Notes under the pieces: generated by a model | Told to the model about the DNA's origin: nothing | The model's database searches: none | What the model saw: the letters and a program-made list of their open reading frames with translations, nothing else | Position numbers and translations under genes: made by a program | Assembly (NCBI RefSeq): GCF_002148795.1 | Contig: NZ_MPOB01000002.1 | Coordinates: forward strand, 186,001 to 250,000 | Direction: 5' to 3' | Length of the DNA: 64,000 nt | Source: Oceanibaculum nanhaiense | GTDB lineage: Bacteria > Pseudomonadota > Alphaproteobacteria > Oceanibaculales > Oceanibaculaceae | Part shown: positions 1-64,000 of the stretch, in pieces | How positions within the stretch are numbered: the first letter of the stretch is position 1 | Layout of the letters: each line of letters opens with the position of its first letter

Positions 1-1032
1 CTTGCCGAAGAATTCCGAGCGATAGCGCGCCAGCTCTTCCACCTTGCTGGCCAGCGCCAGATTCAGCCGGCGGCCGAGATCGACGATCTGCACCTGCTGT
101 TCTTCCGACTTGGCCTCGGAAGCGGCAAGCGCGGCGCTGATCTGGGCCAGCTGCTGGCGCAGGGCGAGCAGCTGCCGGTTTAGCAGCTCGACCTGGCGCT
201 GGGCCTCGGTGGAGATTTCCTTTTCACTGTCGAGTTCCCCGCGCAGCGCGGACAGCCGCGTCTCGCGCTCGTCGATCTGCTTCTGCGCCAGTGCGGTGCG
301 CTCTTCCGATGTGCTGAGCTGCGATTCCAGCTCCTTCGTGCGGTCGCGCGCCACCGTCAGATCGGCGATCAGCGCCTGGATGCGCGCTTCCTTCTCGGCG
401 GCGCTGATCTGCGCCTGCTGGGCCAGATCGACGCTCTTCTCCTCGGCCGCCTTCAGCGCGGCGGCAAGCTCGGTCACCCGGCCTTCCAGCTGTTCGCGGG
501 TCTTGCGCAAGGTGGCGATGTCGCGGTTCAGCCGCTCCAGGTCGCGCAGCTGCGCCTCGATGGTCTCCTTGTCGGCACGGATCGTCTTATAGGCCTCTTC
601 CAGCCCGCTCATCGCCTGGCTGCGCTCGCGCTCGGCGCTGTCCAGGCTGGTGCGCGCGCCGGCCAGATCGGCCAGCGCCGTGGCCAGCCGGCTTTCCATC
701 GTGTCGCGCTGGTCGGTCAGCTGGCTGATCCGCGCGGTCAGATCGTCGCGCGCCGCCACCGAGCCCTGCAGATCCGCCGACAGCTGGGCGATGTTCAGTT
801 TCAGGTCGGCGTTGCTTTCGCGCTCCAGCGCCAGCAGGTCGGTCAGTTCGACGATCTGCCGTTCCAGCCGCTGCAGGGCCTGCTCCCGCCCGGACAACGC
901 CTGGGTCAGGTAGAATTGCGCGACAACGAACACCATCAGCAGGAACAGGATCACCGCCAGCATCGCGCCCAGCGCATCGACGAAGCCCGGCCAGATATCG
1001 AGATGCCGGCGCTGGCGGCGGGCCATGCTCAT
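1..1032 (-). CDS. MotB-like / peptidoglycan-binding-type protein with long coiled coil (partial, C-terminus outside window)
   Basis: The frame is open from the ATG at 1032 to the window edge (344 codons, no stop), so the gene is cut at its 3' end. The N-terminus is basic, then carries WPGFVDALGAML followed by a hydrophobic span (about residues 20-42); the Asp at residue 19 sits where MotB/TolR/ExbD proteins carry the proton-accepting Asp. The rest is heptad-rich coiled coil (many Leu/Glu/Gln/Arg). The start overlaps the stop of the MotA-like gene upstream in an ATGA, which indicates translational coupling. The missing C-terminus would be expected to hold an OmpA-type peptidoglycan-binding domain, but that is inference. 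Role: probably the stator partner of the neighbouring channel protein, not necessarily flagellar. Confidence 0.75.
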   Translation of the reverse strand, partial: MSMARRQRRHLDIWPGFVDALGAMLAVILFLLMVFVVAQFYLTQALSGREQALQRLERQIVELTDLLALERESNADLKLNIAQLSADLQGSVAARDDLTARISQLTDQRDTMESRLATALADLAGARTSLDSAERERSQAMSGLEEAYKTIRADKETIEAQLRDLERLNRDIATLRKTREQLEGRVTELAAALKAAEEKSVDLAQQAQISAAEKEARIQALIADLTVARDRTKELESQLSTSEERTALAQKQIDERETRLSALRGELDSEKEISTEAQRQVELLNRQLLALRQQLAQISAALAASEAKSEEQQVQIVDLGRRLNLALASKVEELARYRSEFFGK

Positions 1033-2159
1033 CGCTGGCTTTCTTCGGCAATGGCGGCGATGGTGCGGGCCAGCAGGCGGATCTCGCTGCGGATCTCCTC
1101 GATGGCCTGGTTGCGGCCGCTGGCGCTATCCTCTAGCAGGCGGGCGAGATACAGCTCCATATTGCGGATATGCGCGCGGGTCTGCTCGTCGGAACCGATG
1201 CCGCCATCGGCCAGCCGGACCAGCACAGGCTTCAGCTCCATCTGCCCTTCGGCGATCTTCTGCATCAGCGATTGCTCGACCCGCATCTGGTCGGTCAGCA
1301 TGCTCAGCTTCTCGGTCAGCGCGATCAGGTTGGTATTGGCGCCGCGCCGGCTTTCCTCGCCGCGCTCGATGGTGCGTTGCAGCCGGTCCAGCGTGTCGGC
1401 GCTCTGCTCCAGCAGTGCCTGCACATAGGCCGGCACGGAGGCCTCGCCATCGCCCACCGGGCCGGCGGAGCCCAACCGGGTGATGCTGGACAGCCAGTCC
1501 TCAAGCTCGTTGTAGAAGCGGTTCTGCGCCTGGCCCGCCTGCAAATCGAGGAAGCCCAGGATAAGCGAGCCCGACAGGCCGAACAGCGAGGAGCTGAAGG
1601 CCGTGCCCATGCCGCTCAGCGGCGATTCCAGCCCGGCCTGCAATTCCTGGAACACGGTGCCGAGGTCGCCGCTGGCGAAGGACAGGTTGGCGATCACCTG
1701 GCCGACCGAGTCGATGGTCTGGATCAGCCCCCAGAAGGTGCCCAGAAGGCCGAGGAAGATCAGCAGCCCGACCATGTAGCGCGACAGGTCGCGCGATTCG
1801 TCGAGCCGTGAGGAAACGCCGTCCAGCAGCGAGCGCAGCGTCATCGCCGACAGGCTGACGCGGCCCTGCCGTTCGGTCACCAGATTGGCGATCGGCCCCA
1901 GCAGGCGCGGCTGGCGCTGCACCGTGGTGCTGGCCCCGCCACGCCGGTAGGATTCGATCCAGGCGGCTTCCGGCCCCAGCATCAGCACCTGCCGGAAGAT
2001 ATAGACGATGCCGACCAGCAGCACCGCGATGATCATGCCGTTCAGGATCGGCGCCGCCAGAAACGCGACCTGCAGGGCGGGGAACAGCAGCCCCACCGCG
2101 ACCAGCACCGCAACCAGGAAAAGCGCCATGCGGGTCAGGAAGCGTTTGGGCGTACTCAT
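1029..2159 (-). CDS. MotA/TolQ/ExbB-type proton channel family protein
   Basis: 376 aa inner-membrane protein. Two hydrophobic segments near the N-terminus (about residues 11-31 and 37-57) and two more around 129-150 and 180-205, the latter pair in the Gly-rich context LLGTFWGLIQTI and GMGTAFSSSLFG that is typical of MotA/TolQ/ExbB channel proteins. The C-terminal ~150 residues are hydrophilic and helical, longer than in TolQ or ExbB. It overlaps the MotB-like gene by 4 bp and follows an OmpA-family gene by 150 bp, so the three probably form one envelope-energised complex. No other flagellar or Tol-Pal gene is in the window, so assignment to motility or to envelope maintenance remains open. 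Confidence 0.8.
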   Translation of the reverse strand: MSTPKRFLTRMALFLVAVLVAVGLLFPALQVAFLAAPILNGMIIAVLLVGIVYIFRQVLMLGPEAAWIESYRRGGASTTVQRQPRLLGPIANLVTERQGRVSLSAMTLRSLLDGVSSRLDESRDLSRYMVGLLIFLGLLGTFWGLIQTIDSVGQVIANLSFASGDLGTVFQELQAGLESPLSGMGTAFSSSLFGLSGSLILGFLDLQAGQAQNRFYNELEDWLSSITRLGSAGPVGDGEASVPAYVQALLEQSADTLDRLQRTIERGEESRRGANTNLIALTEKLSMLTDQMRVEQSLMQKIAEGQMELKPVLVRLADGGIGSDEQTRAHIRNMELYLARLLEDSASGRNQAIEEIRSEIRLLARTIAAIAEESQR

Positions 2160-2309
2160 CGTTTACAGCCTTTCGCGCCGCGGCGACGGCGACCAGATGC
2201 AGAGGAGACGGTGCAGCGCCGGGGAAGGGCAGCTAACAGCCGGAATTGGGCGGGGTCATGGCGGCTTGCTTTGCCCCGCCCGAAAGTTGAGAAACGTCAG
2301 CGATCCCTT

Positions 2310-3350
2310 TTAGCGATCGATGATGCGGATATCGACCCGGTCGTCGGGCCCGTCCTTGCCGGTATCGCCGAGCGCGCGCACATCCATGCGGGTGCTGCGG
2401 ATGCCCTGTTCGATCAGGTGCGAGCGCACGGCCAGCGCGCGCGACAGCGACAGCCGCCGGGCCTGGCTGGAGGACACGCCCTCGCCGCCGGCATAGGCCA
2501 AAAGCTGCACGCGCAGCGACTCATTATCCTGCAGGCGCTTGGTGACGCCCTGCAACTGCGCGCGCGCCGCCTCGTCCATCTCCGCCTGGTTGAAGCCGAA
2601 GGACAGCCTTGTCACCCCGGCGGGGGCGGGCTGGCTCGGGGCGCTGTCTTTCGGCGGCAGCGCCGCGACCTTCTGCTCGGCTGGCTTCGGCTCTGCCTTT
2701 GGCGTTGCGGAAGCGGGCGGCGTTGAGGAAGCGGGCGGCTTCACCGGCTCGGGCTTGGCCGAGGGCAGGGCGGCGGTGCGCTGTGTTGCATTGGCCGGCT
2801 TTTCGGTGCTGGCAGCCGGTGCCGCCGGCTTCGGCGTCTCGGCGGGTTTCGGCGCGGCGATTTGCGGGCGCTCAACCTGGGGCGCGGCCACCTTTGGGGC
2901 TGCAGGCTTCTCAGGCTGCAAGACCGTCGGCGCGCGCACCGCGGGAGCGCTGGGGGCGGACGCACTTGGCATTGCCGGGGGCATTGCCGGAGGTGTTATG
3001 GGGCGCATGGCGGCCGGCGGAGTCAGCTGCGGTGCGGCGGCCATGGCTGCTGGTTTGGCGGGCTGCGCGCCGCGCATCGAGGCCGGCGGCCGGAGCACGA
3101 TGCGCTCCTGGCTTTCGCGCGGCGCATTCGGCATCAGCAGGATGCGGCCATCGCTGCCCGGTGTCGTGAGACGCCCGCCGGTGCGGCCATCGATCACATC
3201 CATGTTCACGGTGACGGAGGAGCCGCCATCGCCGCCGATGACGATCTGCGCCATCACCGGCTTAACGAGGGCAGGCGTGACGAGCGACAGCGCGAAACCT
3301 GCCGCCGCCGCCATGAGTGCAGGTTTCAAAGCGTGTTTGCGTTGGTCCAT
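2310..3350 (-). CDS. OmpA family protein with Pro/Ala-rich linker
   Basis: 346 aa. A signal peptide-like start (basic residues, hydrophobic Ala/Leu stretch, ending near VMAQ) is followed by a short unique region and about 150 residues of Pro/Ala/Lys-rich low-complexity linker. The last ~100 residues resemble the OmpA C-terminal peptidoglycan-binding fold: SFGFNQAEMDEAARAQL, a RALAVRSHLIEQGI helix and the final RVDIRIIDR strand. Such a linker could span the periplasm. Position upstream of the MotA/MotB-like pair suggests it is the periplasmic or outer-membrane partner. The terminal NRRV-type motif is replaced by DDRV, so peptidoglycan binding is likely but not certain. Confidence 0.8.
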   Translation of the reverse strand: MDQRKHALKPALMAAAAGFALSLVTPALVKPVMAQIVIGGDGGSSVTVNMDVIDGRTGGRLTTPGSDGRILLMPNAPRESQERIVLRPPASMRGAQPAKPAAMAAAPQLTPPAAMRPITPPAMPPAMPSASAPSAPAVRAPTVLQPEKPAAPKVAAPQVERPQIAAPKPAETPKPAAPAASTEKPANATQRTAALPSAKPEPVKPPASSTPPASATPKAEPKPAEQKVAALPPKDSAPSQPAPAGVTRLSFGFNQAEMDEAARAQLQGVTKRLQDNESLRVQLLAYAGGEGVSSSQARRLSLSRALAVRSHLIEQGIRSTRMDVRALGDTGKDGPDDRVDIRIIDR

Positions 3351-3526
3351 GCGTCAGTGTCCCCCTCTGCCGTCGGCCCCTGCATTTGTCGCCGGGCACG
3401 CGGATGACAAGCCGCTCCTGCAAGCGGCCCGCTGCCGGCTGCAGCGACCATATCGCATGGCACGGGGGAGGACAACTCGCTTGCCCGCCAGTGGCGGCGG
3501 GAAAAGCGGTATCGAGATAGGCTGAC

Positions 3527-4333
3527 TCAGGCCTCGCGCACGATCTTGCCGAGCGGGGCGTGCAGATCGCGGTTGGCGGCGAGGATATTGCCGCTGTCCA
3601 GCGGGTCGCCGGTGCCGGAGATGGTGGTGACGATGCCGCCCGCCTCCTTCACGATGACGATGCCGGCGGCGATGTCCCAGGCATTCAGCCCGGTTTCCCA
3701 GTAGCCGTCATAGCGCCCGGCGGCGACATAGGCGAGGTCCAGCGCGGCAGCACCGAAACGGCGGATGCCCGACGACACCTTCATCACGGCGGCCATCTCG
3801 GTCAGCAGCTTCTCGTGGCCGGGCCGGCCGGCGAAGGGAATGCCGGTGGCGAACAGCGCCTCGTGCATGTTCTGCCGGGCGGAGACCCGCAGGCGGCGGT
3901 CGTTCAGGAAGGCGCCCGCACCCTTCTCGGCCCAGAACAGCTCGTCGCGCACCGGCTCGTAGATCACGCCGGCGACGATCTCGCCACCCTTCTCCGCGCC
4001 GATGGAGATGCAGAAATGCGGAAGCCCGTGCAGGAAGTTGGTGGTGCCGTCCAGCGGATCGACGATCCAGCGGCCTTCCGGCTCCTGGCCTTCGCCTACG
4101 GAAGCGGCGGTGACGCCACTTTCCTCCATCAGGAAGGAGAAGCGCGGCCGGGCCTTGCCCAGCTCCTGCTTCAGCACCTTCTCGGCCTTCAGGTCGGCGG
4201 TGGAGACGAAGTCGGCCACGCCCTTGCGGGAAACCTGCAGCTGCTCGACCTCCCCGAAATCGCGGACCAGCCCGCGCGCCGCCTTGTAGGCGGCGTTGAC
4301 CATGACATTGATGAGGGGGGAACGAACGGCCAT
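3527..4333 (-). CDS. suhB: Inositol monophosphatase family protein (SuhB-like)
   Basis: 268 aa, the usual length for the family. The Mg-binding motifs are present: Glu70-Glu71 (MEESG), Asp92-Pro-Leu-Asp95-Gly-Thr-Thr (WIVDPLDGTTNF) and a C-terminal AWDIAAG. The enzyme hydrolyses inositol-1-phosphate or related sugar phosphates; bacterial SuhB homologues also act in rRNA antitermination, which cannot be judged here. It lies 47 bp downstream of efp on the same strand and is probably cotranscribed. Other family members (CysQ, HisN-type histidinol-phosphatase) share the motifs, so the precise substrate is uncertain. Confidence 0.9.
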   Translation of the reverse strand: MAVRSPLINVMVNAAYKAARGLVRDFGEVEQLQVSRKGVADFVSTADLKAEKVLKQELGKARPRFSFLMEESGVTAASVGEGQEPEGRWIVDPLDGTTNFLHGLPHFCISIGAEKGGEIVAGVIYEPVRDELFWAEKGAGAFLNDRRLRVSARQNMHEALFATGIPFAGRPGHEKLLTEMAAVMKVSSGIRRFGAAALDLAYVAAGRYDGYWETGLNAWDIAAGIVIVKEAGGIVTTISGTGDPLDSGNILAANRDLHAPLGKIVREA

Positions 4334-4380
4334 GATATCCTGAAATCTTTAAGCGGAAAGAGAAGGGTGGCGAAGGGGGG

Positions 4381-4947
4381 TCAGCCCTTCGCGCGCTCCA
4401 CATAGGTCTGGTCTTCGGTGCGCACAACGATGCGGGTGCCGCTTTCGACATGCGGCGGCACCATGACGCGCACGCCATTCTCCAGAATCGCCGGCTTGTA
4501 GGAAGAAGCGGCGGTCTGCCCCTTCACCACCGGGTCGGCCTCGACGATGGTCATGATGACGGTTTCTGGCAGCTGCACCGACAGCGCCTCTTCGTCATAG
4601 AATTCGACCACGCACTTCATGCCGTCCTGCAGGAACACGGCGGGATCGCCGACCAGCTCGCGGGCGATGGAAACCTGCTCGTAGGTCTCCATGTCCATGA
4701 AGGTCAGGATGGTGTCGTCGCCGAAGATGTACTGCATGTCCTTCTGGTCGAGCCGCACGCGTTCCACCGTGTCGGCGGAGCGGAAGCGCTCGTTCAGCTT
4801 GGTGCCGTCGCGGATGTCCTTCAGCTCGACCTGCATGTAGGCGCCGCCCTTGCCGGGCTTCACATGCTGCGTCTTCACCGCCACCCACAGGCGGTTGTTG
4901 TATTCGATGACGTAGCCGGGGCGGATGGCGTTGCCGTCGATTTTCAT
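4381..4947 (-). CDS. efp: Elongation factor P
   Basis: 188 aa starting [19 protein letters not shown] binds between the P and E sites and relieves ribosome stalling at polyproline stretches. The KOW-like N-terminal domain carries the loop VKPGKGGAY, with Lys33 at the position that is post-translationally modified in many bacteria; no modification gene (epmA/epmB or earP) is in the window. Two OB domains follow, ending with [20 protein letters not shown]. The frame stays open 267 bp further upstream, but that extension translates an intergenic hairpin repeat, so the ATG at 4947 is the start. The same transcript probably continues into the SuhB-like gene. Confidence 0.97.
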
Positions 4948-5089
4948 CGCTTGGATTCCATTAGATGTTCGGGTTGTACCCGGTAAAAGGCGCGCGGAAG
5001 CTATCAGCTTGGCCTGATAAGGGCAAGCGTGCGGGCGGGCGGCGGTGATTCGGGGGGAATTTCGGCCTGGCGCTTGGTTTTCCCGATTC

Positions 5090-5188
5090 GTCATTCCCGC
5101 ACTTGTTGCGGGAATCCAAGCCTCGGCTTGCTTCGGCCTCGCCTGAGTAGGCTGAATCCTGGACCCCCGGTACAAGACCGGGGGTGAC
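5090..5188. repeat. Pair of intergenic hairpin repeats (GTCATTCCCGC / CCCCCGG type)
   Basis: Two imperfect inverted repeats in the efp-thiE gap: GTCATTCCCGC (5090-5100) facing GCGGGAATCC (5108-5117), and GGACCCCCGG (5161-5170) facing CCGGGGGTGAC (5178-5188). The loops are 7 nt. Closely related hairpins recur at 31764-31860, so this is a dispersed intergenic repeat family. They could fold in the thiE transcript or act as terminators, but there is no T-tract. Confidence 0.8.
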
Positions 5189-5238
5189 GATCTGAGTATA
5201 AAAGGCACCGTCACCCCACCGCTATGGCGGCTAGGCGG

Positions 5239-5910
5239 CTATTTCCGCGCCTTGCCGCCCTTCGCCTCTGCGACCTCGTCGAACAGGCGGTTGAAGCTGG
5301 CGACGGCGGCGGCGGGGCCGTCCTTGTGGTTCCACACCCCGCCGATCACGGCCAGGAAATCCGCCCCGGCCTCGACCAGCGGCCGGCAGTTCTCGACCGT
5401 GATGCCGCCGATGGCGACCACCGGCACTTCCATCAGATCGGCCCACCAGCGCAGCAGCTCGATATCGGCCTGGGTCTTGGCCTGCTTGGTGCTGGTCGGG
5501 AAGAAGGCGCCGAAGGCGACGTAATCGGCGCCCTGTTCGGCGGCACTCATGGCGAGATGCCGCGAATCGTGGCAGGTGACGCCGACGATGGCGTCCGGCC
5601 CGACAAGCTGGCGGGCCTCGGCATAAGGCGTGTCGTCCTGGCCGACATGCACGCCATCGCAGCCAAGCTCGGCGGCAAGCGCGGGATCGTCGTTCAGGAT
5701 CAGCGCCACATCGTGATTATGGCAGATCGGGCGCAGCCGCTCGACCGCCTTGCGGATCACGGAATCGTCGGCCGGGATATCGCCGGTCTTCAGCCGGAGC
5801 TGCAGGCAGGCGACATCGCCCGCCTCCAGCGCCTGACTGAGCCGGTCGGGGAACGCCGCCAGATCGATCTCCGGCGGCGTTACGAGATACAGCCTGGTGC
5901 GAATGGTCAG
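5239..5910 (-). CDS. thiE: Thiamine phosphate synthase, apparent CTG start
   Basis: Joins HMP-PP and thiazole phosphate to give thiamine monophosphate. Recognisable TIM-barrel motifs: RLYLVTPP near the N-terminus, [31 protein letters not shown] and VVAIGGIT. The first ATG/GTG/TTG in frame is a GTG at 5760, which would delete the RLYLVTPP strand and QLRLK. The frame continues upstream to a CTG at 5910-5908 that overlaps the aldolase stop as CTGA, with AGGGGAAGG just ahead as Shine-Dalgarno sequence. I therefore place the start at 5910 (223 aa). Cotranscribed with the aldolase. Confidence 0.88.
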
Positions 5911-6836
5911 GCCTTCCCCTGATAGATCTTCACGATGCTGTCCAGCATCGCCAGCGCTTCGGCGCGCGGACGCTGGAAAGTGTTGCGGCCGATGATCGAG
6001 CCGGTGCCGCCGCCATCGCGGATTTCGCGGATTTCGTTGTACAGACCGTCCAGATCCTTCGCCTCGCCGCCGGAGAACACCACCAGACGGCGGCCGTTGA
6101 AGCAGGACTGCACGACGTGGCTGACCCGCTCGGTCATGGTGGCGATGGGGATCTTCTTGCTCTCATAGACCTTCTTGGCGGCCTCCAGCTCCAGCGCTGA
6201 CGTCGGCGGCTTCACCTTGATGATGTGGGCGCCGAGCAGGGTGGCCATATGTGCCGCGTAGGCGCAGATATCGACCGCCGTCTCGCCCGGCTTGGACAGG
6301 TTGCCGCCGCGCGGATAGGACCACATGACCACGGCGAGGCCGACCGACTTGGCTTCCTCGGCCAGCTCGCGGGCCTCTTCCATCATGTCGAAGGCAACGT
6401 CGGAGCCCGGATAGATGGTCAGGCCGATGGCCGAGCAGCCGAGCTTCAGCGCATCGCCGATGGAGCCGGTGACGGCCTGGTCCGGGGCGTCCTTCTCGCG
6501 CGACAGCGAGTTGGAGGAATTGACCTTCAGGATGGTCGGGATCTGGCCGGCAAAGGTATCGGCGCCGGCTTCCAGCATGCCCAGCGGCGCGGCATAGGCC
6601 GACAGGCCGGCATCGATGGCCAGCTTGAAATGGTAATGCGGGTCATAGGCCTCGGGGTTCGGCGCGAAGCTGCGCGCCGGGCCGTGCTCGAAGCCCTGAT
6701 CGACCGGCAGGATGACCAGACGGCCGGTGCCGCCCAGCTTGCCCTGCATCAGGATGCGCGCGAGGTTGGCCTTGGTCCCCGGCGAATCGGATTCGTAATT
6801 ATCGAGGATCTTCTTGACGCGCTGGGTCATCTTCAT
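5907..6836 (-). CDS. fbaB: Class I fructose-bisphosphate aldolase (DhnA/FbaB type)
   Basis: 309 aa, starting [11 protein letters not shown]; the longer open frame upstream is not coding-like. The archaeal/DhnA-type class I aldolase pattern is clear: [14 protein letters not shown] near residue 40, the strand IIKVKPP that holds the Schiff-base lysine, and [12 protein letters not shown] followed by [12 protein letters not shown] at the phosphate site. It cleaves fructose-1,6-bisphosphate to DHAP and GAP without a metal, in glycolysis or gluconeogenesis. Its stop overlaps the thiE start. Confidence 0.93.
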
Positions 6837-6987
6837 CGGGCGAAATCCTTTCGGGATGCTGCTTCTTCGGGCGCGTCGCGGCCAGTATCTGACACGAGCT
6901 TTCGGCGCGACGGCGGTATCGCGCCCACGAAATAGCCGATACGCCCCGCTTTTGCAATCTGGGCCGGCGTGTCGGGCGGGAGACGCA

Positions 6988-7428
6988 TCAGCGATTTGCG
7001 GGCCGTTCTCCTGCCAGCCAAACGCGCAGATCGGCGGGCTTGTTCCGGCCGGCGGCGGGGTCGAGGGCCGGCGGTGCCTGCTCCAGGATGGTGGCGCCCT
7101 GCCTCTCGGCGATGCCGCGCAGCCGCGCCAGGGTTTCGGGATTGCCGGTGAAGACCAGCGCCTTCGCCCCCTGACGCAGGGCCGCCAGCGCGAAGCCGGG
7201 CCAGGGGCCGCAATCCAGCAGCGCTGCGAAGCGTGCATCCGGGCGTTCTTCGGCGGCGGCCGCGACCAGCGCCTGCCAGAAGCCGGCCCCCATCGTGCCG
7301 GCGGCGCCCGGCGGGCTCAGCAGCGTTACCGCGACGCCTGCCTCGCCGGCCGCATCCAGCACGGCCAGCGCCTCGGCCAGGGTGCGGACGATGACGGCTG
7401 TTTGTTGCTGGGGAGAGGGGGGCGTCAT
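6988..7428 (-). CDS. Conserved-type hypothetical protein
   Basis: 146 aa from the ATG at 7428 (MTPPSPQQQTAVIV). An Ala/Leu-rich soluble sequence with alternating beta strands and helices (TAVIVRTLAEALAVLDAAG, VAVTLLSPPGAAG, ALVFTGNPETLARLRGIAE), which looks like a small Rossmann-like alpha/beta fold. No signal peptide, membrane segment or catalytic motif I recognise. It is 151 bp upstream of the aldolase gene on the same strand and probably divergent from the MFS gene at 7529. A longer start at 7530 is open but the N-terminal extension looks non-coding. Confidence 0.65.
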   Translation of the reverse strand: MTPPSPQQQTAVIVRTLAEALAVLDAAGEAGVAVTLLSPPGAAGTMGAGFWQALVAAAAEERPDARFAALLDCGPWPGFALAALRQGAKALVFTGNPETLARLRGIAERQGATILEQAPPALDPAAGRNKPADLRVWLAGERPANR

Positions 7429-7528
7429 GATCTGCGCAGGGTAGCTGATATACGGTCTTGCCGCTTTGTCTTTAGGACCTGGCCCTGCTAGCGTCGAGAC
7501 AAAACAAGAAGCGGGAGGAAGGGCCGGC

Positions 7529-8821
7529 ATGGCCGATCAAGCTGCGGAAACCAGCATCGAGCGGCCCTATGGCTGGCTGGTCGTCATCGCCTCAATGGCG
7601 ATGGTGTCGATGGCGTTCGGCGCGATGTACCTGATTGTCGTCGGCATGGTGCCGGTCAGCCAGGAGATGGGCTGGCCGCGCAGCGTGCCGTCGCTGGCGA
7701 ACGGGCTGAACTGGGCCGGCGCCGGGCTGGGCGGCGTGCTGATGGGCTGGTTCGCCGACCGCCACGGGCCGGGGCGCAGCGCCATCATTGGCGGCTTCTC
7801 GCTGGCTGCCGGCTGCATTCTCGCCGGCAGCATGCAGGGCGAATGGTCGCTTTATACCGCACATTTCCTGCTGCTCGGCATCTTCGGCAAGGGCGCCCTG
7901 ATGGTGCCGCTGCTCAGCAACGCGACGCGCTGGTTCGACCGCAATCGCGGCTTCGCGCTGGCCGTGGTCGGCAGCGGCCAGTCGATTGCCGGCATGGTGC
8001 TGCCGCCGATCTTCCGCTACGCCATGGACGAGGCCGGCTGGCGCAATGTGATGATCGGCTATGGCATCGCCTGCCTCGCCGTCATCCTGCCGCTGTCGCT
8101 GCTGCTGCGCCGATCCGCCCCGGCCGCGCCGTCCGAGGCTGGCGGTGATGCGGTGGCCGTGCCGCTGTCCACACCGCTGGCCACCCCGCTACCGGGAGAC
8201 GATGCCGTTGCCTTCGTGCGGCGCGCGGTGCCGTCGCTCAATCTCCTGCATGTGCTGCTCTGCCTGGCGATCATCGGTTGCTGCGTGGCGATGGCGATGC
8301 CCATCGTGCATCTGATGTCGCACGCCATCGATCTTGGATTCTCCGCCGCGCGCGGGGCCGAGATGCTGTCGCTGCTGCTGGCCGGCGGCTTCGTCAGCCG
8401 CCTGGGTTTCGGCCTGCTGGCGGACCGTATCGGCGGGCTGCGCACCATCCTGATCGGCTCGATCGGGCAGGCCGCCACCCTGTCGCTGTTCATCTGGATC
8501 GACGGCTTGACCGGCCTGTATCTATCGGCGCTGGCCTTCGGCCTGGCCTTCGGCGGGCTGGTGACGACCTACTCGCTGGTCGCCCGCGAGCTGTTCCCGC
8601 TGGGCGAGGTCGGCTGGCGGATTGGCGTGATCCTGCTGTGTGGCACGCTGGGCATGGCCGGCGGCGGCTATCTCGGCGGGCTGGTCTATGATCTGGCCGG
8701 CAGCTACCGCATCGCCTTCCTGACCGGCGTCATCTTCAATCTGGGCAATCTCGTCATCGTGCTGGGGCTGCTGTTCCGGCTGCGCCCGCTGGCGTCCGGC
8801 GCGATGGAGCGGGCAAGCTGA
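7529..8821 (+). CDS. MFS transporter (OFA/MCT-like)
   Basis: 430 aa, about 12 hydrophobic segments in two halves separated by a loop near residues 200-230. The loop after TM2 has GWFADRHGPGR, the MFS motif A, and an equivalent GLLADRIGGLR occurs in the second half. Overall pattern resembles the oxalate/formate antiporter and monocarboxylate permease group, so an organic acid is the likeliest substrate, but this is inference. ATG at 7529 is preceded by GGGAGGAA; an upstream in-frame start at 7466 lacks such a site. It stands alone, followed by an AT-rich gap. Confidence 0.85.
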   Translation: MADQAAETSIERPYGWLVVIASMAMVSMAFGAMYLIVVGMVPVSQEMGWPRSVPSLANGLNWAGAGLGGVLMGWFADRHGPGRSAIIGGFSLAAGCILAGSMQGEWSLYTAHFLLLGIFGKGALMVPLLSNATRWFDRNRGFALAVVGSGQSIAGMVLPPIFRYAMDEAGWRNVMIGYGIACLAVILPLSLLLRRSAPAAPSEAGGDAVAVPLSTPLATPLPGDDAVAFVRRAVPSLNLLHVLLCLAIIGCCVAMAMPIVHLMSHAIDLGFSAARGAEMLSLLLAGGFVSRLGFGLLADRIGGLRTILIGSIGQAATLSLFIWIDGLTGLYLSALAFGLAFGGLVTTYSLVARELFPLGEVGWRIGVILLCGTLGMAGGGYLGGLVYDLAGSYRIAFLTGVIFNLGNLVIVLGLLFRLRPLASGAMERAS

Positions 8822-8840
8822 AATACCCTGCCCAAATCCC

Positions 8841-8977
8841 CCCATGCTCGAATACGTATGTGCATAAATAATAAGATAAAAATTGAAGGTTAATTTCCCT
8901 AAATGGAAGCAAAGAGTAACCTCTTTTTAAAGGTGAGCGAATAAGGTTAAAAACCAGAAGAGATCAAGGAGGGGTTC
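8841..8977 (+). promoter_or_regulatory. AT-rich upstream region of the binding-protein/chemoreceptor operon
   Basis: About 130 bp that is far richer in A and T than the surroundings. It contains CGTATGTGCATA at 8855-8866 (see the shared motif finding), a run of TAAATAATAAGATAAAAA that could hold a -10 box, and AAGGAGGGG just before the ATG at 8978. Consistent with the promoter and leader of the two-gene operon; exact promoter elements cannot be fixed by eye. Confidence 0.5.
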
Positions 8978-10183
8978 ATGCGCGTCGTTTCGAAAGCTGC
9001 CGCTACCGTTCTGGGTACGGTTCTGGGCACGGTTCTGGGGCTGGGGTTATTCGCCGCCAGCCCGGCGCCTGCCCTTGCCGCGGCCTCCGGCGTCTATGCC
9101 GATCGGATCGTGGTCGGGCAGAGTGCCCCGCTGAACGGCACGGTCGCCGAACTGGGGATGGCGATGCGCGAGGGGCTGCTCGCCGCCTTCAAGGAAGCGA
9201 ATGACGCGGGCGGTATTCAGGGCCGCAAGATCGAGATGCTGACGCGGGACGATGCGTATCGCGCGGACCGGGCGCTCGCGAATGCCGAGGAACTGATCCT
9301 GACCGAGGGCGTCTTCGCGATGATCGGCTCGGTCGGCACGGCGCCATCCATGGCCGCCATGCAGCTGGCGAATGACATGGGCATTCCCTTTATCGCCCCC
9401 TTCACCGGGGCGCCCGCGCTGCGCCAGCCGGACCTCGATTACGTGATCAATATCCGCGCTTCCTACGATCAGGAAGCCGAGGCCTGGATCGAACGGCTGA
9501 CCGCCGATCTCGACACCAAGCGCATCGCAATCCTGTATCAGGATGACGCTTTCGGAATTTCCGGCGTGATGGCGGTGCGGAAGGCGATGGAGAAGCGCGG
9601 CCTCTCGCTGGTCGCGGAAGGCAGCTACTACCGCAACACCACGGCGGTGAAGACGGCGCTGCTGAGCCTCCGCAAGGCTGATCCGGAGGCGGTGCTGATC
9701 GTTGGCGCCTACCGTCCGGCGGCGGAATTCATCAAGCTGGCGCGCAGCCTGGGGATGGACCCGCGCTTCCTGACCTCCTCCTTCGTCGGCGGCGAGGTGT
9801 TCTCGCAGGCGCTGGCCGCGCAGCGCACCGGCGTGATCGTCACGCACGTCATGCCGTTGCCGCAGGACGAGACACTGCCCCTGGTGCAGCAATATCAGGC
9901 GGCCCTGAAGGCGATGAGCGAAAAGGCGCGGCCCGATACAGTGTCGCTGGAAGGTTATGTCGCCGGCCGGCTGTTCCTGGAGGTGCTGCGCAACATCGAG
10001 GGCGAGCCGACGCAGCGCGCCTTCATCGATACGCTGTACAAGGTCGGCAGCTTCGATCTGGGCGGTTTCACGCTTAGCTTCGGGAAGGGTGACAATCAGG
10101 GGTCGGATGCGGTCACGGTGACCGTGATCCAGGATGACGGGATGCCGCGGCAGGTAGAAAACCTGGCCGGTGCCGGCGGCTGA
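8978..10183 (+). CDS. Periplasmic Liv-type (type I PBP) ligand-binding protein
   Basis: 401 aa. Signal peptide of about 35 residues ending ALAAA, then the LivK/PBP1-type two-lobe fold: [19 protein letters not shown], a [14 protein letters not shown] strand, [14 protein letters not shown] in the ligand cleft, and [12 protein letters not shown] at the start of lobe 2. The ligand is unknown; the family binds branched amino acids, amides or aromatic acids. Unusually, the next gene (32 bp downstream) is a chemoreceptor and there is no permease or ATPase nearby, so this protein may present its ligand to the receptor rather than feed an ABC transporter. Strong Shine-Dalgarno site. Confidence 0.88.
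9008..9043 (+). repeat. 12-bp tandem repeat inside a signal-peptide coding region
   Basis: Three consecutive 12-bp units beginning GTTCTGGG at 9008, 9020 and 9032, the first two differing at one base, the third at its last four. They encode the repeated [12 protein letters not shown] stretch in the hydrophobic core of the signal peptide. Confidence 0.85.
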
Positions 10184-10215
10184 CGGAACAGTCTAGTAAG
10201 GACGGGAAGCGGGTC

Positions 10216-12891
10216 ATGACGGAAACGCACGAAAACAGGAATGGCGAGATGGAAGCCGAGACCGTGGAAAATGCCGAGACGGCTGCCGAAACCTCGCCCC
10301 GCAAGCGAAGCCGCGGGCTTGGCATCCGCGAGAAGCTGCTGCTCGCCTTTGGCGGTGCCGCGATCATGACGGTGCTGGCCGGCGGTGTCGCCTGGCTGTC
10401 CTTCGAGCGGGTGAAGGTCAGTCTGGCGACCATCACCGAGGAAGCCGTGCCGATGTCGGAAAGCGCGCTGAAGATCGCCGCCGACGTGAACGGGTTCCTG
10501 GCGGTGGCGCCGGCGCTGCAGGCCGCCGATACGGAGGCGCGGCGGCAGGAGGCGCGGGCCGCGCTGGACGAGCGAACGAACCTGCTGAATTCCGATATCA
10601 TCGATCTGGCACGGGTGCTGGGCGAACCCGGCGAGGAGCAGGTCCAGGGGCTGCGCACCAGCGTCGAGACGCTGGCCAGCCGGCTGCACAAGATCGACCA
10701 GATCGTGAAGGACTCGCTGGGCATCCAGCGCAAGCGGATGGACATGGTGGACGAGGCCAACCTGGCCCATAGCGGCATCCTGTTCGATGTCGATCCGAAG
10801 GTGGAAAAGGCCCGCACCGGACTGGTCGCCGCCGCCGAGGAGGCGACCACGAACAGCGGCAAGACGATCACCGACCTGCTGGAAAACCAGGTTGGTGCCT
10901 TGCGCGCCGCGCTGGAGGTGAAGGCCGAGGTGAACTCGCTGCTCGGCATCTATACGCAGGTGGCGACGGCGCAGGACGCCACCCATCTGCGCCCGCTGCG
11001 CGACCAGTTCGACGCCACGGCGCGGCGGATCGCGCCCAATCTGGAAAAGCTGTGGGATCTGGGCAGCGGCGCCAATGTGGTGATGCTGGTCGAGGAGCTG
11101 ATCGCCAAGGGCAAGGACGCCAACGGGCTGTTCGAGAGCCGCACCAAGGAACTGACCGGCTCCGATTTCCAGGAGCTGGAGGCGATGCGCAGCCGGCGTG
11201 TCGAGCTGATGCGCGAGCTGCTGGAACTCTACGAGAATCTGACCCTGGCACTGGTCACGCTGGTCGATGATACCGGCTTCGACCTGGTGCTGAGTTCCGA
11301 GGTCACGATCGCGGATAACAGCTTCATCATCACCCGGCTGATGGAGAAGGATGTCGGTATCCTGCGCGCCCTGCTGTCGATCCAGGGCGAGGCCAATCTG
11401 CTGGCCGGCGTGCTGGCGGCGGCGTCGAACGAAACCCGGCTGTCGGAAATCGACACGCTGTCGGGCCGGTTCTCCGGCGCGGTATCGCGCGTGAACGGCT
11501 ATCTGGAGGAGCTGGAGAAGGGCGAGCAGGACGTCTCCATGCTGTCCGGTACGGTCGAGATGCTGGTCGATCTCGGTGCCAGCGAGAATAATCTGTTCGA
11601 GCTTCGCCGGCAGGAGCTGGAACTGGCCAACCAGGCGGTGGAGGCGTTCGAGGCGGCGAAGGTCCAGGCGACCGCGTTGCAGTTCGCCGTCGATGCGCTG
11701 GTCACTGAAGCCTCGGCAAAGATCGAGGATGCGAAGGCGGCCACCAACGAAGTGATCATGGCCAGCACGACGGCGATGCTCGTCATCGTCGCTGCCAGCA
11801 TCATCGGCGCCGTGCTGCTGGGGTGGCTCTATGTCGGCCGCGCCGTCGTCGGCCGGCTGCTGCGCCTGACCGGCGCGATGGAATCGATCAGCCAGGGCGA
11901 CCTGTCGGCCGAGATTCCGAATACGGGCCGGGATGAGATTGCCCGCATGGCGGCCGCGCTTGCGGTGTTCCGAGACAATGCCCTGGCGCTCGAGGAAAGC
12001 CGCACCGCCGCCGACCGGGAGCGCCGCGAGGCGGCCGAGGAACGCCGGCAGATGATGATCCAGCTGGCCGACGATTTCGAGGAGAAGATCGGCGATGTCG
12101 TGAAGGCGGTATCGACAGCCGCCAACGGCCTGAAGAATTCGGCCGAGAGCATGGCCCACACGGCGGAGGAGACCCGCACCCAGGCAACCACCGTCGCGGC
12201 GGCCTCGGAAGAGGCCTCCAGCAATGTGCAGACCGTCGGCGTGGCGGCCGAGGAACTGTCCAGCTCGATCAGCGAGATCGGGCGCCAGGTCAGCGAATCC
12301 GCCACCATCGCCCAGCGCGCGGTCAGTGCGGCCGAGCGCACCAATGGCACAGTGCAGGAACTGATGAAGGCGGCGCAGCAGGTCGGCGAGATCGTGCAGC
12401 TGATCCGCGGCATCGCCGAGCAGACCAACCTGCTGGCGTTGAACGCCACCATCGAGGCGGCCCGCGCCGGCGAGGCCGGCAAGGGCTTTGCCGTCGTGGC
12501 CTCGGAAGTGAAGAACCTCGCCAACCAGACCGGCAAGGCGACCGAGGATGTGTCCGGCCAGATCGAGGTGATGCAGGGCACCACGGAAGATGCGGTGAAC
12601 GCGATCACCGAGATCGCGACCATCATCAGTGAGATCAACGAAATCTCCACGGTCATCGCCTCGGCGGTTGAGGAGCAGAATGCCGCCACCCAGGAAATCG
12701 CCCGCAATGTGCAGCAGGCGGCGTCCGGTACGCAGGAAGTCAGCTCCAACATCGTCGGCGTCAGCACTGCGGCGGAACTCAGCGGCACCACGGCGCACGA
12801 GGTGCTGAACTCCGCCAACGACCTGATGTCGCAGAGCGAGCGGCTGCGCAATCAGGTCGATCAGTTCCTGGCGCAGGTGCGCACCGGCTGA
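10216..12891 (+). CDS. Methyl-accepting chemotaxis protein with very large periplasmic domain
   Basis: 891 aa. A cytoplasmic N-terminal tail rich in Glu/Thr is followed by TM1 (about residues 37-60), roughly 455 residues of all-helical periplasmic domain, TM2 (about 515-540, [19 protein letters not shown]), a HAMP domain and the MCP signalling domain. The hairpin tip [20 protein letters not shown] is intact, so it should couple to CheW/CheA. The sensor is about three times the length of a four-helix sensor and looks like a tandem helical (HBM-like) module, suited to docking a binding protein. No CheR-binding pentapeptide at the C-terminus (ends AQVRTG). Cotranscribed with the binding protein upstream; followed by a strong terminator. 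Confidence 0.93.
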
Positions 12892-12915
12892 CCGGTTCCG
12901 CCCTGGACCACGACC

Positions 12916-12953
12916 AAAAAGCCCTCCCGGCAGCACCGGGAGGGCTTTTTCTT
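12916..12953 (+). terminator. Rho-independent terminator after the chemoreceptor gene
   Basis: Perfect 10-bp stem GCCCTCCCGG (12921-12930) and CCGGGAGGGC (12936-12945) with loop CAGCA, preceded by five A and followed by TTTTTCTT. Confidence 0.95.
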
Positions 12954-13002
12954 ATGGTGTGATCGGGCGTTGACAAGCCCCGCTTTAGCCTGCAGTCTTG
13001 CT

Positions 13003-13021
13003 ATTGCGAGTTATTCGCAAG
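13003..13021. promoter_or_regulatory. Fur/Irr-type operator candidate upstream of hemP
   Basis: Perfect inverted repeat TTGCGA (13004-13009) and TCGCAA (13015-13020) around GTTAT, resembling Fur boxes of the TTGCGAATnATTCGCAA kind. A TTGACA (12970-12975) lies just upstream and could be the -35 element. The downstream gene is a haem-uptake protein, which is commonly iron controlled in alphaproteobacteria. Confidence 0.5.
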
Positions 13022-13041
13022 TAAAGTTCGAAACGCACACC

Positions 13042-13071
13042 CTGCGAAACCTACATTCTGCGAAACCTACA
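13042..13071 (+). repeat. Two direct repeats, 16-bp period, in the hemP leader
   Basis: CTGCGAAACCTACA occurs at 13042-13055 and again at 13058-13071, with a partial third copy (TCGAAACGCACAC) just upstream. The second copy abuts the Shine-Dalgarno AAGGAG, so protein binding or RNA pairing here could affect translation of hemP. Confidence 0.8.
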
Positions 13072-13085
13072 CAAGGAGACAGGCT

Positions 13086-13292
13086 ATGAGCGTCATGCGC
13101 CACGCTTCCGTGCCGGGGCCGGCACAGCCCGGCCTCGAAGGCTACCGGCCGGTCCAGACGATTCCGGCAACCCAGCGCGTCCTCGACAGCGGCGATCTGT
13201 TCACCGCTGGCCGCGAGGTGCTGATCCAGCATGCCGAGGAATTCTACCGGCTGCGGCTGACGCGCAAGGGCAAGCTGATCCTGACGAAATAG
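13086..13292 (+). CDS. hemP: Hemin uptake protein HemP/HmuP family
   Basis: 68 aa, typical size. The conserved C-terminal half is clear: SGDLFTAGREVLIQHAEEF then YRLRLTRKGKLILTK, the family signature. HmuP in Bradyrhizobium acts as a co-activator of haem-uptake genes together with Irr; the molecular role elsewhere is less certain. No haem receptor or transporter gene is adjacent, so this is a stand-alone copy. The start is fixed by AAGGAG at 13073-13078, 7 nt before the ATG. A Fur-like palindrome lies about 65 bp upstream. Confidence 0.9.
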   Translation: MSVMRHASVPGPAQPGLEGYRPVQTIPATQRVLDSGDLFTAGREVLIQHAEEFYRLRLTRKGKLILTK

Positions 13293-13550
13293 GTTTCGTC
13301 ACCGATTCCGGAGTCGGAATGGCTCTGCCTGTCAGGCCCGGGCTTGTTGCGGCCGGGGGTGGCGGATTGCGGTGCCGCGCCGCGTTGATTGCGCGGGGTA
13401 TGCTTTGCGCATAGAATAAAGCGGTTATGTGGAGCGGCGAAGACGTTTGGCCGCCGTTGAGTGACGCAGATTTACCTTCGTTCCCGACGAGTCCGCATGC
13501 ACTTGCGAAGGTGTATCGTCGCGGACGCGCGGCGATGAAGGAGAATGATT

Positions 13551-13757
13551 ATGAGTACTGGCATTGTGAAATGGTTCAACCGCACCAAGGGCTACGGCTT
13601 CATCCAGCCGGATGATGGCGGGGCTGATGTGTTCGTGCATATCAGCGCGGTTGAGCAGGCCGGGTTGGCCGATCTGCCCGAAGGGCAGCGTCTCAAATAC
13701 GACCTGGAGCAGGGCCGCAACGGCAAGATGTCGGCGGCTGCCCTCAGCCTGGCCTGA
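13551..13757 (+). CDS. Cold-shock domain protein (CspA family)
   Basis: 68 aa single OB-fold protein that binds single-stranded RNA/DNA. Both RNP motifs are present: [17 protein letters not shown] (RNP1 KGYGFI) and [10 protein letters not shown] (RNP2). Of two in-frame ATGs (13545, 13551) the second has the better spacing from AAGGAG (13538-13543). The 250-bp gap upstream, after hemP, contains an AT-rich CATAGAATAAAG at about 13410 that could be a -10 region, giving a 5' leader of more than 100 nt as is common for csp mRNAs. Confidence 0.95.
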
Positions 13758-13781
13758 CGTCGGGAACATATCTGTACCGGG

Positions 13782-13808
13782 AAGGCGGGCCATCGGGCCC
13801 GCCTTTTC
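13782..13808 (+). terminator. Rho-independent terminator after the cold-shock gene
   Basis: Stem GGCGGGCC (13784-13791) with GGCCCGCC (13796-13803), 4-nt loop, followed by TTTT. It sits between convergent genes and could serve the minus-strand gene as well, though the T-tract favours the plus strand. Confidence 0.85.
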
Positions 13809-13827
13809 TGTTCAGGACCCGTCCTTT

Positions 13828-14592
13828 TCAGGGCTCGCTCAGCCCGTAGCCGCGCAGTACATCGCGGAAATCCGGCGCGCGCATGGTGTCGAGCAGCAGC
13901 CGGCCGATGGCGTTCACCATCTCGGCGCGCCGGGCATTGCCGATGACGGTCTGGCTGTAGCGCTGGTCGGGCGTCTCGCCGATCAGCAGCGTCTCCTTCA
14001 TCTCCGGCACTTCGGCCAGCAGCCGTTTCAGGAACACATCGTTCAGCACGGCGATTTCGGCTTCGCCGTCGAGCACCGCCTGCAGGCCGTCGCCCGGCTC
14101 CGCCGTCTCCAGAATGTCAAAACGGCGCGTCGCGCCGTTCGTCCCCATGCCGGTGAAGCCGTAATGGAAGCCGCTGACGATGGCGATGCGGCGCTTGGCC
14201 AGATTGGCGAAGAAGCTCTGGTCGCGGTCGGGCTGCGCCAGCGCCACATAGATTTCACTGCCCTCATGCAGCGTGTCGCCGGTGGCGATATTCCCGCGTG
14301 GCCAGCCCCAGTCCGGACTTTCGAAGGCGATCAGGTCGAATTTGCCGCCGCTGAGGCCACTATAGCGCTGCTCCGCGACGGTCGGCACGAAGTCCAGCCG
14401 GTAGCGCGTCTGCGCCTTGTTGGTTGCGGCGATCAGGTCGAGGGTCAGGCCGCCTGGCTGGCCGTCGATGACCTCGACGAAGGGCGGAAAGGGATAGCCG
14501 CCGATGCGGATGGTCTCCGCGGCCAGGGCGGTCGTCGCAGAACCGGACAGCCCGAGAAAAGTAAGCAGCGCTATCCGCGGAATGATCGTCAT
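13828..14592 (-). CDS. Periplasmic substrate-binding protein, PBP type II (amino-acid-like)
   Basis: 254 aa from the ATG at 14592, which gives a clean signal peptide (MTIIPRIALLTFLGLSGS ... ALAAE). The mature part resembles the family 3 solute-binding proteins: ETIRIGGYPFPPFVEV, GGLTLDLIAATNKAQ, FDLIAFESPDW and DGLQAVLDGEAEIAVLNDV. No permease or ATPase gene is adjacent, so it is an orphan binding protein; it could serve a transporter elsewhere or a sensor. An in-frame ATG at 14637 would add 15 residues ahead of the signal peptide. Confidence 0.8.
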   Translation of the reverse strand: MTIIPRIALLTFLGLSGSATTALAAETIRIGGYPFPPFVEVIDGQPGGLTLDLIAATNKAQTRYRLDFVPTVAEQRYSGLSGGKFDLIAFESPDWGWPRGNIATGDTLHEGSEIYVALAQPDRDQSFFANLAKRRIAIVSGFHYGFTGMGTNGATRRFDILETAEPGDGLQAVLDGEAEIAVLNDVFLKRLLAEVPEMKETLLIGETPDQRYSQTVIGNARRAEMVNAIGRLLLDTMRAPDFRDVLRGYGLSEP

Positions 14593-14989
14593 GGCTCCAA
14601 GGCTCTTGCGTCCCGTTGCTGTAACCGTACCCATCATGCGCGAATTCTATTGCGTTGGCGATAGGGGGGCGTTGGCGACGGGGCGGCGATCGGCTGCCCC
14701 CGATTGTTACAAGGCATCGGGAAAAATTTCATATTTTTGCTTTCAATAAAAAATCCTGCGAAAAAATTACCGGAAAAAGGCATTGAATCAGATAGTTGGT
14801 GATTAATTTCGCTGAGCGTTCGAACAGTCGGCGGCAGATCTGCCGGTTCCCGGCTAAGTATCGGGCCTTACAGGGAAAATTCGGGCTTGCGTGGGGGCAT
14901 GGTTGGGCATATATGACCCCCCAGAGCGTATTCGCACGTACCAATGGCCCACCGTGGTTAAGTAACGACGTAACGCGTCTCTTTTGGCT

Positions 14990-15322
14990 CATCTGGCGGC
15001 TTTGCCGCTCTGGTCCGAAGGGGTCCTGTTATGATTGCGTCCTGTACCACCGGGGGCTGAGACACCCCCCTGAAAAACGAACCTTGAGCGGTCCCACAGG
15101 CCTCCCGCGGAGGGAAGCCGCTGAACCCGCCAAGCACGTCTCACTTCATAGGCTTTCGATAACGCTGCCGTCTCTTGTCTGAGGCGGGAGCGGGCGAGCT
15201 TTCGTCGTGACCTGTCCCGCTTGCGGGCAGGCCAGCGGGCTGTTGCACCTTTCCGGTGTGCCGGTTCCGCGCGTGTTTTTGGTGTGTCCAGCTGGGCGCA
15301 ATTGCTTTTGGGAGTTGGTGCG
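14990..15322 (+). ncRNA. Structured 5' leader of the ornithine-decarboxylase operon (speF-leader candidate)
   Basis: About 690 bp separate 14638 and 15323. The first part (14700-14800) is AT-rich and could hold the promoter. From 14990 on there are several hairpins: GGCGGC/GCCGC (14995-15008), GGGGG/CCCCC (15052-15069), CCTCC/GGAGG (15101-15113) nested in AGCGG/CCGCT (15086-15122), and CCCGC/GCGGG (15216-15228). Alphaproteobacterial ornithine decarboxylase genes are known to carry a conserved leader (speF motif, Rfam RF00518), which makes this the leading explanation; I cannot confirm it by covariance search. The segment also has, in order, several THI-box-like words (see findings). Confidence 0.45.
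15031..15060 (+). CDS. Possible 9-residue leader peptide
   Basis: ATG at 15031 with AAGGGG 7 nt upstream (15018-15023) opens MIASCTTGG and stops at TGA 15058-15060. The stop codon lies inside the loop of the GGGGG/CCCCC hairpin (15052-15069). This arrangement would allow ribosome occupancy to control folding of the leader, but such short frames arise by chance, so the call is tentative. Confidence 0.3.
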   Translation: MIASCTTGG

Positions 15323-16597
15323 ATGTTCCTTGGTTTCGAAGCGAACCGCGAAATTGCCGGCCTCACGGTCGATGACGTCATTGCCGCCGCCCGCCCGGAA
15401 GAGCCGGTGCTGTGCCTGCGTCCGGGCCTGATGGAGGAGACCGCGCGCACCTTCGTGTCGCTGTTTCCGGGCCGCGTCTTCTATGCCGTGAAGTGCAATC
15501 CCGATGTCCAGGTGCTGGCCGCGCTGGCCGCCGGTGGCGTTGCCAATTTCGACGTCGCCTCGCTGACCGAGATCGAGACGGTGCGCCGGCTGCTGCCGGA
15601 CGCGCGCCTCGCCTACATGCATCCGGTGAAGCCGCGCGCCTCGATCCGGGCCGCCTATGCCCAGCACGGCGTGCGCGACTTCTCGCTGGATTCGGTGGAA
15701 GAGCTGGCGAAGATCGTGACCGAAACCGGCCATGCCGAGGATCTGGGCCTGTTCGTGCGCCTGCAGCTGCCGAAGGGCAGCGCGGTCTATGACCTGTCCG
15801 GCAAGTTCGGTGCCCCGGTGGAGCAGGCGGTCACGCTGCTGCGCGCCGCCCGCGATGCCGGCCAGCGCGTCGGCCTGTGCTTCCATGTCGGTTCCCAGTG
15901 CCTGGACCCGTCGGCCTATGAGCGCGCCATCGAGATCGCCGGCGAGGTCATCCGCCTGTCCGGCGTGACGCCCGACGTGCTGGATGTTGGCGGCGGTTTC
16001 CCGGTTGCCTATCCGGACGTCGCCCCGCCGGCGCTGTGGCTCTACATGGCGTCGATCAACCGGGCGTTCCGCCGGCTGAATCTCGCGAACTGCGAGCTGT
16101 GGTGCGAGCCGGGCCGTGCGCTGGTTGCCGCCGGCACCTCGCTGGTCGTGCAGGTGCAGCATCGCCGCGGGCAGGAGCTGTTCATCAATGACGGCGTGTA
16201 CGGCACGCTGTCCGATGCCGGCGTGCCGGCCTTCCGCTTCCCGGTGCGGCTGATCCGCGCCGGTGCTGAAGTTGCGTCGACCGAGACGCTGCCCTACGCC
16301 TTCTTCGGCCCGACCTGCGACAGCGCCGACCGAATGGAAGGCCCGTTCTGGCTGCCCGCTGACATGCGCGAGGGCGACTGGATCGAGATCGGCCAGCTGG
16401 GCGCCTACGGTGCCTGCCTGCGCACCCAGTTCAACGGCTTCGACCGGATCGGCCGGGCGGATGTCACCGACGCGCCGCTGCTGGCGACCGCCGGTCATCC
16501 GAATATGGGCCGGGTTGCACCGGGGCAGGTTCAGGCCGCGCCGCGTGTGGCGTCCCGGCCGGCGCGCCGGCGGGCGAAGCTGCGCGCCGTCGCTTGA
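15323..16597 (+). CDS. Ornithine/lysine/diaminopimelate-type decarboxylase, fold III (paralogue 1)
   Basis: 424 aa PLP enzyme of the alanine-racemase-fold decarboxylases. FYAVKCNPD holds the PLP lysine (Lys57); also VLDVGGGFPVAY (phosphate-binding glycines), CEPGRALVA and GPTCDSADRM with the catalytic Cys-Asp pair contributed across the dimer. It differs from the canonical enzyme encoded at 18203 by a longer N-terminus and an Arg-rich tail of about 40 residues (ARRRAKLRAVA). Substrate is probably ornithine, but lysine or a related amino acid is possible. First gene of the polyamine operon, 86 bp ahead of homospermidine synthase. Confidence 0.88.
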   Translation: MFLGFEANREIAGLTVDDVIAAARPEEPVLCLRPGLMEETARTFVSLFPGRVFYAVKCNPDVQVLAALAAGGVANFDVASLTEIETVRRLLPDARLAYMHPVKPRASIRAAYAQHGVRDFSLDSVEELAKIVTETGHAEDLGLFVRLQLPKGSAVYDLSGKFGAPVEQAVTLLRAARDAGQRVGLCFHVGSQCLDPSAYERAIEIAGEVIRLSGVTPDVLDVGGGFPVAYPDVAPPALWLYMASINRAFRRLNLANCELWCEPGRALVAAGTSLVVQVQHRRGQELFINDGVYGTLSDAGVPAFRFPVRLIRAGAEVASTETLPYAFFGPTCDSADRMEGPFWLPADMREGDWIEIGQLGAYGACLRTQFNGFDRIGRADVTDAPLLATAGHPNMGRVAPGQVQAAPRVASRPARRRAKLRAVA

Positions 16598-16683
16598 GTT
16601 GGAAACAAAAGTCAGCGCTTATGTGCGGCGGGGCCGGGAACAGGAGCCGGCCCGCATCGAAACTGAACGGAGTATGACAAAGA

Positions 16684-18114
16684 ATGACGGATTATAAGCG
16701 CCATACCGCCTTCGGCGGACGCATCGTGATGATCGGCTTCGGCAGCATTGGCCAGGGCGTGCTGCCGCTGATCCTGCGGCATATCGACATGCCGAAGGAC
16801 AAGCTTGTCATCATCACCGCCGAAGAGAAGGGCAAGGACGTTGCCGAGGCGTATGGCGTGGAGTTCCGGGTCGCCCCGGTGACGCGCGAGAATTACCGCG
16901 ATCTGGTGGGCAAGGAGATCGGCAAGGGCGATTTCCTGCTGAACCTGTCGGTCGATGTGTCCTCGATCGCGCTGGCCGAGCTGGCGCGCGACAAGGGTGC
17001 GCTCTATCTCGACACCTGCATCGAGCCCTGGGTCGGCGGTTATACCGATACTTCGCTGCCGCCCTCGCTGCGCTCGAACTACGCGCTGCGCGAGGAATTC
17101 CTGGCGAAGCGCCGGCCGGGCCAGAAGGATCCGACGGCGGTCATCACCCATGGCGCCAATCCGGGGCTGGTGTCGCATTTCGTGAAGCAGGCGCTGCTGA
17201 ACATCGCCAAGGACACCGGCGTGAAGGCCGATGTGCCGGCCGACCGCGCCGGCTGGGGCAATCTCGCCAAGAGCATCGGCGTGAAGGTCATGCACATTGC
17301 CGAGCGCGACACCCAGGTCTCGAACAACCCGAAGAAAGTGGGCGAGTTCGTGAATACCTGGTCGATCGACGGCTTCGTCTCGGAAGGCTGCCAGCCGACC
17401 GAGCTGGGCTGGGGCACGCATGAGAAGCATTGGCCGTTCAACGCCAGCCGCCACGCTTTTGGCTGCGATGCGGCGATCTTCCTGAACCGTCCGGGGGCCA
17501 GCACCCGCGTGCGCACCTGGACGCCGACCGAAGGCCATTTCCACGGCTTCCTGATCACCCATAGCGAGGCGATCTCGATTGCCGACTATTTCACGGTGAC
17601 CGAGGACACCGGTTCGGCCAGCGCCGTGACCTACCGGCCGACCGTGCATTACGCCTACCACCCGTGCGACGACGCGGTCATGTCGGTGCACGAGCTGGCG
17701 GGCAAGAACTGGGTACAGCAGAAGAGCCAGCGGCTGATGGTTGACGAGGTCGTCAGCGGCATCGACGAGCTTGGCGTGCTGCTGGCCGGCCACAAGAAGA
17801 ATGCCTACTGGTACGGCTCGCAGCTCTCCATCGAAGAAGCGCGCAAGCTGTGCCCGCACAACAACGCCACCTCGCTGCAGGTCACCGTCGCCGTTCTCGG
17901 CGGCATGGTCTGGGCGATGGAGAACCCGGAACAGGGCATCGTCGAACCCGACGAGATGGATTTCCAGCGGGTTCTGGAAGTCTGCATGCCCTATCTCGGC
18001 CCGGTTGTCGGGGTCTATAGCGATTGGACCCCGCTGCAGGGCCGTGGCGAATTGTTCGCGGAAGATATCGACCGTGACGATCCGTGGCAGTTCAAGAATG
18101 TGCTGGTCGTCTGA
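16684..18114 (+). CDS. hss: Homospermidine synthase
   Basis: 476 aa, the usual length for bacterial HSS. It makes sym-homospermidine from two putrescines (or putrescine and spermidine) with NAD. N-terminal Rossmann motif IVMIGFGSIGQGVLPL; conserved segments YLDTCIEPWVGGYTD, THGANPGLVSHFVKQAL and TEGHFHGFLITHSE match the saccharopine-dehydrogenase-like family. Lying between two decarboxylase genes, it would receive putrescine directly from their activity. GGAG at about 16670 serves the ATG. Confidence 0.95.
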   Translation: MTDYKRHTAFGGRIVMIGFGSIGQGVLPLILRHIDMPKDKLVIITAEEKGKDVAEAYGVEFRVAPVTRENYRDLVGKEIGKGDFLLNLSVDVSSIALAELARDKGALYLDTCIEPWVGGYTDTSLPPSLRSNYALREEFLAKRRPGQKDPTAVITHGANPGLVSHFVKQALLNIAKDTGVKADVPADRAGWGNLAKSIGVKVMHIAERDTQVSNNPKKVGEFVNTWSIDGFVSEGCQPTELGWGTHEKHWPFNASRHAFGCDAAIFLNRPGASTRVRTWTPTEGHFHGFLITHSEAISIADYFTVTEDTGSASAVTYRPTVHYAYHPCDDAVMSVHELAGKNWVQQKSQRLMVDEVVSGIDELGVLLAGHKKNAYWYGSQLSIEEARKLCPHNNATSLQVTVAVLGGMVWAMENPEQGIVEPDEMDFQRVLEVCMPYLGPVVGVYSDWTPLQGRGELFAEDIDRDDPWQFKNVLVV

Positions 18115-18202
18115 CCGATAAGGCAGCGACCCGTACACCAGAGTTGTCAACCTGAACCGTACTTTATATGCCGCCTCACCAGCGGTTTGGGAGAGTAGAG
18201 AG

Positions 18203-19336
18203 ATGAACGAAAAGATTGCCCGCTTCCTCGCCGAGCGACGAGTCGAGACCCCGTTCCTGGTCGTCGATCTGGACGTCGTGGAGGAAAATTACCGCGCCCT
18301 GGCCTCGGCTCTGCCGAACGCCAAGATTTTCTATGCGGTAAAGGCCAATCCGGCGCCGGAGATTCTGAACCGGCTGACCGGGCTGGGGTCGAATTTCGAC
18401 ACGGCGAGCGTGGTGGAAATCGAGGACGCCCTGGCGGCGGGCGCCTCGCCGTCGCGCATCTCCTACGGCAACACCATCAAGAAGGAGACGGACATCGCGC
18501 GCGCCCATGCGCTGGGTGTCCGTCTCTTCGCCTTCGACAGCGAGGCGGAGCTGGAGAAGATTGCGCGCGCCGCACCGGGTGCCCGCGTGTTCTGCCGCAT
18601 CCTGACCTCGGGCGAGGGCGCCGACTGGCCGCTGTCGCGCAAGTTCGGCTGCGAGCCGGAAATGGCGTTCGACCTTCTCCTGAAGGCGGCGGAGAAGGGC
18701 GTCATCCCCTATGGCATCTCGTTCCATGTCGGCTCCCAGCAGCGCGATCCGCAGCAGTGGGACGCGGCCATCGCCAGCTGTGCCCAGCTGTTCCAGGATC
18801 TGGAGCATCGCGGCATCATGCTGCGCATGGTCAATCTCGGCGGCGGCTTCCCGACCCGCTACATGAAGGACATGCCGACCCCGGCCGATTACGGGCAGGC
18901 CATCGATGAGTCGCTGCGCCGCCATTTTGGCAACCGCATCCCGGAAACCATTGTCGAGCCGGGCCGCGGCATGGTCGGCAATGCCGGTGTCATCGAATCC
19001 GAGGTGGTGCTGATCTCGCGCAAGTCGGCGACCGACACGAAGCGCTGGGTCTATCTCGACATCGGCAAGTTCGGCGGCCTGGCCGAGACCATGGACGAGG
19101 CGATCAAGTACCCGCTGGGCTTCGACCGCGAGCTGACCGCCGAGGGCGAGTCCGTGGTGCTGGCCGGTCCGACCTGCGACAGCGCCGACGTGCTGTACGA
19201 GAAGGAGGAGTACAAGCTGCCGCTCGATCTCGCGATCGGCGACCGCATCCGCATCGGCTCCACCGGTGCCTACACCACCACCTACTCGGCGGTGGCCTTC
19301 AACGGCTTCAAGCCGCTGGCCTCCTACTACATCTGA
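18203..19336 (+). CDS. speF: Ornithine decarboxylase, fold III (paralogue 2)
   Basis: 377 aa, the compact canonical alphaproteobacterial form. PLP lysine in FYAVKANP (Lys47), VNLGGGFPTRY, VEPGRGMVGNAG, and the active-site GPTCDSADVLYE near the C-terminus; ends FKPLASYYI. Produces putrescine for the synthase just upstream (88-bp gap). Bifunctional lysine activity is known in this subgroup and cannot be excluded. The symbol speF follows alphaproteobacterial usage for this gene. A strong terminator follows. Confidence 0.92.
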   Translation: MNEKIARFLAERRVETPFLVVDLDVVEENYRALASALPNAKIFYAVKANPAPEILNRLTGLGSNFDTASVVEIEDALAAGASPSRISYGNTIKKETDIARAHALGVRLFAFDSEAELEKIARAAPGARVFCRILTSGEGADWPLSRKFGCEPEMAFDLLLKAAEKGVIPYGISFHVGSQQRDPQQWDAAIASCAQLFQDLEHRGIMLRMVNLGGGFPTRYMKDMPTPADYGQAIDESLRRHFGNRIPETIVEPGRGMVGNAGVIESEVVLISRKSATDTKRWVYLDIGKFGGLAETMDEAIKYPLGFDRELTAEGESVVLAGPTCDSADVLYEKEEYKLPLDLAIGDRIRIGSTGAYTTTYSAVAFNGFKPLASYYI

Positions 19337-19350
19337 GGCAACTGAACGAG

Positions 19351-19386
19351 AAACCCCCTCGCTGGCGGCAGCGAGGGGGTTTTCTT
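19351..19386. terminator. Bidirectional rho-independent terminator
   Basis: Stem ACCCCCTCGC (19353-19362) and GCGAGGGGGT (19371-19380), then TTTTCTT on the plus strand; the flanking AAA upstream gives a short U-tract for the convergent methyltransferase gene ending at 19385. Confidence 0.93.
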
Positions 19387-20806
19387 ATGTGCGCCGGAAC
19401 ACCGCCACCAGCTCCAGATGCGCCGACCACAGGAACTGGTCGATGGGCGTGATCCGCTCCAGCCGGTAGCCGCCATCGAGCAACAGCCGCATGTCTCGCG
19501 CGAAGGTGGCCGGGTTGCAGGACACCGCGACGACAACGGGCACATTGCTTTTCGCCAATGCCACCGCCTGTGAGCGGGCGCCGGTGCGCGGCGGGTCGAA
19601 CACCACCGCCTCGAAACGGTCCAGCTCCGCGCCGCTCAGCGGGTCGCCGGCGAGGTCGCGTTTCTCCGTGGTCAGCTTCAGGGCAGCGCCGGCCTTGCGT
19701 CCCGCTGCCGCCAGTGCCTCAAGCGCCGGGGCATGGCCCTCGACCGCATGGACGGCAGCACCTTCGGCTGCCAGCGGCAGGCTGAAAGTGCCGCAGCCGG
19801 CATAGAGATCGGCGATGCTCTTCGCTTTGCCCACGCCGGCCAGCACGGCATCGCGCAGCGCCGCCTCGGCCTCGGCTGTCGCCTGCAGGAAACCGCCCGG
19901 CGGCACGGCTACCGGTATGCCGGCGAAGGAGAGGGTGGCGGCGCGGCGCTCGGCCAGCAGTTCCGGCGTGCCGCCCTCGATGGTGATCGACAGGCGGGCG
20001 AGATCGGCAGTTTCCGCGAAGCCGGCCAGCGCTTCGCGCCCGGCGAGGTCCGGCGTCTCCGGCAAATCCAGCAGCAGATCGACGCCGCCATCGAGGCTGA
20101 GCAGCGTGGCGCGGGCATTGCCAGCGGCCGGCAGCAGCGCGTCGAGCAGCACGCGCAAGGGCGGCAGCACATCCTGCAAGGCCGGGGCGAGGACCGTGCA
20201 ATCCTCGATATCGACGATGAAATGGCCGCGATGCTCGTGGAAGCCCAGCACCGTGCCCTGCGCCAGCTTGCGTGCCACCAGGATGGCCCGCCGGCGGCTG
20301 CGCGGCGGCACCGTCACCAGTTCGGCGATCAGTTCGGGGTCGATGCCTTCGCGCGCCACCGCTTCCAGCAGCAGCGCCTGCTTGTAGGCGCGGTAGGAAT
20401 CCTCCGTCATGTGCTGCAGGGTGCAGCCGCCGCAGCGCCCGAAATGGCCGCAGGGCGGCTCGCGCCGGTCCGGCCCGGGCTCCAGCATTTCCAGGATTTC
20501 CGCGCGGATGCCGTCGCCGGTTTCCTCGACCGGGCGGACCAGCAGCCGGTCGCCCGGCACGGTCAGCGGCACGAAATAGCGCTTGTTGTCCAGCTGCGCG
20601 ACACCATCGCCGCGCACGCCCAGCGTCTCTACGGTCAGTTCGAGGGGCGGCGTGTTGGCCGGCAGCTTGCGCGCGGCGCGCGCCGGCTTCCGCCCTGGGC
20701 GGCTCTCAGGACGCTTTTCGAATTGGCGTGCGGGAGCACCGGCGGAGCGGGACGGCTGGCCCGATTGCTTGCCCAGTGGATTACGGGGTGGCTGGCTGCG
20801 TTTCAT
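19385..20806 (-). CDS. 23S rRNA (uracil-5)-methyltransferase-like SAM enzyme (RumA/TrmA family)
   Basis: 473 aa from [11 protein letters not shown] basic, disordered N-terminal tail (~55 residues) precedes a TRAM-like domain ([19 protein letters not shown]). The 4Fe-4S ligands are visible as [10 protein letters not shown] plus DCTVL. The methyltransferase domain has [16 protein letters not shown] (SAM loop), VFDPPRTGA and the nucleophile cysteine in [11 protein letters not shown]. Members methylate U747 or U1939 of 23S rRNA or U54 of tRNA; which one cannot be read from sequence. Convergent with the polyamine operon. Confidence 0.9.
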
Positions 20807-20891
20807 GGGCGGAGATATGCGGCCTTCCTGTCTGCCCCGCAAGCGGAAAGGCGTATTTGCAGGCCATAACGAGATTCGTTATAGTCTGCCC

Positions 20892-21179
20892 ATGATCCTG
20901 AGCTTCGCCGACAGGGAAACAGAACAGGTCTGGCACGGCTTCAGGAGCCGGAAGCTGCCGCCGGATATTCAGCCGCGCGCCCTGATCCGGTTACGCCTGC
21001 TGAATCAGGCGAAAGTGCTGGAGGATTTGCGGATTCCGCCGGGCAATCGTCTTGAACGGCTTTCTGGCGATCGTGCGGGGCAGTACAGCCTGCGGATCAA
21101 CGATCAGTGGCGGATATGCTTCCGCTGGACGGAAGGAGGAGCGAGCGATGTCGAAATCACCGACTACCATCGCGGCTGA
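20892..21179 (+). CDS. higB: HigB/RelE-type mRNA interferase toxin
   Basis: 95 aa. The family pattern is clear: [21 protein letters not shown] is followed by [15 protein letters not shown] and the final DVEITDYH. Toxins of this group cleave mRNA on the ribosome. The toxin gene precedes the antitoxin, as in HigBA systems, and overlaps it by 32 bp. A TATAGTCTG-like -10 lies at about 20880 just before the ATG. Confidence 0.92.
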
Positions 21180-21489
21180 GGCGGCCAGAGATGCGCTGGG
21201 TGAGCTACTACCCAACCCCCATCCTGGCGTTATCCTGCTGCAGGAGTTCCTGGAGCCGATGGGCCTCAGCCAGACGCGGCTGGCGAAGGCGGTGGGCGTG
21301 CCGCCGCGCCGGATCAACGAGATCGTGCTTGGCAAACGGGGTGTCAGTGCCGACACCGACCTGCGGCTGGCGCGGTATTTTGGCCTGTCGGAAGGGTTCT
21401 GGCTGGGGCTTCAGGCGGATCACGACCTGATGGAACGCCGCCGGGAAATCGCCCGCGAGATTGCGGCCATCACGCCATACGCCGCGTAG
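21148..21489 (+). CDS. higA: HigA-type antitoxin (XRE helix-turn-helix)
   Basis: 113 aa. HTH in [29 protein letters not shown] (shown in parts: [16 protein letters not shown]), then the HigA-specific [16 protein letters not shown]. It neutralises the toxin and represses the operon. The start at 21148 is supported by AAGGAGGAG just upstream inside the toxin gene; overlap with higB implies coupled translation. Confidence 0.9.
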
Positions 21490-21492
21490 GCG

Positions 21493-21963
21493 TCACTCCA
21501 CCGGCACACGGCTGGGGCGGGTGCAGACATAGAGCCCGATCAGCATCATGGTGCCGCCCATCAGCGCCGGCTTCAGCCAGTCGTCGAACACGAAGATGAC
21601 GGTCATCAGCCAGCTGGCGGCCATGCCGCCGACGGCGTAGAGCTTGCCCTTCAGCGGCACGATTCCATGCTGGAACCAGTTGCGGATCGGCGGGCCGAAG
21701 GTCGGATGGGTATAGAGCCAGTGGTGGAAGCGCGGCGAGGAGCGCGAAAAGCACCAGACCGCCACCAGCAGGAAGGGCACGGTCGGTACTACCGGCAGGA
21801 AGGCACCGATCAGCCCCAGCGCGGCGAAGATGCAGCCCAGCGCGTAGAGCGTTACCCGCAGCAGCCGGTTCCCGATCAGCCCGGCCTCGTGTGTGCCGGG
21901 CGGTTCCGCCGCGGTGGGCGGTCCGCTGGGCGGTCCACTGGGGGTGTTCTCCTGCACGCTCAT
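21493..21963 (-). CDS. DUF454 (YbaN-like) inner-membrane protein
   Basis: 156 aa. A Pro/Gly-rich N-terminal tail with a small tandem repeat (SGPPSGPP) leads into the DUF454 domain: hydrophobic helix with IGAFLPVVPTVPFLLVAVWCFSRSS, the HHWLYTHPTFGPPIRNW segment and two more hydrophobic helices. Function unknown. Starts by an ATGA overlap with the membrane GATase-like gene, so it ends that operon. Tail-to-tail with higA, 3 bp apart. Confidence 0.8.
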   Translation of the reverse strand: MSVQENTPSGPPSGPPTAAEPPGTHEAGLIGNRLLRVTLYALGCIFAALGLIGAFLPVVPTVPFLLVAVWCFSRSSPRFHHWLYTHPTFGPPIRNWFQHGIVPLKGKLYAVGGMAASWLMTVIFVFDDWLKPALMGGTMMLIGLYVCTRPSRVPVE

Positions 21964-24029
21964 CGCGCCTCACGCAGCCAGCCGCCGATCAGCGCGCCCA
22001 GCATCAGCAGCAGGGTCAGCAGGGCGGGCAGCAGCGGCACCTCCAGCACGCCGGTGACGATATAATCATTGTTGGCGCGCAGGCCAATCCAGTTGCGGCC
22101 GGCGGCGCGGCGGTCGGCATCGACGCGGCGCAGATCGGGCATTCCTCCATCGCTCAGCCAGGCGGTGCTGCCGCCCGATGTCTCCGCGACCGTGGCGAGC
22201 TTTGCGTCGGTCGCGCGCACATCGGCATATTCGACGGGGTTGACCGCGCCGACCGTGACCAGGCGCGTGCGCTCCCCGTCGGACAGGCGATAGAGGCCCG
22301 GCTCGTCCACCGTCAGCGTGGCGGTCGCGCGGCCTTCGACGGACTCGGCCAGCGGCACGGAGATGGTCTCGCCGGACGGGCCAGTAACCTCCACCGTTTC
22401 CGCCGCCGGTTCCAGCGAGCGGCGCTCGATCTCCATGCGGTCGCCGCGCACGGTGGCGCGCAGATCGTTCTCCTCCAGATCCGGCTCCTTCATCAGCCAG
22501 TGCGCGACCCGGCGCAACAGCTCGGCCTGCGGGCCGCCGCCCTCGAAGCCGCGCGTCCACAGCCACATATGGTCGCTGTTGATCTGCGCCACGCGGCCCT
22601 CGCCGACGCGGTCCAGCACCACCAGCGGGCGGGCGCGCTCATCCTGCATGACCACGGTACCGCTGCGCGGCTGCGTATCGACCAGCCGGAACCAGCGGCC
22701 CCAGTCCGGCACGCCACCTTCCGGCCCGGCACCGGACAAATCGGCGGTCACCGGGTGGCGGCGGCCCATCGCGGTCAGTGTCGGGCGGTAGCCATCCTCA
22801 TGCACGTCGCCGCTGGGCTCGGCCGGCAGGATCTCGCCAATGGGCGTCTGGTACAGGCTGACCGGCGAGGCGAAATCCGGCCCGACGGCCATCAGCAGCG
22901 CGCCGCCCTTGCGCACATATTCAGCGATATTGCCGAGATAGAGCCGGGGCAGCACGCCACGCCGCTTGTAGCGGTCGAAGATGATCAGGTCGAATTCGTC
23001 GATCTTCACCTCGAACAGCTCGCGGATCGGGAAGGAGATCAGCGACAGCTCGCGGATCGGCGTGCCGTCCTGCTTCTCCGGCGGCCGCAGGATGGTGAAA
23101 TGCACCAGATCGACCGACGGATCGGCCTTCAGCAGATTGCGCCAGGTGCGCTCGCCGGCATGCGGCTCGCCGGAGACCAGCAGCACGCGCAGCCGGTCGC
23201 GCACGCCATTGATGCTGACCACCGCGCGGTTGTTGATCAGCGTCAGTTCCTGCTCGCCGGGGGCGGCCTCGATCTCCAGCACGCTCTGGCCGCCGCGATC
23301 CAGCGTGAAGGCGATCTCCTCCTCAGCATTGGCGGGCACGGCGATCACTTCCTCGCGCTCGCCATTCAGGCGCAGCCGCACGGAGACCGGCGTGCCCTCG
23401 GCGACGCTGTCATCCTCGACCGCCAGCCGGATTGTCACTTCCTTGCCAACCATGCCGAAGCTGGGGGCCTGGCGGATCACCAGGCGGCGGTCCTGCTCGC
23501 CCTTCTCGCCGGTGATCAGCGCATGGAACGGTGCCGGCAGGGTTTCGGACAGCGTGTCGGCATCGTGCGCCTGCCCGTCGGTCACGGCGATCACTCCGGC
23601 CAGCCGGCGGCGCGGGATGTTGGACAGTGCCTGCTGTGCCGTGCCCAGCAACTGCGTGCCCTCGCGGTTGGCGCCGGCCGGCTCGACCGTGACCTCACGC
23701 ACCTCCAGATTGGGCTGGCGGGCAAGTTCGGCGCGCAGTTCCGCCAGTGCCGCGTCGGTCTGCTGCGGGCGCTCGCCGATGCGCTGGCTGGGCGACCGGT
23801 CGATCAGCAGCAGCGCGATGTCGCTCTGCGTCTCGCGCTGCTCGGCGATGATCGCCGGGTTGGCCAGCGCCAGCAGCAGCACGGCAGCCGCCGCCGCACG
23901 CAGCCAGATGCCGCGCGCCCGGCGCCACAGGCCGGCCGCCAGCACCAGCACGGAGAATGCTGTCAGCGCCGCCAGCGCCCAGAGCGGCAGCATCGGCGCG
24001 AAGGCGATATCGAGGCCCGACGGGATCAT
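21960..24029 (-). CDS. Large membrane protein with glutamine-amidotransferase/vWA-like regions
   Basis: 689 aa. Two hydrophobic helices at the N-terminus (about residues 12-60), a region with IALLLIDRSPSQR and GVIAVTDGQAHDADT that resembles a degenerate vWA domain, a central beta-sandwich-like part, then DLIIFDRYKRRGVLP and GGALLMAVGPDF as in class I GATase-like folds, and a C-terminal TM helix. Such proteins accompany MoxR-DUF58-DUF4159 operons in alphaproteobacteria. No catalytic function can be asserted. Fifteen bases separate it from the DUF4159 gene. Confidence 0.75.
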   Translation of the reverse strand: MIPSGLDIAFAPMLPLWALAALTAFSVLVLAAGLWRRARGIWLRAAAAAVLLLALANPAIIAEQRETQSDIALLLIDRSPSQRIGERPQQTDAALAELRAELARQPNLEVREVTVEPAGANREGTQLLGTAQQALSNIPRRRLAGVIAVTDGQAHDADTLSETLPAPFHALITGEKGEQDRRLVIRQAPSFGMVGKEVTIRLAVEDDSVAEGTPVSVRLRLNGEREEVIAVPANAEEEIAFTLDRGGQSVLEIEAAPGEQELTLINNRAVVSINGVRDRLRVLLVSGEPHAGERTWRNLLKADPSVDLVHFTILRPPEKQDGTPIRELSLISFPIRELFEVKIDEFDLIIFDRYKRRGVLPRLYLGNIAEYVRKGGALLMAVGPDFASPVSLYQTPIGEILPAEPSGDVHEDGYRPTLTAMGRRHPVTADLSGAGPEGGVPDWGRWFRLVDTQPRSGTVVMQDERARPLVVLDRVGEGRVAQINSDHMWLWTRGFEGGGPQAELLRRVAHWLMKEPDLEENDLRATVRGDRMEIERRSLEPAAETVEVTGPSGETISVPLAESVEGRATATLTVDEPGLYRLSDGERTRLVTVGAVNPVEYADVRATDAKLATVAETSGGSTAWLSDGGMPDLRRVDADRRAAGRNWIGLRANNDYIVTGVLEVPLLPALLTLLLMLGALIGGWLREAR

Positions 24030-24044
24030 CTTATCGCTCCCATC

Positions 24045-26798
24045 TCATTGCCCCAGCCGTTCGAGGATCGAGGGGATATGCACCTGGTCGGCCTTGTAGT
24101 TGCCGGTCAGCGCGTACATGACGAGGTTCACGCCGAAGCGGTAGGCCCATTCGCGCTGCACCTCGCCGCCCGGCACCGCCGGGAACATCGGGCGGGAGGA
24201 GGAATCCTGCGCCCAGGCGGCGGCCCAGTCATGCCCCCCGATGATGATCGAGGAAACCTCGTCATTGCCGCGCCGTGCATCGGCGCGCTCCACCCAGACC
24301 GTGCCGCCGGTCCAGCGGCCGGGGAAAGAATCCATCAGGTAGAAGGCCTTGGTCAGCACATGCTCGGGCGGCACCGGCTCCAGCGGTGGGATGTCGAGGC
24401 CGCGCGCCAGCACGCGCAGCCGCTCGATGCCGGGCGTGGCGCCGCCGATGCCGACCTCGCCCTGGTCGCGGGTGTCGAACAGGATGGTGCCGCCGGTCTT
24501 GACGTAATTGTTCACGCGGGCGATGGCGGTCTGGCTCAGCGGCTGCTGGCTGGTGCCGATCGGCCAGTAGAGCAGCGGGAAGAAGGCCAGATCGTCGCGC
24601 TCCACATCCACGCCCATCGGCTGCCCCGGCTCGACGGCGGTGCGCCGCTCCAGCATGCGGGTCAGCCCGGCGAGGCCGGCCTCGCTGGTGCTGTCGAGCT
24701 GGCGGTCGCCGGTGCGCACATAGGCCAGCCGCGTGCTCAGGCTGGCGGCCATGGCGAAGCTGTCATTACCCTGCTGTGCCTGGGCAGCGCCGGGGATCGC
24801 GGTGGCGAGGCCTGCCGCCAGCAGCAGGGCCACCGCTGTCCCGCCGGCCCGCCGCGTCCCGGACGGGATCAGCCCGCGTAGCAGCATGGAGATAATCAGG
24901 TCGGCCAGCAGCAGCAGCAGCGCGCCGGTGAACAAGGCGGGCCGCAGATCGACTTCCTCGCCCTTCTGATAGCCGGTCAGCGCGACGCCGGAGGGCATTG
25001 CCCCCATCGGCCGGAAATCGGCGATGGCAGGGGCCAAATTCACCGCCACGCGGGATTGTTCGGTGCCGTAGAAGCCGGGCGGCAGGGTGGGGCCGGGACG
25101 GATTGGCTCTTCGCCCGGACCGGTACTGGGCGGCAGGGCCTGCGCGCTGTTCGGCGGTGTCACCAGCCGTCCAAAGCCGTCCAGCGTCTCCACCGGCGGC
25201 AGCGGCTGGTCGCCGCGCCCGCCCCGCACACCCTGGCTCAGCGCCACGATCCGTTGCAGCATCTGCACGAACAGGCCGGACAGCGGCAGGTTGCTCCAGT
25301 CCGGGTTGGCGGTGGTGTGGACCAGCACGACCCAGCCATCGCCCTCGCGCGCTGCCGTCACCAGCGGCGTGCCATCCTCCAGCGTTGCCCAGCTGCGATC
25401 CGCCAGATCGAGGGCCGGCTGCGCCAGCACCTGGCGCTGCACCGCGACGTCAGGCGGGATTTCGAGGCCGGCGAACGGGCTTTCCGGCGGAAAGGCGGCG
25501 AGCCGCGCCGGCTGGCTCCAGGACAGGGCGCCGCCCAGCAGCCGTCCGCCCTGGCGCAGCGGCACCGGAATCAGCGCCGTGTCGGACGGTTCGGCGGCAG
25601 CGAGGATCGGCCCGGCGAAGCGCAGCAGCACGCCGCCGGCTTCGACCCAGCCGCGCAGTGCCGCCTGCTCGGAGACGGACAGCGTGCCGCTGTCGGGCAG
25701 CAGCATCACCGCCAGCTCGCGCGCCATCAGCATCTCCAGCGGGCCGCGCCGCACCTCGCTGAACGGGCTGAGGGCCTGATCCAGATAATGCAGTTCGGAA
25801 AGCAGCGGCTGCGAGTCGCTGAAGCTGGTCTGCGACACCAGTCCGACCGGACGGCGGCGCCAGCGTTCGTCGATCAGCGCCACGCCGCCGGCGGTCGCCT
25901 GATCCTCAATCTCCAGCCGGGCGATCTCGTTGCGCAGCTCGCTGGGCAGGATGATGCGCGTCTCGGCGCGGCTCTCGCCATCCTCGAAGCGCACCGCCTC
26001 GCGCGCCAGGATGCGGCCATCGGCGGCCACCGCGCGCACCGCGCCGTCCAGCACGCCGCGGTCGTCGGCGCGGGCGAGGCTGGCGGTCAGCCCGTCGATC
26101 TCGCTTTCCGGCGGGAAGGCGATCTGTGGCACGGTCGAGGGCGGCACGCTCATCACCGTCAGCGCGCCCAGCCTTTGCAGGGTTTCAGCCAGCGCCAGCG
26201 TACCCGGCCCGCCCAGGCCATCGGAGAGCCAGAAGCTCTCCGCGCTGGCCGGCAGCGCCTGCCTGTTGAGCCAGCCGAGCAGTGCCGCCCGGTCGCTGGC
26301 CCAGGGTTTCGGCTGTAGCGCCTGTACGAGGCTGCGGGCCTCGGCGGCGCGCAGCGGCGACAGCCGCTCCGGCAGGCCGGTGGCGGCGGGCGCGGTGGTC
26401 AGCAGCAGCACGGGCCGGCCGGCGCGCTCGGCCTGGTCCAGCAGCTCCTCGGCGGCCTGCTGGCGCTGCGGCCAGTCGCGCGCCGCCGCCCAGCCATCGT
26501 CGATCACCAGCACCAGCGGCCCGCCGCCGATCAGCTGGGCGCGCGGATTCAGCAGCGGATGCGCCAGCGCCAGCACGATGAGGGCGGCCAGCAGGACGCG
26601 CAGCAGGATCAGCCACCAGGGCGTGGTGGAGGATGTCTCGTCGCGCGGCTTCAGCCCGTAGAGCAGCCGGATCGCCGGGAAAGCGATACGGCGCGGCGCC
26701 GGCGGCACCACGCGCAGCAGCCAGATCAGCACCGGCAGCACGGCAAGCGCCAGCAGGATCCAGGGGGCAGCGAAGGCGAGCGGGCCGAGTGTCAGCAT
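24045..26798 (-). CDS. DUF4159 domain protein with N-terminal BatA-like membrane domain
   Basis: 917 aa. The N-terminus has the BatA/aerotolerance pattern: FAAPWILLALAVLPVLIWLL, then a second helix near residues 58-80, and RIAFPAIRLLYGL between them. A vWA-like region (LVLVIDDGWAAARDW) follows. Further hydrophobic helices occur around residues 610-665, and the last ~210 residues are the DUF4159 domain (FFPLLYWPIGTSQQPLS, GGTILFDTRDQGE, FYLMDSFPGRWTGGTVW). Probably an envelope-associated partner of the MoxR ATPase. Unknown biochemical role. Confidence 0.82.
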   Translation of the reverse strand: MLTLGPLAFAAPWILLALAVLPVLIWLLRVVPPAPRRIAFPAIRLLYGLKPRDETSSTTPWWLILLRVLLAALIVLALAHPLLNPRAQLIGGGPLVLVIDDGWAAARDWPQRQQAAEELLDQAERAGRPVLLLTTAPAATGLPERLSPLRAAEARSLVQALQPKPWASDRAALLGWLNRQALPASAESFWLSDGLGGPGTLALAETLQRLGALTVMSVPPSTVPQIAFPPESEIDGLTASLARADDRGVLDGAVRAVAADGRILAREAVRFEDGESRAETRIILPSELRNEIARLEIEDQATAGGVALIDERWRRRPVGLVSQTSFSDSQPLLSELHYLDQALSPFSEVRRGPLEMLMARELAVMLLPDSGTLSVSEQAALRGWVEAGGVLLRFAGPILAAAEPSDTALIPVPLRQGGRLLGGALSWSQPARLAAFPPESPFAGLEIPPDVAVQRQVLAQPALDLADRSWATLEDGTPLVTAAREGDGWVVLVHTTANPDWSNLPLSGLFVQMLQRIVALSQGVRGGRGDQPLPPVETLDGFGRLVTPPNSAQALPPSTGPGEEPIRPGPTLPPGFYGTEQSRVAVNLAPAIADFRPMGAMPSGVALTGYQKGEEVDLRPALFTGALLLLLADLIISMLLRGLIPSGTRRAGGTAVALLLAAGLATAIPGAAQAQQGNDSFAMAASLSTRLAYVRTGDRQLDSTSEAGLAGLTRMLERRTAVEPGQPMGVDVERDDLAFFPLLYWPIGTSQQPLSQTAIARVNNYVKTGGTILFDTRDQGEVGIGGATPGIERLRVLARGLDIPPLEPVPPEHVLTKAFYLMDSFPGRWTGGTVWVERADARRGNDEVSSIIIGGHDWAAAWAQDSSSRPMFPAVPGGEVQREWAYRFGVNLVMYALTGNYKADQVHIPSILERLGQ

Positions 26799-26799
26799 G

Positions 26800-27699
26800 T
26801 CAGCCCCTCACGCTGTCGCGGTAGCTGCCGGTGCCGGCTGGCTGCGACAGCCCGACATAGAGGTCGAGCAGTGCCTTCTCAGGCGGCTGGTCGGTCTGGT
26901 GCAGGGCATAATGCCAGCCGGCGGCGCGCGCCAGATGACGCAGCGCGGCCTGATGCTCGGCGAAGCGCCGGTGATAGTCGGCGCGCACATTATCGACCCG
27001 GCTGATCAGGGTGGAAGCCTCGCCCTCCATGCCATCGAAGCGCACCCGGCCGCGGAACGGCAGGCCGGCCTCCGCCGGGTCCACCACCTGCAGCAGGAAG
27101 CCGCGCACGCCGCGCCCGACATGGCGGGCGATGCGTGCCTCGATCTCCGCGACCGGTGACAGGAAATCGCCGATCCAGACGGTGGCGCCATGGCGCGGCA
27201 GTGGAATGGCGGGCGGCAGGCTGGTGGCGACATCGACCGCATCACGCGTGCGGTCCAGTTCGCCGATCAGCCGGGGCAGGGTGTTCTGTCCGCGCAGGGG
27301 CGCATGCACGCCGCCCAGCAGCGCCACCTGTTCGCCGCTGCCGGCCAGCAATGCTGCCAGCGCCGCCAGCAGCAACTCCGCGCGCTCCAGCTTCTCCGGC
27401 AGCTTGCGGTCCGAGCGGTAGCGCATCGAGGCTGAGGCGTCGCGCCACAGCCACACGCTCTGCGCCGCCTCCCACTCGGTCTCGCGGACATAGACATGGT
27501 CGCCCTTGGCGGATTGCCGCCAATCGACGCTGCGCACCGAATCGCCGAAAGTGTAGTGCCGGAACTGCCAGAAACTGTCGCCCTGGCCGACGCGCCGCCG
27601 CCCGTGGACGCCCTGCGCCACGGTCGAGGCTACCCGCTCCGCCGCGACCAGCAGCGGCGGCAGGGTGGAGGCGAGTTGTTCGGCGCGCTGGCGCTGCAT
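26800..27699 (-). CDS. DUF58 domain protein
   Basis: 299 aa soluble protein. The DUF58 signature is present: GRRRVGQGDSFWQFRHYTFGD then VRSVDWRQSAKGDHVYVRE, and a vWA-like core (SVWLWRDASASM, ATVWIGDFLSP). It nearly abuts the DUF4159 gene (1 bp gap) and follows MoxR by 19 bp. In MoxR systems the DUF58/vWA protein is thought to be the ATPase's client or adaptor. Confidence 0.9.
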   Translation of the reverse strand: MQRQRAEQLASTLPPLLVAAERVASTVAQGVHGRRRVGQGDSFWQFRHYTFGDSVRSVDWRQSAKGDHVYVRETEWEAAQSVWLWRDASASMRYRSDRKLPEKLERAELLLAALAALLAGSGEQVALLGGVHAPLRGQNTLPRLIGELDRTRDAVDVATSLPPAIPLPRHGATVWIGDFLSPVAEIEARIARHVGRGVRGFLLQVVDPAEAGLPFRGRVRFDGMEGEASTLISRVDNVRADYHRRFAEHQAALRHLARAAGWHYALHQTDQPPEKALLDLYVGLSQPAGTGSYRDSVRG

Positions 27700-27718
27700 G
27701 CGGTCCCGATCCGCCGGC

Positions 27719-28744
<1,026 letters not shown>

Positions 28745-28850
28745 GCCAATATTCTCCCTAAGCTGTTGGCGCCGAAGCTGCCGCAAACCGTTGACGCCCA
28801 TTGGCGCGGCGCGCCGACCAGACAAAAAGGCCAGACAAGAAGGACAGGAA

Positions 28851-29546
28851 ATGACTGGCGCGAAACCCAACCCTGCCCGTCCGATACCGCCGTCCGATGC
28901 CGCCCGGCCGGAAAACACGCCCGCCGGAAGTGCGGCCCCTCATGAGATACTTAGGCATCTGGGGGCGTCGCTGACAGGCCCGGGCAGCGAAAAAGCATCA
29001 AACACCGCGAACCAATCGGGCAGCAAAAAGCCCGGTGCCTCGCCGAAGGGCGACGGACCGGAGGAAAGCTGCGGAGATTTCGGCATTCGGATCGCCCGCG
29101 ATGGCACCTGGTTCTATCTTGGCTCGCCAATCGGGCGGAAGCCACTGGTAAAGCTATTCTCGACGGTATTGCGGCGAGAAGATGACGGCAGCTACTGGCT
29201 GGTCACGCCGGTCGAGCGCGGGCTGATCGAGGTTGAGGACGCGCCCTTCACCGCCGTGGAACTTCAGGTCGAGGGCACCGGCAGGGATCAGACCTTACGC
29301 TTCCGCACCAATCTCGACGATTGGGTCGAGGCCGGGCCGGATCATCCGATCCGGGTGGATACTAATCCGGCGACGGGCGAGCCGAGCCCCTATATATTGG
29401 TGAGGGACAGGCTTGAGGCCTTGATCTTGCGGCCGATATTCTACCAGCTTGTCGAGATCGGCGAGGAAACCGAGGAGGGCGGAACACCGCAACTGGGCGT
29501 ATGGAGCAAGGGAATATTCTTCACGCTGGGCAGCCTGGCCGGCTGA
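28851..29546 (+). CDS. DUF1285 domain protein
   Basis: 231 aa. The first ~75 residues are polar low-complexity; the DUF1285 domain begins at FGIRIARDGTWFYLGSPIGR and includes SYWLVTPVERGLIEVEDAPF and the long DPHxx-like acidic stretch before VRDRLEALI. GGACAGGA precedes the ATG at 28851. DUF1285 commonly accompanies MoxR, here divergently, and the next gene (NUDIX) overlaps it. Function unknown. Confidence 0.85.
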   Translation: MTGAKPNPARPIPPSDAARPENTPAGSAAPHEILRHLGASLTGPGSEKASNTANQSGSKKPGASPKGDGPEESCGDFGIRIARDGTWFYLGSPIGRKPLVKLFSTVLRREDDGSYWLVTPVERGLIEVEDAPFTAVELQVEGTGRDQTLRFRTNLDDWVEAGPDHPIRVDTNPATGEPSPYILVRDRLEALILRPIFYQLVEIGEETEEGGTPQLGVWSKGIFFTLGSLAG

Positions 29547-30169
29547 CCGTCGATGCGATCCGGCTGCGCGCGCTGTTCGGCGGCGGCGTGCGGCATGGCG
29601 GGCTGCTGACCGGCGACGGCGATATGAGCCCCGGCCTGCCCGAGACCGCGCCCGGCTACATTCCCGGCCGTCCCGCCGCCGTGCTGGTGCCGCTGGTGCA
29701 GCGCCCCGGCGAGATGTCCGTGCTGCTGACCAAGCGCACCGACCATCTCTATCACCATCCGGGCCAGATCAGCTTTCCCGGCGGGCGCATCGAGGAATGC
29801 GACATCGATCCTGTGTGCTGTGCGCTGCGCGAGACCGAGGAGGAGACCGGCATCACCCGCGAGGTGGTGGAGGTGATCGGCAGCCTGTCGCCCTACCGCA
29901 CGCGCACCGGCTTTTCCGTGGTGCCGGTGATCGGCCTGCTGACCCCGCCCTTCGAGACGCGGCCCGACCCGTTCGAGGTGGCGGAGATTTTCGAGGTGCC
30001 GCTGTCCTTCATCCTGGACAGGGCAAACCATCAGGTGCACAGCCGCGAGGGCGATGGCATGAAGCGCTCCTTCTACGTGCTGCCCTACCAGGATTATTAC
30101 ATCTGGGGCGCCACGGCGGCGATGCTTGTGAACCTGGCCAATATCGTGCTGGGCACGAGCGAGGAATAA
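29501..30169 (+). CDS. NUDIX hydrolase, CoA pyrophosphatase type
   Basis: 222 aa. Complete NUDIX box starting GGRIEECDIDPVC and continuing ALRETEEETGI, preceded by HHPGQISFPGG, the NuCoA pattern of CoA-pyrophosphatases (YeaB/NudL). Hydrolyses CoA or its derivatives to 3',5'-ADP and phosphopantetheine. The chosen ATG overlaps the DUF1285 gene by 46 bp; a shorter start near 29624 would still keep the domain. Followed 2 bp later by DUF6111. Confidence 0.9.
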   Translation: MEQGNILHAGQPGRLTVDAIRLRALFGGGVRHGGLLTGDGDMSPGLPETAPGYIPGRPAAVLVPLVQRPGEMSVLLTKRTDHLYHHPGQISFPGGRIEECDIDPVCCALRETEEETGITREVVEVIGSLSPYRTRTGFSVVPVIGLLTPPFETRPDPFEVAEIFEVPLSFILDRANHQVHSREGDGMKRSFYVLPYQDYYIWGATAAMLVNLANIVLGTSEE

Positions 30170-30171
30170 TC

Positions 30172-30477
30172 ATGCTGCGCATCGCGCTGATGGTGCTGCT
30201 GCCGATCCTGACGCCGACCATCCTGTATTTCCTGTGGTTCAGCCATGCCCGCCGCAAGGCGATCGCCGCCGGCACGCCGGAGGCGGCACCGGCGTTGGGC
30301 GATGCGCCCTGGGTCTATCTGGCCGCGTTCGGCGTCGGCTTCATGGTGCTGGTGCTCGGCGCCAGCGCGCTGTTCTTCCAGGACAGCGGCCATCCCGGCG
30401 ATGTCTATACCCCGCCGAAGCTGATCGACGGGCAGATCGCGCCGGGACATAACGATCCCGCGCCGCCCAGCCGCTGA
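30172..30477 (+). CDS. DUF6111-type small membrane protein
   Basis: 101 aa with two hydrophobic helices: residues 3-22 (IALMVLLPILTPTILYFLW) and about 47-69 (WVYLAAFGVGFMVLVLG), then a polar tail GDVYTPPKLIDGQIAPGH. The arrangement matches the small proteins often found between a NUDIX gene and the CCA-adding enzyme gene in Rhodospirillales. Function unknown. Confidence 0.75.
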   Translation: MLRIALMVLLPILTPTILYFLWFSHARRKAIAAGTPEAAPALGDAPWVYLAAFGVGFMVLVLGASALFFQDSGHPGDVYTPPKLIDGQIAPGHNDPAPPSR

Positions 30478-30492
30478 CGCGCGGCGCGGACC

Positions 30493-31752
30493 ATGCAGCC
30501 TGTCCGGCGCCTTGAAACCCTGCCCGACTGGGTATCCGATCCGGCGGTGGCCGCGATCATGCAGGCCGCCATGGCGGGCGGCGGGCGGGCGCGCTTCGTC
30601 GGCGGCTGCGTGCGCAACAGCCTGATGGGGCTGCCGGTTGCCGATATCGACGTCGCCACCGATGTGCCGGCGGAAGAGATCATGCGCCGCATCGAGGTCG
30701 CCGGCATCCGCGCCGTGCCAACCGGGCTGGACCACGGCACCGTCACGGCGGTGCAGGGCCATGTGAAGGTCGAGATCACCACGCTGCGCGTCGATGTGGA
30801 GACGGATGGCAGGCGCGCCCGCATCGCCTATACCGACGATTGGGCGGAGGATGCGAAGCGCCGCGACCTCACCATGAACGCGCTGTTCCTCGATCCCGAC
30901 GGCACGCTCTACGACCCGGTTGGCGGGCTGGCCGATATCGAGGCCGGACGGGTGCGCTTCGTCGGCGCGGCGGAACAGCGCATCCAGGAGGATGTGCTGC
31001 GGCTGCTGCGTTTCTTCCGCTTTCACGCGCATTACGGGCGGATGGCGCCGGACGAGGAGGGGCTGGCCGCCTGCAAGCGCTTCGCGCCGCTGCTCTCCAA
31101 CCTGGCGGGGGAACGGGTGCGCGACGAGCTGCTGAAGCTGCTGGCGGCACGCGATCCCGCGCCGACCTTCTATCTGATGCGACAGGCCGGCGTGCTGTCC
31201 CACGCCCTGCCGGCGGCGACACATCTGCGGCGGCTGGCGGCGCTCACATTACTGACCGGCGAGATGGAGGAGGCGACGCCCGATCCGCTGCGTCGGCTCG
31301 CCTCCATTCTGCCCGACGCAAAGGCGGGGAAGGAGGAGGCCACGCGGTTGCGCCTGTCCAATGCCGACCGCGACCGGCTGATCGCCATGCTGAAACCGGC
31401 GGCCGATATCGATCCCGCTGCCGACTCGGCGGGCCGCCGCCGGCTGCTTTACGCCACCGGGGATGAAACCTACCGCGATCTCGTGCTGCTGGACTGGGCG
31501 CGAAGGCTGGCCGACCAGCCGGGCGCAGTGCCGGCCTGGGTGGAGGCGGGCTACCGCGTGCAGCTTGCCGCCGCCGATGGCTGGGTCCGCCCGAAGCTGC
31601 CGGTCAATGGCGCGGATGCGATGGCGCTCGGCCTCCCCACCGGGCCGGCGGTCGGAAAACTGCTGAAGCAAGTGGAAGGCTGGTGGATGGACGCCGATTT
31701 CCGTCCCGACCGGGATGCCTGTCTGGCGAAGCTTAAGGAATTGGCGAGGTAG
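30493..31752 (+). CDS. CCA tRNA nucleotidyltransferase / poly(A) polymerase family
   Basis: 419 aa class II nucleotidyltransferase. The head has ARFVGGCVRNSLMGLP then the catalytic DIDVATD, and later the RRDLTMNALF motif for nucleotide selection; the alpha-helical neck and body follow. It adds or repairs the 3' CCA of tRNA. Fourth gene of the DUF1285-NUDIX-DUF6111 operon (15 bp gap). Confidence 0.93.
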   Translation: MQPVRRLETLPDWVSDPAVAAIMQAAMAGGGRARFVGGCVRNSLMGLPVADIDVATDVPAEEIMRRIEVAGIRAVPTGLDHGTVTAVQGHVKVEITTLRVDVETDGRRARIAYTDDWAEDAKRRDLTMNALFLDPDGTLYDPVGGLADIEAGRVRFVGAAEQRIQEDVLRLLRFFRFHAHYGRMAPDEEGLAACKRFAPLLSNLAGERVRDELLKLLAARDPAPTFYLMRQAGVLSHALPAATHLRRLAALTLLTGEMEEATPDPLRRLASILPDAKAGKEEATRLRLSNADRDRLIAMLKPAADIDPAADSAGRRRLLYATGDETYRDLVLLDWARRLADQPGAVPAWVEAGYRVQLAAADGWVRPKLPVNGADAMALGLPTGPAVGKLLKQVEGWWMDADFRPDRDACLAKLKELAR

Positions 31753-31763
31753 GCTTCTCCTTT

Positions 31764-31860
31764 GTCACCCCCGGACTTGACCCGGGGGTCCAGGGGCGAC
31801 GCTTTGCCTGATACGTTTCGGCTTGCCGCCCTGGATTGCCGGGTCAAGCCCGGCAATGAC
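31764..31860. repeat. Pair of intergenic hairpin repeats between convergent genes
   Basis: GTCACCCCCGG (31764-31774) facing CCGGGGGTCC (31782-31791), and ATTGCCGGG (31835-31843) facing CCCGGCAAT (31849-31857). Same family as the repeats at 5090-5188 (shared GTCA at the outer ends). They lie between the CCA-adding enzyme and the 2Fe-2S protein and may work as bidirectional terminators. Confidence 0.8.
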
Positions 31861-31878
31861 AACGAGATGAGTGTACGC

Positions 31879-32208
31879 CTACTCCAGCCGCTCATCCGGC
31901 GGGGCGATCTCGGTGACGAGGTCGCGGATCAGCGCCTTGTTGGGCAGCGGTGTCAGGTGCATGTCGCCCTCGCGCAGCCGCTCGGTGCAGGCATAGATCA
32001 CCTTGCCGTCCAGCTGCATCATGCATTCCTTGCAGGCATTGGCGTTGATGCAGGAGAAACGGAAGGCAAGCGCCGGGTCACGGTGGGCGCGGATCCAGCG
32101 CAGGCCATCCAGCACCGACTGGCCGGGTTCGAACGGCACGTCATGGGTCTCGTCGCGGGACTCCCCGGCGGTGCCGCGCTGGACGGTAAGGCGGGCGGTC
32201 TGGCTCAC
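31879..32208 (-). CDS. 2Fe-2S protein resembling the N-terminal domain of SdhB/FrdB
   Basis: 109 aa. Resembles only the plant-ferredoxin-like N-terminal domain of succinate dehydrogenase/fumarate reductase iron-sulfur subunits (usually 230-260 aa); the C-terminal 3Fe/4Fe domain is absent. Cysteines at 53, 59, 62 and 74 (FSCINANACKECMM then YAC) give C-x5-C-x2-C-x11-C, one residue longer than the usual C-x4-C spacing. Overlaps the end of the flavoprotein gene by an ATGA, so it likely passes electrons to or from that flavoprotein. Confidence 0.78.
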   Translation of the reverse strand: MSQTARLTVQRGTAGESRDETHDVPFEPGQSVLDGLRWIRAHRDPALAFRFSCINANACKECMMQLDGKVIYACTERLREGDMHLTPLPNKALIRDLVTEIAPPDERLE

Positions 32209-33896
32209 GAGGCGGCCTCCATTTCCTGGCGCACGACCGCGCGGCGTTCAAGATTCAGTTCGCCTTCCGTCAGCCGGATGATCTGGTTCAGCTCCCACGC
32301 CGGATCGAGGCCGGGGAAGTCCTCGCGCTGGTGCGCGCCGCGGCTCTCGGTGCGGGCCTGGGCGGACAGTGTCACCGCCTCGGCGATGACCAGCATGGTG
32401 CGCAGGTCGAACCAGTCCAGCCGCTCGGAATCATAGGCAGCGTCGCTGCCGAAGGGCGTGTCGCCGAGATCGACCTTCATGCGGCGCAGCTCGGCCAGCG
32501 CGTGGGCGAGCTTTTCCGCCGTGCGGAACGGGCCGACATAATCCTGCATCAGATCTTGCAATTCGGCGATCAGGGCGGCGCTGTTCGGCGCATCCGCCGG
32601 GCCTTCAGCCTGCAGCAGCGCCAGCCCCTCGGCCGCATCCGCCGCGATGTCGCCTGCCGGGCCGGTGTCGGCCGCCCGCGCAGCAGCGTTGCGTCCGGCG
32701 ACGAAGCCGAAGGCGATGGCCTCGGTGATCGCATTGCCGGACAGCCGGTTGGCGCCGTTCGCCCCGCCCACCGCCTCGCCGGCGCAATAGAGGTTCGGCA
32801 CCTCGGTTTCCATATCCACGCCGACGCGCACCCCGCCCATGTGGTAATGCGCGATGGGCGCGACCTCGATGGCGGTTGTCGTCAGGTCGATGCCGTTCTT
32901 TGCCAGCTTGTCGATGATCGGTCCGAACGCCTTGCGCAGTTCCGTCTCCGGCACATGCTCAAAGCTGAGATAGGCGCCGCCCGCCGGGCTGCCGCGTCCG
33001 GCCTCGACTTCCTTGGTGATGGCATAGGTCGCCTGGTCGCGGGTGATCTGGTAACGACCGCCATCGGCGACGCCATAATTCTGGGTGAATTCCTCGCGGT
33101 TGCCGTTCAGCAGCCTGCCACCCAGCTTGTAGCGGAACGGGTCCCACATGATCGGGTCCATGCCGATGAGCCGCGGCGCCAGATGGCCGATCGGGAAGAA
33201 CTGCACGAATTCCATGTCGATCAGGCTGGCCCCGGCGCGCAGCGCCATGGCATAGCCGTCGCCGCTCATGTTCAGCGAGGCGCTGTTGCGCCGGTACAGC
33301 CGGGTCAGCCCGCCGGTGGCGATGATGGTGGCGGGGGCGGAAATCAGCACCGGCTCGCCGGTGTGCAAATGCACGCACAGCACGCCGATGGCGGCGCCGT
33401 CGCGCCGCACGATATCCACGGCATAGAGATCGCCGACCCGGCGGATCAGATCATGGCGGATGACCTGCGTGCGCAGGGTCTTGGAGACGGCCGGGCCGGT
33501 GTTCAGGAAGTCGACATAGACGCAGCGCGGCCGGTCATGTCCCGGTGCCTGCACCTGCTTCAGATGGCCATCGTCGGCGGCCCAGCCGACCTTCCAGTCC
33601 TGCAATTTGCGGATGGCGGCGACGCCCTCCTCGCACAACAGCCGGGCGAGGCGCTCGTCGCACAGCCCGCGCCCGGCGGCCAGCGTGTCCTTCAGATGGT
33701 GCGTCCAGTGATCCTCGGTCTGCTCGCCGACGGCGGCGGCAACGGTCATCTGTGCCATCACCGTGGCGCCGCCGCGTCCGATCAGGCTGCGGTCGATGAG
33801 GATGGAGCGGCTGCCCGCTTCCGAGGCGGCGATGGCGGCGGCCATTCCGGCCCCGCCTGCACCGATGATCGCGATGTCGGTTTCAAGTGTGCGCAT
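32205..33896 (-). CDS. FAD-dependent oxidoreductase, SdhA/FrdA-like flavoprotein
   Basis: 563 aa. ADP-binding motif DIAIIGAGGAGMAAAIAASEAG at the N-terminus (given here as GAGGAGMAAA), the family's HYHMGGVRV segment and GEAVGGANGANRLSGNAI for the FAD. The succinate dehydrogenase family fold is clear, but the usual membrane anchor and complete iron-sulfur subunit are missing from the locus; it is coupled instead to the short 2Fe-2S protein. Start ATG at 33896. Substrate unknown; proximity (about 0.9 kb) to the divergent molybdenum-hydroxylase operon suggests a related pathway, which is inference. Confidence 0.85.
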   Translation of the reverse strand: MRTLETDIAIIGAGGAGMAAAIAASEAGSRSILIDRSLIGRGGATVMAQMTVAAAVGEQTEDHWTHHLKDTLAAGRGLCDERLARLLCEEGVAAIRKLQDWKVGWAADDGHLKQVQAPGHDRPRCVYVDFLNTGPAVSKTLRTQVIRHDLIRRVGDLYAVDIVRRDGAAIGVLCVHLHTGEPVLISAPATIIATGGLTRLYRRNSASLNMSGDGYAMALRAGASLIDMEFVQFFPIGHLAPRLIGMDPIMWDPFRYKLGGRLLNGNREEFTQNYGVADGGRYQITRDQATYAITKEVEAGRGSPAGGAYLSFEHVPETELRKAFGPIIDKLAKNGIDLTTTAIEVAPIAHYHMGGVRVGVDMETEVPNLYCAGEAVGGANGANRLSGNAITEAIAFGFVAGRNAAARAADTGPAGDIAADAAEGLALLQAEGPADAPNSAALIAELQDLMQDYVGPFRTAEKLAHALAELRRMKVDLGDTPFGSDAAYDSERLDWFDLRTMLVIAEAVTLSAQARTESRGAHQREDFPGLDPAWELNQIIRLTEGELNLERRAVVRQEMEAAS

Positions 33897-33968
33897 AAAT
33901 GTATGATGGCGGGCTTCGACGCACTGCACAACATGCTGCTGATGCAAGGCCGCATGCGTGCGCGGGAA

Positions 33969-34292
33969 TCAGGCGGCTTTATGTGCCTTGATCCGGCGCG
34001 CCTCTTCCTCGCCCAGCGCGCGCTGGGCCAGTTTCAGATCGTACTGGGATTGCAGGTTCAGCCAGAATTCCGGGCTGTTGCCGAAATACAGGCCGAGCCG
34101 GAGTGCCGTGTCGGCGGTGATGCGGCGGCGGTCGTTCACGATCTCGGCGATGCGGTTGGGCGAGATACCGATGGCACGCGCCAGCGCGTTCTGCGACAGG
34201 CCATATTCGGCGAGAAACTCCTCCTTCAGCACATCGCCGGGCGTGACGATGGCGAAAGCGTCCCTGGTGGCTGTGGCGGTGGCAGCGGCCAT
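33969..34292 (-). CDS. higA: HigA-type antitoxin (XRE family), second copy
   Basis: 107 aa. HTH GLSQNALARAIGISPNRI followed by LRLGLYFGNSPEFWLNLQ, the HigA signature. Eleven bases downstream of the toxin gene. Clearly homologous to the antitoxin at 21148 but divergent (different N- and C-termini), so a separate module rather than a recent duplication. Confidence 0.92.
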   Translation of the reverse strand: MAAATATATRDAFAIVTPGDVLKEEFLAEYGLSQNALARAIGISPNRIAEIVNDRRRITADTALRLGLYFGNSPEFWLNLQSQYDLKLAQRALGEEEARRIKAHKAA

Positions 34293-34303
34293 TCTCGGTC
34301 TCC

Positions 34304-34582
34304 TTAATGATAATCCACGATCCGGACATCGAAGGCCTTACCCTCCGACCAGCGGAAGATCAGCCGCCACTGGTCGTTGATCCGGACCGAATGGAAATCC
34401 TTCAACTCGCCCTTCAGCCGTTCCAGCCGATTGGAGGGCGGTACCGTCATATCCTCCAGCCGCGCGGCGGCGTGCAAGGCGGTCAGCTTCAGCTTGGCGC
34501 GCCGGGCAATCGCCTCGAAGGCCGGCACGCGCTCATCGGCGAAAAGCTGCTCCGTCGCCTTGTCGCCGAAAGATGCGATCAT
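34304..34582 (-). CDS. higB: HigB/RelE-type toxin, second copy
   Basis: 92 aa from the ATG at 34582. Shares with the toxin at 20892 the segments [21 protein letters not shown] and the C-terminal DVRIVDYH. Usual toxin-first order. The upstream region is shared with the divergent molybdenum-hydroxylase operon. Confidence 0.92.
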   Translation of the reverse strand: MIASFGDKATEQLFADERVPAFEAIARRAKLKLTALHAAARLEDMTVPPSNRLERLKGELKDFHSVRINDQWRLIFRWSEGKAFDVRIVDYH

Positions 34583-34672
34583 GCGGAGAGCATATACCGC
34601 ATACCGGTATAAGGATAGACCGATTTTCCGCCCTTGACGGGCAGGGGCAGGCGGTCTCACTATGCTTGAAAA

Positions 34673-34688
34673 CGTATGTACACGTATG
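34673..34688 (+). promoter_or_regulatory. CGTATG direct-repeat motif upstream of the molybdenum-hydroxylase operon
   Basis: CGTATG at 34673-34678 and again at 34683-34688, one helical turn apart, separated by TACA; the centre is the palindrome TGTACA. It lies 123 bp before the operon's start codon. Related sequences occur at 8855 and 46628. Confidence 0.4.
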
Positions 34689-34810
34689 AATAGCTGATCG
34701 GGATCAACCCGGCGGCGAAAAAGATAAAAGACAGGGCAACAGGGCTTCCTGGCAGCGAGCGTCCCGACACCGGTAAGGGTGGGGGGCGGCCAGCGGATTG
34801 GGAGAAGAAG

Positions 34811-35656
34811 GTGAGCGACGGCCAATATCTACGCCCGGAGCGGCTTGAGGATGCGGTTGCGGCACTGCGCGACGGCGCCTGGACGCTGCTCGCCGGCGGC
34901 ACCGATCATTATCCGGCGCGCGTCACCGTGCAGCGTTCCGAAGATATTCTCGACATAACCGGTCTCGCCGGGCTGCGCGGCATCAGCGATGCCGGCGATC
35001 ATTTCCGCATCGGCGCGCTGACGCGCTGGTCGGATATCGCCGAGGGCGATCTGCCGCCCTGCTTCGACGGGCTGCGCCGCGCGGCGCGGGAGGTTGGCGG
35101 CATGCAGATCCAGAATCGCGCGACGCTTGCCGGCAATCTCTGCAACGCCTCGCCGGCTGCCGATGGCGTGCCGCCGCTGCTGACGCTGGACGCCTCGGTC
35201 GAGCTGGCCTCGGCGGAGGGCGTGCGAACCCTGCCGCTTGGCGAGTTCATCCTCGGCAACCGCAAGACCGCGCGCCGCTCGGACGAGCTGATGACCGCCA
35301 TTCTGGTGCCGAAGCCGGCATATCCCGCCCGCAGCGCCTTCCTGAAGCTGGGCGCACGGAAGTATCTCGTCATCTCCATCGTCATGGTGGCCGGCGTGCT
35401 GGAAGTGCGGGACGGCACGGTCGCCGCCGCACGGATCGCGGTCGGTTCCTGCTCCGCCGTGGCGCAGCGCCTGCCGGCGCTGGAAGCCGCCTTGCTCGGG
35501 CAGCGCGCCGGTCCCGGCCTTGCCGGACTGGCGGCCGAGGAGCATCTGGCCGGACTGGCACCGATTGACGATATCCGCGCCGATGCCGGCTATCGCCAGG
35601 ACGCGGCGCTGGTGCTGGTGAAACGCTGCCTTGCGGAACTGGGAAGCACCGTATGA
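34811..35656 (+). CDS. Xanthine dehydrogenase family protein, FAD-binding subunit
   Basis: 281 aa, GTG start preceded by GGAGAAGAAG. CoxM/XdhB-type FAD domain: [14 protein letters not shown] (FAD pyrophosphate loop) and [20 protein letters not shown] (second FAD motif), then the C-terminal CO-dehydrogenase-flavoprotein domain. It passes electrons from the 2Fe-2S centres of the partner subunit to NAD or another acceptor. Overlaps the next gene by 4 bp. First gene of the operon. Confidence 0.92.
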
Positions 35657-38436
35657 ATGCCCCTCTGATCGAGAACCGCATCCGCCTGACGGTGAACGGA
35701 ACGCCGGTGACGCTCTCCGTGCCGCCGGGGCGGCGGCTGACGCGGGTACTGCGCGATCATCTGGGCCTGACCGGCACCAAGGTTGGCTGCGATGCCGGCG
35801 ATTGCGGTGCCTGCACCGTGCTGATGGACGGGCGGCAGGTCTGCGCCTGCTTGGTGCCCGCCGCACAGGCCGACGGAACGGCGATCGTCACGGTCGAAGG
35901 GTTGGCGGGCGAGGGTCTGGCCGGGGAAGGCCGGCTGAACGGCTTGCAGCAGGCCTTCCACCGCCATGGCGCGGCGCAGTGCGGCATCTGCACGCCGGGC
36001 ATGCTGATGGCGGCAAGCGAGCTGCTGGCTTCCGTGGCCAAGCCGGACCGCCAGCAGGTCGAGGATGCGCTGGGCGGCGTGTTGTGCCGCTGCACCGGCT
36101 ACCGCAAGATCGTCGATGCCGTGCTGGATGCCGGCGGGTCCGCGGCGCCGGTGAAGGTCAGAAGCGGCGCCGCCGTGGGCGCGCGCATTGCCCGCAAGGA
36201 CGGTATCGCGAAGCTGACCGGCGAGGAGAAATTCGGCGCCGACGAGGCGCCCGCCGAGGCGTTATGGCTGCGTGCTATCCGCTCGCCCCATGCCCATGCG
36301 CGCTTCACGCTGGGCGATCTGGATGCCTTCCGGAAAAACCATCCCGGCATCGAGCGCATCTTCACCGCCGGCGACGTGCCGGGCAGCAACAGTTTCGGCA
36401 TCTATCCCGATCTGAAGGACCAGCCGGTGCTGGCCGATGGTTATGTGCGCTTCCGGGGCGAGGCGGTGCTGGCGCTGGTCGGCGAGCGCGCGGCGCTGGA
36501 GGCGGTGGCCGAGGCGGATATTCCCATCGACTGGCAGGAACTGCCGGCGCTGGTGGGCACCGCGGCCGCGCTGGTCGGGGGAGCCGCGCAGCTGCATGCG
36601 GGCAGCGCCGGCAATGTGCTGATCGAGGGCCGCGTCGCCTGCGGCGATCTGGAAGCCGGTTTCGCCAAGGCGGCGGCGCGCACGGCGCGGCGCTTCGAGA
36701 CCAGCTATGTCGAGCATGCCTATATCGAGCCGGAGGCCGGCTTCGCCCGGCGCGTCGGCGAGCGCATGGAGATCACCGCCTGCACCCAGACGCCCTATAT
36801 GGACCGCGACGAGGTCGCGCATGTGCTGGGCATCGCGAAGGACGCTGTGCGGATCATCCCGACCGCGACCGGCGGCGGCTTCGGCGGCAAGCTGGACATG
36901 TCGGTGCAGCCGCTGCTGGCGACGGCTTCCTGGCTGCTGGACCGGCCCGTGCGCATGATCTATCACCGGCCGGAATCCATGGCCTCGACCACCAAGAGGC
37001 ACCCGGCGACCATCGCGGTGGAGGCCGCTGCCGATGCCGGGGGCCGGATCACCGCCTTCCGCTTCCATGGCGATTTCGACACCGGCGCCTATGCCTCCTG
37101 GGGGCCGACCGTGGCGAACCGCGTGCCGGTGCATGCCACGGGCCCTTACAAGGTGGGCGCGGCGCTCTGCACCAGCCGGGCGGTCTATACCAACGGCACG
37201 CCTTCGGGCGCGTTCCGGGGTTTCGGCGTGCCGCAGGCCGCCATCGCGCATGAGGCGGCGATGGACGATCTGGCGCTGGCGCTCGGCATCGACCGGCTGG
37301 AATTCCGCCATCTGAACGCGTTGCGCGCCGGCGAGGCGACACATTGCGGGCAAATCATCGAACACTCGGTCGGCATGGCCGCTTGCTTGGAGGCGCTGCG
37401 TCCGCGCTGGCGCGCGCTGGTCGGTCAGAACATGGCCTTCAACGCGGCGGAAAAGGCGAAGGGCGGGCCGCTGCGGCGCGGCGTCGGCGTGGGCTGCATG
37501 TGGTATGGCTGCGGCAATACCTCGATGTCGAACCCATCCACCATGCGTATCGGCCTGAAGGCCGATGGGCGGCTGACGCTGTATAATGGCGCGCACGATA
37601 TCGGCCAGGGTAGCTACACCATCATGGCGCAGATCGCCGCCGACGCGCTGGGCCTGCCGGTCGATCTGGTCGAGCAGGTTTACGCCGATACCGACCGCAC
37701 GGCGGATGCCGGCAAGACGTCGGCCTCGCGCCAGACCTTCGTGTCCGGCAAGGCGGCGGAGCTGGCGGGGCTCGACCTGCGCGCCAATATCCTGCGCCTC
37801 GCCAATGCCGGCCCTGAATCGGTGCTGTCGCTGGACGGGCCGGTGCTGACCGTGGCCGAAGGGGTCGTGGTGCGCCGTATCGATTTGCGCGAAATCCCGG
37901 TGGAGGGGCCGGAGGGCGATGTGCTGCTGGGCGAGGGCACCTTCGATCCGCCGACCAGCCCGCTGGACGAGAACGGCCAGGGCGTGCCCTACGCCACCTA
38001 TGCCTTCGCCGCGCAGATCGCGCAGGTTGAGGTGGATATCGAACTGGGCACGGTAAAGCCGCTGCTGATCGCCGCCGCGCATGATGTCGGCCGCTCGATC
38101 AACCCGATGCTGGTGGAAGGGCAGATCCAGGGCGGCATCGCGCAGGGGCTGGGCCTGGCGCTGATGGAGGAATTCATCCCCGGCCGCACCGAGAATCTGC
38201 ACGATTACCTGATCCCCACCTTCGGCGACGTGCCGGATATCGAGATGCATCTGATCGAGGATGCCGAGCCGCTCGGCCCCTATGGCGCCAAGGGCATCGG
38301 CGAGCCGGCACTGGTGCCGACCGCGCCGGCCATCCTGGGGGCGATCCGCGACGCCACGGGGGCGGTGGTCACCAAGGTGCCGGCGCTGCCGCACCGGGTG
38401 CTGAAGGCGATCCGAGAGGCGGAGGCCGCGCGATGA
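35653..38436 (+). CDS. Xanthine dehydrogenase family protein, fused 2Fe-2S and molybdopterin subunit
   Basis: 927 aa, a fusion of the small 2Fe-2S subunit with the large molybdopterin subunit. Cluster II-type ligands at Cys46, 51, 54 and 66, and cluster I-type ligands at Cys110, 113, 145 and 147 ([15 protein letters not shown]). The Mo domain (from about residue 175) has [31 protein letters not shown] and the catalytic Glu884 in [14 protein letters not shown]. It hydroxylates a C-H bond next to a ring nitrogen, or an aldehyde, using water. Substrate unknown. A short tandem repeat [11 protein letters not shown] lies at residues 83-93. Confidence 0.93.
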
Positions 38437-39920
38437 ACGACGCCGCGCCGAAGACGCCGGAGCAGGATGAGGGCGAGATCGTCCGCTGCGATGCCTGCCC
38501 GGTGATCTGCCGCATCCGCAAGGGGCGCAGCGGGGCGTGCGACCGCTATGGCAATGTCGATGGCGAGCTGGTGCGGCTCGACCCGCTGGTGGTCACGCAG
38601 CAGGTGGCGGCGGAGAAGGGGGCGGTCGTGCCCTTCCTGAAGGACGCATGGGACGGCTCGCTGGTTGCCGGCGCACCGACCTTCCTGACCGGCATCGGCT
38701 CCGGCACCACCTATCCCGATTACAAGCCGGCCCCGTTCATCGTCTCCACGCAGCATCGCGGCGTTGATACGGTGACCGTGGTGACCGAGGGCATCTTCAG
38801 CTATTGCGGCGTGAAGCTGAAGATCGACACCGACCGCTATCTCGGGCCGGAACAGGCCGCCGTACGCCATGAGGGCGAGGCGGTGGGCCATGTGACGACC
38901 GCCGAATATGGCTCGCAGATGCTCTCGCTGGGCGGCGTGCATCATCTGACCGGCGGCTCCAAGAAGGAAGGCAACGCCACCTGTGCGGCGCTGCTGGCGC
39001 TGTGCAACAAGCAGGCGGTGGAGCTGACCGTCGATGGCGGTTCTTCGCTGATCGTCCAGGCCGGCAAGCCGCCCATCGTCGATGGCAAGCAGGAACAGCG
39101 CATGCGCGTCGGCTGCGGCTCCGCCACCATAGGCATCTTCGCCAAGCAATGGCACGAACATGCCGACGAGGTGATCGTGGTCGATGACCACATCACCGGC
39201 GTGTTCACCGAACATCAGGCCGGCAAGTATCTCGATGTGCGGGCGGCGGGTATTCGCGTGCGCGGGCGGCGCTCCACGCCGGGGCGCTATTTCCAGGTCG
39301 CCAGTCCGGGCAGCGGCTGGGGCGGCACCGATGTGACCGACCCGCTGTCGATCATCGACAGGATCGACCCCAAGACCGCCTGGCCCGGCCTGCGCCTGCT
39401 GATGGTCTCCACCACCGGCGAGGATCATGCCTATTTCGTGCTGGACGAGAACCTCGTCCCGGTGCCGCAGCCTTTGCCGCCGGGGCTGAACCCGGTGGTC
39501 GAACGCATCGAGGAGAATTGCGAGCCGGCGCTGACCTCGGTGATCTTCATGGCCGGGGCGGGTGGCTCCCTGCGTGCCGGCGTGACGGAGAATCCGGTGC
39601 GGCTGACGCGCTCCGTCCGCGAACTCGTCACCCGTGTCACCTGCGGCGGCGCGCCGGTCTATGTCTGGCCGGGCGGCGGCATCACCCTGATGGTCGATGT
39701 GACCCGCATGCCGGAAAATTCCTTCGGCTATGTGCCGACCCCGGCGCTGGTGGCGCCTATCGAATTCACCCTGCCGCTGGCGGATTACGCGGCGCTGGGC
39801 GGCCATACCGGCGAGGTGAAGCCGCTGGAGGCGGTGCTGGAGGCGGTGGCGCGCCGCCAGTCCTGGCCGCAGCCATCGGACAATCCCTGGCCGCTGGACC
39901 CCCAGGAACGAATCAAATGA
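38433..39920 (+). CDS. 6-hydroxynicotinate reductase-like protein
   Basis: 495 aa. Resembles proteins annotated as 6-hydroxynicotinate reductase, the ferredoxin-dependent enzyme of nicotinate fermentation in Eubacterium barkeri. N-terminal Cys19, 22, 26 and 36 (CDACPVIC, then C10 residues on) form a probable iron-sulfur site; further conserved Cys occur in [10 protein letters not shown] and VGCGSATIG. The rest is an unfamiliar fold rich in Gly and Thr. Coupled to both neighbours by ATGA overlaps. The annotation is by family resemblance; the true substrate in this organism is not known, and no enamidase or later nicotinate-fermentation gene is present. Confidence 0.7.
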
Positions 39921-40777
39921 GCGCGCAGCGCGCCTTCCTGCCCGATGGCCGGCTGCATTTGCAGCATGGCCCCATCGATCTGGTGATCGAGGCGTTTGGC
40001 CCGCTGGCGGAGGTGCGCCGCGCCTACTGGCAGGCGGTGCAGGCCTTCGACGGGCTGCTGGAGGCGCTGACGCTGGAACTGCACCTGCTGCGCCGCCCGT
40101 TGGGCGAGGCGCCGCCCACACTTTACGGCCCGGTGGCGAAACGCATGCTGGCGGCGGTCTGGCCCCACCGGGGCATCCATGTGACGCCGATGGCGGCGGT
40201 CGCGGGATCGGTGGCCGATCATGTGCTGGCCGCCCTGCGACGCGACCGCCGGCTGACGAAAGCCTATGTGAATGATGGCGGCGACATCGCCTTTCATTTG
40301 ACCGGGGGCGAGAGCTTCCGCGCCGGGCTGGTGCCGGACCTCACCCAGGCGACGATGGAGGGGCTGGCGGAAATCCCCTTCGAATCACCGGTGCGCGGCA
40401 TCGCCACCAGCGGTTCCGGCGGCCGGTCGTTGTCGCTGGGCATCGCCGATGCGGTGACCGTGCTGGCAGCCGACGCGGCGGCGGCGGACGCGGCGGCGAC
40501 GCTGATCGCCAATGCCGTCGATCTGCCGGATCATCCTGCAATCTACCGCGCGCCGGCCAGCAGCCTCGATCCCGACAGCGACCTTGGCGACCTGCCGGTG
40601 ACGCTGGATGTCGGGCCGCTGGGCGACGGCGAGATCGGCGAAGCCCTCGCCGCCGGCCTGCAATGTGCCCATGCGATGCGCGAGGCTGGACACATCCATG
40701 CGGCGGTGCTGTCATTGCGCGGACGATTCGCAATGTGCGGCACCGCCCTCAGCCCCGAACTGACGGAGACGAGATGA
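39917..40777 (+). CDS. UPF0280 family protein
   Basis: 286 aa. Matches the UPF0280 pattern (ApbE-superfamily-like): MAAVAGSVADHVLAAL, AYVNDGGDIAFHL, GIATSGSGGRSLSLGIADAVTVLA and a C-terminal hydrophobic strand. GDIAF and the Ser/Gly-rich SGSGGRS resemble the ApbE flavin-transfer core, but flavinylation is only a hypothesis. Starts by ATGA overlap with the reductase-like gene and ends by ATGA overlap with the next gene, so translation of all three is coupled. Confidence 0.78.
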   Translation: MSAQRAFLPDGRLHLQHGPIDLVIEAFGPLAEVRRAYWQAVQAFDGLLEALTLELHLLRRPLGEAPPTLYGPVAKRMLAAVWPHRGIHVTPMAAVAGSVADHVLAALRRDRRLTKAYVNDGGDIAFHLTGGESFRAGLVPDLTQATMEGLAEIPFESPVRGIATSGSGGRSLSLGIADAVTVLAADAAAADAAATLIANAVDLPDHPAIYRAPASSLDPDSDLGDLPVTLDVGPLGDGEIGEALAAGLQCAHAMREAGHIHAAVLSLRGRFAMCGTALSPELTETR

Positions 40778-41361
40778 GCGAGCTGGTCCAGATCCGCAAG
40801 ATGGTCCTGACCGTCGAGGAAATCCGCCATGAGGGCGGGCCGCCGCCGGAACACCCGATCCTGCGCGCCGCCTGCCTGGCGGTGCTGAAGAATCCCTATG
40901 CCGGGCGCTATGTCGCGGACATCACGCCGCTGATGGAGGCGCTGAAGCCGCTGGGGATGGAGATGTCGCGCCGGCTGATCGCGGCGCTGGGCGGCGATGT
41001 CACGAAGATCGAGGGCTATGGCAAGGGCTCGATCATCGGCACGGCGGGCGAGCTGGAACATGGGGCCTGCTGGCATGTGCCGGGCGGCTATGCGATGCGC
41101 GAACTGCTGGGCAGCGCCAAGGCCATCGTGCCGTCGGCGACCAAAGTGGGGTCGGCGGGCGCGCGCCTCGACGTGGCGCTCGGCCACAAGGACGCCGCCT
41201 ATGTGCGCAGCCATTTCGACGCGATGGAGGTCGGCATCCATGACGCACCGCGCGCCGACGAGATTGTCTATTGCCTGGTCATGACCACCGGCGGGAGAAT
41301 CCATGCCCGCGTTGGCGGCCTGCAGGTCAACGAAATCAAGGGGGAGGATGGCCTGCGCTGA
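40774..41361 (+). CDS. Amino acid synthesis family protein (DUF1185/PF06684-like)
   Basis: 195 aa soluble protein. Recognisable segments: IRKMVLTVEEIRHEGGPP, KNPYAGRYVADITPLMEAL and KIEGYGKGSIIGTAGELEHG, then PGGYAMRELLGSAKAIVPSATK. The family name reflects weak annotation; no reaction is established that I know of. Last enzyme-like gene before the transporter. Ends 48 bp before the binding-protein gene. Confidence 0.78.
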   Translation: MSELVQIRKMVLTVEEIRHEGGPPPEHPILRAACLAVLKNPYAGRYVADITPLMEALKPLGMEMSRRLIAALGGDVTKIEGYGKGSIIGTAGELEHGACWHVPGGYAMRELLGSAKAIVPSATKVGSAGARLDVALGHKDAAYVRSHFDAMEVGIHDAPRADEIVYCLVMTTGGRIHARVGGLQVNEIKGEDGLR

Positions 41362-41409
41362 GGCAAGGCCGGGCTGTTAGGGCAATTCATTACGCATGAG
41401 GGACCGACG

Positions 41410-42624
41410 ATGATGACACGCAGAAACTTTTCCGGCCTGGCACTCGCCGCCGGCATGACCGCCGCGCTGGCGGCAAACGGGCCGGCTATCGCCGCCGACA
41501 AGATCATTCTGGGCGACATGAATTCCTATACCGGCTTCGCTTCCTTCACCATTCCCTACAAGCAGGGCTGGGAGCTGGCGCTGGAGGAGATCAACGCTTC
41601 CGGCGGTATCCTCGGCAAGCAGGTTACGGTGGTCAGCCGCGATGACGGCGCCAAGCCGGCCGACGCGGTGACGGTCGCCAACGAGCTGGTCAGCCGCGAG
41701 GGTGCGACCCTGCTGTTCGGCACGCTGCTGTCGCATGTCGGCCTGGCGGTTTCCGACTTCGCCAAGCAGAAGAAGGTGATCTTCATCGCCGCCGAGCCGC
41801 TGTCCGACTCCATCGCCTGGCAGAAGGGCAACCGCTACACCTTCCGGCTGCGTCCCGGCACCTATGTGCAGGCTGCCATGCTGGCCGAGGAAGCGGCGAA
41901 GCTGCCGGCGAAGAAGTGGGCGACGATCGCGCCGAACTACGAATACGGCCAGTCCGCCGTCGCCGCCTTCAAGGAGCTGCTGAAGGCGAAGAAGCCGGAT
42001 GTCGAATTCGTCGCCGAGCAGTGGCCGGCGCTGGGCAAGATCGACGCCGGCGCCGCCGTGCAGGCGCTGGCGGCGGCCAATCCGGACGCCATCTTCAACG
42101 TCACCTTCGGCGGCGACCTGCTGAAGTTCGTGCGCGAGGGCAAGGTGCGCGGGCTGTGGGAGAAGCGCACCGTCGCCAGCATGCTGAGCGGCGAGCCGGA
42201 CTGGATCGACCCGATGAAGGACGAGGCGCCGGAAGGCTGGCTGGTCACCGGCTATCCCTGGTATGCCATCGACACGCCGGAACACAACAAGTTCCGCGAG
42301 GCCTTCCAGAAGAAGTTCAACGACTATCCGCGCCTCGGTTCCGTGGTCGGCTATGCCGCGCTCTATTCGGTGAAGGCGGCGATGGAAAAGGCCGGCACGA
42401 CCGAGACCGAGAAGCTGGTGGAGGCCTTTGCCGATCTGCAGCTGGGCACGCCGGTCGGGCCGATCACCTACCGCGCGATCGACAACCAGACCACCATGGG
42501 CGCCTATGTCGGCACGCTGACCGTGAAGGACGGCATGCCGCGCATGGTCGATTGGCGCTTCGGCAAGGGCGAAGACTATCTGCCGCCCGACGATGTGGTG
42601 ATGAAGCTCCGCGCCAAGGATTGA
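41410..42624 (+). CDS. Liv-type ABC transporter substrate-binding protein
   Basis: 404 aa. N-terminus TRRNFSGLALAAG looks like a twin-arginine signal, with cleavage near AIAAD. Type I PBP features: KIILGDMNSYTGFASFTI, EINASGGILGKQVTVVSRDD, FGTLLSHVGLAVSDFAK and WATIAPNYEYGQSAV in lobe 2. It would deliver the pathway substrate to the permease and ATPases encoded next. The gap to the permease (184 bp) is filled by a nested inverted repeat. Confidence 0.9.
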   Translation: MMTRRNFSGLALAAGMTAALAANGPAIAADKIILGDMNSYTGFASFTIPYKQGWELALEEINASGGILGKQVTVVSRDDGAKPADAVTVANELVSREGATLLFGTLLSHVGLAVSDFAKQKKVIFIAAEPLSDSIAWQKGNRYTFRLRPGTYVQAAMLAEEAAKLPAKKWATIAPNYEYGQSAVAAFKELLKAKKPDVEFVAEQWPALGKIDAGAAVQALAAANPDAIFNVTFGGDLLKFVREGKVRGLWEKRTVASMLSGEPDWIDPMKDEAPEGWLVTGYPWYAIDTPEHNKFREAFQKKFNDYPRLGSVVGYAALYSVKAAMEKAGTTETEKLVEAFADLQLGTPVGPITYRAIDNQTTMGAYVGTLTVKDGMPRMVDWRFGKGEDYLPPDDVVMKLRAKD

Positions 42625-42643
42625 GCTCGGCTCTCTTTTTTTA

Positions 42644-42786
42644 CCCTCGCCCCGGAAGGGGAGAGGGTGGGAGCGAAGCGAACGGGTGAGGGGAGATGGC
42701 TATGACGGTGCGGCTCTCCCCTCACCCAGCTTCGGCTAAGGCTGACGCCTAAGCCTGCGCATCCCTCTCCCCTTCCGGGGCGAGGG
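42644..42786. repeat. Nested inverted repeat (cruciform-like) between livK-type and permease genes
   Basis: 24-bp perfect arms: CCCTCGCCCCGGAAGG... at 42644-42667 with its complement at 42763-42786, and an inner 13-bp pair GGGTGAGGGGAGA (42684-42696) with TCTCCCCTCACCC (42715-42727). A related CCCTCACCC/CCCTCTCCC element occurs at 46173-46219, so this is another dispersed intergenic repeat family. In mRNA it would form a long hairpin and could lower expression of the permease relative to the binding protein. Confidence 0.88.
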
Positions 42787-42808
42787 AGAATAAAATGGAA
42801 CCCCGCCT

Positions 42809-44680
42809 TTGGAACTTTTCATCGCCCAGCTGATGACCGGGCTCGCCAGCGCCTCGGCCCTGTTTCTGGTCGCCTGCGGGCTGACCATCATCTTCGGCGT
42901 CACCCGCATCGTGAATTTCGCCCATGGCAGCTTCTACATGCTGGGCGCCTATATCGCCTGGACGCTGATCGAGGGGATGGGCGGCGGCGTGCTGGCCTTC
43001 TGGGGCGGGGTGCTGCTGGCCGCGCTCGCCGTCGGGCTGATCGGCGTGGCGATGGAGATGACCATCCTGCGCCGCATCTACCGCGCGCCGGAACTGTTCC
43101 AGCTGCTCGCCACCTTCGGCGTGGTGCTGATCGTGCAGGATGTAGCCCTCTATCTCTGGGGCGCGGAGGATCTGTTGGGCCCGCGCGCGCCGGGGATGAT
43201 GGGCGCGGTGCCGTTCGGCGACCAGCGCCTGCCGGAATACGACATCTTCCTGATCGCCTTCGCGCCGCTGGTGCTGGGCGCGCTGTGGCTGCTGTTCCAC
43301 CGCACCCGCTTCGGCATTCTGGTGCGTGCGGCGACGCAGGACCGGCAGATGGTGGCGGCGCTGGGCGTGAACCAGAAATGGCTGCTTACCGGCGTGTTCT
43401 TCCTGGGCACCGCGCTGGCCGGGCTGGGCGGGGCGGTGCAACTGCCCAAGGGCAATGCCAGCCTGACCATGGATCTCGGCATCATCGCCGAGGTGTTCGT
43501 GGTCACGGTGGTGGGCGGCATGGGCTCGATCCTGGGCGCCTATCTGGCGGCGCTGCTGATCGCGCTGATCCGTGTCTTCGCCGTCGCCAATGCGGATATG
43601 AGCGTGCTGGGCATTCAGTTCTGGCAAGTCGAGCTGGTGCTGATCTTCGCCGTCATGGCGGTGGTGCTGGTGGTGCGGCCCTGGGGGCTGCTCGGCCGGC
43701 GTGAGACGCTGCAGGCGCATCATGGCGCGGTGGAGCCACCCTTGCTGCCGGCCCCTTCGTCGCTGAAATGGTTCGGCCTCGCGGTGCTGGCGCTGCTGGT
43801 GGCGCTGCCTAGCATGACCGGCAATTACGCGCTGACCATCGCCACCGAAATCCTGATCTTCGCGCTGTTCGCCGCGTCCCTGCATTTCCTGATGGGGATC
43901 GGCGGCGTGATCTCCTTCGGCCATGCCGCCTATTTCGGCCTCGGCGCCTATGGCGCGGCGCTGATGGTGAAGCATTTCGCCTGGCCGATGGAAGCCGCCC
44001 TGCTGATGGCGCCGGTCGGCGGCGCGTTGGGCGCGCTGCTGTTCGGCTGGTTCTGCGTGCGGCTGTCGGGCGTCTATCTGGCGATGCTGACGCTGGCCTT
44101 CGCGCAGATCGCCTGGGCGGTCGCCTTCCAGTGGCTCGATGTCACCGGCGGCGACAACGGCATGCTGGGCATCTGGCCGTCTTCCTGGGCCTCCTCCGCG
44201 GCGGCCTTCTATGGCTTCGCCGCCATCGTCGTGGTGCTGGCGCTGCTGGCGCTCCGGCGCATCGCCTTCTCACCCTTCGGCTATGCGCTGCGGGCCGGGC
44301 GCGATTCGCCGCTGCGGGCTGATGCCATCGGCATCGATGTGCGCCGCGTGCGCTGGTTCGGCTTTACCCTGGCCGGGCTGTTCGCCGGTATCGCCGGCGG
44401 GCTGTTCGCCTTCCTGAAGGGCAGCGTCTCGCCCGACCTGATGGCGATCCCGCTGTCGGTCGATGCGCTGGTGATGGTGCTGCTGGGCGGGGTGCAGACC
44501 CTGGCCGGACCGATTGTCGGGGCGGTCAGCTTCACCGCGATCAAGACCGAGCTGGTCAGCCTGACCAATTACTGGCGCATCCTGCTGGGCCTCGTCATCG
44601 TCGGGCTGGTGGTGGCGTTCCCGCAAGGTATCGCCGGCTTCGTTAGGCATCGCTTCATGGGCCGGGAGGATGCGGCATGA
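42809..44680 (+). CDS. Fused LivH-LivM ABC permease
   Basis: 623 aa fusing the two Liv-type permease subunits usually encoded separately (about 290 and 330-420 aa). The LivH half starts MELFIAQLMTGLASASALF and has TRIVNFAHGSFYMLGAY; the LivM half starts near residue 325 and has FLMGIGGVISFGHAAYFGLG and the EAA-like ALRAGRDSPLRADAIGIDV. A TTG at 42809 is the likely start since it restores the usual LivH N-terminus; the ATG at 42795 is out of frame and the next in-frame ATG (42833) would trim the first helix. Shares ATGA with livG. Confidence 0.92.
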   Translation: MELFIAQLMTGLASASALFLVACGLTIIFGVTRIVNFAHGSFYMLGAYIAWTLIEGMGGGVLAFWGGVLLAALAVGLIGVAMEMTILRRIYRAPELFQLLATFGVVLIVQDVALYLWGAEDLLGPRAPGMMGAVPFGDQRLPEYDIFLIAFAPLVLGALWLLFHRTRFGILVRAATQDRQMVAALGVNQKWLLTGVFFLGTALAGLGGAVQLPKGNASLTMDLGIIAEVFVVTVVGGMGSILGAYLAALLIALIRVFAVANADMSVLGIQFWQVELVLIFAVMAVVLVVRPWGLLGRRETLQAHHGAVEPPLLPAPSSLKWFGLAVLALLVALPSMTGNYALTIATEILIFALFAASLHFLMGIGGVISFGHAAYFGLGAYGAALMVKHFAWPMEAALLMAPVGGALGALLFGWFCVRLSGVYLAMLTLAFAQIAWAVAFQWLDVTGGDNGMLGIWPSSWASSAAAFYGFAAIVVVLALLALRRIAFSPFGYALRAGRDSPLRADAIGIDVRRVRWFGFTLAGLFAGIAGGLFAFLKGSVSPDLMAIPLSVDALVMVLLGGVQTLAGPIVGAVSFTAIKTELVSLTNYWRILLGLVIVGLVVAFPQGIAGFVRHRFMGREDAA

Positions 44681-45444
44681 GCGCGGTTCTCGAGGTCGCC
44701 GGGCTTGCCAAATCCTTCGGCGGAATTCACGCTGTCAGTGATGTGTCCTTCACGCTGGATGCGGGCGAGCTGCTGGCGCTGATCGGCCCGAACGGCGCCG
44801 GCAAGACCACCTGCTTCAACATGCTGATGGGCCAGCTTCGCCCGAACGCCGGGACCATCCGGCTGCTGGGCCGAGACATCGCCGGCATGGCGCCGCGCCG
44901 GATCTGGCGGCTGGGTGTCGGGCGTACCTTCCAGATCACCGCCACCTTCGGCTCGATGAGTGTGCGCGAGAATGTGCAGATGGCGCTGCTGTCGCACCAT
45001 AACCGCCTGATGTCGTTGTTTGCCGATGCTGGCCGCCAGTACCGGGAGGAGGCGATGGAACTGCTCGCCCTCGTCGGCATGGCGGCGCAGGCGGAGCGCG
45101 CCTGCGGTGTGCTGGCCTATGGTGATCTGAAGCGGGTCGAACTGGCGGTGGCGCTGGCGAACCAGCCGAAGCTGCTGCTGATGGACGAGCCGACCGCCGG
45201 CATGGCCCCGCGCGAGCGCGTCGAACTGATGGAGCTGACAGCCGCCATCGTGAAGCAGCGCGGCATTTCCGTGCTGTTCACCGAACATGACATGGATGTG
45301 GTGTTTGGCCATGCCGACCGGGTGCTGGTGCTGAATCGCGGGCGGCTGCTGGCCGAGGGCACGCCGGCGGCGGTGCGCGACAATCCGCTGGTCCAGGAAA
45401 CCTATCTCGGTAGCGGGTCGATGTTCGCGGGGGAGGAGTCCTGA
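44677..45444 (+). CDS. livG: Liv-type ABC transporter ATP-binding protein (LivG)
   Basis: 255 aa. Walker A GPNGAGKTT, LivG-specific insert with IWRLGVGRTFQITATFGSM, the signature replaced by LAYGDLKRVELAVAL and Walker B LLLMDEPTAGMAP, then H-loop TEHDMDVVF. Energises uptake through the fused permease. The signature is LAYGD rather than LSGGQ, as is usual in LivG. Shares TGATG with livF. Confidence 0.93.
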   Translation: MSAVLEVAGLAKSFGGIHAVSDVSFTLDAGELLALIGPNGAGKTTCFNMLMGQLRPNAGTIRLLGRDIAGMAPRRIWRLGVGRTFQITATFGSMSVRENVQMALLSHHNRLMSLFADAGRQYREEAMELLALVGMAAQAERACGVLAYGDLKRVELAVALANQPKLLLMDEPTAGMAPRERVELMELTAAIVKQRGISVLFTEHDMDVVFGHADRVLVLNRGRLLAEGTPAAVRDNPLVQETYLGSGSMFAGEES

Positions 45445-46145
45445 TGCTGACCGTCGAAGGGCTGAACGCGCATTACGGCCGCGCCCATATCCTGGCCGAT
45501 GTGGCCTTGACGGTGGGGCGCGGCGAGGTGCTGGCGCTGCTGGGCCGCAACGGTGCGGGCAAGTCCACTACGATGAAATCCATCGTCGGTCTGGTGCCGC
45601 CGACCTCTGGCCGCATCGGTTTCGAGGGCGTGGAGGTCGCCGGCAGGCCGCCCTATGAGATCGCCCGTCTCGGTCTCGGCTATGTGCCGGAGGAGCGGCG
45701 TGTCTTCACCGATCTGACGGTCGAGGAAAATCTGGAGGTCGGCCGGCAGAAGCCGCGCCCCGGCGTGCCGGACTGGACGCCGGAGAAGCTCTATGCGCTG
45801 TTCCCCAACCTGGCCGAGATGCGGCGCCGGCCGGGCGGCCAGATGAGCGGCGGCGAGCAGCAGATGCTGACCATCGCGCGCACCCTGATGGGCAATCCCT
45901 CGCTGGTGCTGCTCGACGAGCCGTCCGAGGGGCTGGCGCCGAAGATCGTCGAGCAGATGGCCGAAACCCTGAAGGCGCTGAAGGCGGAAGGGCTGACGCT
46001 CGTCCTGTCGGAGCAGAACCTGCACTTCGCGCGGCTGGTCGCCGACCGGGCGACCATCATCGAGAAGGGCAGCATCCGGTTTTCCGGCACCATGGAAGAG
46101 CTGATGGCCGACGAGGATTCCCGCCAGGCCTATCTGTCCGTGTAA
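45444..46145 (+). CDS. livF: Liv-type ABC transporter ATP-binding protein (LivF)
   Basis: 233 aa. Walker A GRNGAGKSTT, YVPEERRVFTDLTVEENL (LivF hallmark), signature MSGGEQQML, Walker B LVLLDEPSEGLAP and switch SEQNLHFA. Ends the operon; a hairpin repeat of terminator shape follows at 46195-46219. Confidence 0.94.
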   Translation: MLTVEGLNAHYGRAHILADVALTVGRGEVLALLGRNGAGKSTTMKSIVGLVPPTSGRIGFEGVEVAGRPPYEIARLGLGYVPEERRVFTDLTVEENLEVGRQKPRPGVPDWTPEKLYALFPNLAEMRRRPGGQMSGGEQQMLTIARTLMGNPSLVLLDEPSEGLAPKIVEQMAETLKALKAEGLTLVLSEQNLHFARLVADRATIIEKGSIRFSGTMEELMADEDSRQAYLSV

Positions 46146-46172
46146 GGGGTATCCGCCCTGACGGCACTGTCC

Positions 46173-46225
46173 CCCTCACCCGGCCCTGCGGGCCACCCTC
46201 TCCCGCCAGGGGAGAGGGTATTTTC
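46173..46225. terminator. Intergenic hairpin repeat acting as probable convergent terminator
   Basis: Stem ACCCTCTCCC (46195-46204) with GGGGAGAGGGT (46209-46219) and a 4-nt loop, followed by ATTTTCC; an additional GGCCC/GGGCC hairpin lies just upstream. It separates livF (plus) from the cytochrome c gene (minus). Confidence 0.7.
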
Positions 46226-46231
46226 CAGCGC

Positions 46232-46615
46232 CTACTTCTTCAGGAAGGCGATCAGGTCGTCGATCTCCTGATCCTTCTTCAGGCCGACGAAGGCCATGCG
46301 GTTGCCCGGCACGAAACCCTTCGGGTCATTCATGTACTTGGTGAAATTTTCCTCGGTCCAGACGAGGCCCTTCTCGCCCGCGCCCTTCATGCCGTCGGAA
46401 TATTTGAAGCCATCGACGCTGGCGGCCTTGCGGCCGATGATGCCGACCAGATGCGGGCCGACCCGGTTGGTCTCCTTGTCCGCGACATGGCAGGCGCGGC
46501 ACTTGTTGAAGACCTTCTGGCCTGCCGCAGCATCGCCGGCCTGGACCTGCGGTGCGAAAATGACGGTGGCGAGCGCAACGGCAACCGCCGGCAGGCCTAG
46601 CTTCCTCATCTGCAT
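46232..46615 (-). CDS. Periplasmic class I cytochrome c (cytochrome c2/c550-like)
   Basis: 127 aa. Signal peptide ending near VQAGD, then CRACH (Cys39, Cys42, His43), GPHLVGIIGRKA and a Met ligand in GNRMAFVGL, as in mitochondrial-type cytochrome c2. Soluble electron carrier in the periplasm. ATG at 46615; an in-frame ATG at 46609 is possible. The upstream region carries the CGTATG motif seen before two other operons here, raising the possibility of coregulation. Confidence 0.93.
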   Translation of the reverse strand: MQMRKLGLPAVAVALATVIFAPQVQAGDAAAGQKVFNKCRACHVADKETNRVGPHLVGIIGRKAASVDGFKYSDGMKGAGEKGLVWTEENFTKYMNDPKGFVPGNRMAFVGLKKDQEIDDLIAFLKK

Positions 46616-46627
46616 TTTATTCTCTCC

Positions 46628-46660
46628 CGTATGAACACGCATATGGTCAAGGCATATACG
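46628..46660 (-). promoter_or_regulatory. CGTATG-type motif upstream of the cytochrome c gene
   Basis: CGTATG at 46628-46633 and CGCATATG at 46638-46645 again start 10 bp apart, followed by CATATACG (46653-46660), the reverse complement of CGTATATG. Located 13-45 bp ahead of the cytochrome c start codon. Confidence 0.35.
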
Positions 46661-46825
46661 TTTACTGATTCTAGTTGTTCCAGGCCGCACGGCAACCTGT
46701 CTGATGGTCGCAGGCCGGATACCCCGCCCGGATACCCGTCCAGACAGCCCAGATTGAAGGGTGGGTTGATTTAGCGCATAATGATTTAAAGTTTCTGTCA
46801 TATCGCGATCAAGGTGAGGAATAAC

Positions 46826-47998
46826 GTGGCGAAAACCGCAGACCCAAAAAACAAGGGAGGCACTGGCCACGGCCTTAGCTCCGAGGATGTGGCGCGTCTG
46901 GCTGTGGACCGTTCGGGCGAGAGCCGGCAGGCAACCGTCGAGAAGCTGGTCGCGACCTATTCGGAAAGCGACATGTCGCCGTCGGAACGTGAGTCGGTGA
47001 TGGCGCTGCTCCAGATGTTCGCCCGAGATGCCGAGCAGCGGGTGCGTGCGGCGCTGGCCGCCAGCGTGAAGGCGCTGCCCGACCTGCCGCATGACCTGGC
47101 GATGATCCTGGCCAGCGACGAGGCCGAGGTTGCCGGGCCGATCCTTGAGCATGCCTCGGTGCTGACCGAGGCGGATCTGCTGGGGCTGGTGCGCGACAGC
47201 GACACCGCGAAGCTGCTGTCCATCGCCAAGCGCGAGCATGTGCCGGGCAGCGTCGCCGACGCGCTGGTCGATAGCGGCAACGAGACCGTCGTGGCCACCG
47301 TGGTCGCCAATCCCGGTGCCGATCTGAGCGACCGCGCGATGGAGCGCGCGCTGGCCGCCTTCCCGCACAGCGAGCAGGTGAAGGAAGGGCTGGTCGGGCG
47401 TTCCGTGCTGCCGGTGACCATTGCCGAGCGGCTGGTGACCCTTGTTTCGGAACGGCTCCGCGAGCGGCTGGTCACGCATCATGCGCTGTCGCCGGATATG
47501 GCGACCGACCTTGTGCTGGAAAGCCGGGAGCGGGCGACCATGTCGCTGCTGCGCGGCGCGCGTTCCGGCACGGCGGTCGAGGCGCTGGCGAAGCAGTTGC
47601 ACAAGAATGGCCGGCTCACCGAATCGCTGATCCTGCGGGCGGCGATTCTGGGCGATATCGATTTTCTGGAAGCCTCGCTGGCGGCCATCGCCGGCATCCC
47701 GCGGGAGAATGCCCGGCTGCTGGTCCATGATGCCGGCCGGCGCGGCCTTGCCTCGCTGCTGAAGAAGGCGGATATGCCGGAGCGGCTGGCCGTCGTGCTG
47801 CAGACCGCCATCCATGTCGCGGACGAGACGGAGTTCGACGGGCTGGACCGCGACCGCGAGCGTTATGCCGTGCGCATGATCGAGCGCGTGCTGACGGCGG
47901 TGGACGAAAATCCGGACAATGTGCTGGACCAGGACGATGTCGATTATCTGGTCCGCAAGATCGACCAGCTGCAAGGCCCCCAAGCCATCGCCTGCTGA
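46826..47998 (+). CDS. DUF2336 domain protein (HEAT-like helical repeats)
   Basis: 390 aa, all-helical with repeated short helical pairs (for example RVRAALAASVKALPDLPHDL and AKLLSIAKREHVPG), matching DUF2336. GTG at 46826 is preferred to GTG at 46814 because AGGTGAGGA at 46812-46820 gives good spacing. Role unknown; members are widespread in alphaproteobacteria. No membrane segment. 199-bp gap upstream shared with the cytochrome c gene. Confidence 0.85.
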   Translation: MAKTADPKNKGGTGHGLSSEDVARLAVDRSGESRQATVEKLVATYSESDMSPSERESVMALLQMFARDAEQRVRAALAASVKALPDLPHDLAMILASDEAEVAGPILEHASVLTEADLLGLVRDSDTAKLLSIAKREHVPGSVADALVDSGNETVVATVVANPGADLSDRAMERALAAFPHSEQVKEGLVGRSVLPVTIAERLVTLVSERLRERLVTHHALSPDMATDLVLESRERATMSLLRGARSGTAVEALAKQLHKNGRLTESLILRAAILGDIDFLEASLAAIAGIPRENARLLVHDAGRRGLASLLKKADMPERLAVVLQTAIHVADETEFDGLDRDRERYAVRMIERVLTAVDENPDNVLDQDDVDYLVRKIDQLQGPQAIAC

Positions 47999-48019
47999 GG
48001 GCTTAACCCCCCTGAGTGT

Positions 48020-48886
48020 TTAACCCCAGGGACCGGCCGCCGCCGCCAGCTTCTGACCGGCGATCGCCTCCAGCCGGCGGATACGCTCTGCCGTCTTCGG
48101 GTGGGTGGTGAACAGCCCGTCCACCGCATGGGCATGCAGCGGGTTGATGATGAACATGTGCGCGGTCGCGGGGTTGCTCTCGGCCGGGTTATTGTCGATC
48201 ACCTGCGCCGCCTGATCGATCTTGCGCAGCGCCGAGGCCAGCCACAGCGGCCGGCCGCAGATTTCAGCACCCACCCGGTCGGCCTCGTACTCGCGCGAGC
48301 GGCTGATCGCCATCTGCACCAGCATGGCGGCCATCGGCGCCAGGATCATCACCAGGATGGTGCCGACGATGCCCATCGGGTTGTTGCGGTTGTTGCCGAA
48401 GAACAGTGCGAAATTGGCCAGCATGGAAATCGCGCCGGCGATGGTCGCGGTCACCGTCATGATCAGCGTGTCGCGGCTTTTCACATGCGCCAGCTCGTGC
48501 GCCAGCACGCCGGCGACCTCCTCCGGCGACAGCACGCGCATCAGGCCGGTGGTGACGGCGACGGCGGCATTCTCCGGATTACGGCCGGTTGCAAAGGCGT
48601 TCGGCTGGTCGGTGTCGATGATATAGACGCGCGGCATCGGCAGGCTGGCGCGCTCCGCCATGCGGGCGACGATGTCGAACAGCCAGGGCTGGCTCTCCCG
48701 CGTTGCCTCGCGGGCGCCGTACATCCGCAGCACCATCTTGTCGGAATTCCAGTAGGCGAACAGGTTGGTCGCCGCCGCGAAGGCAAAGGCGATCAGCATG
48801 CCGGCCTCGCCGCCCAGCATGAAGCCGATGCCAATAAACAGCGCGGTCATGCCGGCCATCAGAACCGCGGTGCGCGTATAGCCCAT
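48020..48886 (-). CDS. htpX: Zinc metalloprotease HtpX
   Basis: 288 aa inner-membrane protease of quality control. HELAH (zinc ligands in [12 protein letters not shown]), downstream Glu in [13 protein letters not shown], hydrophobic helices near residues 7-40 and 140-195. Cleaves misfolded membrane proteins together with FtsH. ATG at 48886 chosen because it removes an Arg/Gly-rich extension. Divergent from the SdhAF4-like gene. Confidence 0.95.
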
Positions 48887-49027
48887 CGTCGTGAACCATT
48901 CCTTCCTGCCGCCGCGCAATCCGCGCCGGCCATTTGCAGACAAACGCCTGAAGCTGATAATAAATGCGCAAGGGGAAAGGCCGCTTCAAGACTTGGCGGC
49001 TGCGTACTCGTGCGCCATATAAAGCGG

Positions 49028-49228
49028 ATGACCGAGAACAAGCCTGATCAGACTCCGAAGCCGGCCTTCCGCGAGCGCAAGCTGGAGGGCGGCAAGAGGC
49101 AGCCCCAGCCCGAGGCGAAGCCGCCGGAGGACAAGACGACTATGCCGAAGGAAATCGGCGGTCCGGCCGGGCCGGAGCCGACGCGCTATGGCGACTGGGC
49201 CTTCAAGGGCCGCGTCACCGATTTCTGA
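49028..49228 (+). CDS. DUF1674 / succinate dehydrogenase assembly factor 4-like protein
   Basis: 66 aa. Ends EIGGPAGPEPTRYGDWAFKG and then RVTDF, the DUF1674/SdhAF4 signature. The first half is polar and Pro/Lys-rich. The eukaryotic homologue binds flavinylated SdhA during complex II assembly. Too short for the usual gene-finding cut-offs but well conserved in alphaproteobacteria. Confidence 0.88.
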   Translation: MTENKPDQTPKPAFRERKLEGGKRQPQPEAKPPEDKTTMPKEIGGPAGPEPTRYGDWAFKGRVTDF

Positions 49229-49234
49229 GCCGGT

Positions 49235-50170
49235 TCAGCCGATTTCCGGCGTCCAGATCATCACCCGGTTGCGCCCGGCCTCCTTGGCGGCGTAGAGCGC
49301 CTTGTCGGCGCGCTGCATCGCGGTCTTTACCGGTGTCTCGCCGGACAGGGAGGCGATGCCGAAGGAACAGGTAACGCGGATCGTGCGGCCGCCGCCGATC
49401 GGCACCTGCATCTCCTCAATACGCCGCCGCAGCCGCTCCAGCGCCTGCGCCGCCGCTTCCGGCGTGACGTCCGGCAGGCAGAACAGGAATTCCTCCCCGC
49501 CGAAGCGGTACAGCCGGTCATAGGGGCGCAGCGCCTCCAGGAAGGCGGCGGCGACCAGCCGCAGCACCATGTCGCCGGCCTGATGGCCATGGGTGTCGTT
49601 GACCTGCTTGAAATGGTCGAGATCGCCCATCGCCAGCATGCAGGGCTTGCCGCTGCGCAAGGATCGCTCGCGCTCGCGCATCAGTTCCCTGGTCATGGTC
49701 TGGCGGGTGTGGGCGCCGGTCAGCGGGTCGAGGTCCGAAGTGACCTTCTGGAAGGCTTTCAGGAGCTTGCGGGCGAGATCGGTGAAGCGCGTCACCTTCT
49801 CGGTCAGCACGTCATATTCCTCGACCGGGATCTTCGCGTCCTTCCAGGCGCGCCCGGCCAGCCAGGCGGCATTCCGGTGCAGGTCGCGATGCGCCAGTGC
49901 CAGCGCCTCGAAGGCGGGCTGGGCGATCAGCGGGTCCTGCTGATGCAGATCGTACCAATTGCCGAAGCCGCAGAGGAAATGCGCGTGTTCGGAAGTGATG
50001 TCGCCGGCCGGCTGTACCTTGCACACGGCCGAGCGGTTCCAGCGCAGCATCCAGTGCAGATGCTCCAGGATCGCGGCGTCGAGCTGGCGGACGATATCGT
50101 CCTGCGTCAGCGGTTCCGACGGCTCCCTGCCGTCCCGCATCCGCCCGTGTCGCTGTTCGCTCGTTGCCAT
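49235..50170 (-). CDS. Diguanylate cyclase with CZB-type zinc sensor (DgcZ-like)
   Basis: 311 aa. N-terminal CZB-like region: HLHWMLRWNRSAVCK, HAHFLCGFGNWYD and LAHRDLHRNAAWL supply the His/Cys ligands expected for a zinc-binding chemoreceptor-type domain, as in E. coli DgcZ. C-terminal GGDEF domain with intact GGEEF and an RxxD inhibitory site (RPYD) five residues upstream, so product feedback is likely. Makes c-di-GMP. Stands alone; convergent with the DUF1674 gene. Confidence 0.9.
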   Translation of the reverse strand: MATSEQRHGRMRDGREPSEPLTQDDIVRQLDAAILEHLHWMLRWNRSAVCKVQPAGDITSEHAHFLCGFGNWYDLHQQDPLIAQPAFEALALAHRDLHRNAAWLAGRAWKDAKIPVEEYDVLTEKVTRFTDLARKLLKAFQKVTSDLDPLTGAHTRQTMTRELMRERERSLRSGKPCMLAMGDLDHFKQVNDTHGHQAGDMVLRLVAAAFLEALRPYDRLYRFGGEEFLFCLPDVTPEAAAQALERLRRRIEEMQVPIGGGRTIRVTCSFGIASLSGETPVKTAMQRADKALYAAKEAGRNRVMIWTPEIG

Positions 50171-50249
50171 CCGCCATCCTGCGTCAGGGCTTCAGTTTCC
50201 CCCATCATATTGGCCTACCGCCCGCATCGACAACCGCGAGGGCGAAGAA

Positions 50250-52217
<1,968 letters not shown>

Positions 52218-52225
52218 CGGGAGGC

Positions 52226-52522
52226 TCAGCTCTTGGTGGTGGGCGCGACGCGGAACGGATGCACGGTGATGTCGCGCCAGACATCGCCGGTGACATAGGG
52301 ATCATTGTTCAGCCATTTGTCGAAGGCGGCGCGGTCGGGGAAGTCCAGCAACGCCGAGGAGCCGATCATGTTTCCGTCATCGTCGAGGATCGCGCCGCCG
52401 GTGATGCCGTGCCCGTCTGCAACCAGCCTGTACCAGCCTTCCAGATGCTTCTCGCGCACGGCAAGCCGCCGCGCCAGTGCCAGATCGTCAGTGCCGTCAT
52501 AGGCAATCACCAGAAACTGCAT
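52226..52522 (-). CDS. YciI family protein
   Basis: 98 aa, ferredoxin-like alpha/beta dimer family. [22 protein letters not shown] (His in the conserved HxxW region) and [22 protein letters not shown] match the YciI/YCII fold. Probable small enzyme or binding protein of unknown reaction. Upstream of aacS on the same strand. Confidence 0.9.
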
Positions 52523-52603
52523 ATCCGCCTCCCTTGCTGTGCCGAATACCCTGTTCGCCGGGCTTTTACTGGTAATAGCGCGGCGCGGCGCGCCAAGGCA
52601 AGG

Positions 52604-53077
52604 TCAGCCCAGCCGCAGCAGCGTGGCGCCGAGGCAGAGGAAGGCGCCGGTGGTCAGCACCCGGCGCAGGCTGAGATACCACAGCGGCAGCAGCCCTTTC
52701 TTCACCGCCTGCATGTCCACGGCGAAGGCGGCGAGGTAGCTGGCCATCAGCGCCATCAGCGCGCTCTCCGGCGCCATCATGACGGAGAACCAGGCGAGCA
52801 GCGCCGGCGTCACCGACCAGCCCATCCAGCCCCAGCTGCGCGCGCCCTCCGGCCGGCTGAGCGCGGCCCCCCAATGCACCGCCCCCAGGAAGGAGAGGAT
52901 GACCGTGGCGTAGGCGACCTGCATGTCCTGTGCGACGCGCGCCGCCACCGGCTCGAACAGCCAGACGGCAGCCGCCCCGGCGAGGAACGGGATCAGCCCG
53001 CCCAGCCCCAGCACAAGGGCGGGCAGCGGCACCTCGGACAGGCGGGCGCGAAGCGGGGGAGGAGATTCGGCATTCAT
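52604..53077 (-). CDS. DUF3429 membrane protein
   Basis: 157 aa with about four to five hydrophobic helices. The family pattern VAYATVILSFLGAVHWGAALSR and WSVTPALLAWFSVMM is recognisable. ATG overlaps the mutY stop as ATGA. Function unknown; the conserved GAVHWG suggests a functional site in the membrane. Confidence 0.85.
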   Translation of the reverse strand: MNAESPPPLRARLSEVPLPALVLGLGGLIPFLAGAAAVWLFEPVAARVAQDMQVAYATVILSFLGAVHWGAALSRPEGARSWGWMGWSVTPALLAWFSVMMAPESALMALMASYLAAFAVDMQAVKKGLLPLWYLSLRRVLTTGAFLCLGATLLRLG

Positions 53078-54189
53078 GGCAGGGAAGATAGGCGAGACCG
53101 CGCGCCCGGACCAGAGGCGTCCTTCCCCGCCTGTGCCAACGCATGGGTCACCACCTTCTTCATCACCGTCGGCAGCGCGTGTTCGCCCAGCCGGTCGAGC
53201 GGCACCCAGACCCCGTCTGCGACCGGCTGTTGCGATACAGAAGCGGCGGCAACCGTCAGCTCCAGGTGGAAATGGGTGAAGGTGTGGCGCACCAGCCCCG
53301 GCAGCATGCGCCATGCGCCTTTTACCGGTGCTTCGCCGGCCACCGCCGGCAGCGTGGTTTCCGCTTCGATCCACGCCGAGGAGGGCACTTCCATCATGCC
53401 GCCCAGCAGCCCGCTTTCGGGACGGCGGCGCAGCAGCACGGAACCGTCCTGTGTCACCGCCCAGAAGGCGATGCCGCGCCGTGTCGGCTTCTGCTTCTTC
53501 GGTGTCTTGCGCGGCAATTCCCCGGCGATGCCGAGGCGCCGCGCGGCGCAGGGCTCGTGCCACGGGCAGGCCATGCATTTCGGGCTGCGCGGGGTGCAGA
53601 TGGTCGCCCCCAGATCCATCACCGCCTGGGCATGGTCGCCCGGCCTGTGCGCGGGCGTCAGCGCGGCGGCCAGAGCGCGCAGGGCCGGTTTGGCTTGCGG
53701 CAAAGGCGTTTCCACCGCGTACAGCCGGGCGAAGACGCGCTCGAAATTGCCGTCCGCCGGGGTGGCCGGCTGGTCGAAGGCGATGGCGGCGATGGCGGCG
53801 GCGGTATAGGCGCCGATGCCGGGTAGGGCGAGCAGCGCTTCCTCGGTATCCGGGAACACCCCGCCATGCCGCTCGGTGACGGCCTGCGCGCATTTGTGCA
53901 GGTTGCGGGCGCGGGCGTAATAGCCCAGCCCCTGCCAGGCATGCAGCACCGCATCCAGATCGGCAGCCGCGAGGTCGCGGACCGTCGGCCATAAGTCGAT
54001 GAAGCGGCGGAAATAGGGGCCGACTGTCGCCACCGTGGTCTGTTGCAGCATGATCTCGCTGAGCCAGACATGGTAGGGCTCGGCGCGCCCCCCCGGCGGC
54101 GCCCGCCAGGGCAGGCGTCTGCGGTGCCGGTCGTACCAGTCCAGCAGCAGGGCGTTCAGCTCTTCAGGTGCGATGGGGTGGGGGGCCAT
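53074..54189 (-). CDS. mutY: A/G-specific adenine glycosylase
   Basis: 371 aa. Catalytic Glu in SEIMLQQT, HhH motif LPGIGAYTAAAI, catalytic Asp in DGNFERVFARL, and 4Fe-4S ligands in CTPRSPKCMACPWHEPC (C-x6-C-x2-C-x5-C). The C-terminal NUDIX-like domain recognises 8-oxoG. Removes adenine paired with 8-oxoguanine. Divergent from the DUF721 gene. Confidence 0.95.
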   Translation of the reverse strand: MAPHPIAPEELNALLLDWYDRHRRRLPWRAPPGGRAEPYHVWLSEIMLQQTTVATVGPYFRRFIDLWPTVRDLAAADLDAVLHAWQGLGYYARARNLHKCAQAVTERHGGVFPDTEEALLALPGIGAYTAAAIAAIAFDQPATPADGNFERVFARLYAVETPLPQAKPALRALAAALTPAHRPGDHAQAVMDLGATICTPRSPKCMACPWHEPCAARRLGIAGELPRKTPKKQKPTRRGIAFWAVTQDGSVLLRRRPESGLLGGMMEVPSSAWIEAETTLPAVAGEAPVKGAWRMLPGLVRHTFTHFHLELTVAAASVSQQPVADGVWVPLDRLGEHALPTVMKKVVTHALAQAGKDASGPGARSRLSSLP

Positions 54190-54259
54190 GCGATTCGGTT
54201 CGGGTCGGGCGGCGGATTGCCGCTAGACTATAGGCTGGCGCTTCCCGTATGCCAGCCGG

Positions 54260-54808
54260 ATGTCCGATAAGATGACCGACCGCAAAGCCAAAACCGAATC
54301 CAGGGAGGCCACACTGCCGACGGCGGTGCGCCACCGGCATCTGTCGGCGGTGGCGGCGCCCGTGCGCAACCTTGCCAAGAAGCTGCTGGGCGGCAAGGCG
54401 GCGGTCGAGGCCTCGGTCATGCTGGACTGGCCTTCCATCGTCGGGGCGGAGATATCGGAACGCTGCCAGCCGCGCAAGCTGGTGCGCGGGCGCGGCGCCA
54501 ATGCCGGCGCGGCGACGCTGCATCTGACGGTCGATGGCGCCTTCGCGCTGGAAATCCAGTATATGACCCCGCAGATCGTGGAACGGGTGAACCGCTATCT
54601 CGGCTATGCCGCCGTGGCTCGGCTGGCGCTGCATCAGGGCACGCTCGACCGGCAGGAAAAGCCGTGGCGTCCGCAGCTTGCGCCGCTCGACGCGCCGGCC
54701 CGGCAGAAGCTGGAGGCTGGCCTGTCCGGCATTGCCGATGACGGGCTGCGCCAGGCGCTCGACCGGCTCGGCCAGGCGGTGCTGGGCAAACAGGGCGGCA
54801 AGGGGTGA
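54260..54808 (+). CDS. DUF721 (DciA-like) protein
   Basis: 182 aa. The DUF721 core is LDWPSIVGAEISERCQPRKL and LHLTVDGAFALEIQYMTPQIVERVNRYLG. DUF721 proteins of the DciA type load the DnaB helicase in bacteria without DnaC; whether this one does so is an inference from family. A second start (54272) is possible. It leads the mutY-divergent set dsbA, smc. Confidence 0.87.
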   Translation: MSDKMTDRKAKTESREATLPTAVRHRHLSAVAAPVRNLAKKLLGGKAAVEASVMLDWPSIVGAEISERCQPRKLVRGRGANAGAATLHLTVDGAFALEIQYMTPQIVERVNRYLGYAAVARLALHQGTLDRQEKPWRPQLAPLDAPARQKLEAGLSGIADDGLRQALDRLGQAVLGKQGGKG

Positions 54809-54932
54809 GGCGGCCGGCCTCCCCTGTTCCGCCTTCCGTAAATTCGCCATATTGGCAGTGCCGATTCGAATCTTGCACCGGTCCCTGCTGGCCGGTATCC
54901 TTCTCTCAATATCTTGCGTCTCGGAGGCGATT

Positions 54933-55553
54933 TTGAAGCGAATTACACAAATTGTTGTGGGTGCCGTGTTGCTGACCTGGAGTGTGGCGGCAAGCGCCCA
55001 GCAATCGCTGGAGGGGATGCTGAAGGAGCGCGTGCTGGGCAATCCGGACGCCACGGTCGAGCTTATCGAATATTCCTCGCTGACCTGCCCGCATTGCGCC
55101 AGCTTCCACAAGGAGACACTGGGCCAGGTGAAGAAGGAATTCATCGATACCGGCAAGGTGAAGCTGGTCTATCGCGACTTCCCGCTGGACGGGCTGGCGC
55201 TGCGGGGCGCGATGCTGGCGCGCTGCGCGCCGGAGGACCGCTATTTCGCCTATCTGGAGACGCTGTTCCACAATCAGGATGCCTGGACCCGTGCGGCCGA
55301 TCCGATCGGTGCGCTTGGCCAGATCGCCCGGCTGGGCGGCATGAGCAAGGAGCGGTTCGAGGCCTGCATGGCTGACGAGAAGCTGGGCGACGGCATTCTG
55401 CAGATCCGTCTGGACGGTCAGAACGCCCATGACATCAAGTCCACCCCGACCTTCGTCGTGCGCGCCAATGGCGAGCAGAAGAAGGTGATCGCCGGGGCGC
55501 AACCCTTCGCAGAATTCGAGAAAGTCCTGCGGCCGCTGGTCGGGGGTTCCTGA
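54933..55553 (+). CDS. DsbA family thiol-disulfide oxidoreductase (secreted), TTG start
   Basis: 206 aa. TTG at 54933 is preceded by GGAGG 5 nt upstream and opens a good signal peptide (LKRITQIVVGAVLLTWSVAASA, cleaved near ASAQQ). The mature protein is thioredoxin-like with redox motif CPHC in SLTCPHCASFH and the cis-Pro in STPTFVV. Likely catalyses disulfide formation or acts as a disulfide isomerase in the periplasm. A longer GTG-start (54859) lacks a ribosome site. Confidence 0.9.
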   Translation: MKRITQIVVGAVLLTWSVAASAQQSLEGMLKERVLGNPDATVELIEYSSLTCPHCASFHKETLGQVKKEFIDTGKVKLVYRDFPLDGLALRGAMLARCAPEDRYFAYLETLFHNQDAWTRAADPIGALGQIARLGGMSKERFEACMADEKLGDGILQIRLDGQNAHDIKSTPTFVVRANGEQKKVIAGAQPFAEFEKVLRPLVGGS

Positions 55554-55591
55554 CCGGGTGATGGCGGCCTGATTCGGGAAATGGGGCATCG

Positions 55592-58500
55592 GTGCAGTTC
55601 AGGAAAATCCGCCTTACGGGGTTTAAATCCTTCGTCGATCCGACCGAACTGCTGATCGAGCCGGGCCTCACCGGAATCGTCGGCCCGAACGGCTGCGGCA
55701 AGTCCAACCTGGTCGAGGCGCTGCGCTGGGTGATGGGCGAGACCTCCGCCCGGCAGATGCGCGGCGGCGAGATGAACGACGTCATCTTCGGCGGCACCTC
55801 CAGCCGCACGCCGCGCAACATTGCCGAGGTCTCGGTCCATCTCGACAACAGCCAGCGCCGCGCCCCGGTCGGCTTCAACGACCATCTGGAAATCGAGATT
55901 TCCCGGCGCATCGAGCGCGACAAGGGCTCGGCCTACCGGCTGAACGGCAAGGAGGTACGTGCCCGCGACGTGCAATTGCTGTTCGCCGACGCCTCGACCG
56001 GCGCGCGCTCGCCGGGTCTGGTCAGCCAGGGCAAGGTCGGCGCCATCATCAATGCCAAGCCGGCCGACCGCCGCATGCTGCTGGAAGAAGCCGCCGGCAT
56101 CATCGGCCTGCATTCCCGACGGCATGAGGCGGAGCTGCGGCTGCGCGCGGCGGAGGGCAACCTCGCCCGGCTGGAAGATGTACTGAAGACGATGGACAGC
56201 CAGCTGCAGGCGCTGAAACGCCAGTCGCGCCAGGCCGGCCGCTACCGCAACCTCTCCGACCATATCCGCCGCGCCGAGGCGATCCTGCTGCATCTGCGCT
56301 GGCAGCAGGCGCTGGCCGAGCGCCAGACGGTCGAGGCAAGGCTGCGCGAGGCCGAACGCGCGGTGGCGAAGCTGACCGGCGAGGTGTCGGAGGCGACAAC
56401 ACTGGCGGCATCGGCGCAGGAGAAGCTACCCGGCCTGCGCATGACCGAAGCCCAGGCGGGGGCGGAATTCCAGCACCTGACCATCAAGAAGACCGAGCTG
56501 GACGCCGAGGAACGCCGCATCGAGGATGCCAAGGCGCAGGCCGAACAAAGGCTGCGCCAGCTTGACAGCGACGCCGGCCGCGAAGCCGCGCTGGCTGGCG
56601 ATGCAAGCGCCGCGCTGGACCGGCTGGCGGCGGAGGCGGACGCGCTGGAAGCGGCACGCGCCGAAGAGGCTGATGCGCTGGATGTGGCGCAGCGCCGGCT
56701 GGATGCCGCTTTCGCCGAAGCCGAGGAAGCGGAGGCGGCGCTGAACGCGCTGACCCAGGCCATCGCCGCCGACGAGGCGCGCCGCACCCAGCAGCAGCGC
56801 CAGATCGCCGCCCTGCAGGAACGCCTGACGCGGCTGGACCGGCAGGAATCGGAGATTGCCGAACAGCGCCGCCGGCTGGAAGCGGACGATGACCTCGCCG
56901 CGGAAGCGGCACGGCTCGCCGATGCTTTCGCAGCCGCCGAAGCGGCGCTGGAGCAGGCGCGTGCGGCGGTCGGGCAGGCGGAATCCGGGGTCGCGGCAGC
57001 GCAGGGGGACAGCGCGAAACGCCAGCAAGCCGCCAGCGAGGCGCAGCAGGCGGAGCGTACGGCCCGCACGGCGCGCCAGCAGGCGGAGCAGGCGGCCGGC
57101 ACGCTGCGCGCCGAGATCGCCGGGCTGCAGGCCGCCCTCACTGACCGGCAGGACGAAAAGACCCCGGTGCTGGCGAGGCTGTCGGCACAACCGGGCTATG
57201 AGGCGGCCCTGGGTGCCGCACTGGGCGAGGATCTGGATGCCGCCCTGGGCGGTGCCGGCCAGCGCCGCTGGGAAGAACTGCCGCCGCTGGATGCCGCACC
57301 GTCCTTGCCGGACGGGGCTGAACCGCTCACCGCTTTCGTCACCGCACCGCCGGCGCTGGCCCGGCGTCTGGCACAGATCGGCGTGGTTGCCGACGAGGCG
57401 GCTGCGCTTGCCCTGCGCGGCCGGCTCGGCGTCGGGCAAAGGCTGGTGGATCGCGCCGGCGGGCTGTGGCGCTGGGATGGCTTCACGGTCGCCGCCGGCG
57501 CGCCGAGTGCCGCCGCCACCCGGCTGCGCCAGAAGAACCGGCTGGTGGCGCTGGAGGCCGATCTGGCAAAGGCCGATGCCGAACAGGCGCGGCTTGCCGG
57601 GGCGCATGGCGAGACGGAGCAGGCGGTGCGCACGGCGGAATCCCAGGTGCAGCAGGCACGGCAGGGCGAGACCGCCGCCCGCCAGGCGGAGGCACAGGCC
57701 CGCGCGGCAGAGCGCGAGGCCTTCAACCGGCTGAACGGGCTACGCGAACAGGAAACCCGTCTGGCGCAGAAACGCGCCGCCCTCGAGTCCCGGCAGGCAG
57801 CCCTCGCCGCCTCTTTGGAACGGCTGGCGGCGGAGAAGGCGGAGGCCGCGGAACAGCGCCAGATTGCGGACGCCGCGCTGGCGGAGATCGGCGATCTGGG
57901 CGAACGCCGCCAGCAGGCCGATGCCGGGCGCGCCGTGCTGGCCGAAAAACGCACGGAAGTGGTTGAGGCGCGCAGCCGCCACGATACGCTGAAGCGCGAG
58001 GCGGAATCGCGCCGCCAGCGGCTGGCTGCCATCGCCGACGAACGCCGTTCCTGGGACGGACGGGCAAAGGGCGCGGCGCAGCGTATATCCGAGATCGAGG
58101 CGCGGCTGGCGGAGGAGCGCACCGCCATCGCGGGCTATGAGAAGCGGCCGGCGGAGATCGCCGAACAGCGCGCGGTGCTTGTCGCCGGCATCGCTGATGC
58201 GGACCGGCGGCGTAAGGCAGCGGCGGTGGCGCTCGCCGAATCGGAATCGGCGGCGGCCGAGGCGCAGCGCCTGCTGAAGGCGCTGGAGGTGAGCCTGGGC
58301 GAGGCGCGCGAGGACCGGGTGCGTGCCGAGGCGGCGGTCGAACAGGCCGCGCAGGCGCGGCAGGTGCTGACCGACCGGGTGCGCGAACGGCTGGACTGCC
58401 GGCCTGACCAGGCGCTGGCGGCGGCGGCCATCGATCCGGAGGAGGCGCTGCCGGAGGAATCGGAAGTCGAGCAGCGGCTGGAGCGGCTGATCCGCGAGCG

Positions 58501-59134
58501 CGACGGCATGGGGCCGGTCAATCTGCGTGCCGAGCAGGAGGCCGGCGAGGTCGAGACCCAGGTCGAGACGTTGCAGCAGGAACGCACCGACCTGACCCAG
58601 GCGATTGCCCGGCTGCGTCAGGGCATCGGCGCGCTGAACCGTGAGGGGCGGGAACGGCTGCTCGCCTCCTTCAGCAAGGTGAACAGCTATTTCGAGGAGC
58701 TGTTCGTGCGGCTGTTCGGCGGCGGCCGCGCCTATCTGGAGCTGGTCGAATCCGACGACCCGCTGGAGGCCGGCCTGCAGATCATGGCCAGCCCGCCGGG
58801 CAAGAAGCTGCAGGCGCTGTCGCTACTGTCCGGCGGCGAGCAGGCGCTGACCGCGCTGGCCCTGATCTTCGCCGTGTTCCTGACCAACCCGTCGCCGATC
58901 TGCGTGCTGGACGAGGTGGACGCCCCGCTGGACGACAGCAATGTGGACCGGTTCTGCCAGCTGCTGGACCATATCGCGGCGGAGACCGGCACCCGCTTCC
59001 TGGTGGTCACCCATCACCGCCTGACGATGACGCGGATGGACCGGCTGTTCGGCGTGACAATGGCGGAACGCGGGATCAGCCAGCTTGTATCGGTCGATCT
59101 CAGCGGCGCCGAAAAGCTGCGTGCCATTGCCTGA
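55592..59134 (+). CDS. smc: Chromosome partition protein SMC
   Basis: 1180 aa from a GTG. Walker A [20 protein letters not shown], coiled coils about residues 170-500 and 670-1010, a hinge between them, and the C-terminal head with [15 protein letters not shown] (signature) and [14 protein letters not shown] (Walker B). Loops and condenses DNA with ScpAB. The coiled coils are unusually Ala/Glu/Arg-rich because of the high GC content. It follows the DsbA-family gene by 38 bp. Confidence 0.97.
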   Translation: [1180 protein letters not shown]

Positions 59135-59189
59135 GCGTGCCCCCGAAACGGGTGGTTTTCGGTGCGCCCGGAAGCGCCCGATTCCTGCC

Positions 59190-59218
59190 TTGACAGGGTG
59201 GGGGGCAGTCCTTATGGT
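59190..59218 (+). promoter_or_regulatory. Sigma-70-type promoter candidate for the ATP synthase F0 operon
   Basis: TTGACA (59190-59195) and TATGGT (59213-59218) with 17-bp spacing lie in the 128-bp gap between smc and atpI. Confidence 0.6.
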
Positions 59219-59262
59219 CCGCGTCGCGCTGACGGCGCTATCGCCGGAAGCCTTGGGTTTGT

Positions 59263-59640
59263 GTGTTCATCTTGACTGATCGTGAACCGGAAAAAACGTC
59301 CCTGCGGGACATCGCCGAGCGCCTGAACAAGGCGCGGGGCACGCAGGACGGAAAAATGGAGCGGTCAGGCGGCTTCGGCGGGCTGAACTCGTCTCTCGGG
59401 ACGGGGCTGCGCATCGGGGTGGAGATGGTTTCGGCGCTCGTCGTCGGGCTCGGCATTGGCTGGTTGCTCGACGCGTGGCTGGACACGAAGCCATGGCTGA
59501 TGGTGGTGTTTTTCTTTCTGGGGGCGGGGGCCGGCGTGATGAACGTCTACCGCGCCATCACGGGGATCGGGCTGGCGCCAGGCTATAAGAAGCCAACGGC
59601 AAAAGCCCGGGACGAAGACGGAACCGACCTCGACGCTTAA
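59263..59640 (+). CDS. atpI: ATP synthase protein I (AtpI)
   Basis: 125 aa from a GTG (a TTG at 59272, giving MTDREPEKT, is an alternative). Cytoplasmic N-terminal region rich in charged residues, then two hydrophobic helices: GVEMVSALVVGLGIGWLLDAWL and LMVVFFFLGAGAGVMNVYRAI. Assists c-ring assembly or Mg transport in the F0 sector. First of the F0 genes. Confidence 0.9.
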   Translation: MFILTDREPEKTSLRDIAERLNKARGTQDGKMERSGGFGGLNSSLGTGLRIGVEMVSALVVGLGIGWLLDAWLDTKPWLMVVFFFLGAGAGVMNVYRAITGIGLAPGYKKPTAKARDEDGTDLDA

Positions 59641-59661
59641 CCGCACGGAACGGGGCAAGCC

Positions 59662-60387
59662 TTGGCCAGCAGTCCTCTCGATCAATTCAAGATCCAGCCG
59701 CTGATTCCCATTGAGGTGGGCGGTGTCGATCTGTCCTTCACCCAGTCCTCGCTGGTGATGACCATCGCGGTTGTCCTGGTGACCGGGTTTCTGACGCTCG
59801 CCGTCCGCGGCCGCGGCATGGTGCCGACGCGCCTGCAGTCGATGGCAGAGCTGTCCTACGAATTCATCGCCGGGATGATCCGTGACAGCGTGGGTTCCGA
59901 GGGGCGCAAATACTTCCCCTTCGTGTTCTCGATCTTCATGTTCATCCTGCTCGGCAATCTGCTGGGCATGATCCCCTACAGCTTCACCTTCACCAGCCAC
60001 ATCATCGTCACCTTCGCGCTGGCCTTCGCCGTGTTCGTGATCGTGACCCTGATCGGCCTGGTGCGTCACAAGCTGCATTTCTTCAGCTTCTTCTTTCCGG
60101 AAGGCGCGCCGATCTACATGGCGCCGATCCTGATCCCGATTGAGGTGCTGTCCTATCTGGCGCGCCCTGTCAGCCTGTCGATCCGCCTGTTCGCCAACAT
60201 GATGGCCGGCCACACCATGATGAAGGTGTTCGCCATGTTCACCATCGCGCTTGGTGTGTTCGGCGTGGCTCCGCTGGCGATCAACGTGGCGCTGACCGCC
60301 TTCGAAATTCTGGTCGCCGTGCTTCAGGCCTACGTCTTCACGATCCTGACGTGCCTGTATCTGCGCGATGCGATCCACCTGCATTAG
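59662..60387 (+). CDS. atpB: F0F1 ATP synthase subunit a
   Basis: 241 aa, TTG start giving MASSPLDQFKIQPLIPIEVG, usual for alphaproteobacteria. About five to six membrane helices. Essential Arg in LSIRLFANMMAGH that forms the proton half-channels with the c-ring. Follows atpI by 21 bp. The F1 genes are not in the window, in keeping with split F0/F1 operons of Rhodospirillales. Confidence 0.97.
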   Translation: MASSPLDQFKIQPLIPIEVGGVDLSFTQSSLVMTIAVVLVTGFLTLAVRGRGMVPTRLQSMAELSYEFIAGMIRDSVGSEGRKYFPFVFSIFMFILLGNLLGMIPYSFTFTSHIIVTFALAFAVFVIVTLIGLVRHKLHFFSFFFPEGAPIYMAPILIPIEVLSYLARPVSLSIRLFANMMAGHTMMKVFAMFTIALGVFGVAPLAINVALTAFEILVAVLQAYVFTILTCLYLRDAIHLH

Positions 60388-60446
60388 CCGCTAGACGAGC
60401 GTTGCTAATAGTCATCTTCTTCCACCTAACCTAGAGGACCGTAACG

Positions 60447-60671
60447 ATGGAAGTCGAAGCCGCTAAGATGATCGGTGCTGGCCTGGCCGTGATCGCCCTG
60501 ATGGGCGTCGGCGTCGGTATCGGCAATATCTTCTCGACCCTGATCGCGTCGATCGCCCGTAACCCCGCTGCCCGCTCGGAAGTGTTCCCGATCGGCATTC
60601 TGGGCTTCGCGCTGACGGAAGCGATTGCGCTGTTCGCGCTGCTCATCGCCTTCCTTATCCTGTTCGCCTGA
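60447..60671 (+). CDS. atpE: F0F1 ATP synthase subunit c
   Basis: 74 aa hairpin of two helices. The proton-carrying carboxylate is Glu58 ([11 protein letters not shown]); loop [12 protein letters not shown] is conserved. Forms the rotor ring. ATG with AGAGGA upstream. Confidence 0.98.
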
Positions 60672-60796
60672 TACCGAGGTCCGGTTTCCGGCCGGGGCGG
60701 ATTCTTCCGTTCCGGCCGGTTCCACGGTCCTGACGGCCTGTGCCGTCCGGGACCGCACCAGAGGAACCAGGCAGGATTGCCCAAGGCAGGATTGCG

Positions 60797-61387
60797 ATGA
60801 CAAGCCTCCGATCCCTTATGGCTGTTGCCGCCGGTAGTGCCGGTCTGGCCGTAACCAGCGCTCCGGCTCTGGCTGCGGAAGGCGGTGGCGCCGGTTTGCC
60901 GCAGCTCGATCCCAGCAATTTCGCGACTCAGATTTTCTGGCTCGCGGTCACCTTCATTGCGCTCTATCTGCTGATGTCGCGTGTGGCGCTGCCGCGCGTG
61001 CGCGACGTGCTGGAAGAGCGTGAGCGCCGTATCACCGACGATCTGGAAAAGGCCCAGCGCCTGAAGGATGAGTCGGAAGCGGTGCTGGCCGAGTACGAGA
61101 AGGCCCTGGCCGACGCCCGCGCCAGCGCACAGGCCCTGTTCGCCCAGGCGGCGGAGCAGGCCAATGCGGAAGCCGCCAAGCGTCAGCAGGACGTGGCGCA
61201 GAAACTGGCCAAGCAGCTTGAGAAGGCGGAAAGTCGGGTGCAGGCGGCGAAGACCGAGGCGCTGGACAATATCCGCCAGGTTGCCACGGAAGTGGCCCAG
61301 GATGCGGCGGCCCGTTTGATCGGCGGCGATGTTGCCGAAGACGATGCCGCCAAGGCCGTCTCGGTGGCCATGAAAGACGCGGGTTAA
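60797..61387 (+). CDS. F0F1 ATP synthase subunit b' (AtpF2/AtpG)
   Basis: 196 aa. Leader-like N-terminus (Ala-rich, APALAAEGGG), one membrane helix FWLAVTFIALYLLMSRVALP and then a long charged coiled coil (RERRITDDLEKAQRL). Photosynthetic and alphaproteobacterial ATP synthases use b and b' as a heterodimer; this is the b' form, 5' of b. 4 bp before atpF. Confidence 0.93.
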   Translation: MTSLRSLMAVAAGSAGLAVTSAPALAAEGGGAGLPQLDPSNFATQIFWLAVTFIALYLLMSRVALPRVRDVLEERERRITDDLEKAQRLKDESEAVLAEYEKALADARASAQALFAQAAEQANAEAAKRQQDVAQKLAKQLEKAESRVQAAKTEALDNIRQVATEVAQDAAARLIGGDVAEDDAAKAVSVAMKDAG

Positions 61388-61391
61388 GGGG

Positions 61392-61880
61392 ATGGCCATG
61401 CTGCAGGACACCAATTTCTGGGTTGCCGTCTCCTTCGTGATCTTCGTCGCGCTGGCCTACAAGCCGGCGATGCGGCAGATCGGCGGCGCGCTCGACGGGC
61501 GGGCGGATCGTATCCGCCAGCAGATCGAGGATGCGCAGAAGCTGCGCGAGGACGCCCAGGCGCTGCTCGCCTCCTACAAGCGCAAACAGCGTGACGCGCT
61601 GCAGGAAGCCGAGGAGATCGTCGCCCACGCCCGTGAGGAATCGAAGCGCCAGCAGCAGCAGGCCGAGGCCGACCTCGAGGCGCTGCTGAAGCGTCGCGAG
61701 GCGCAGGCGCTGGAAAAGATCGCCCAGGCCGAAGCCAAGGCGCTGCAGGAAGTCCGCGAGAAGGCGGTGGATGTCGCCATCGCGGCGACCCGGCTGCTGC
61801 TTGACGAGAAGCTGGACGCCAAGGCCTCCAACACCCTGATCGACAACGCCATTGGCGAGCTGCCGAACAAGCTGCACTGA
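61392..61880 (+). CDS. atpF: F0F1 ATP synthase subunit b
   Basis: 162 aa. Short hydrophobic N-terminus NFWVAVSFVIFVALAYKPAM followed by a coiled coil with conserved RADRIRQQIEDAQKLRED. Stator stalk; pairs with b'. A terminator follows. Confidence 0.95.
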   Translation: MAMLQDTNFWVAVSFVIFVALAYKPAMRQIGGALDGRADRIRQQIEDAQKLREDAQALLASYKRKQRDALQEAEEIVAHAREESKRQQQQAEADLEALLKRREAQALEKIAQAEAKALQEVREKAVDVAIAATRLLLDEKLDAKASNTLIDNAIGELPNKLH

Positions 61881-61903
61881 TCGGCGGATTGCAGAAAGAC
61901 TTA

Positions 61904-61935
61904 GGAACCCCCGGCCCGCGCCGGGGGTTTTCTTA
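61904..61935 (+). terminator. Rho-independent terminator after the F0 operon
   Basis: Stem AACCCCCGG (61906-61914) with CCGGGGGTT (61921-61929), loop CCCGCG, then TTTCTT. Confidence 0.93.
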
Positions 61936-61991
61936 TGGCCGTGGCCGCAGCGCCATGAGGCGCTATACTGCATTGCCGTGGGAGGATGGAT

Positions 61992-62399
61992 ATGAAACGC
62001 ATTCTGGTCGGACTGACCGCCCTGTTGATCGGCGTGGCCGCGCTGAGCGGGCCGGTGCGGGCGCAGACTGTCGCCGATGCCGTTTTCAGCGAGATCGAGC
62101 GCCGGCTGGTGCTGGAGTATTTCGGGCATCCGCAAGGGGGGATGCCGGGTGGGGCGCAGGGCGGGAAAGGCGTACCTCCGGGCCTTGCGAAGAAGGGCGG
62201 CCTGCCGCCCGGGCTGGCGAAGCAGGGCAAGATTCCGCCCGGCATCGCGAAGAAGGCACTGCCGGCGGATCTGCTGCGCCGCTTGCCAGCCGCGCGTCCG
62301 GGGACAGAGCGTGTGATCGTGGACAATGATGTGGTGCTGATCGCCGCTGCGACCGGGGTTATTCTGGATGTGCTGACCGGCGCTGCGAAGCGACGCTGA
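61992..62399 (+). CDS. Secreted protein with PPGxAKK repeats, unknown function
   Basis: 135 aa. Signal peptide MKRILVGLTALLIGVAALSG ending near VRAQT. The central part repeats PPGLAKKGG, PPGLAKQGK and PPGIAKKAL, rich in Gly, Pro and Lys, then LPADLLRRLPAARPGTERV and a hydrophobic C-terminal strand VVLIAAATGVILDVL. GGAGG 6 nt ahead fixes ATG 61992. Similar PPGxxKK repeats occur in CigR/RcnB-like envelope proteins, but I do not assign a function. Confidence 0.78.
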   Translation: MKRILVGLTALLIGVAALSGPVRAQTVADAVFSEIERRLVLEYFGHPQGGMPGGAQGGKGVPPGLAKKGGLPPGLAKQGKIPPGIAKKALPADLLRRLPAARPGTERVIVDNDVVLIAAATGVILDVLTGAAKRR

Positions 62400-62419
62400 G
62401 GTGAAGGCGCAGGAGAGGC

Positions 62420-62986
62420 ATGACCATCGATCCCTACAAGCGGCGCCAGCAGCGCCTTGATGCGAAGCGCGGCGTCCAGCCGACGGATGAGGAGACGGAG
62501 GCCGGCCTGCCCGGCCTGCCACGCTTCAGCAGCGGCGGCAAATTCCTGGTGGCCGCCAGCATCTTCGCGGCGGTCCTGACCATCGGCGCGGTGTTCTGGG
62601 ACCGCGAATCGGTGAAGCTGGCCGATGGCCCCGATCCCGCCAATGCCGCCCAGGTGCAGCTCGGCCGGTCGCTCTATTTCGCCCATTGCGCCTACTGCCA
62701 CGGCGACGCGCTGGAAGGCAAGCCGGGCTGGGAGCAGACCTTCCCGCAGGGCAACCGGCCGGCGACGCCGCTGGATGCGGACGGCCCGGCGCCGGTGCGC
62801 AGCGACAAGGCGCTGTTCGACATCGTGAAATTTGGCGGCCAGCCGTTCTCGCCGCGCGGCTATCGCAACGACATGCCGGGCTATGAGCACCGGCTGACCG
62901 ATGCCGAGATATGGGCCGTCATCGCCTATATGCAGAAGCAATGGCCGGAGCCGGTGCGCGAGGAACGAAAGGCGCTGAACCGCTAA
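62420..62986 (+). CDS. Membrane-anchored cytochrome c, single haem
   Basis: 188 aa. Cytoplasmic polar N-terminus (~40 residues), one membrane anchor (residues 42-60), and a class I cytochrome domain with CAYCH (Cys90, Cys93, His94) and a likely Met ligand in RNDMPGYEHRL. Orientation would put the haem domain in the periplasm. Could carry electrons to an oxidase. Its stop overlaps the convergent DUF2125 stop. Confidence 0.9.
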   Translation: MTIDPYKRRQQRLDAKRGVQPTDEETEAGLPGLPRFSSGGKFLVAASIFAAVLTIGAVFWDRESVKLADGPDPANAAQVQLGRSLYFAHCAYCHGDALEGKPGWEQTFPQGNRPATPLDADGPAPVRSDKALFDIVKFGGQPFSPRGYRNDMPGYEHRLTDAEIWAVIAYMQKQWPEPVREERKALNR

Positions 62987-64000
62987 TTCCAGGCGATGCG
63001 CGGCAGCGGCGCGAGGCGCGCCGGCCCGATATAGAGATAGCCATCCTGCACCGTGACCGGGGCTTTCAGCACCGGCCTGCCCTCGGCGCCCGGCTTTTCC
63101 AGCAGGCCGAAGGCGACGCCGGCGATCCGGGCATCCTGCTGCCGGACCCAGCCCATCGTGACCAGCTTTTGCAGCAGCGGCCCATGGCCCGAGATTTCGG
63201 TGGTCAGCGCACCGATGGGCTGCAGCGCCTCGTCCAGCGCCAGCGTGCCCGATGCGCGGAGATCAAGCGGCGCCCAGTCGAGCGTCAGCCGTTCGATTTC
63301 CAGCGTGCCGCCATCGTCGCGCCAGGCGGCGAGGGTCTGGCGGTCCGGCGGCTGTGGCAACGCGCCCATGGCGCTGGCGCGGATCGACAGGCTGGCCGGC
63401 CCCTCGACCGGCAGCTTCTGGCGGCTGGCGACGACAAGGCCGCCGATATCGGCTTCGACGAACAGGCCGGGGTCGGTGTGCCGGCGCGGCGGTTCTTCCG
63501 GCAGGCGCATGGCGAGCCGCAACCTGTCCGCTGTCGCGCCGCCCATGCCTGCCCCCATGCCCGTTCCCGCGTCCGGTGCGAGGGCAAGGCGGAAGGCTGT
63601 TGCGTCGGCTTCCCGGATGCGGCCGCGTCCGTCCAGCCGCACCGTGCCCTCCAGCCGGTCGAAGGCGATCTGCTGGCCGGCGAGGCGGGCGGTTTGCGGT
63701 CCGTCGCCGGTGAAGCCGATGCGGGTGAGTTGCCAGGGCTGCGCTTCCAGCGTGAGGGAATCGGCCTGCCAGGACCAGGGCAGGGAGCCTTCCCGCTGGA
63801 TCAGCCGGGGGGCGGCGAAGCGGGCGCGCAGGCGCAGGGGGAAGCCATCGATGACGATATCGGTCCAGCCGGCCTGCAGCCCGTGGTCGCGCTGTTCCTC
63901 GGCCCAGCGTTCGATGCCCTGTTCCAGCCGGTCGGCCATGATGTGCCAGTAGGCGGCATAGGCAGTGCCCAGAATGACGAGAAAGGCGGCGATCAGAAAA
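62983..64000 (-). CDS. DUF2125 domain protein (partial, N-terminus outside window)
   Basis: The frame is open from the stop at 62983-62985 to the right edge. Near the edge it encodes a hydrophobic anchor (FLIAAFLVILGTAYAAYW) followed by ADRLEQGIERWAEEQRDHG and WTDIVIDGFPLRLRARF, the DUF2125 start; the rest is beta-rich, ending PLPRIAWN. An internal ATG at 63939 would cut off the anchor, so the true start lies at or beyond 64000. Role unknown; AsmA-like repetitive beta strands suggest an envelope protein. Confidence 0.82.
   Translation of the reverse strand, partial: FLIAAFLVILGTAYAAYWHIMADRLEQGIERWAEEQRDHGLQAGWTDIVIDGFPLRLRARFAAPRLIQREGSLPWSWQADSLTLEAQPWQLTRIGFTGDGPQTARLAGQQIAFDRLEGTVRLDGRGRIREADATAFRLALAPDAGTGMGAGMGGATADRLRLAMRLPEEPPRRHTDPGLFVEADIGGLVVASRQKLPVEGPASLSIRASAMGALPQPPDRQTLAAWRDDGGTLEIERLTLDWAPLDLRASGTLALDEALQPIGALTTEISGHGPLLQKLVTMGWVRQQDARIAGVAFGLLEKPGAEGRPVLKAPVTVQDGYLYIGPARLAPLPRIAWN

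Follow-up and report, generated by a model that had tools for sequence, protein, structure and literature searches.

A periplasmic binding protein gene recurrently paired with receptors carrying TorS-type sensors, as seen at a chemoreceptor locus of Oceanibaculum nanhaiense

Gene content of the locus

The window, i.e. the whole 64,000 nucleotide stretch of Oceanibaculum nanhaiense DNA analysed here, carries on its plus strand a pair of genes: the periplasmic binding protein gene (BP, 8978-10183, 401 amino acids), assigned to Peripla_BP_6 (PF13458) from its open reading frame, Pfam match and AF2 model, and a methyl-accepting chemotaxis protein gene (MCP, 10216-12891, 891 amino acids), with HAMP and MCPsignal domains above the Pfam cut-off. 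Both reading frames and the intergenic gap of 32 bp are present as described in the original prediction. The 156 bp located 5' of the BP gene (8822-8977, plus strand) are the probable promoter region: they are largely conserved in the nearest congener and contain, close to the 3' end, an AAGGAGG ribosome-binding site recognised by eye; a promoter and terminator pattern scan listed no sigma-70-like site 5' of the BP gene. Downstream of the MCP gene an intrinsic terminator hairpin is found (12916-12950, plus strand), with a perfect 15-bp stem, a 5-base loop and a T5 at the end. At -28 kcal/mol (z -6.4) it is more stable than any of 200 shuffled sequences, in line with the earlier claim that a terminator closes the unit. 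The hairpin was picked out by eye; the pattern scanner listed no terminator after the MCP gene, probably because the T run belongs to the stem.

Upstream, the pair is bordered by a co-oriented MFS gene (7466-8821), the sole adjoining transporter gene; downstream follows a convergent gene on the minus strand (13828-14637). As had been predicted, no permease or ATPase gene follows, and none adjoins the pair on either side in the window. The convergent gene encodes a lone 269 amino acid protein with weak, below cut-off matches to SBP_bac_3 and Phosphonate-bd. The order BP-MCP is identical in three congeners, a comparison that covers the pair itself. HAAT/Liv binding proteins, in distinction to the BP of this pair, are co-encoded with permease and ATPase, and the window itself provides the contrast: the Liv operon at 41410-46145 is composed of a binding protein, a 623 amino acid permease protein and two ATPases. 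The permease protein of this operon carries two BPD_transp_2 stretches.

The binding protein

The BP matches PF13458 with an E value of 1e-60, has an N-terminus which by eye resembles a signal peptide, and is the sole close copy in its genome, the second-best match having 26% identity. Its AF2 model (pLDDT 87.8) has 4kv7 as top match in the PDB (Z 49.1). This entry is titled merely as a possible leucine/isoleucine/valine-binding protein and gave no ligand information for the BP.

The designation "Liv-type" given in the original prediction stands for the Pfam family, which together with the fold is common to LivJ and LivK, and does not hold beyond it. The BP differs from LivJ/LivK by the absence of transporter neighbours and in the pocket: the residues holding leucine in LivJ, which we take to be S79, T102, Y202 and E226, correspond in the alignment to T121, G144, A244 and S268. 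Since the Liv protein at 41410 likewise is without glutamate at the E226 position, these pocket data argue against a LivJ-like pocket and for no particular ligand. An amino acid ligand deduced from the "Liv" name was rejected as unsupported, given the replaced pocket residues. The few neighbour genes read did not agree on any metabolic context from which the ligand could be guessed.

The receptor and its sensor domain

The two most hydrophobic segments of the MCP start at about residue 41 and about residues 512-520, and the stretch between them spans some 450 to 460 residues, in agreement with the periplasmic part of about 455 residues claimed before. They are followed by HAMP (540-588) and MCPsignal (688-852), so that the order TM-sensor-TM-HAMP-MCPsignal is that of MCP chemoreceptors. 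The sensor region covers about residues 61-513 (10396-11754, plus strand), as delimited by hydrophobicity, profile, AlphaFold model and structure matches.

Apart from a 4HB match below threshold, Pfam gave nothing for the periplasmic part, PF21689 (TorS_sensor_domain) did not match the window MCP up to an E value of 1, and the NCBIfam TorS match was far below the cut-off (91 of 676 bits, residues 355-609, HAMP included). A profile built from 46 sensor regions did find the TorS sensor among PDB sequences, with an E value of 4.1e-16 and over nearly its full length. The AlphaFold model of the sensor (pLDDT 88.7, pTM 0.59) superposes on the TorS sensor of the TorT-TorS complex (3o1i_A) with Z 18.9 and an rmsd of 2.6 over 268 of 269 residues; for comparison, unrelated helical chains reach Z values of up to about 14. 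McpS, representative of the HBM chemoreceptors, gives Z 16.3 and an rmsd of 2.5 over 230 residues, and no Pfam HBM match is listed for the MCP. The best Foldseek match is the chemoreceptor McpZ (8f7n, E 1.1e-5), followed by TorS chains at 8.6e-4 and weaker; over the whole domain McpZ superposes poorly (Z 13.9, rmsd 10.1 over 327 residues). McpZ, from Sinorhizobium meliloti, resembles the window MCP in that its periplasmic domain is long and helical, and to our knowledge no binding protein partner has been described for it. As judged from the predicted structure, the sensor domain of the window MCP is of the TorS type.

Two other assignments were discarded. Relationship to xylose isomerase came from a chance-level match of the single sequence in the PDB (E 0.033), in place of which the family profile found TorS, and a new fold for the large periplasmic domain was rejected in view of the Foldseek and structure matches to McpZ and TorS.

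The unusual length of the sensor can be traced to a repeat. Self-alignment defines, with approximate limits, a module A (about residues 215-366, 10858-11313, plus strand) and a module B (about residues 367-520, 11314-11775, plus strand) as two copies, residues 218-330 and 372-484 being 33% identical over 116 columns with an E value of 2e-11 in this single pairwise comparison. Of the modelled residues 78-499, TorS accounts for 268 in the alignment, which leaves about 154 extra. In 76 receptor-like proteins encoded directly downstream of BP relatives (see below) the estimated spacing between membrane segments is 264-312 residues in 59 and 431-459 in 17, with none in between. From the two spacing classes, the TorS match and the repeat, the "giant" sensor appears as a TorS-type sensor plus one helical module of about 155 residues, and the enlarged sensor is a recurring size class.

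Occurrence of the pair in other genomes

Scanning of named genomes gave at least 565 confirmed BP relatives, of which the best 80 were kept, a choice favouring close relatives, and 78 of the 80 fetched loci could be judged, since L124 and L154 end too soon. A receptor-like gene is directly downstream of the BP gene in 76 of these 78. The exceptions are L135, which comes after an MCP gene, and L142, both without a downstream transducer. Pfam domains found in the 76 partners are HAMP (74), MCPsignal (42), HATPase_c (23), Guanylate_cyc (6) and SpoIIE (1), and PF21689 is found in 41 of them at E values up to 0.001. Four partners have no recognised output: L103 and L111, where the contig ends, and L137 and L143. 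In the latter two (L137:7086-8162, L143:7043-8161) the BP is followed by a protein of 359 to 373 amino acids with two hydrophobic segments, a middle part of sensor size and no Pfam family, which suggests either a sensor that lacks an output or a truncated gene.

A less selected sample was drawn from the class, comprising 385 genomes, 32 of which hold 39 BP matches at E values up to 1e-60. A line was set at 470 bits after the gap between 478 and 363 bits had been seen. At or above it a transducer lies directly downstream in 24 of 29 matches, including the window and the three congeners. The five BP genes without an adjoining transducer are G118:C29, in a genome which holds a BP-kinase pair as well, G361, where an MCP with a TorS-type sensor but not this BP is encoded far from the lone BP gene, and G253, G262 and G272, where sensor profile matches are restricted to the HAMP region or partial. 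Below the line, the matches at 363 and 319 bits are each followed by a histidine kinase, and seven of the eight at 269-298 bits have, by local profiles, no directly adjoining transducer, L206 and L208 of this group showing a cyclase-like frame about 2 kb downstream. The original prediction had proposed co-occurrence of the pair as a check: from the side of the BP it holds in most loci of both samples, and fails in the five lone genes and in L135 and L142.

Some loci deviate from the simple pair. In G290 (L200:6002-10806) a BP and a TorS-type kinase form a pair, and just beyond the kinase lies another BP, a distant one, which is the eighth match of the 269-298 bit group; one receptor may thus be served by two binding proteins. 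The transducer-less BP genes of L142 (4270-5889) and L193 (3826-5442) both come after the gene for a PBP_like_2-OmpA protein, a possible second conserved setting of the BP.

Among the 23 loci with a kinase partner, the BP gene is preceded by a receiver-SpoIIE gene in 19 and an RsbW-like match is present in 11, both occurring together in 10 and within one frame in L148; these counts were checked by Pfam on examples. Operons of a receiver-SpoIIE phosphatase, often an RsbW-like ATPase, the BP and the kinase (L131, L109, L127, L128, L136, L144, L149 and others) come from records named Chloroflexota, Gemmatimonadota, Actinomycetota and others. In L201 (6755-9271), one of the 24 transducer-bearing loci of the class sample, the protein after the BP unites TorS-type sensor, HAMP, SpoIIE phosphatase and RsbW-like ATPase.

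In two loci, L110 and L115, the BP gene is immediately preceded by LivM- and LivF-like genes (upstream of position 6001) and followed by a gene for a cyclase receptor, so that a shared use in transport and signalling is possible there. For the window, the corresponding explanation would be a BP with a dual role, supplying its ligand to a Liv-type permease whose gene lies elsewhere, and also reporting to the MCP, as the maltose-binding protein does with Tar. Liv-type genes do exist elsewhere in the genome, including the full system at 41410-46145. We nevertheless regard a dual role as unlikely: no permease adjoins in the window, the gene order is the same in the three congeners, and the placement of the BP between receiver-SpoIIE gene and kinase in 19 of the 23 kinase loci is a signalling setting.

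Occurrence seen from the sensor

Searching with the sensor gave matches in 26 of 142 genomes. The BP adjoins in all of the seven closest matches (E up to 8.4e-40, window included) and in 5 of 31 further sensor regions (L044-L074), being absent in 26; the survey left out some weak matches, three of G010 and one of G115. The original prediction had named receptors regularly lacking the partner as evidence against it, and these are found among the more distant regions and not among the closest relatives. Neighbours of the 26 regions were covered in part by a Pfam scan: L056 has a more distant Peripla_BP_6 protein, a DctP protein adjoins in two (L062, L074), a Peripla_BP_4 protein is next door in one, and L052 has only a 128 amino acid BP-like fragment. 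L067 is a TorS-type kinase with a Peripla_BP_4 partner. TorS-type sensors, to judge by neighbours such as DctP, may recruit several binding protein families.

The genome itself served as control. It has 13 MCPsignal matches, 12 besides the window MCP, of which 10 were resolved to a gene and two (L248, L249) were not. For six of the 10 resolved MCP genes the gene upstream is co-oriented, and by Pfam none of these six neighbours is a binding protein: five belong to unrelated families and one has no Pfam family. The CheW profile matches one frame of 164 amino acids and, twice, a CheA-sized frame of 915 amino acids; the probable presence of CheA is deduced from the two CheW-like stretches that the CheW profile finds in the latter frame.

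Exchange of outputs and co-divergence

On a tree of the BPs, made by a quick method and having few well-supported deep branches, with the window on a long branch, the four outputs change 5 times when the four output-less rows are left out. The minimum possible is 3 and the mean of 100 shuffles 26.3. A count of 8 took in the four output-less rows, two of which are merely cut by contig ends. The figure of 5 against 26.3 indicates that outputs were exchanged few times, BP and sensor staying together.

Among 43 MCP pairs, the correlation of BP distances is r 0.78 with those of the sensor and r 0.64 with those of the output. In partial Mantel tests (n=43) the BP-sensor correlation given the output is r 0.59 (p 0.0002, 5000 permutations), and the BP-output correlation given the sensor is r 0.03; shared species history is controlled for by the receptor's own output half, which has an evolutionary rate of its own. 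BP divergence tracks the sensor, not the output.

These data bear on the explanation that the two genes are simply co-expressed, the BP serving a distant transporter and the MCP binding its own ligand directly. Adjacent genes whose products do not interact have been described before: a passage of PMC11113362 describes the P. aeruginosa kinases AgtS and AruS, which have neighbouring binding protein genes and do not interact with their products, and gives adjacency for 10 of 11 kinases activated by solute-binding proteins (SBPs) against only 3 of 11 couples of chemoreceptor and SBP. McpS, with a fold similar to the window sensor, was solved with succinate or malate bound according to the PDB titles, and absence of this BP from 26 of the 31 less closely related sensor regions points in the same direction. 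Retention of the BP with one sensor type under differing outputs, and a divergence which follows the sensor and not the output, leave mere co-expression only a slim chance.

Proposed function of the pair

The reading we favour, at a probability of about 0.72, is that the BP is a dedicated sensory subunit docking on the TorS-type sensor of the adjoining MCP, as TorT does on TorS. Docking is held likely because pairing and co-divergence carry the argument, and recurrence of the pair with the inner half of the receptor exchanged makes the BP look like a dedicated sensor and not like part of a transporter. The receiver-SpoIIE genes beside the BP in the kinase loci and the distant TorS-type MCP of G361 also count in favour. 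Of the readings considered, indirect sensing through a docked BP, as put forward in the original prediction, has the strongest support, which is of a comparative and structural kind.

The BP would be exported to the periplasm, bind a small ligand and dock on the helical sensor domain of the neighbouring MCP much like TorT on TorS. The sensor helices would be shifted when the docked complex changes, and the signal would pass through TM2 and HAMP to modify how active the CheA/CheW array of the cell is. Observed are the gene pair, the sensor fold with its extra module, the conservation of the pair under differing outputs and the co-divergence; the steps that we infer are physical docking, ligand binding, the coupling to CheA, the direction of taxis and the choice between constitutive and ligand-dependent docking. 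Both docking modes have precedents in a passage of PMC6321045, in which TorT binds TorS in both ligand states and the maltose-binding protein binds Tar only when loaded, so that either is possible for the window BP. The same source treats CtpL/PstS, Tar/maltose-binding protein and other SBP-activated chemoreceptors, which share with the window pair the indirect recognition of the ligand; the sensor types and binding protein families of all these receptors differ from those of the window. Activation of receptors by SBPs is described as a general mechanism in part of PMC9602780.

The likeness to TorT/TorS (3o1h, 3o1i, 3o1j), which senses TMAO, lies in a separate binding protein and a membrane receptor with a helical sensor. 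The output of TorS is a hybrid kinase and that of the window receptor HAMP and MCPsignal, and the window sensor has the one additional module of about 155 residues. TorT belongs to what we take to be a family of Peripla_BP_1/Peripla_BP_4 type, unlike the PF13458 protein of the window. Because binding protein family, output and PF21689 on the window protein all disagree, the window pair is not a TorT/TorS member; it is best read as working like TorT/TorS, with chemotaxis as output and another binding protein family. The BP might in principle act as a negative regulator or scavenger which withholds ligand from the receptor. Nothing specific speaks for such a role, it leaves no comparative signal, and docking as in TorT would need fewer assumptions, so that we give it a very remote chance.

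A broader proposal, which we hold as probable with some reserve, is that one Peripla_BP_6 lineage acts as dedicated co-receptor for TorS-type sensors in widespread cassettes, with outputs exchanged and, in some lineages, sensors enlarged by the repeated helical module. The outputs of these cassettes would be chemotaxis, a kinase with SpoIIE/RsbW-like partner switching, a cyclase, and a SpoIIE phosphatase (with the RsbW-like fusion in L201), and the window would hold the chemotaxis form.

Significance

Many chemoreceptors have no known ligand, and receptors that read a binding protein escape direct ligand screens. A BP that keeps appearing beside one type of sensor, whatever the output, and in records whose names span several phyla, is a pointer to the probable ligand-bearing subunit. 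Among the papers listed in literature searches none describes a family of Peripla_BP_6/TorS-type pairs, which a 2021 review of SBPs in signalling (PMC8050422) may mention. If the proposed function is true, the principle of TorT/TorS would be extended to chemotaxis and second-messenger receptors by way of another binding protein family.

Follow-up and report, generated by a model that had tools for sequence, protein, structure and literature searches.

A class of divergent speF-like leaders with a predicted SD-masking stem and a short open reading frame upstream of alphaproteobacterial ornithine decarboxylase operons

What does the long leader of the polyamine operon of Oceanibaculum nanhaiense do, and does the nine-codon open reading frame (ORF) within it take part? 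The speF leader found upstream of alphaproteobacterial ornithine decarboxylase (ODC) genes was described in 2005 (Corbino et al. 2005, PMC1273637), and its regulation has been a poorly understood, long-standing puzzle ever since. A class of such leaders with an evidently translated ORF makes a ribosome-dependent mechanism testable. The leader studied here lies in a 64,000-nucleotide stretch of the genome (the window), for which a preliminary description had proposed a structured leader of the speF kind, a short frame with its own Shine–Dalgarno sequence (SD) and an attenuator-like layout. The features discussed below are listed in Table 1. The operon comprises two decarboxylase paralogues, about 34% identical, on either side of a gene that had no NCBIfam match and that we take, from its sequence and the gene order, to be homospermidine synthase-like. 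Orthologues of ODC1 are preceded by the same class of leader, as are relatives of the homospermidine synthase-like gene (59–69% identical), and in most other genera the leader is directly followed by orthologues of ODC2.

Table 1. Features of the leader and operon, in window coordinates.
Feature	Position	Strand	Basis or remark
Probable promoter, TTGCGT (14887–14892), 17-nt spacer, TATATG (14910–14915)	14887–14915	+	Sequence; congener conservation
5' domain, ar45-like fold: closing helix GAG..CG with CG.CUC, CG/CG, UAC/GUA (14939–14941 with 14962–14964), UGGCC/GGUUA	14924–14980	+	Fold A, counted on 36 sequences
SD-masking stem P3, CUCUUUUGG (14979–14987) with CCGAAGGGG (15015–15023)	14979–15023	+	36-sequence helix count; predicted in window and congeners
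SD of leader ORF, AAGGGG	15018–15023	+	Sequence; purine-rich SD in same position class-wide
Leader ORF, 9 codons, MIASCTTGG, stop TGA	15031–15060	+	Start, SD and stop kept in four congeners; start class-wide
GGGGG/CCCCC hairpin, stop codon in loop	15052–15069	+	Same layout, unrelated sequences in L046, L135, L188/L191, L195, L198
Conserved 3' block, GAACCCGCCAAGCACGUCUCACUUCAUAG	15123–15151	+	Identical in four congeners despite indels breaking the frame to the ATG
ODC1, PLP-dependent decarboxylase, DapDC/ODC family, first gene of operon	15323–16597	+	Best NCBIfam match lysA, below its cut-off
Homospermidine synthase-like gene	16684–18114	+	Gene order and sequence
ODC2, canonical alphaproteobacterial ornithine decarboxylase type	18203–19336	+	Family search; orthologues

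The hexamers of the probable promoter are largely kept and their spacing is kept in all four congeners; the pair was not listed by a strict sigma-70 scan. Transcription would start at about 14920. The conserved element starts near 14924–14933, 10–15 nt downstream of the promoter hexamers, and ends near 15151; the congener alignment shows that the 5' limit of 14990 given in the preliminary description was too short. The SD and nine-codon frame were present as described, with a spacer of 7 nt between the SD and the ATG (15031–15033), followed by the codons ATT GCG TCC TGT ACC ACC GGG GGC and the stop codon TGA (15058–15060). The stop codon does indeed lie within the hairpin loop, CUGAGACA (15057–15064), between the GGGGG (15052–15056) and CCCCC (15065–15069) strands. 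The leaders of three genomes of the genus are 82–91% identical, and the ATG, SD, nine codons, stop and hairpin are all kept, the peptides being MIASCTTGG, MNSSCTTGG and MNSSCTTGG. Another ORF, which overlaps the leader from an ATG at 14914 (MTPQSVFART...), was rejected because its frame is broken by a 1-nt gap in genome G002. The folding energy of the whole 381-nt leader was not much better than that of shuffled sequences (z = −1.69) and is thus no evidence by itself; it is conservation that carries the case.

A match to the Rfam speF model, RF00518, had been expected. Neither RF00518 nor RF02347 (ar45) matched at the gathering threshold in the window, nor did either match at E ≤ 5 between 14700 and 15500, and RF00518 had no match in the whole source genome. 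When 20 members of the class were scanned with Rfam, no cis-regulatory family reached threshold in the leader; one member had a sub-threshold match to ar45 (26.5 bits against a cut-off of 40). Homology was examined with covariance models of our own, R1, built from the window genus and one genome of another family, and R2, built from 36 class members. R2 found a homologous register in six of the eight canonical RF00518 loci, with individually weak matches (E = 0.012–0.5): the full model matched L025, L026, L027, L028 and L032, and only positions 40–120, its 3' part, matched L030, while L029 and L031 were not reported. The canonical loci and this class share the block order CGCACGTGCC, GCAACGACG, U-rich strand, purine-rich strand (GAAGAGG-like, pairing with the U-rich strand) and hairpin, and both have a competing 5' domain, as in ar45. 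The core of RF00518, a 5' conserved sequence near the transcription start followed by a long bulged stem-loop, is thus found block by block, and the leader stands upstream of a COG0019-type ornithine decarboxylase (ODC1 at 15323 in the window), as it does throughout the class.

The stem itself has a different sequence in the two groups, which also differ directly behind it. Canonical RF00518 loci have no start codon behind the purine-rich strand, but ATC, TTC or similar, together with a corresponding stem and no conserved frame, whereas the window leader has an ATG there, preceded by an SD and opening a leader ORF. A leader ORF at the same place in the canonical leaders was considered and rejected, since frames and distances are not constant. 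By these comparisons, the window leader is homologous to the extended speF element, though divergent, and falls outside RF00518 as modelled; the structured leader of the speF kind is thus supported by our own models, but the assignment fails by the Rfam criterion. In the canonical loci L025–L032, the matches to RF02347 and RF00518 adjoin each other within each leader, which implies that Rfam holds two halves of one leader. The reported ar45/smrC45 small RNA may be an early-ended 5' part of the speF leader.

R1 matched in 38 of 385 sampled alphaproteobacterial genomes, and R2 in 61 of the 385, representing 42 genera, with a single match in the window's genome; RF00518 was found in 8 of 240 genomes (samples used here). 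An ODC-type gene was found downstream in 102 of the 108 loci examined, within the sequence stretch covered, and hss-odc operons are also preceded by the leader. By sequence, this is a variant class of speF-like leaders, not listed in Rfam, that stands before ODC or hss-odc genes. The preliminary description had regarded the peptide as an additional feature. In a scan with a pattern that stops short of the stem and takes no account of the ATG (80 named loci), SD and ATG were present in all 42 loci that keep the stem region and in none of the 38 loci of Acetobacteraceae type, in which the stem is lost. The start site belongs to the class as a whole; the ATG is absent from canonical RF00518 leaders. 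We found no report of a leader peptide for alphaproteobacterial ODC leaders in the open-licence literature. The Acetobacteraceae-type loci (L071, L073, L117 and 35 others) constitute a third leader variant, in which the 5' block is kept and the stem, SD and ATG are replaced by GTTCTGG and a block of GACCGTTTCG; none of the 42 loci with SD and ATG is of this type.

The pairing of the class was counted in an alignment (A5) of 36 members, chosen for having SD and ATG. The P3 stem, 9–10 bp formed by the U-rich strand with the SD strand, was paired in 97.5% of cells over the 36 sequences, with mostly one-sided changes. The alternative 5' domain (fold A) was paired in 94.8% of cells, compared to 22–49% in slid controls. 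One of its helices changes from UGC/GCA in relatives to UAC/GUA in the window genus, with three sequences showing the intermediate UGC/GUA. Shuffle controls were inflated by related sequences, and we relied on the slid controls and the pair types. P3 and the 5' domain are partly exclusive, and the counts support two such folds that would share part of the same strands. The arrangement resembles SD-sequestering translational switches of riboswitch-like leaders, where a stem in competition with an upstream fold conceals the start site, with the difference that the ORF controlled here encodes a leader peptide in most genera and is that of ODC in the others. The stem masking the SD of the peptide, upstream of the GGGGG/CCCCC hairpin, would be a more evident switch than the hairpin itself. 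The possibility that P3 prevents termination at the U-tract of the 5' domain was rejected by reasoning, as the 3' strand of P3 is transcribed after the U-tract.

Such helices could also act by structure alone, the 5' domain, the SD stem and a pseudoknot between the hairpin loop and the 3' block binding a ligand or a protein, with the ATG kept for pairing and the short frame incidental. The conserved helices, some with changes on both sides, agree with such a pure RNA element, as does the retention of the 3' block in congeners where the frame has been lost. However, the A of the ATG is invariant even though a G-A mismatch leaves it without a partner in 12 of the 36 sequences, canonical RF00518 leaders manage a corresponding stem with ATC or TTC in its place, and SD and ATG are kept in Azospirillum-type leaders that have a different stem strand. 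These observations, and the reading frame evidence below, make a pure RNA element improbable.

Throughout the class, the ATG opens either a leader ORF of 8–59 codons or a frame that runs into ODC itself (Parvibaculum, Kiloniella and others): the 42 loci with ATG have 31 short and 11 long frames, most of the latter running into ODC. Many of the longer leader ORFs finish close to an SS[I/M] motif, in which AGTAT reads S-[I/M] and mostly follows a TCN Ser codon. All 25 occurrences of AGTAT, spread over 16 distances from the ATG, share its reading frame, which also argues against the pure RNA element. Two of them (L041/L042) are downstream of the stop, and the remaining 23 represent 15 distances; a random phase would give a chance of 1/3 per independent distance, distances within one lineage not being fully independent. 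In one group, GR[KE]NPLSS showed 54 synonymous and 14 nonsynonymous differences (dN/dS = 0.09, a value that somewhat overstates the constraint, the segment having been picked for its conservation). Over their whole length, other leader ORFs were free of such constraint, with dN/dS values close to 1: 0.95 (Reyranella-like set) and 0.79 (14-codon set). For the class, the sequences thus give good support to leader-ORF translation, while selection on residues is supported for the C-terminal motifs only. The nine-codon frame of the window is without the SS motif and offers too few codons and too little variation for a codon-level test.

In Gammaproteobacteria, SpeFL is a nascent arrest peptide, and leaders of the SpeFL/orf34 type sense ornithine or arginine while they are being translated. 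If the present peptides worked likewise, they would sense ornithine or a polyamine and stall the ribosome near their end, the stem being auxiliary. The conserved C-terminal SS[I/M] and GR[KE]NPLSS motifs in many relatives would fit, and so would the finding that the canonical RNA, tested by itself against six pathway metabolites, bound none of them (PMC1273637). We nevertheless consider arrest unlikely, given that the window peptide has nine codons and no conserved C-terminus, and that in several genera the frame continues into ODC, leaving no leader-peptide end at which arrest could occur.

The leaders of ODC1 orthologues mostly have ORFs of 9–16 codons, like that of the window, with the exception of L041/L042, with 33 codons, and of L194 and L197, where the start is apparently that of ODC1 itself. 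In six lineages with unrelated hairpin sequences (the window genus, L046, L135, L188/L191, L195 and L198), the strongest hairpin carries the stop codon in its loop; the layout differs in L060, L053, L011 and L064. By this comparison, the stop-in-loop arrangement is a recurrent layout. In the window, the loop UGAGAC (15058–15063) is complementary over six bases to GUCUCA (15138–15143) in the 3' block, making the pairing a candidate pseudoknot. The complementary stretch spans 6 bp in the window genus. L046 and L135 have counterparts of about 7 and 5 bp, respectively, at similar spacing; none was found in L060 or L188.

A stop codon in a hairpin loop is also what a classical transcription attenuator might display, with translation of the nine codons deciding whether the GGGGG/CCCCC hairpin or an intrinsic terminator upstream of ODC1 forms, and the five terminator-like sites, against 0.8 expected, would be in keeping with it. 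But the hairpin is followed by CUGAAAAA, not by U, and an intrinsic terminator ahead of ODC1 is improbable, as the U-run of the site at 15256–15281 is broken in G003; in G001 and G002, the region does not align. With no congener-conserved intrinsic terminator seen before the gene, classical attenuation is not supported, and we regard it as highly improbable; of the attenuator-like layout proposed initially, the stop in the loop stands and recurs in other lineages.

On the comparative evidence, then, the leaders are homologous, their start codon is conserved with an SD inside a conserved stem, the ORF is evidently translated in the class and the stop-in-loop layout is recurrent. The explanation that we find the most plausible, and hold with moderate confidence, is an RNA switch that gates translation of the leader ORF, which in turn gates the operon. 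The published search, negative for metabolites that bind the canonical RNA (PMC1273637), counts against this explanation, as do the dN/dS values near 1 of other leader ORFs. The leader, from about 14920 to 15322, would have at its core a switch that sets initiation at a single start codon. One fold would pair the U-rich strand with AAGGGG and hide the SD of the leader ORF; the other would take the 5' strand into the upstream ar45-like domain, freeing the SD. The folds would interconvert on a signal, presumably a metabolite of the polyamine pathway. In the window genus, termination on the nine-codon ORF would put the ribosome on the GGGGG/CCCCC hairpin. Since the same start is that of ODC itself in some genera, it is parsimonious to assume that ODC expression rises and falls with translation of the leader ORF. 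Translating the ORF would raise expression of the operon, the likeliest routes being exclusion of Rho from the 260 untranslated nt that follow, or a rearrangement of the 3' block.

There is a parallel in Salmonella: translation of the unrelated orf34, also a short ORF located close to where an ODC transcript begins, prevents Rho termination and opens up the leader structure (PMC6386406). Rho blocking with leader unfolding is the model that we tentatively favour here. The gammaproteobacterial orf34/SpeFL has 34 codons, including Arg codons, compared to nine codons in the window. We know of no RNA element shared between orf34/SpeFL and the window class. More tentatively, and with some doubt, the leaders may constitute an undescribed, widespread class in which a single start codon with a masked SD serves for a leader peptide or for ODC, the stop of the shortest peptides lies in a loop that also pairs with a conserved block downstream, and termination on the leader ORF is the sensing step.

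Genome G228 has both a canonical RF00518 leader (contig C74, L027) and a leader of the new class (contig C51, L048), at different ODC loci. Homospermidine synthase genes at L242, L244, L249, L251, L257 and L258 have a class leader with 14-codon ORFs that share residues (roughly M.GH..AP.PR.(D/E)R).
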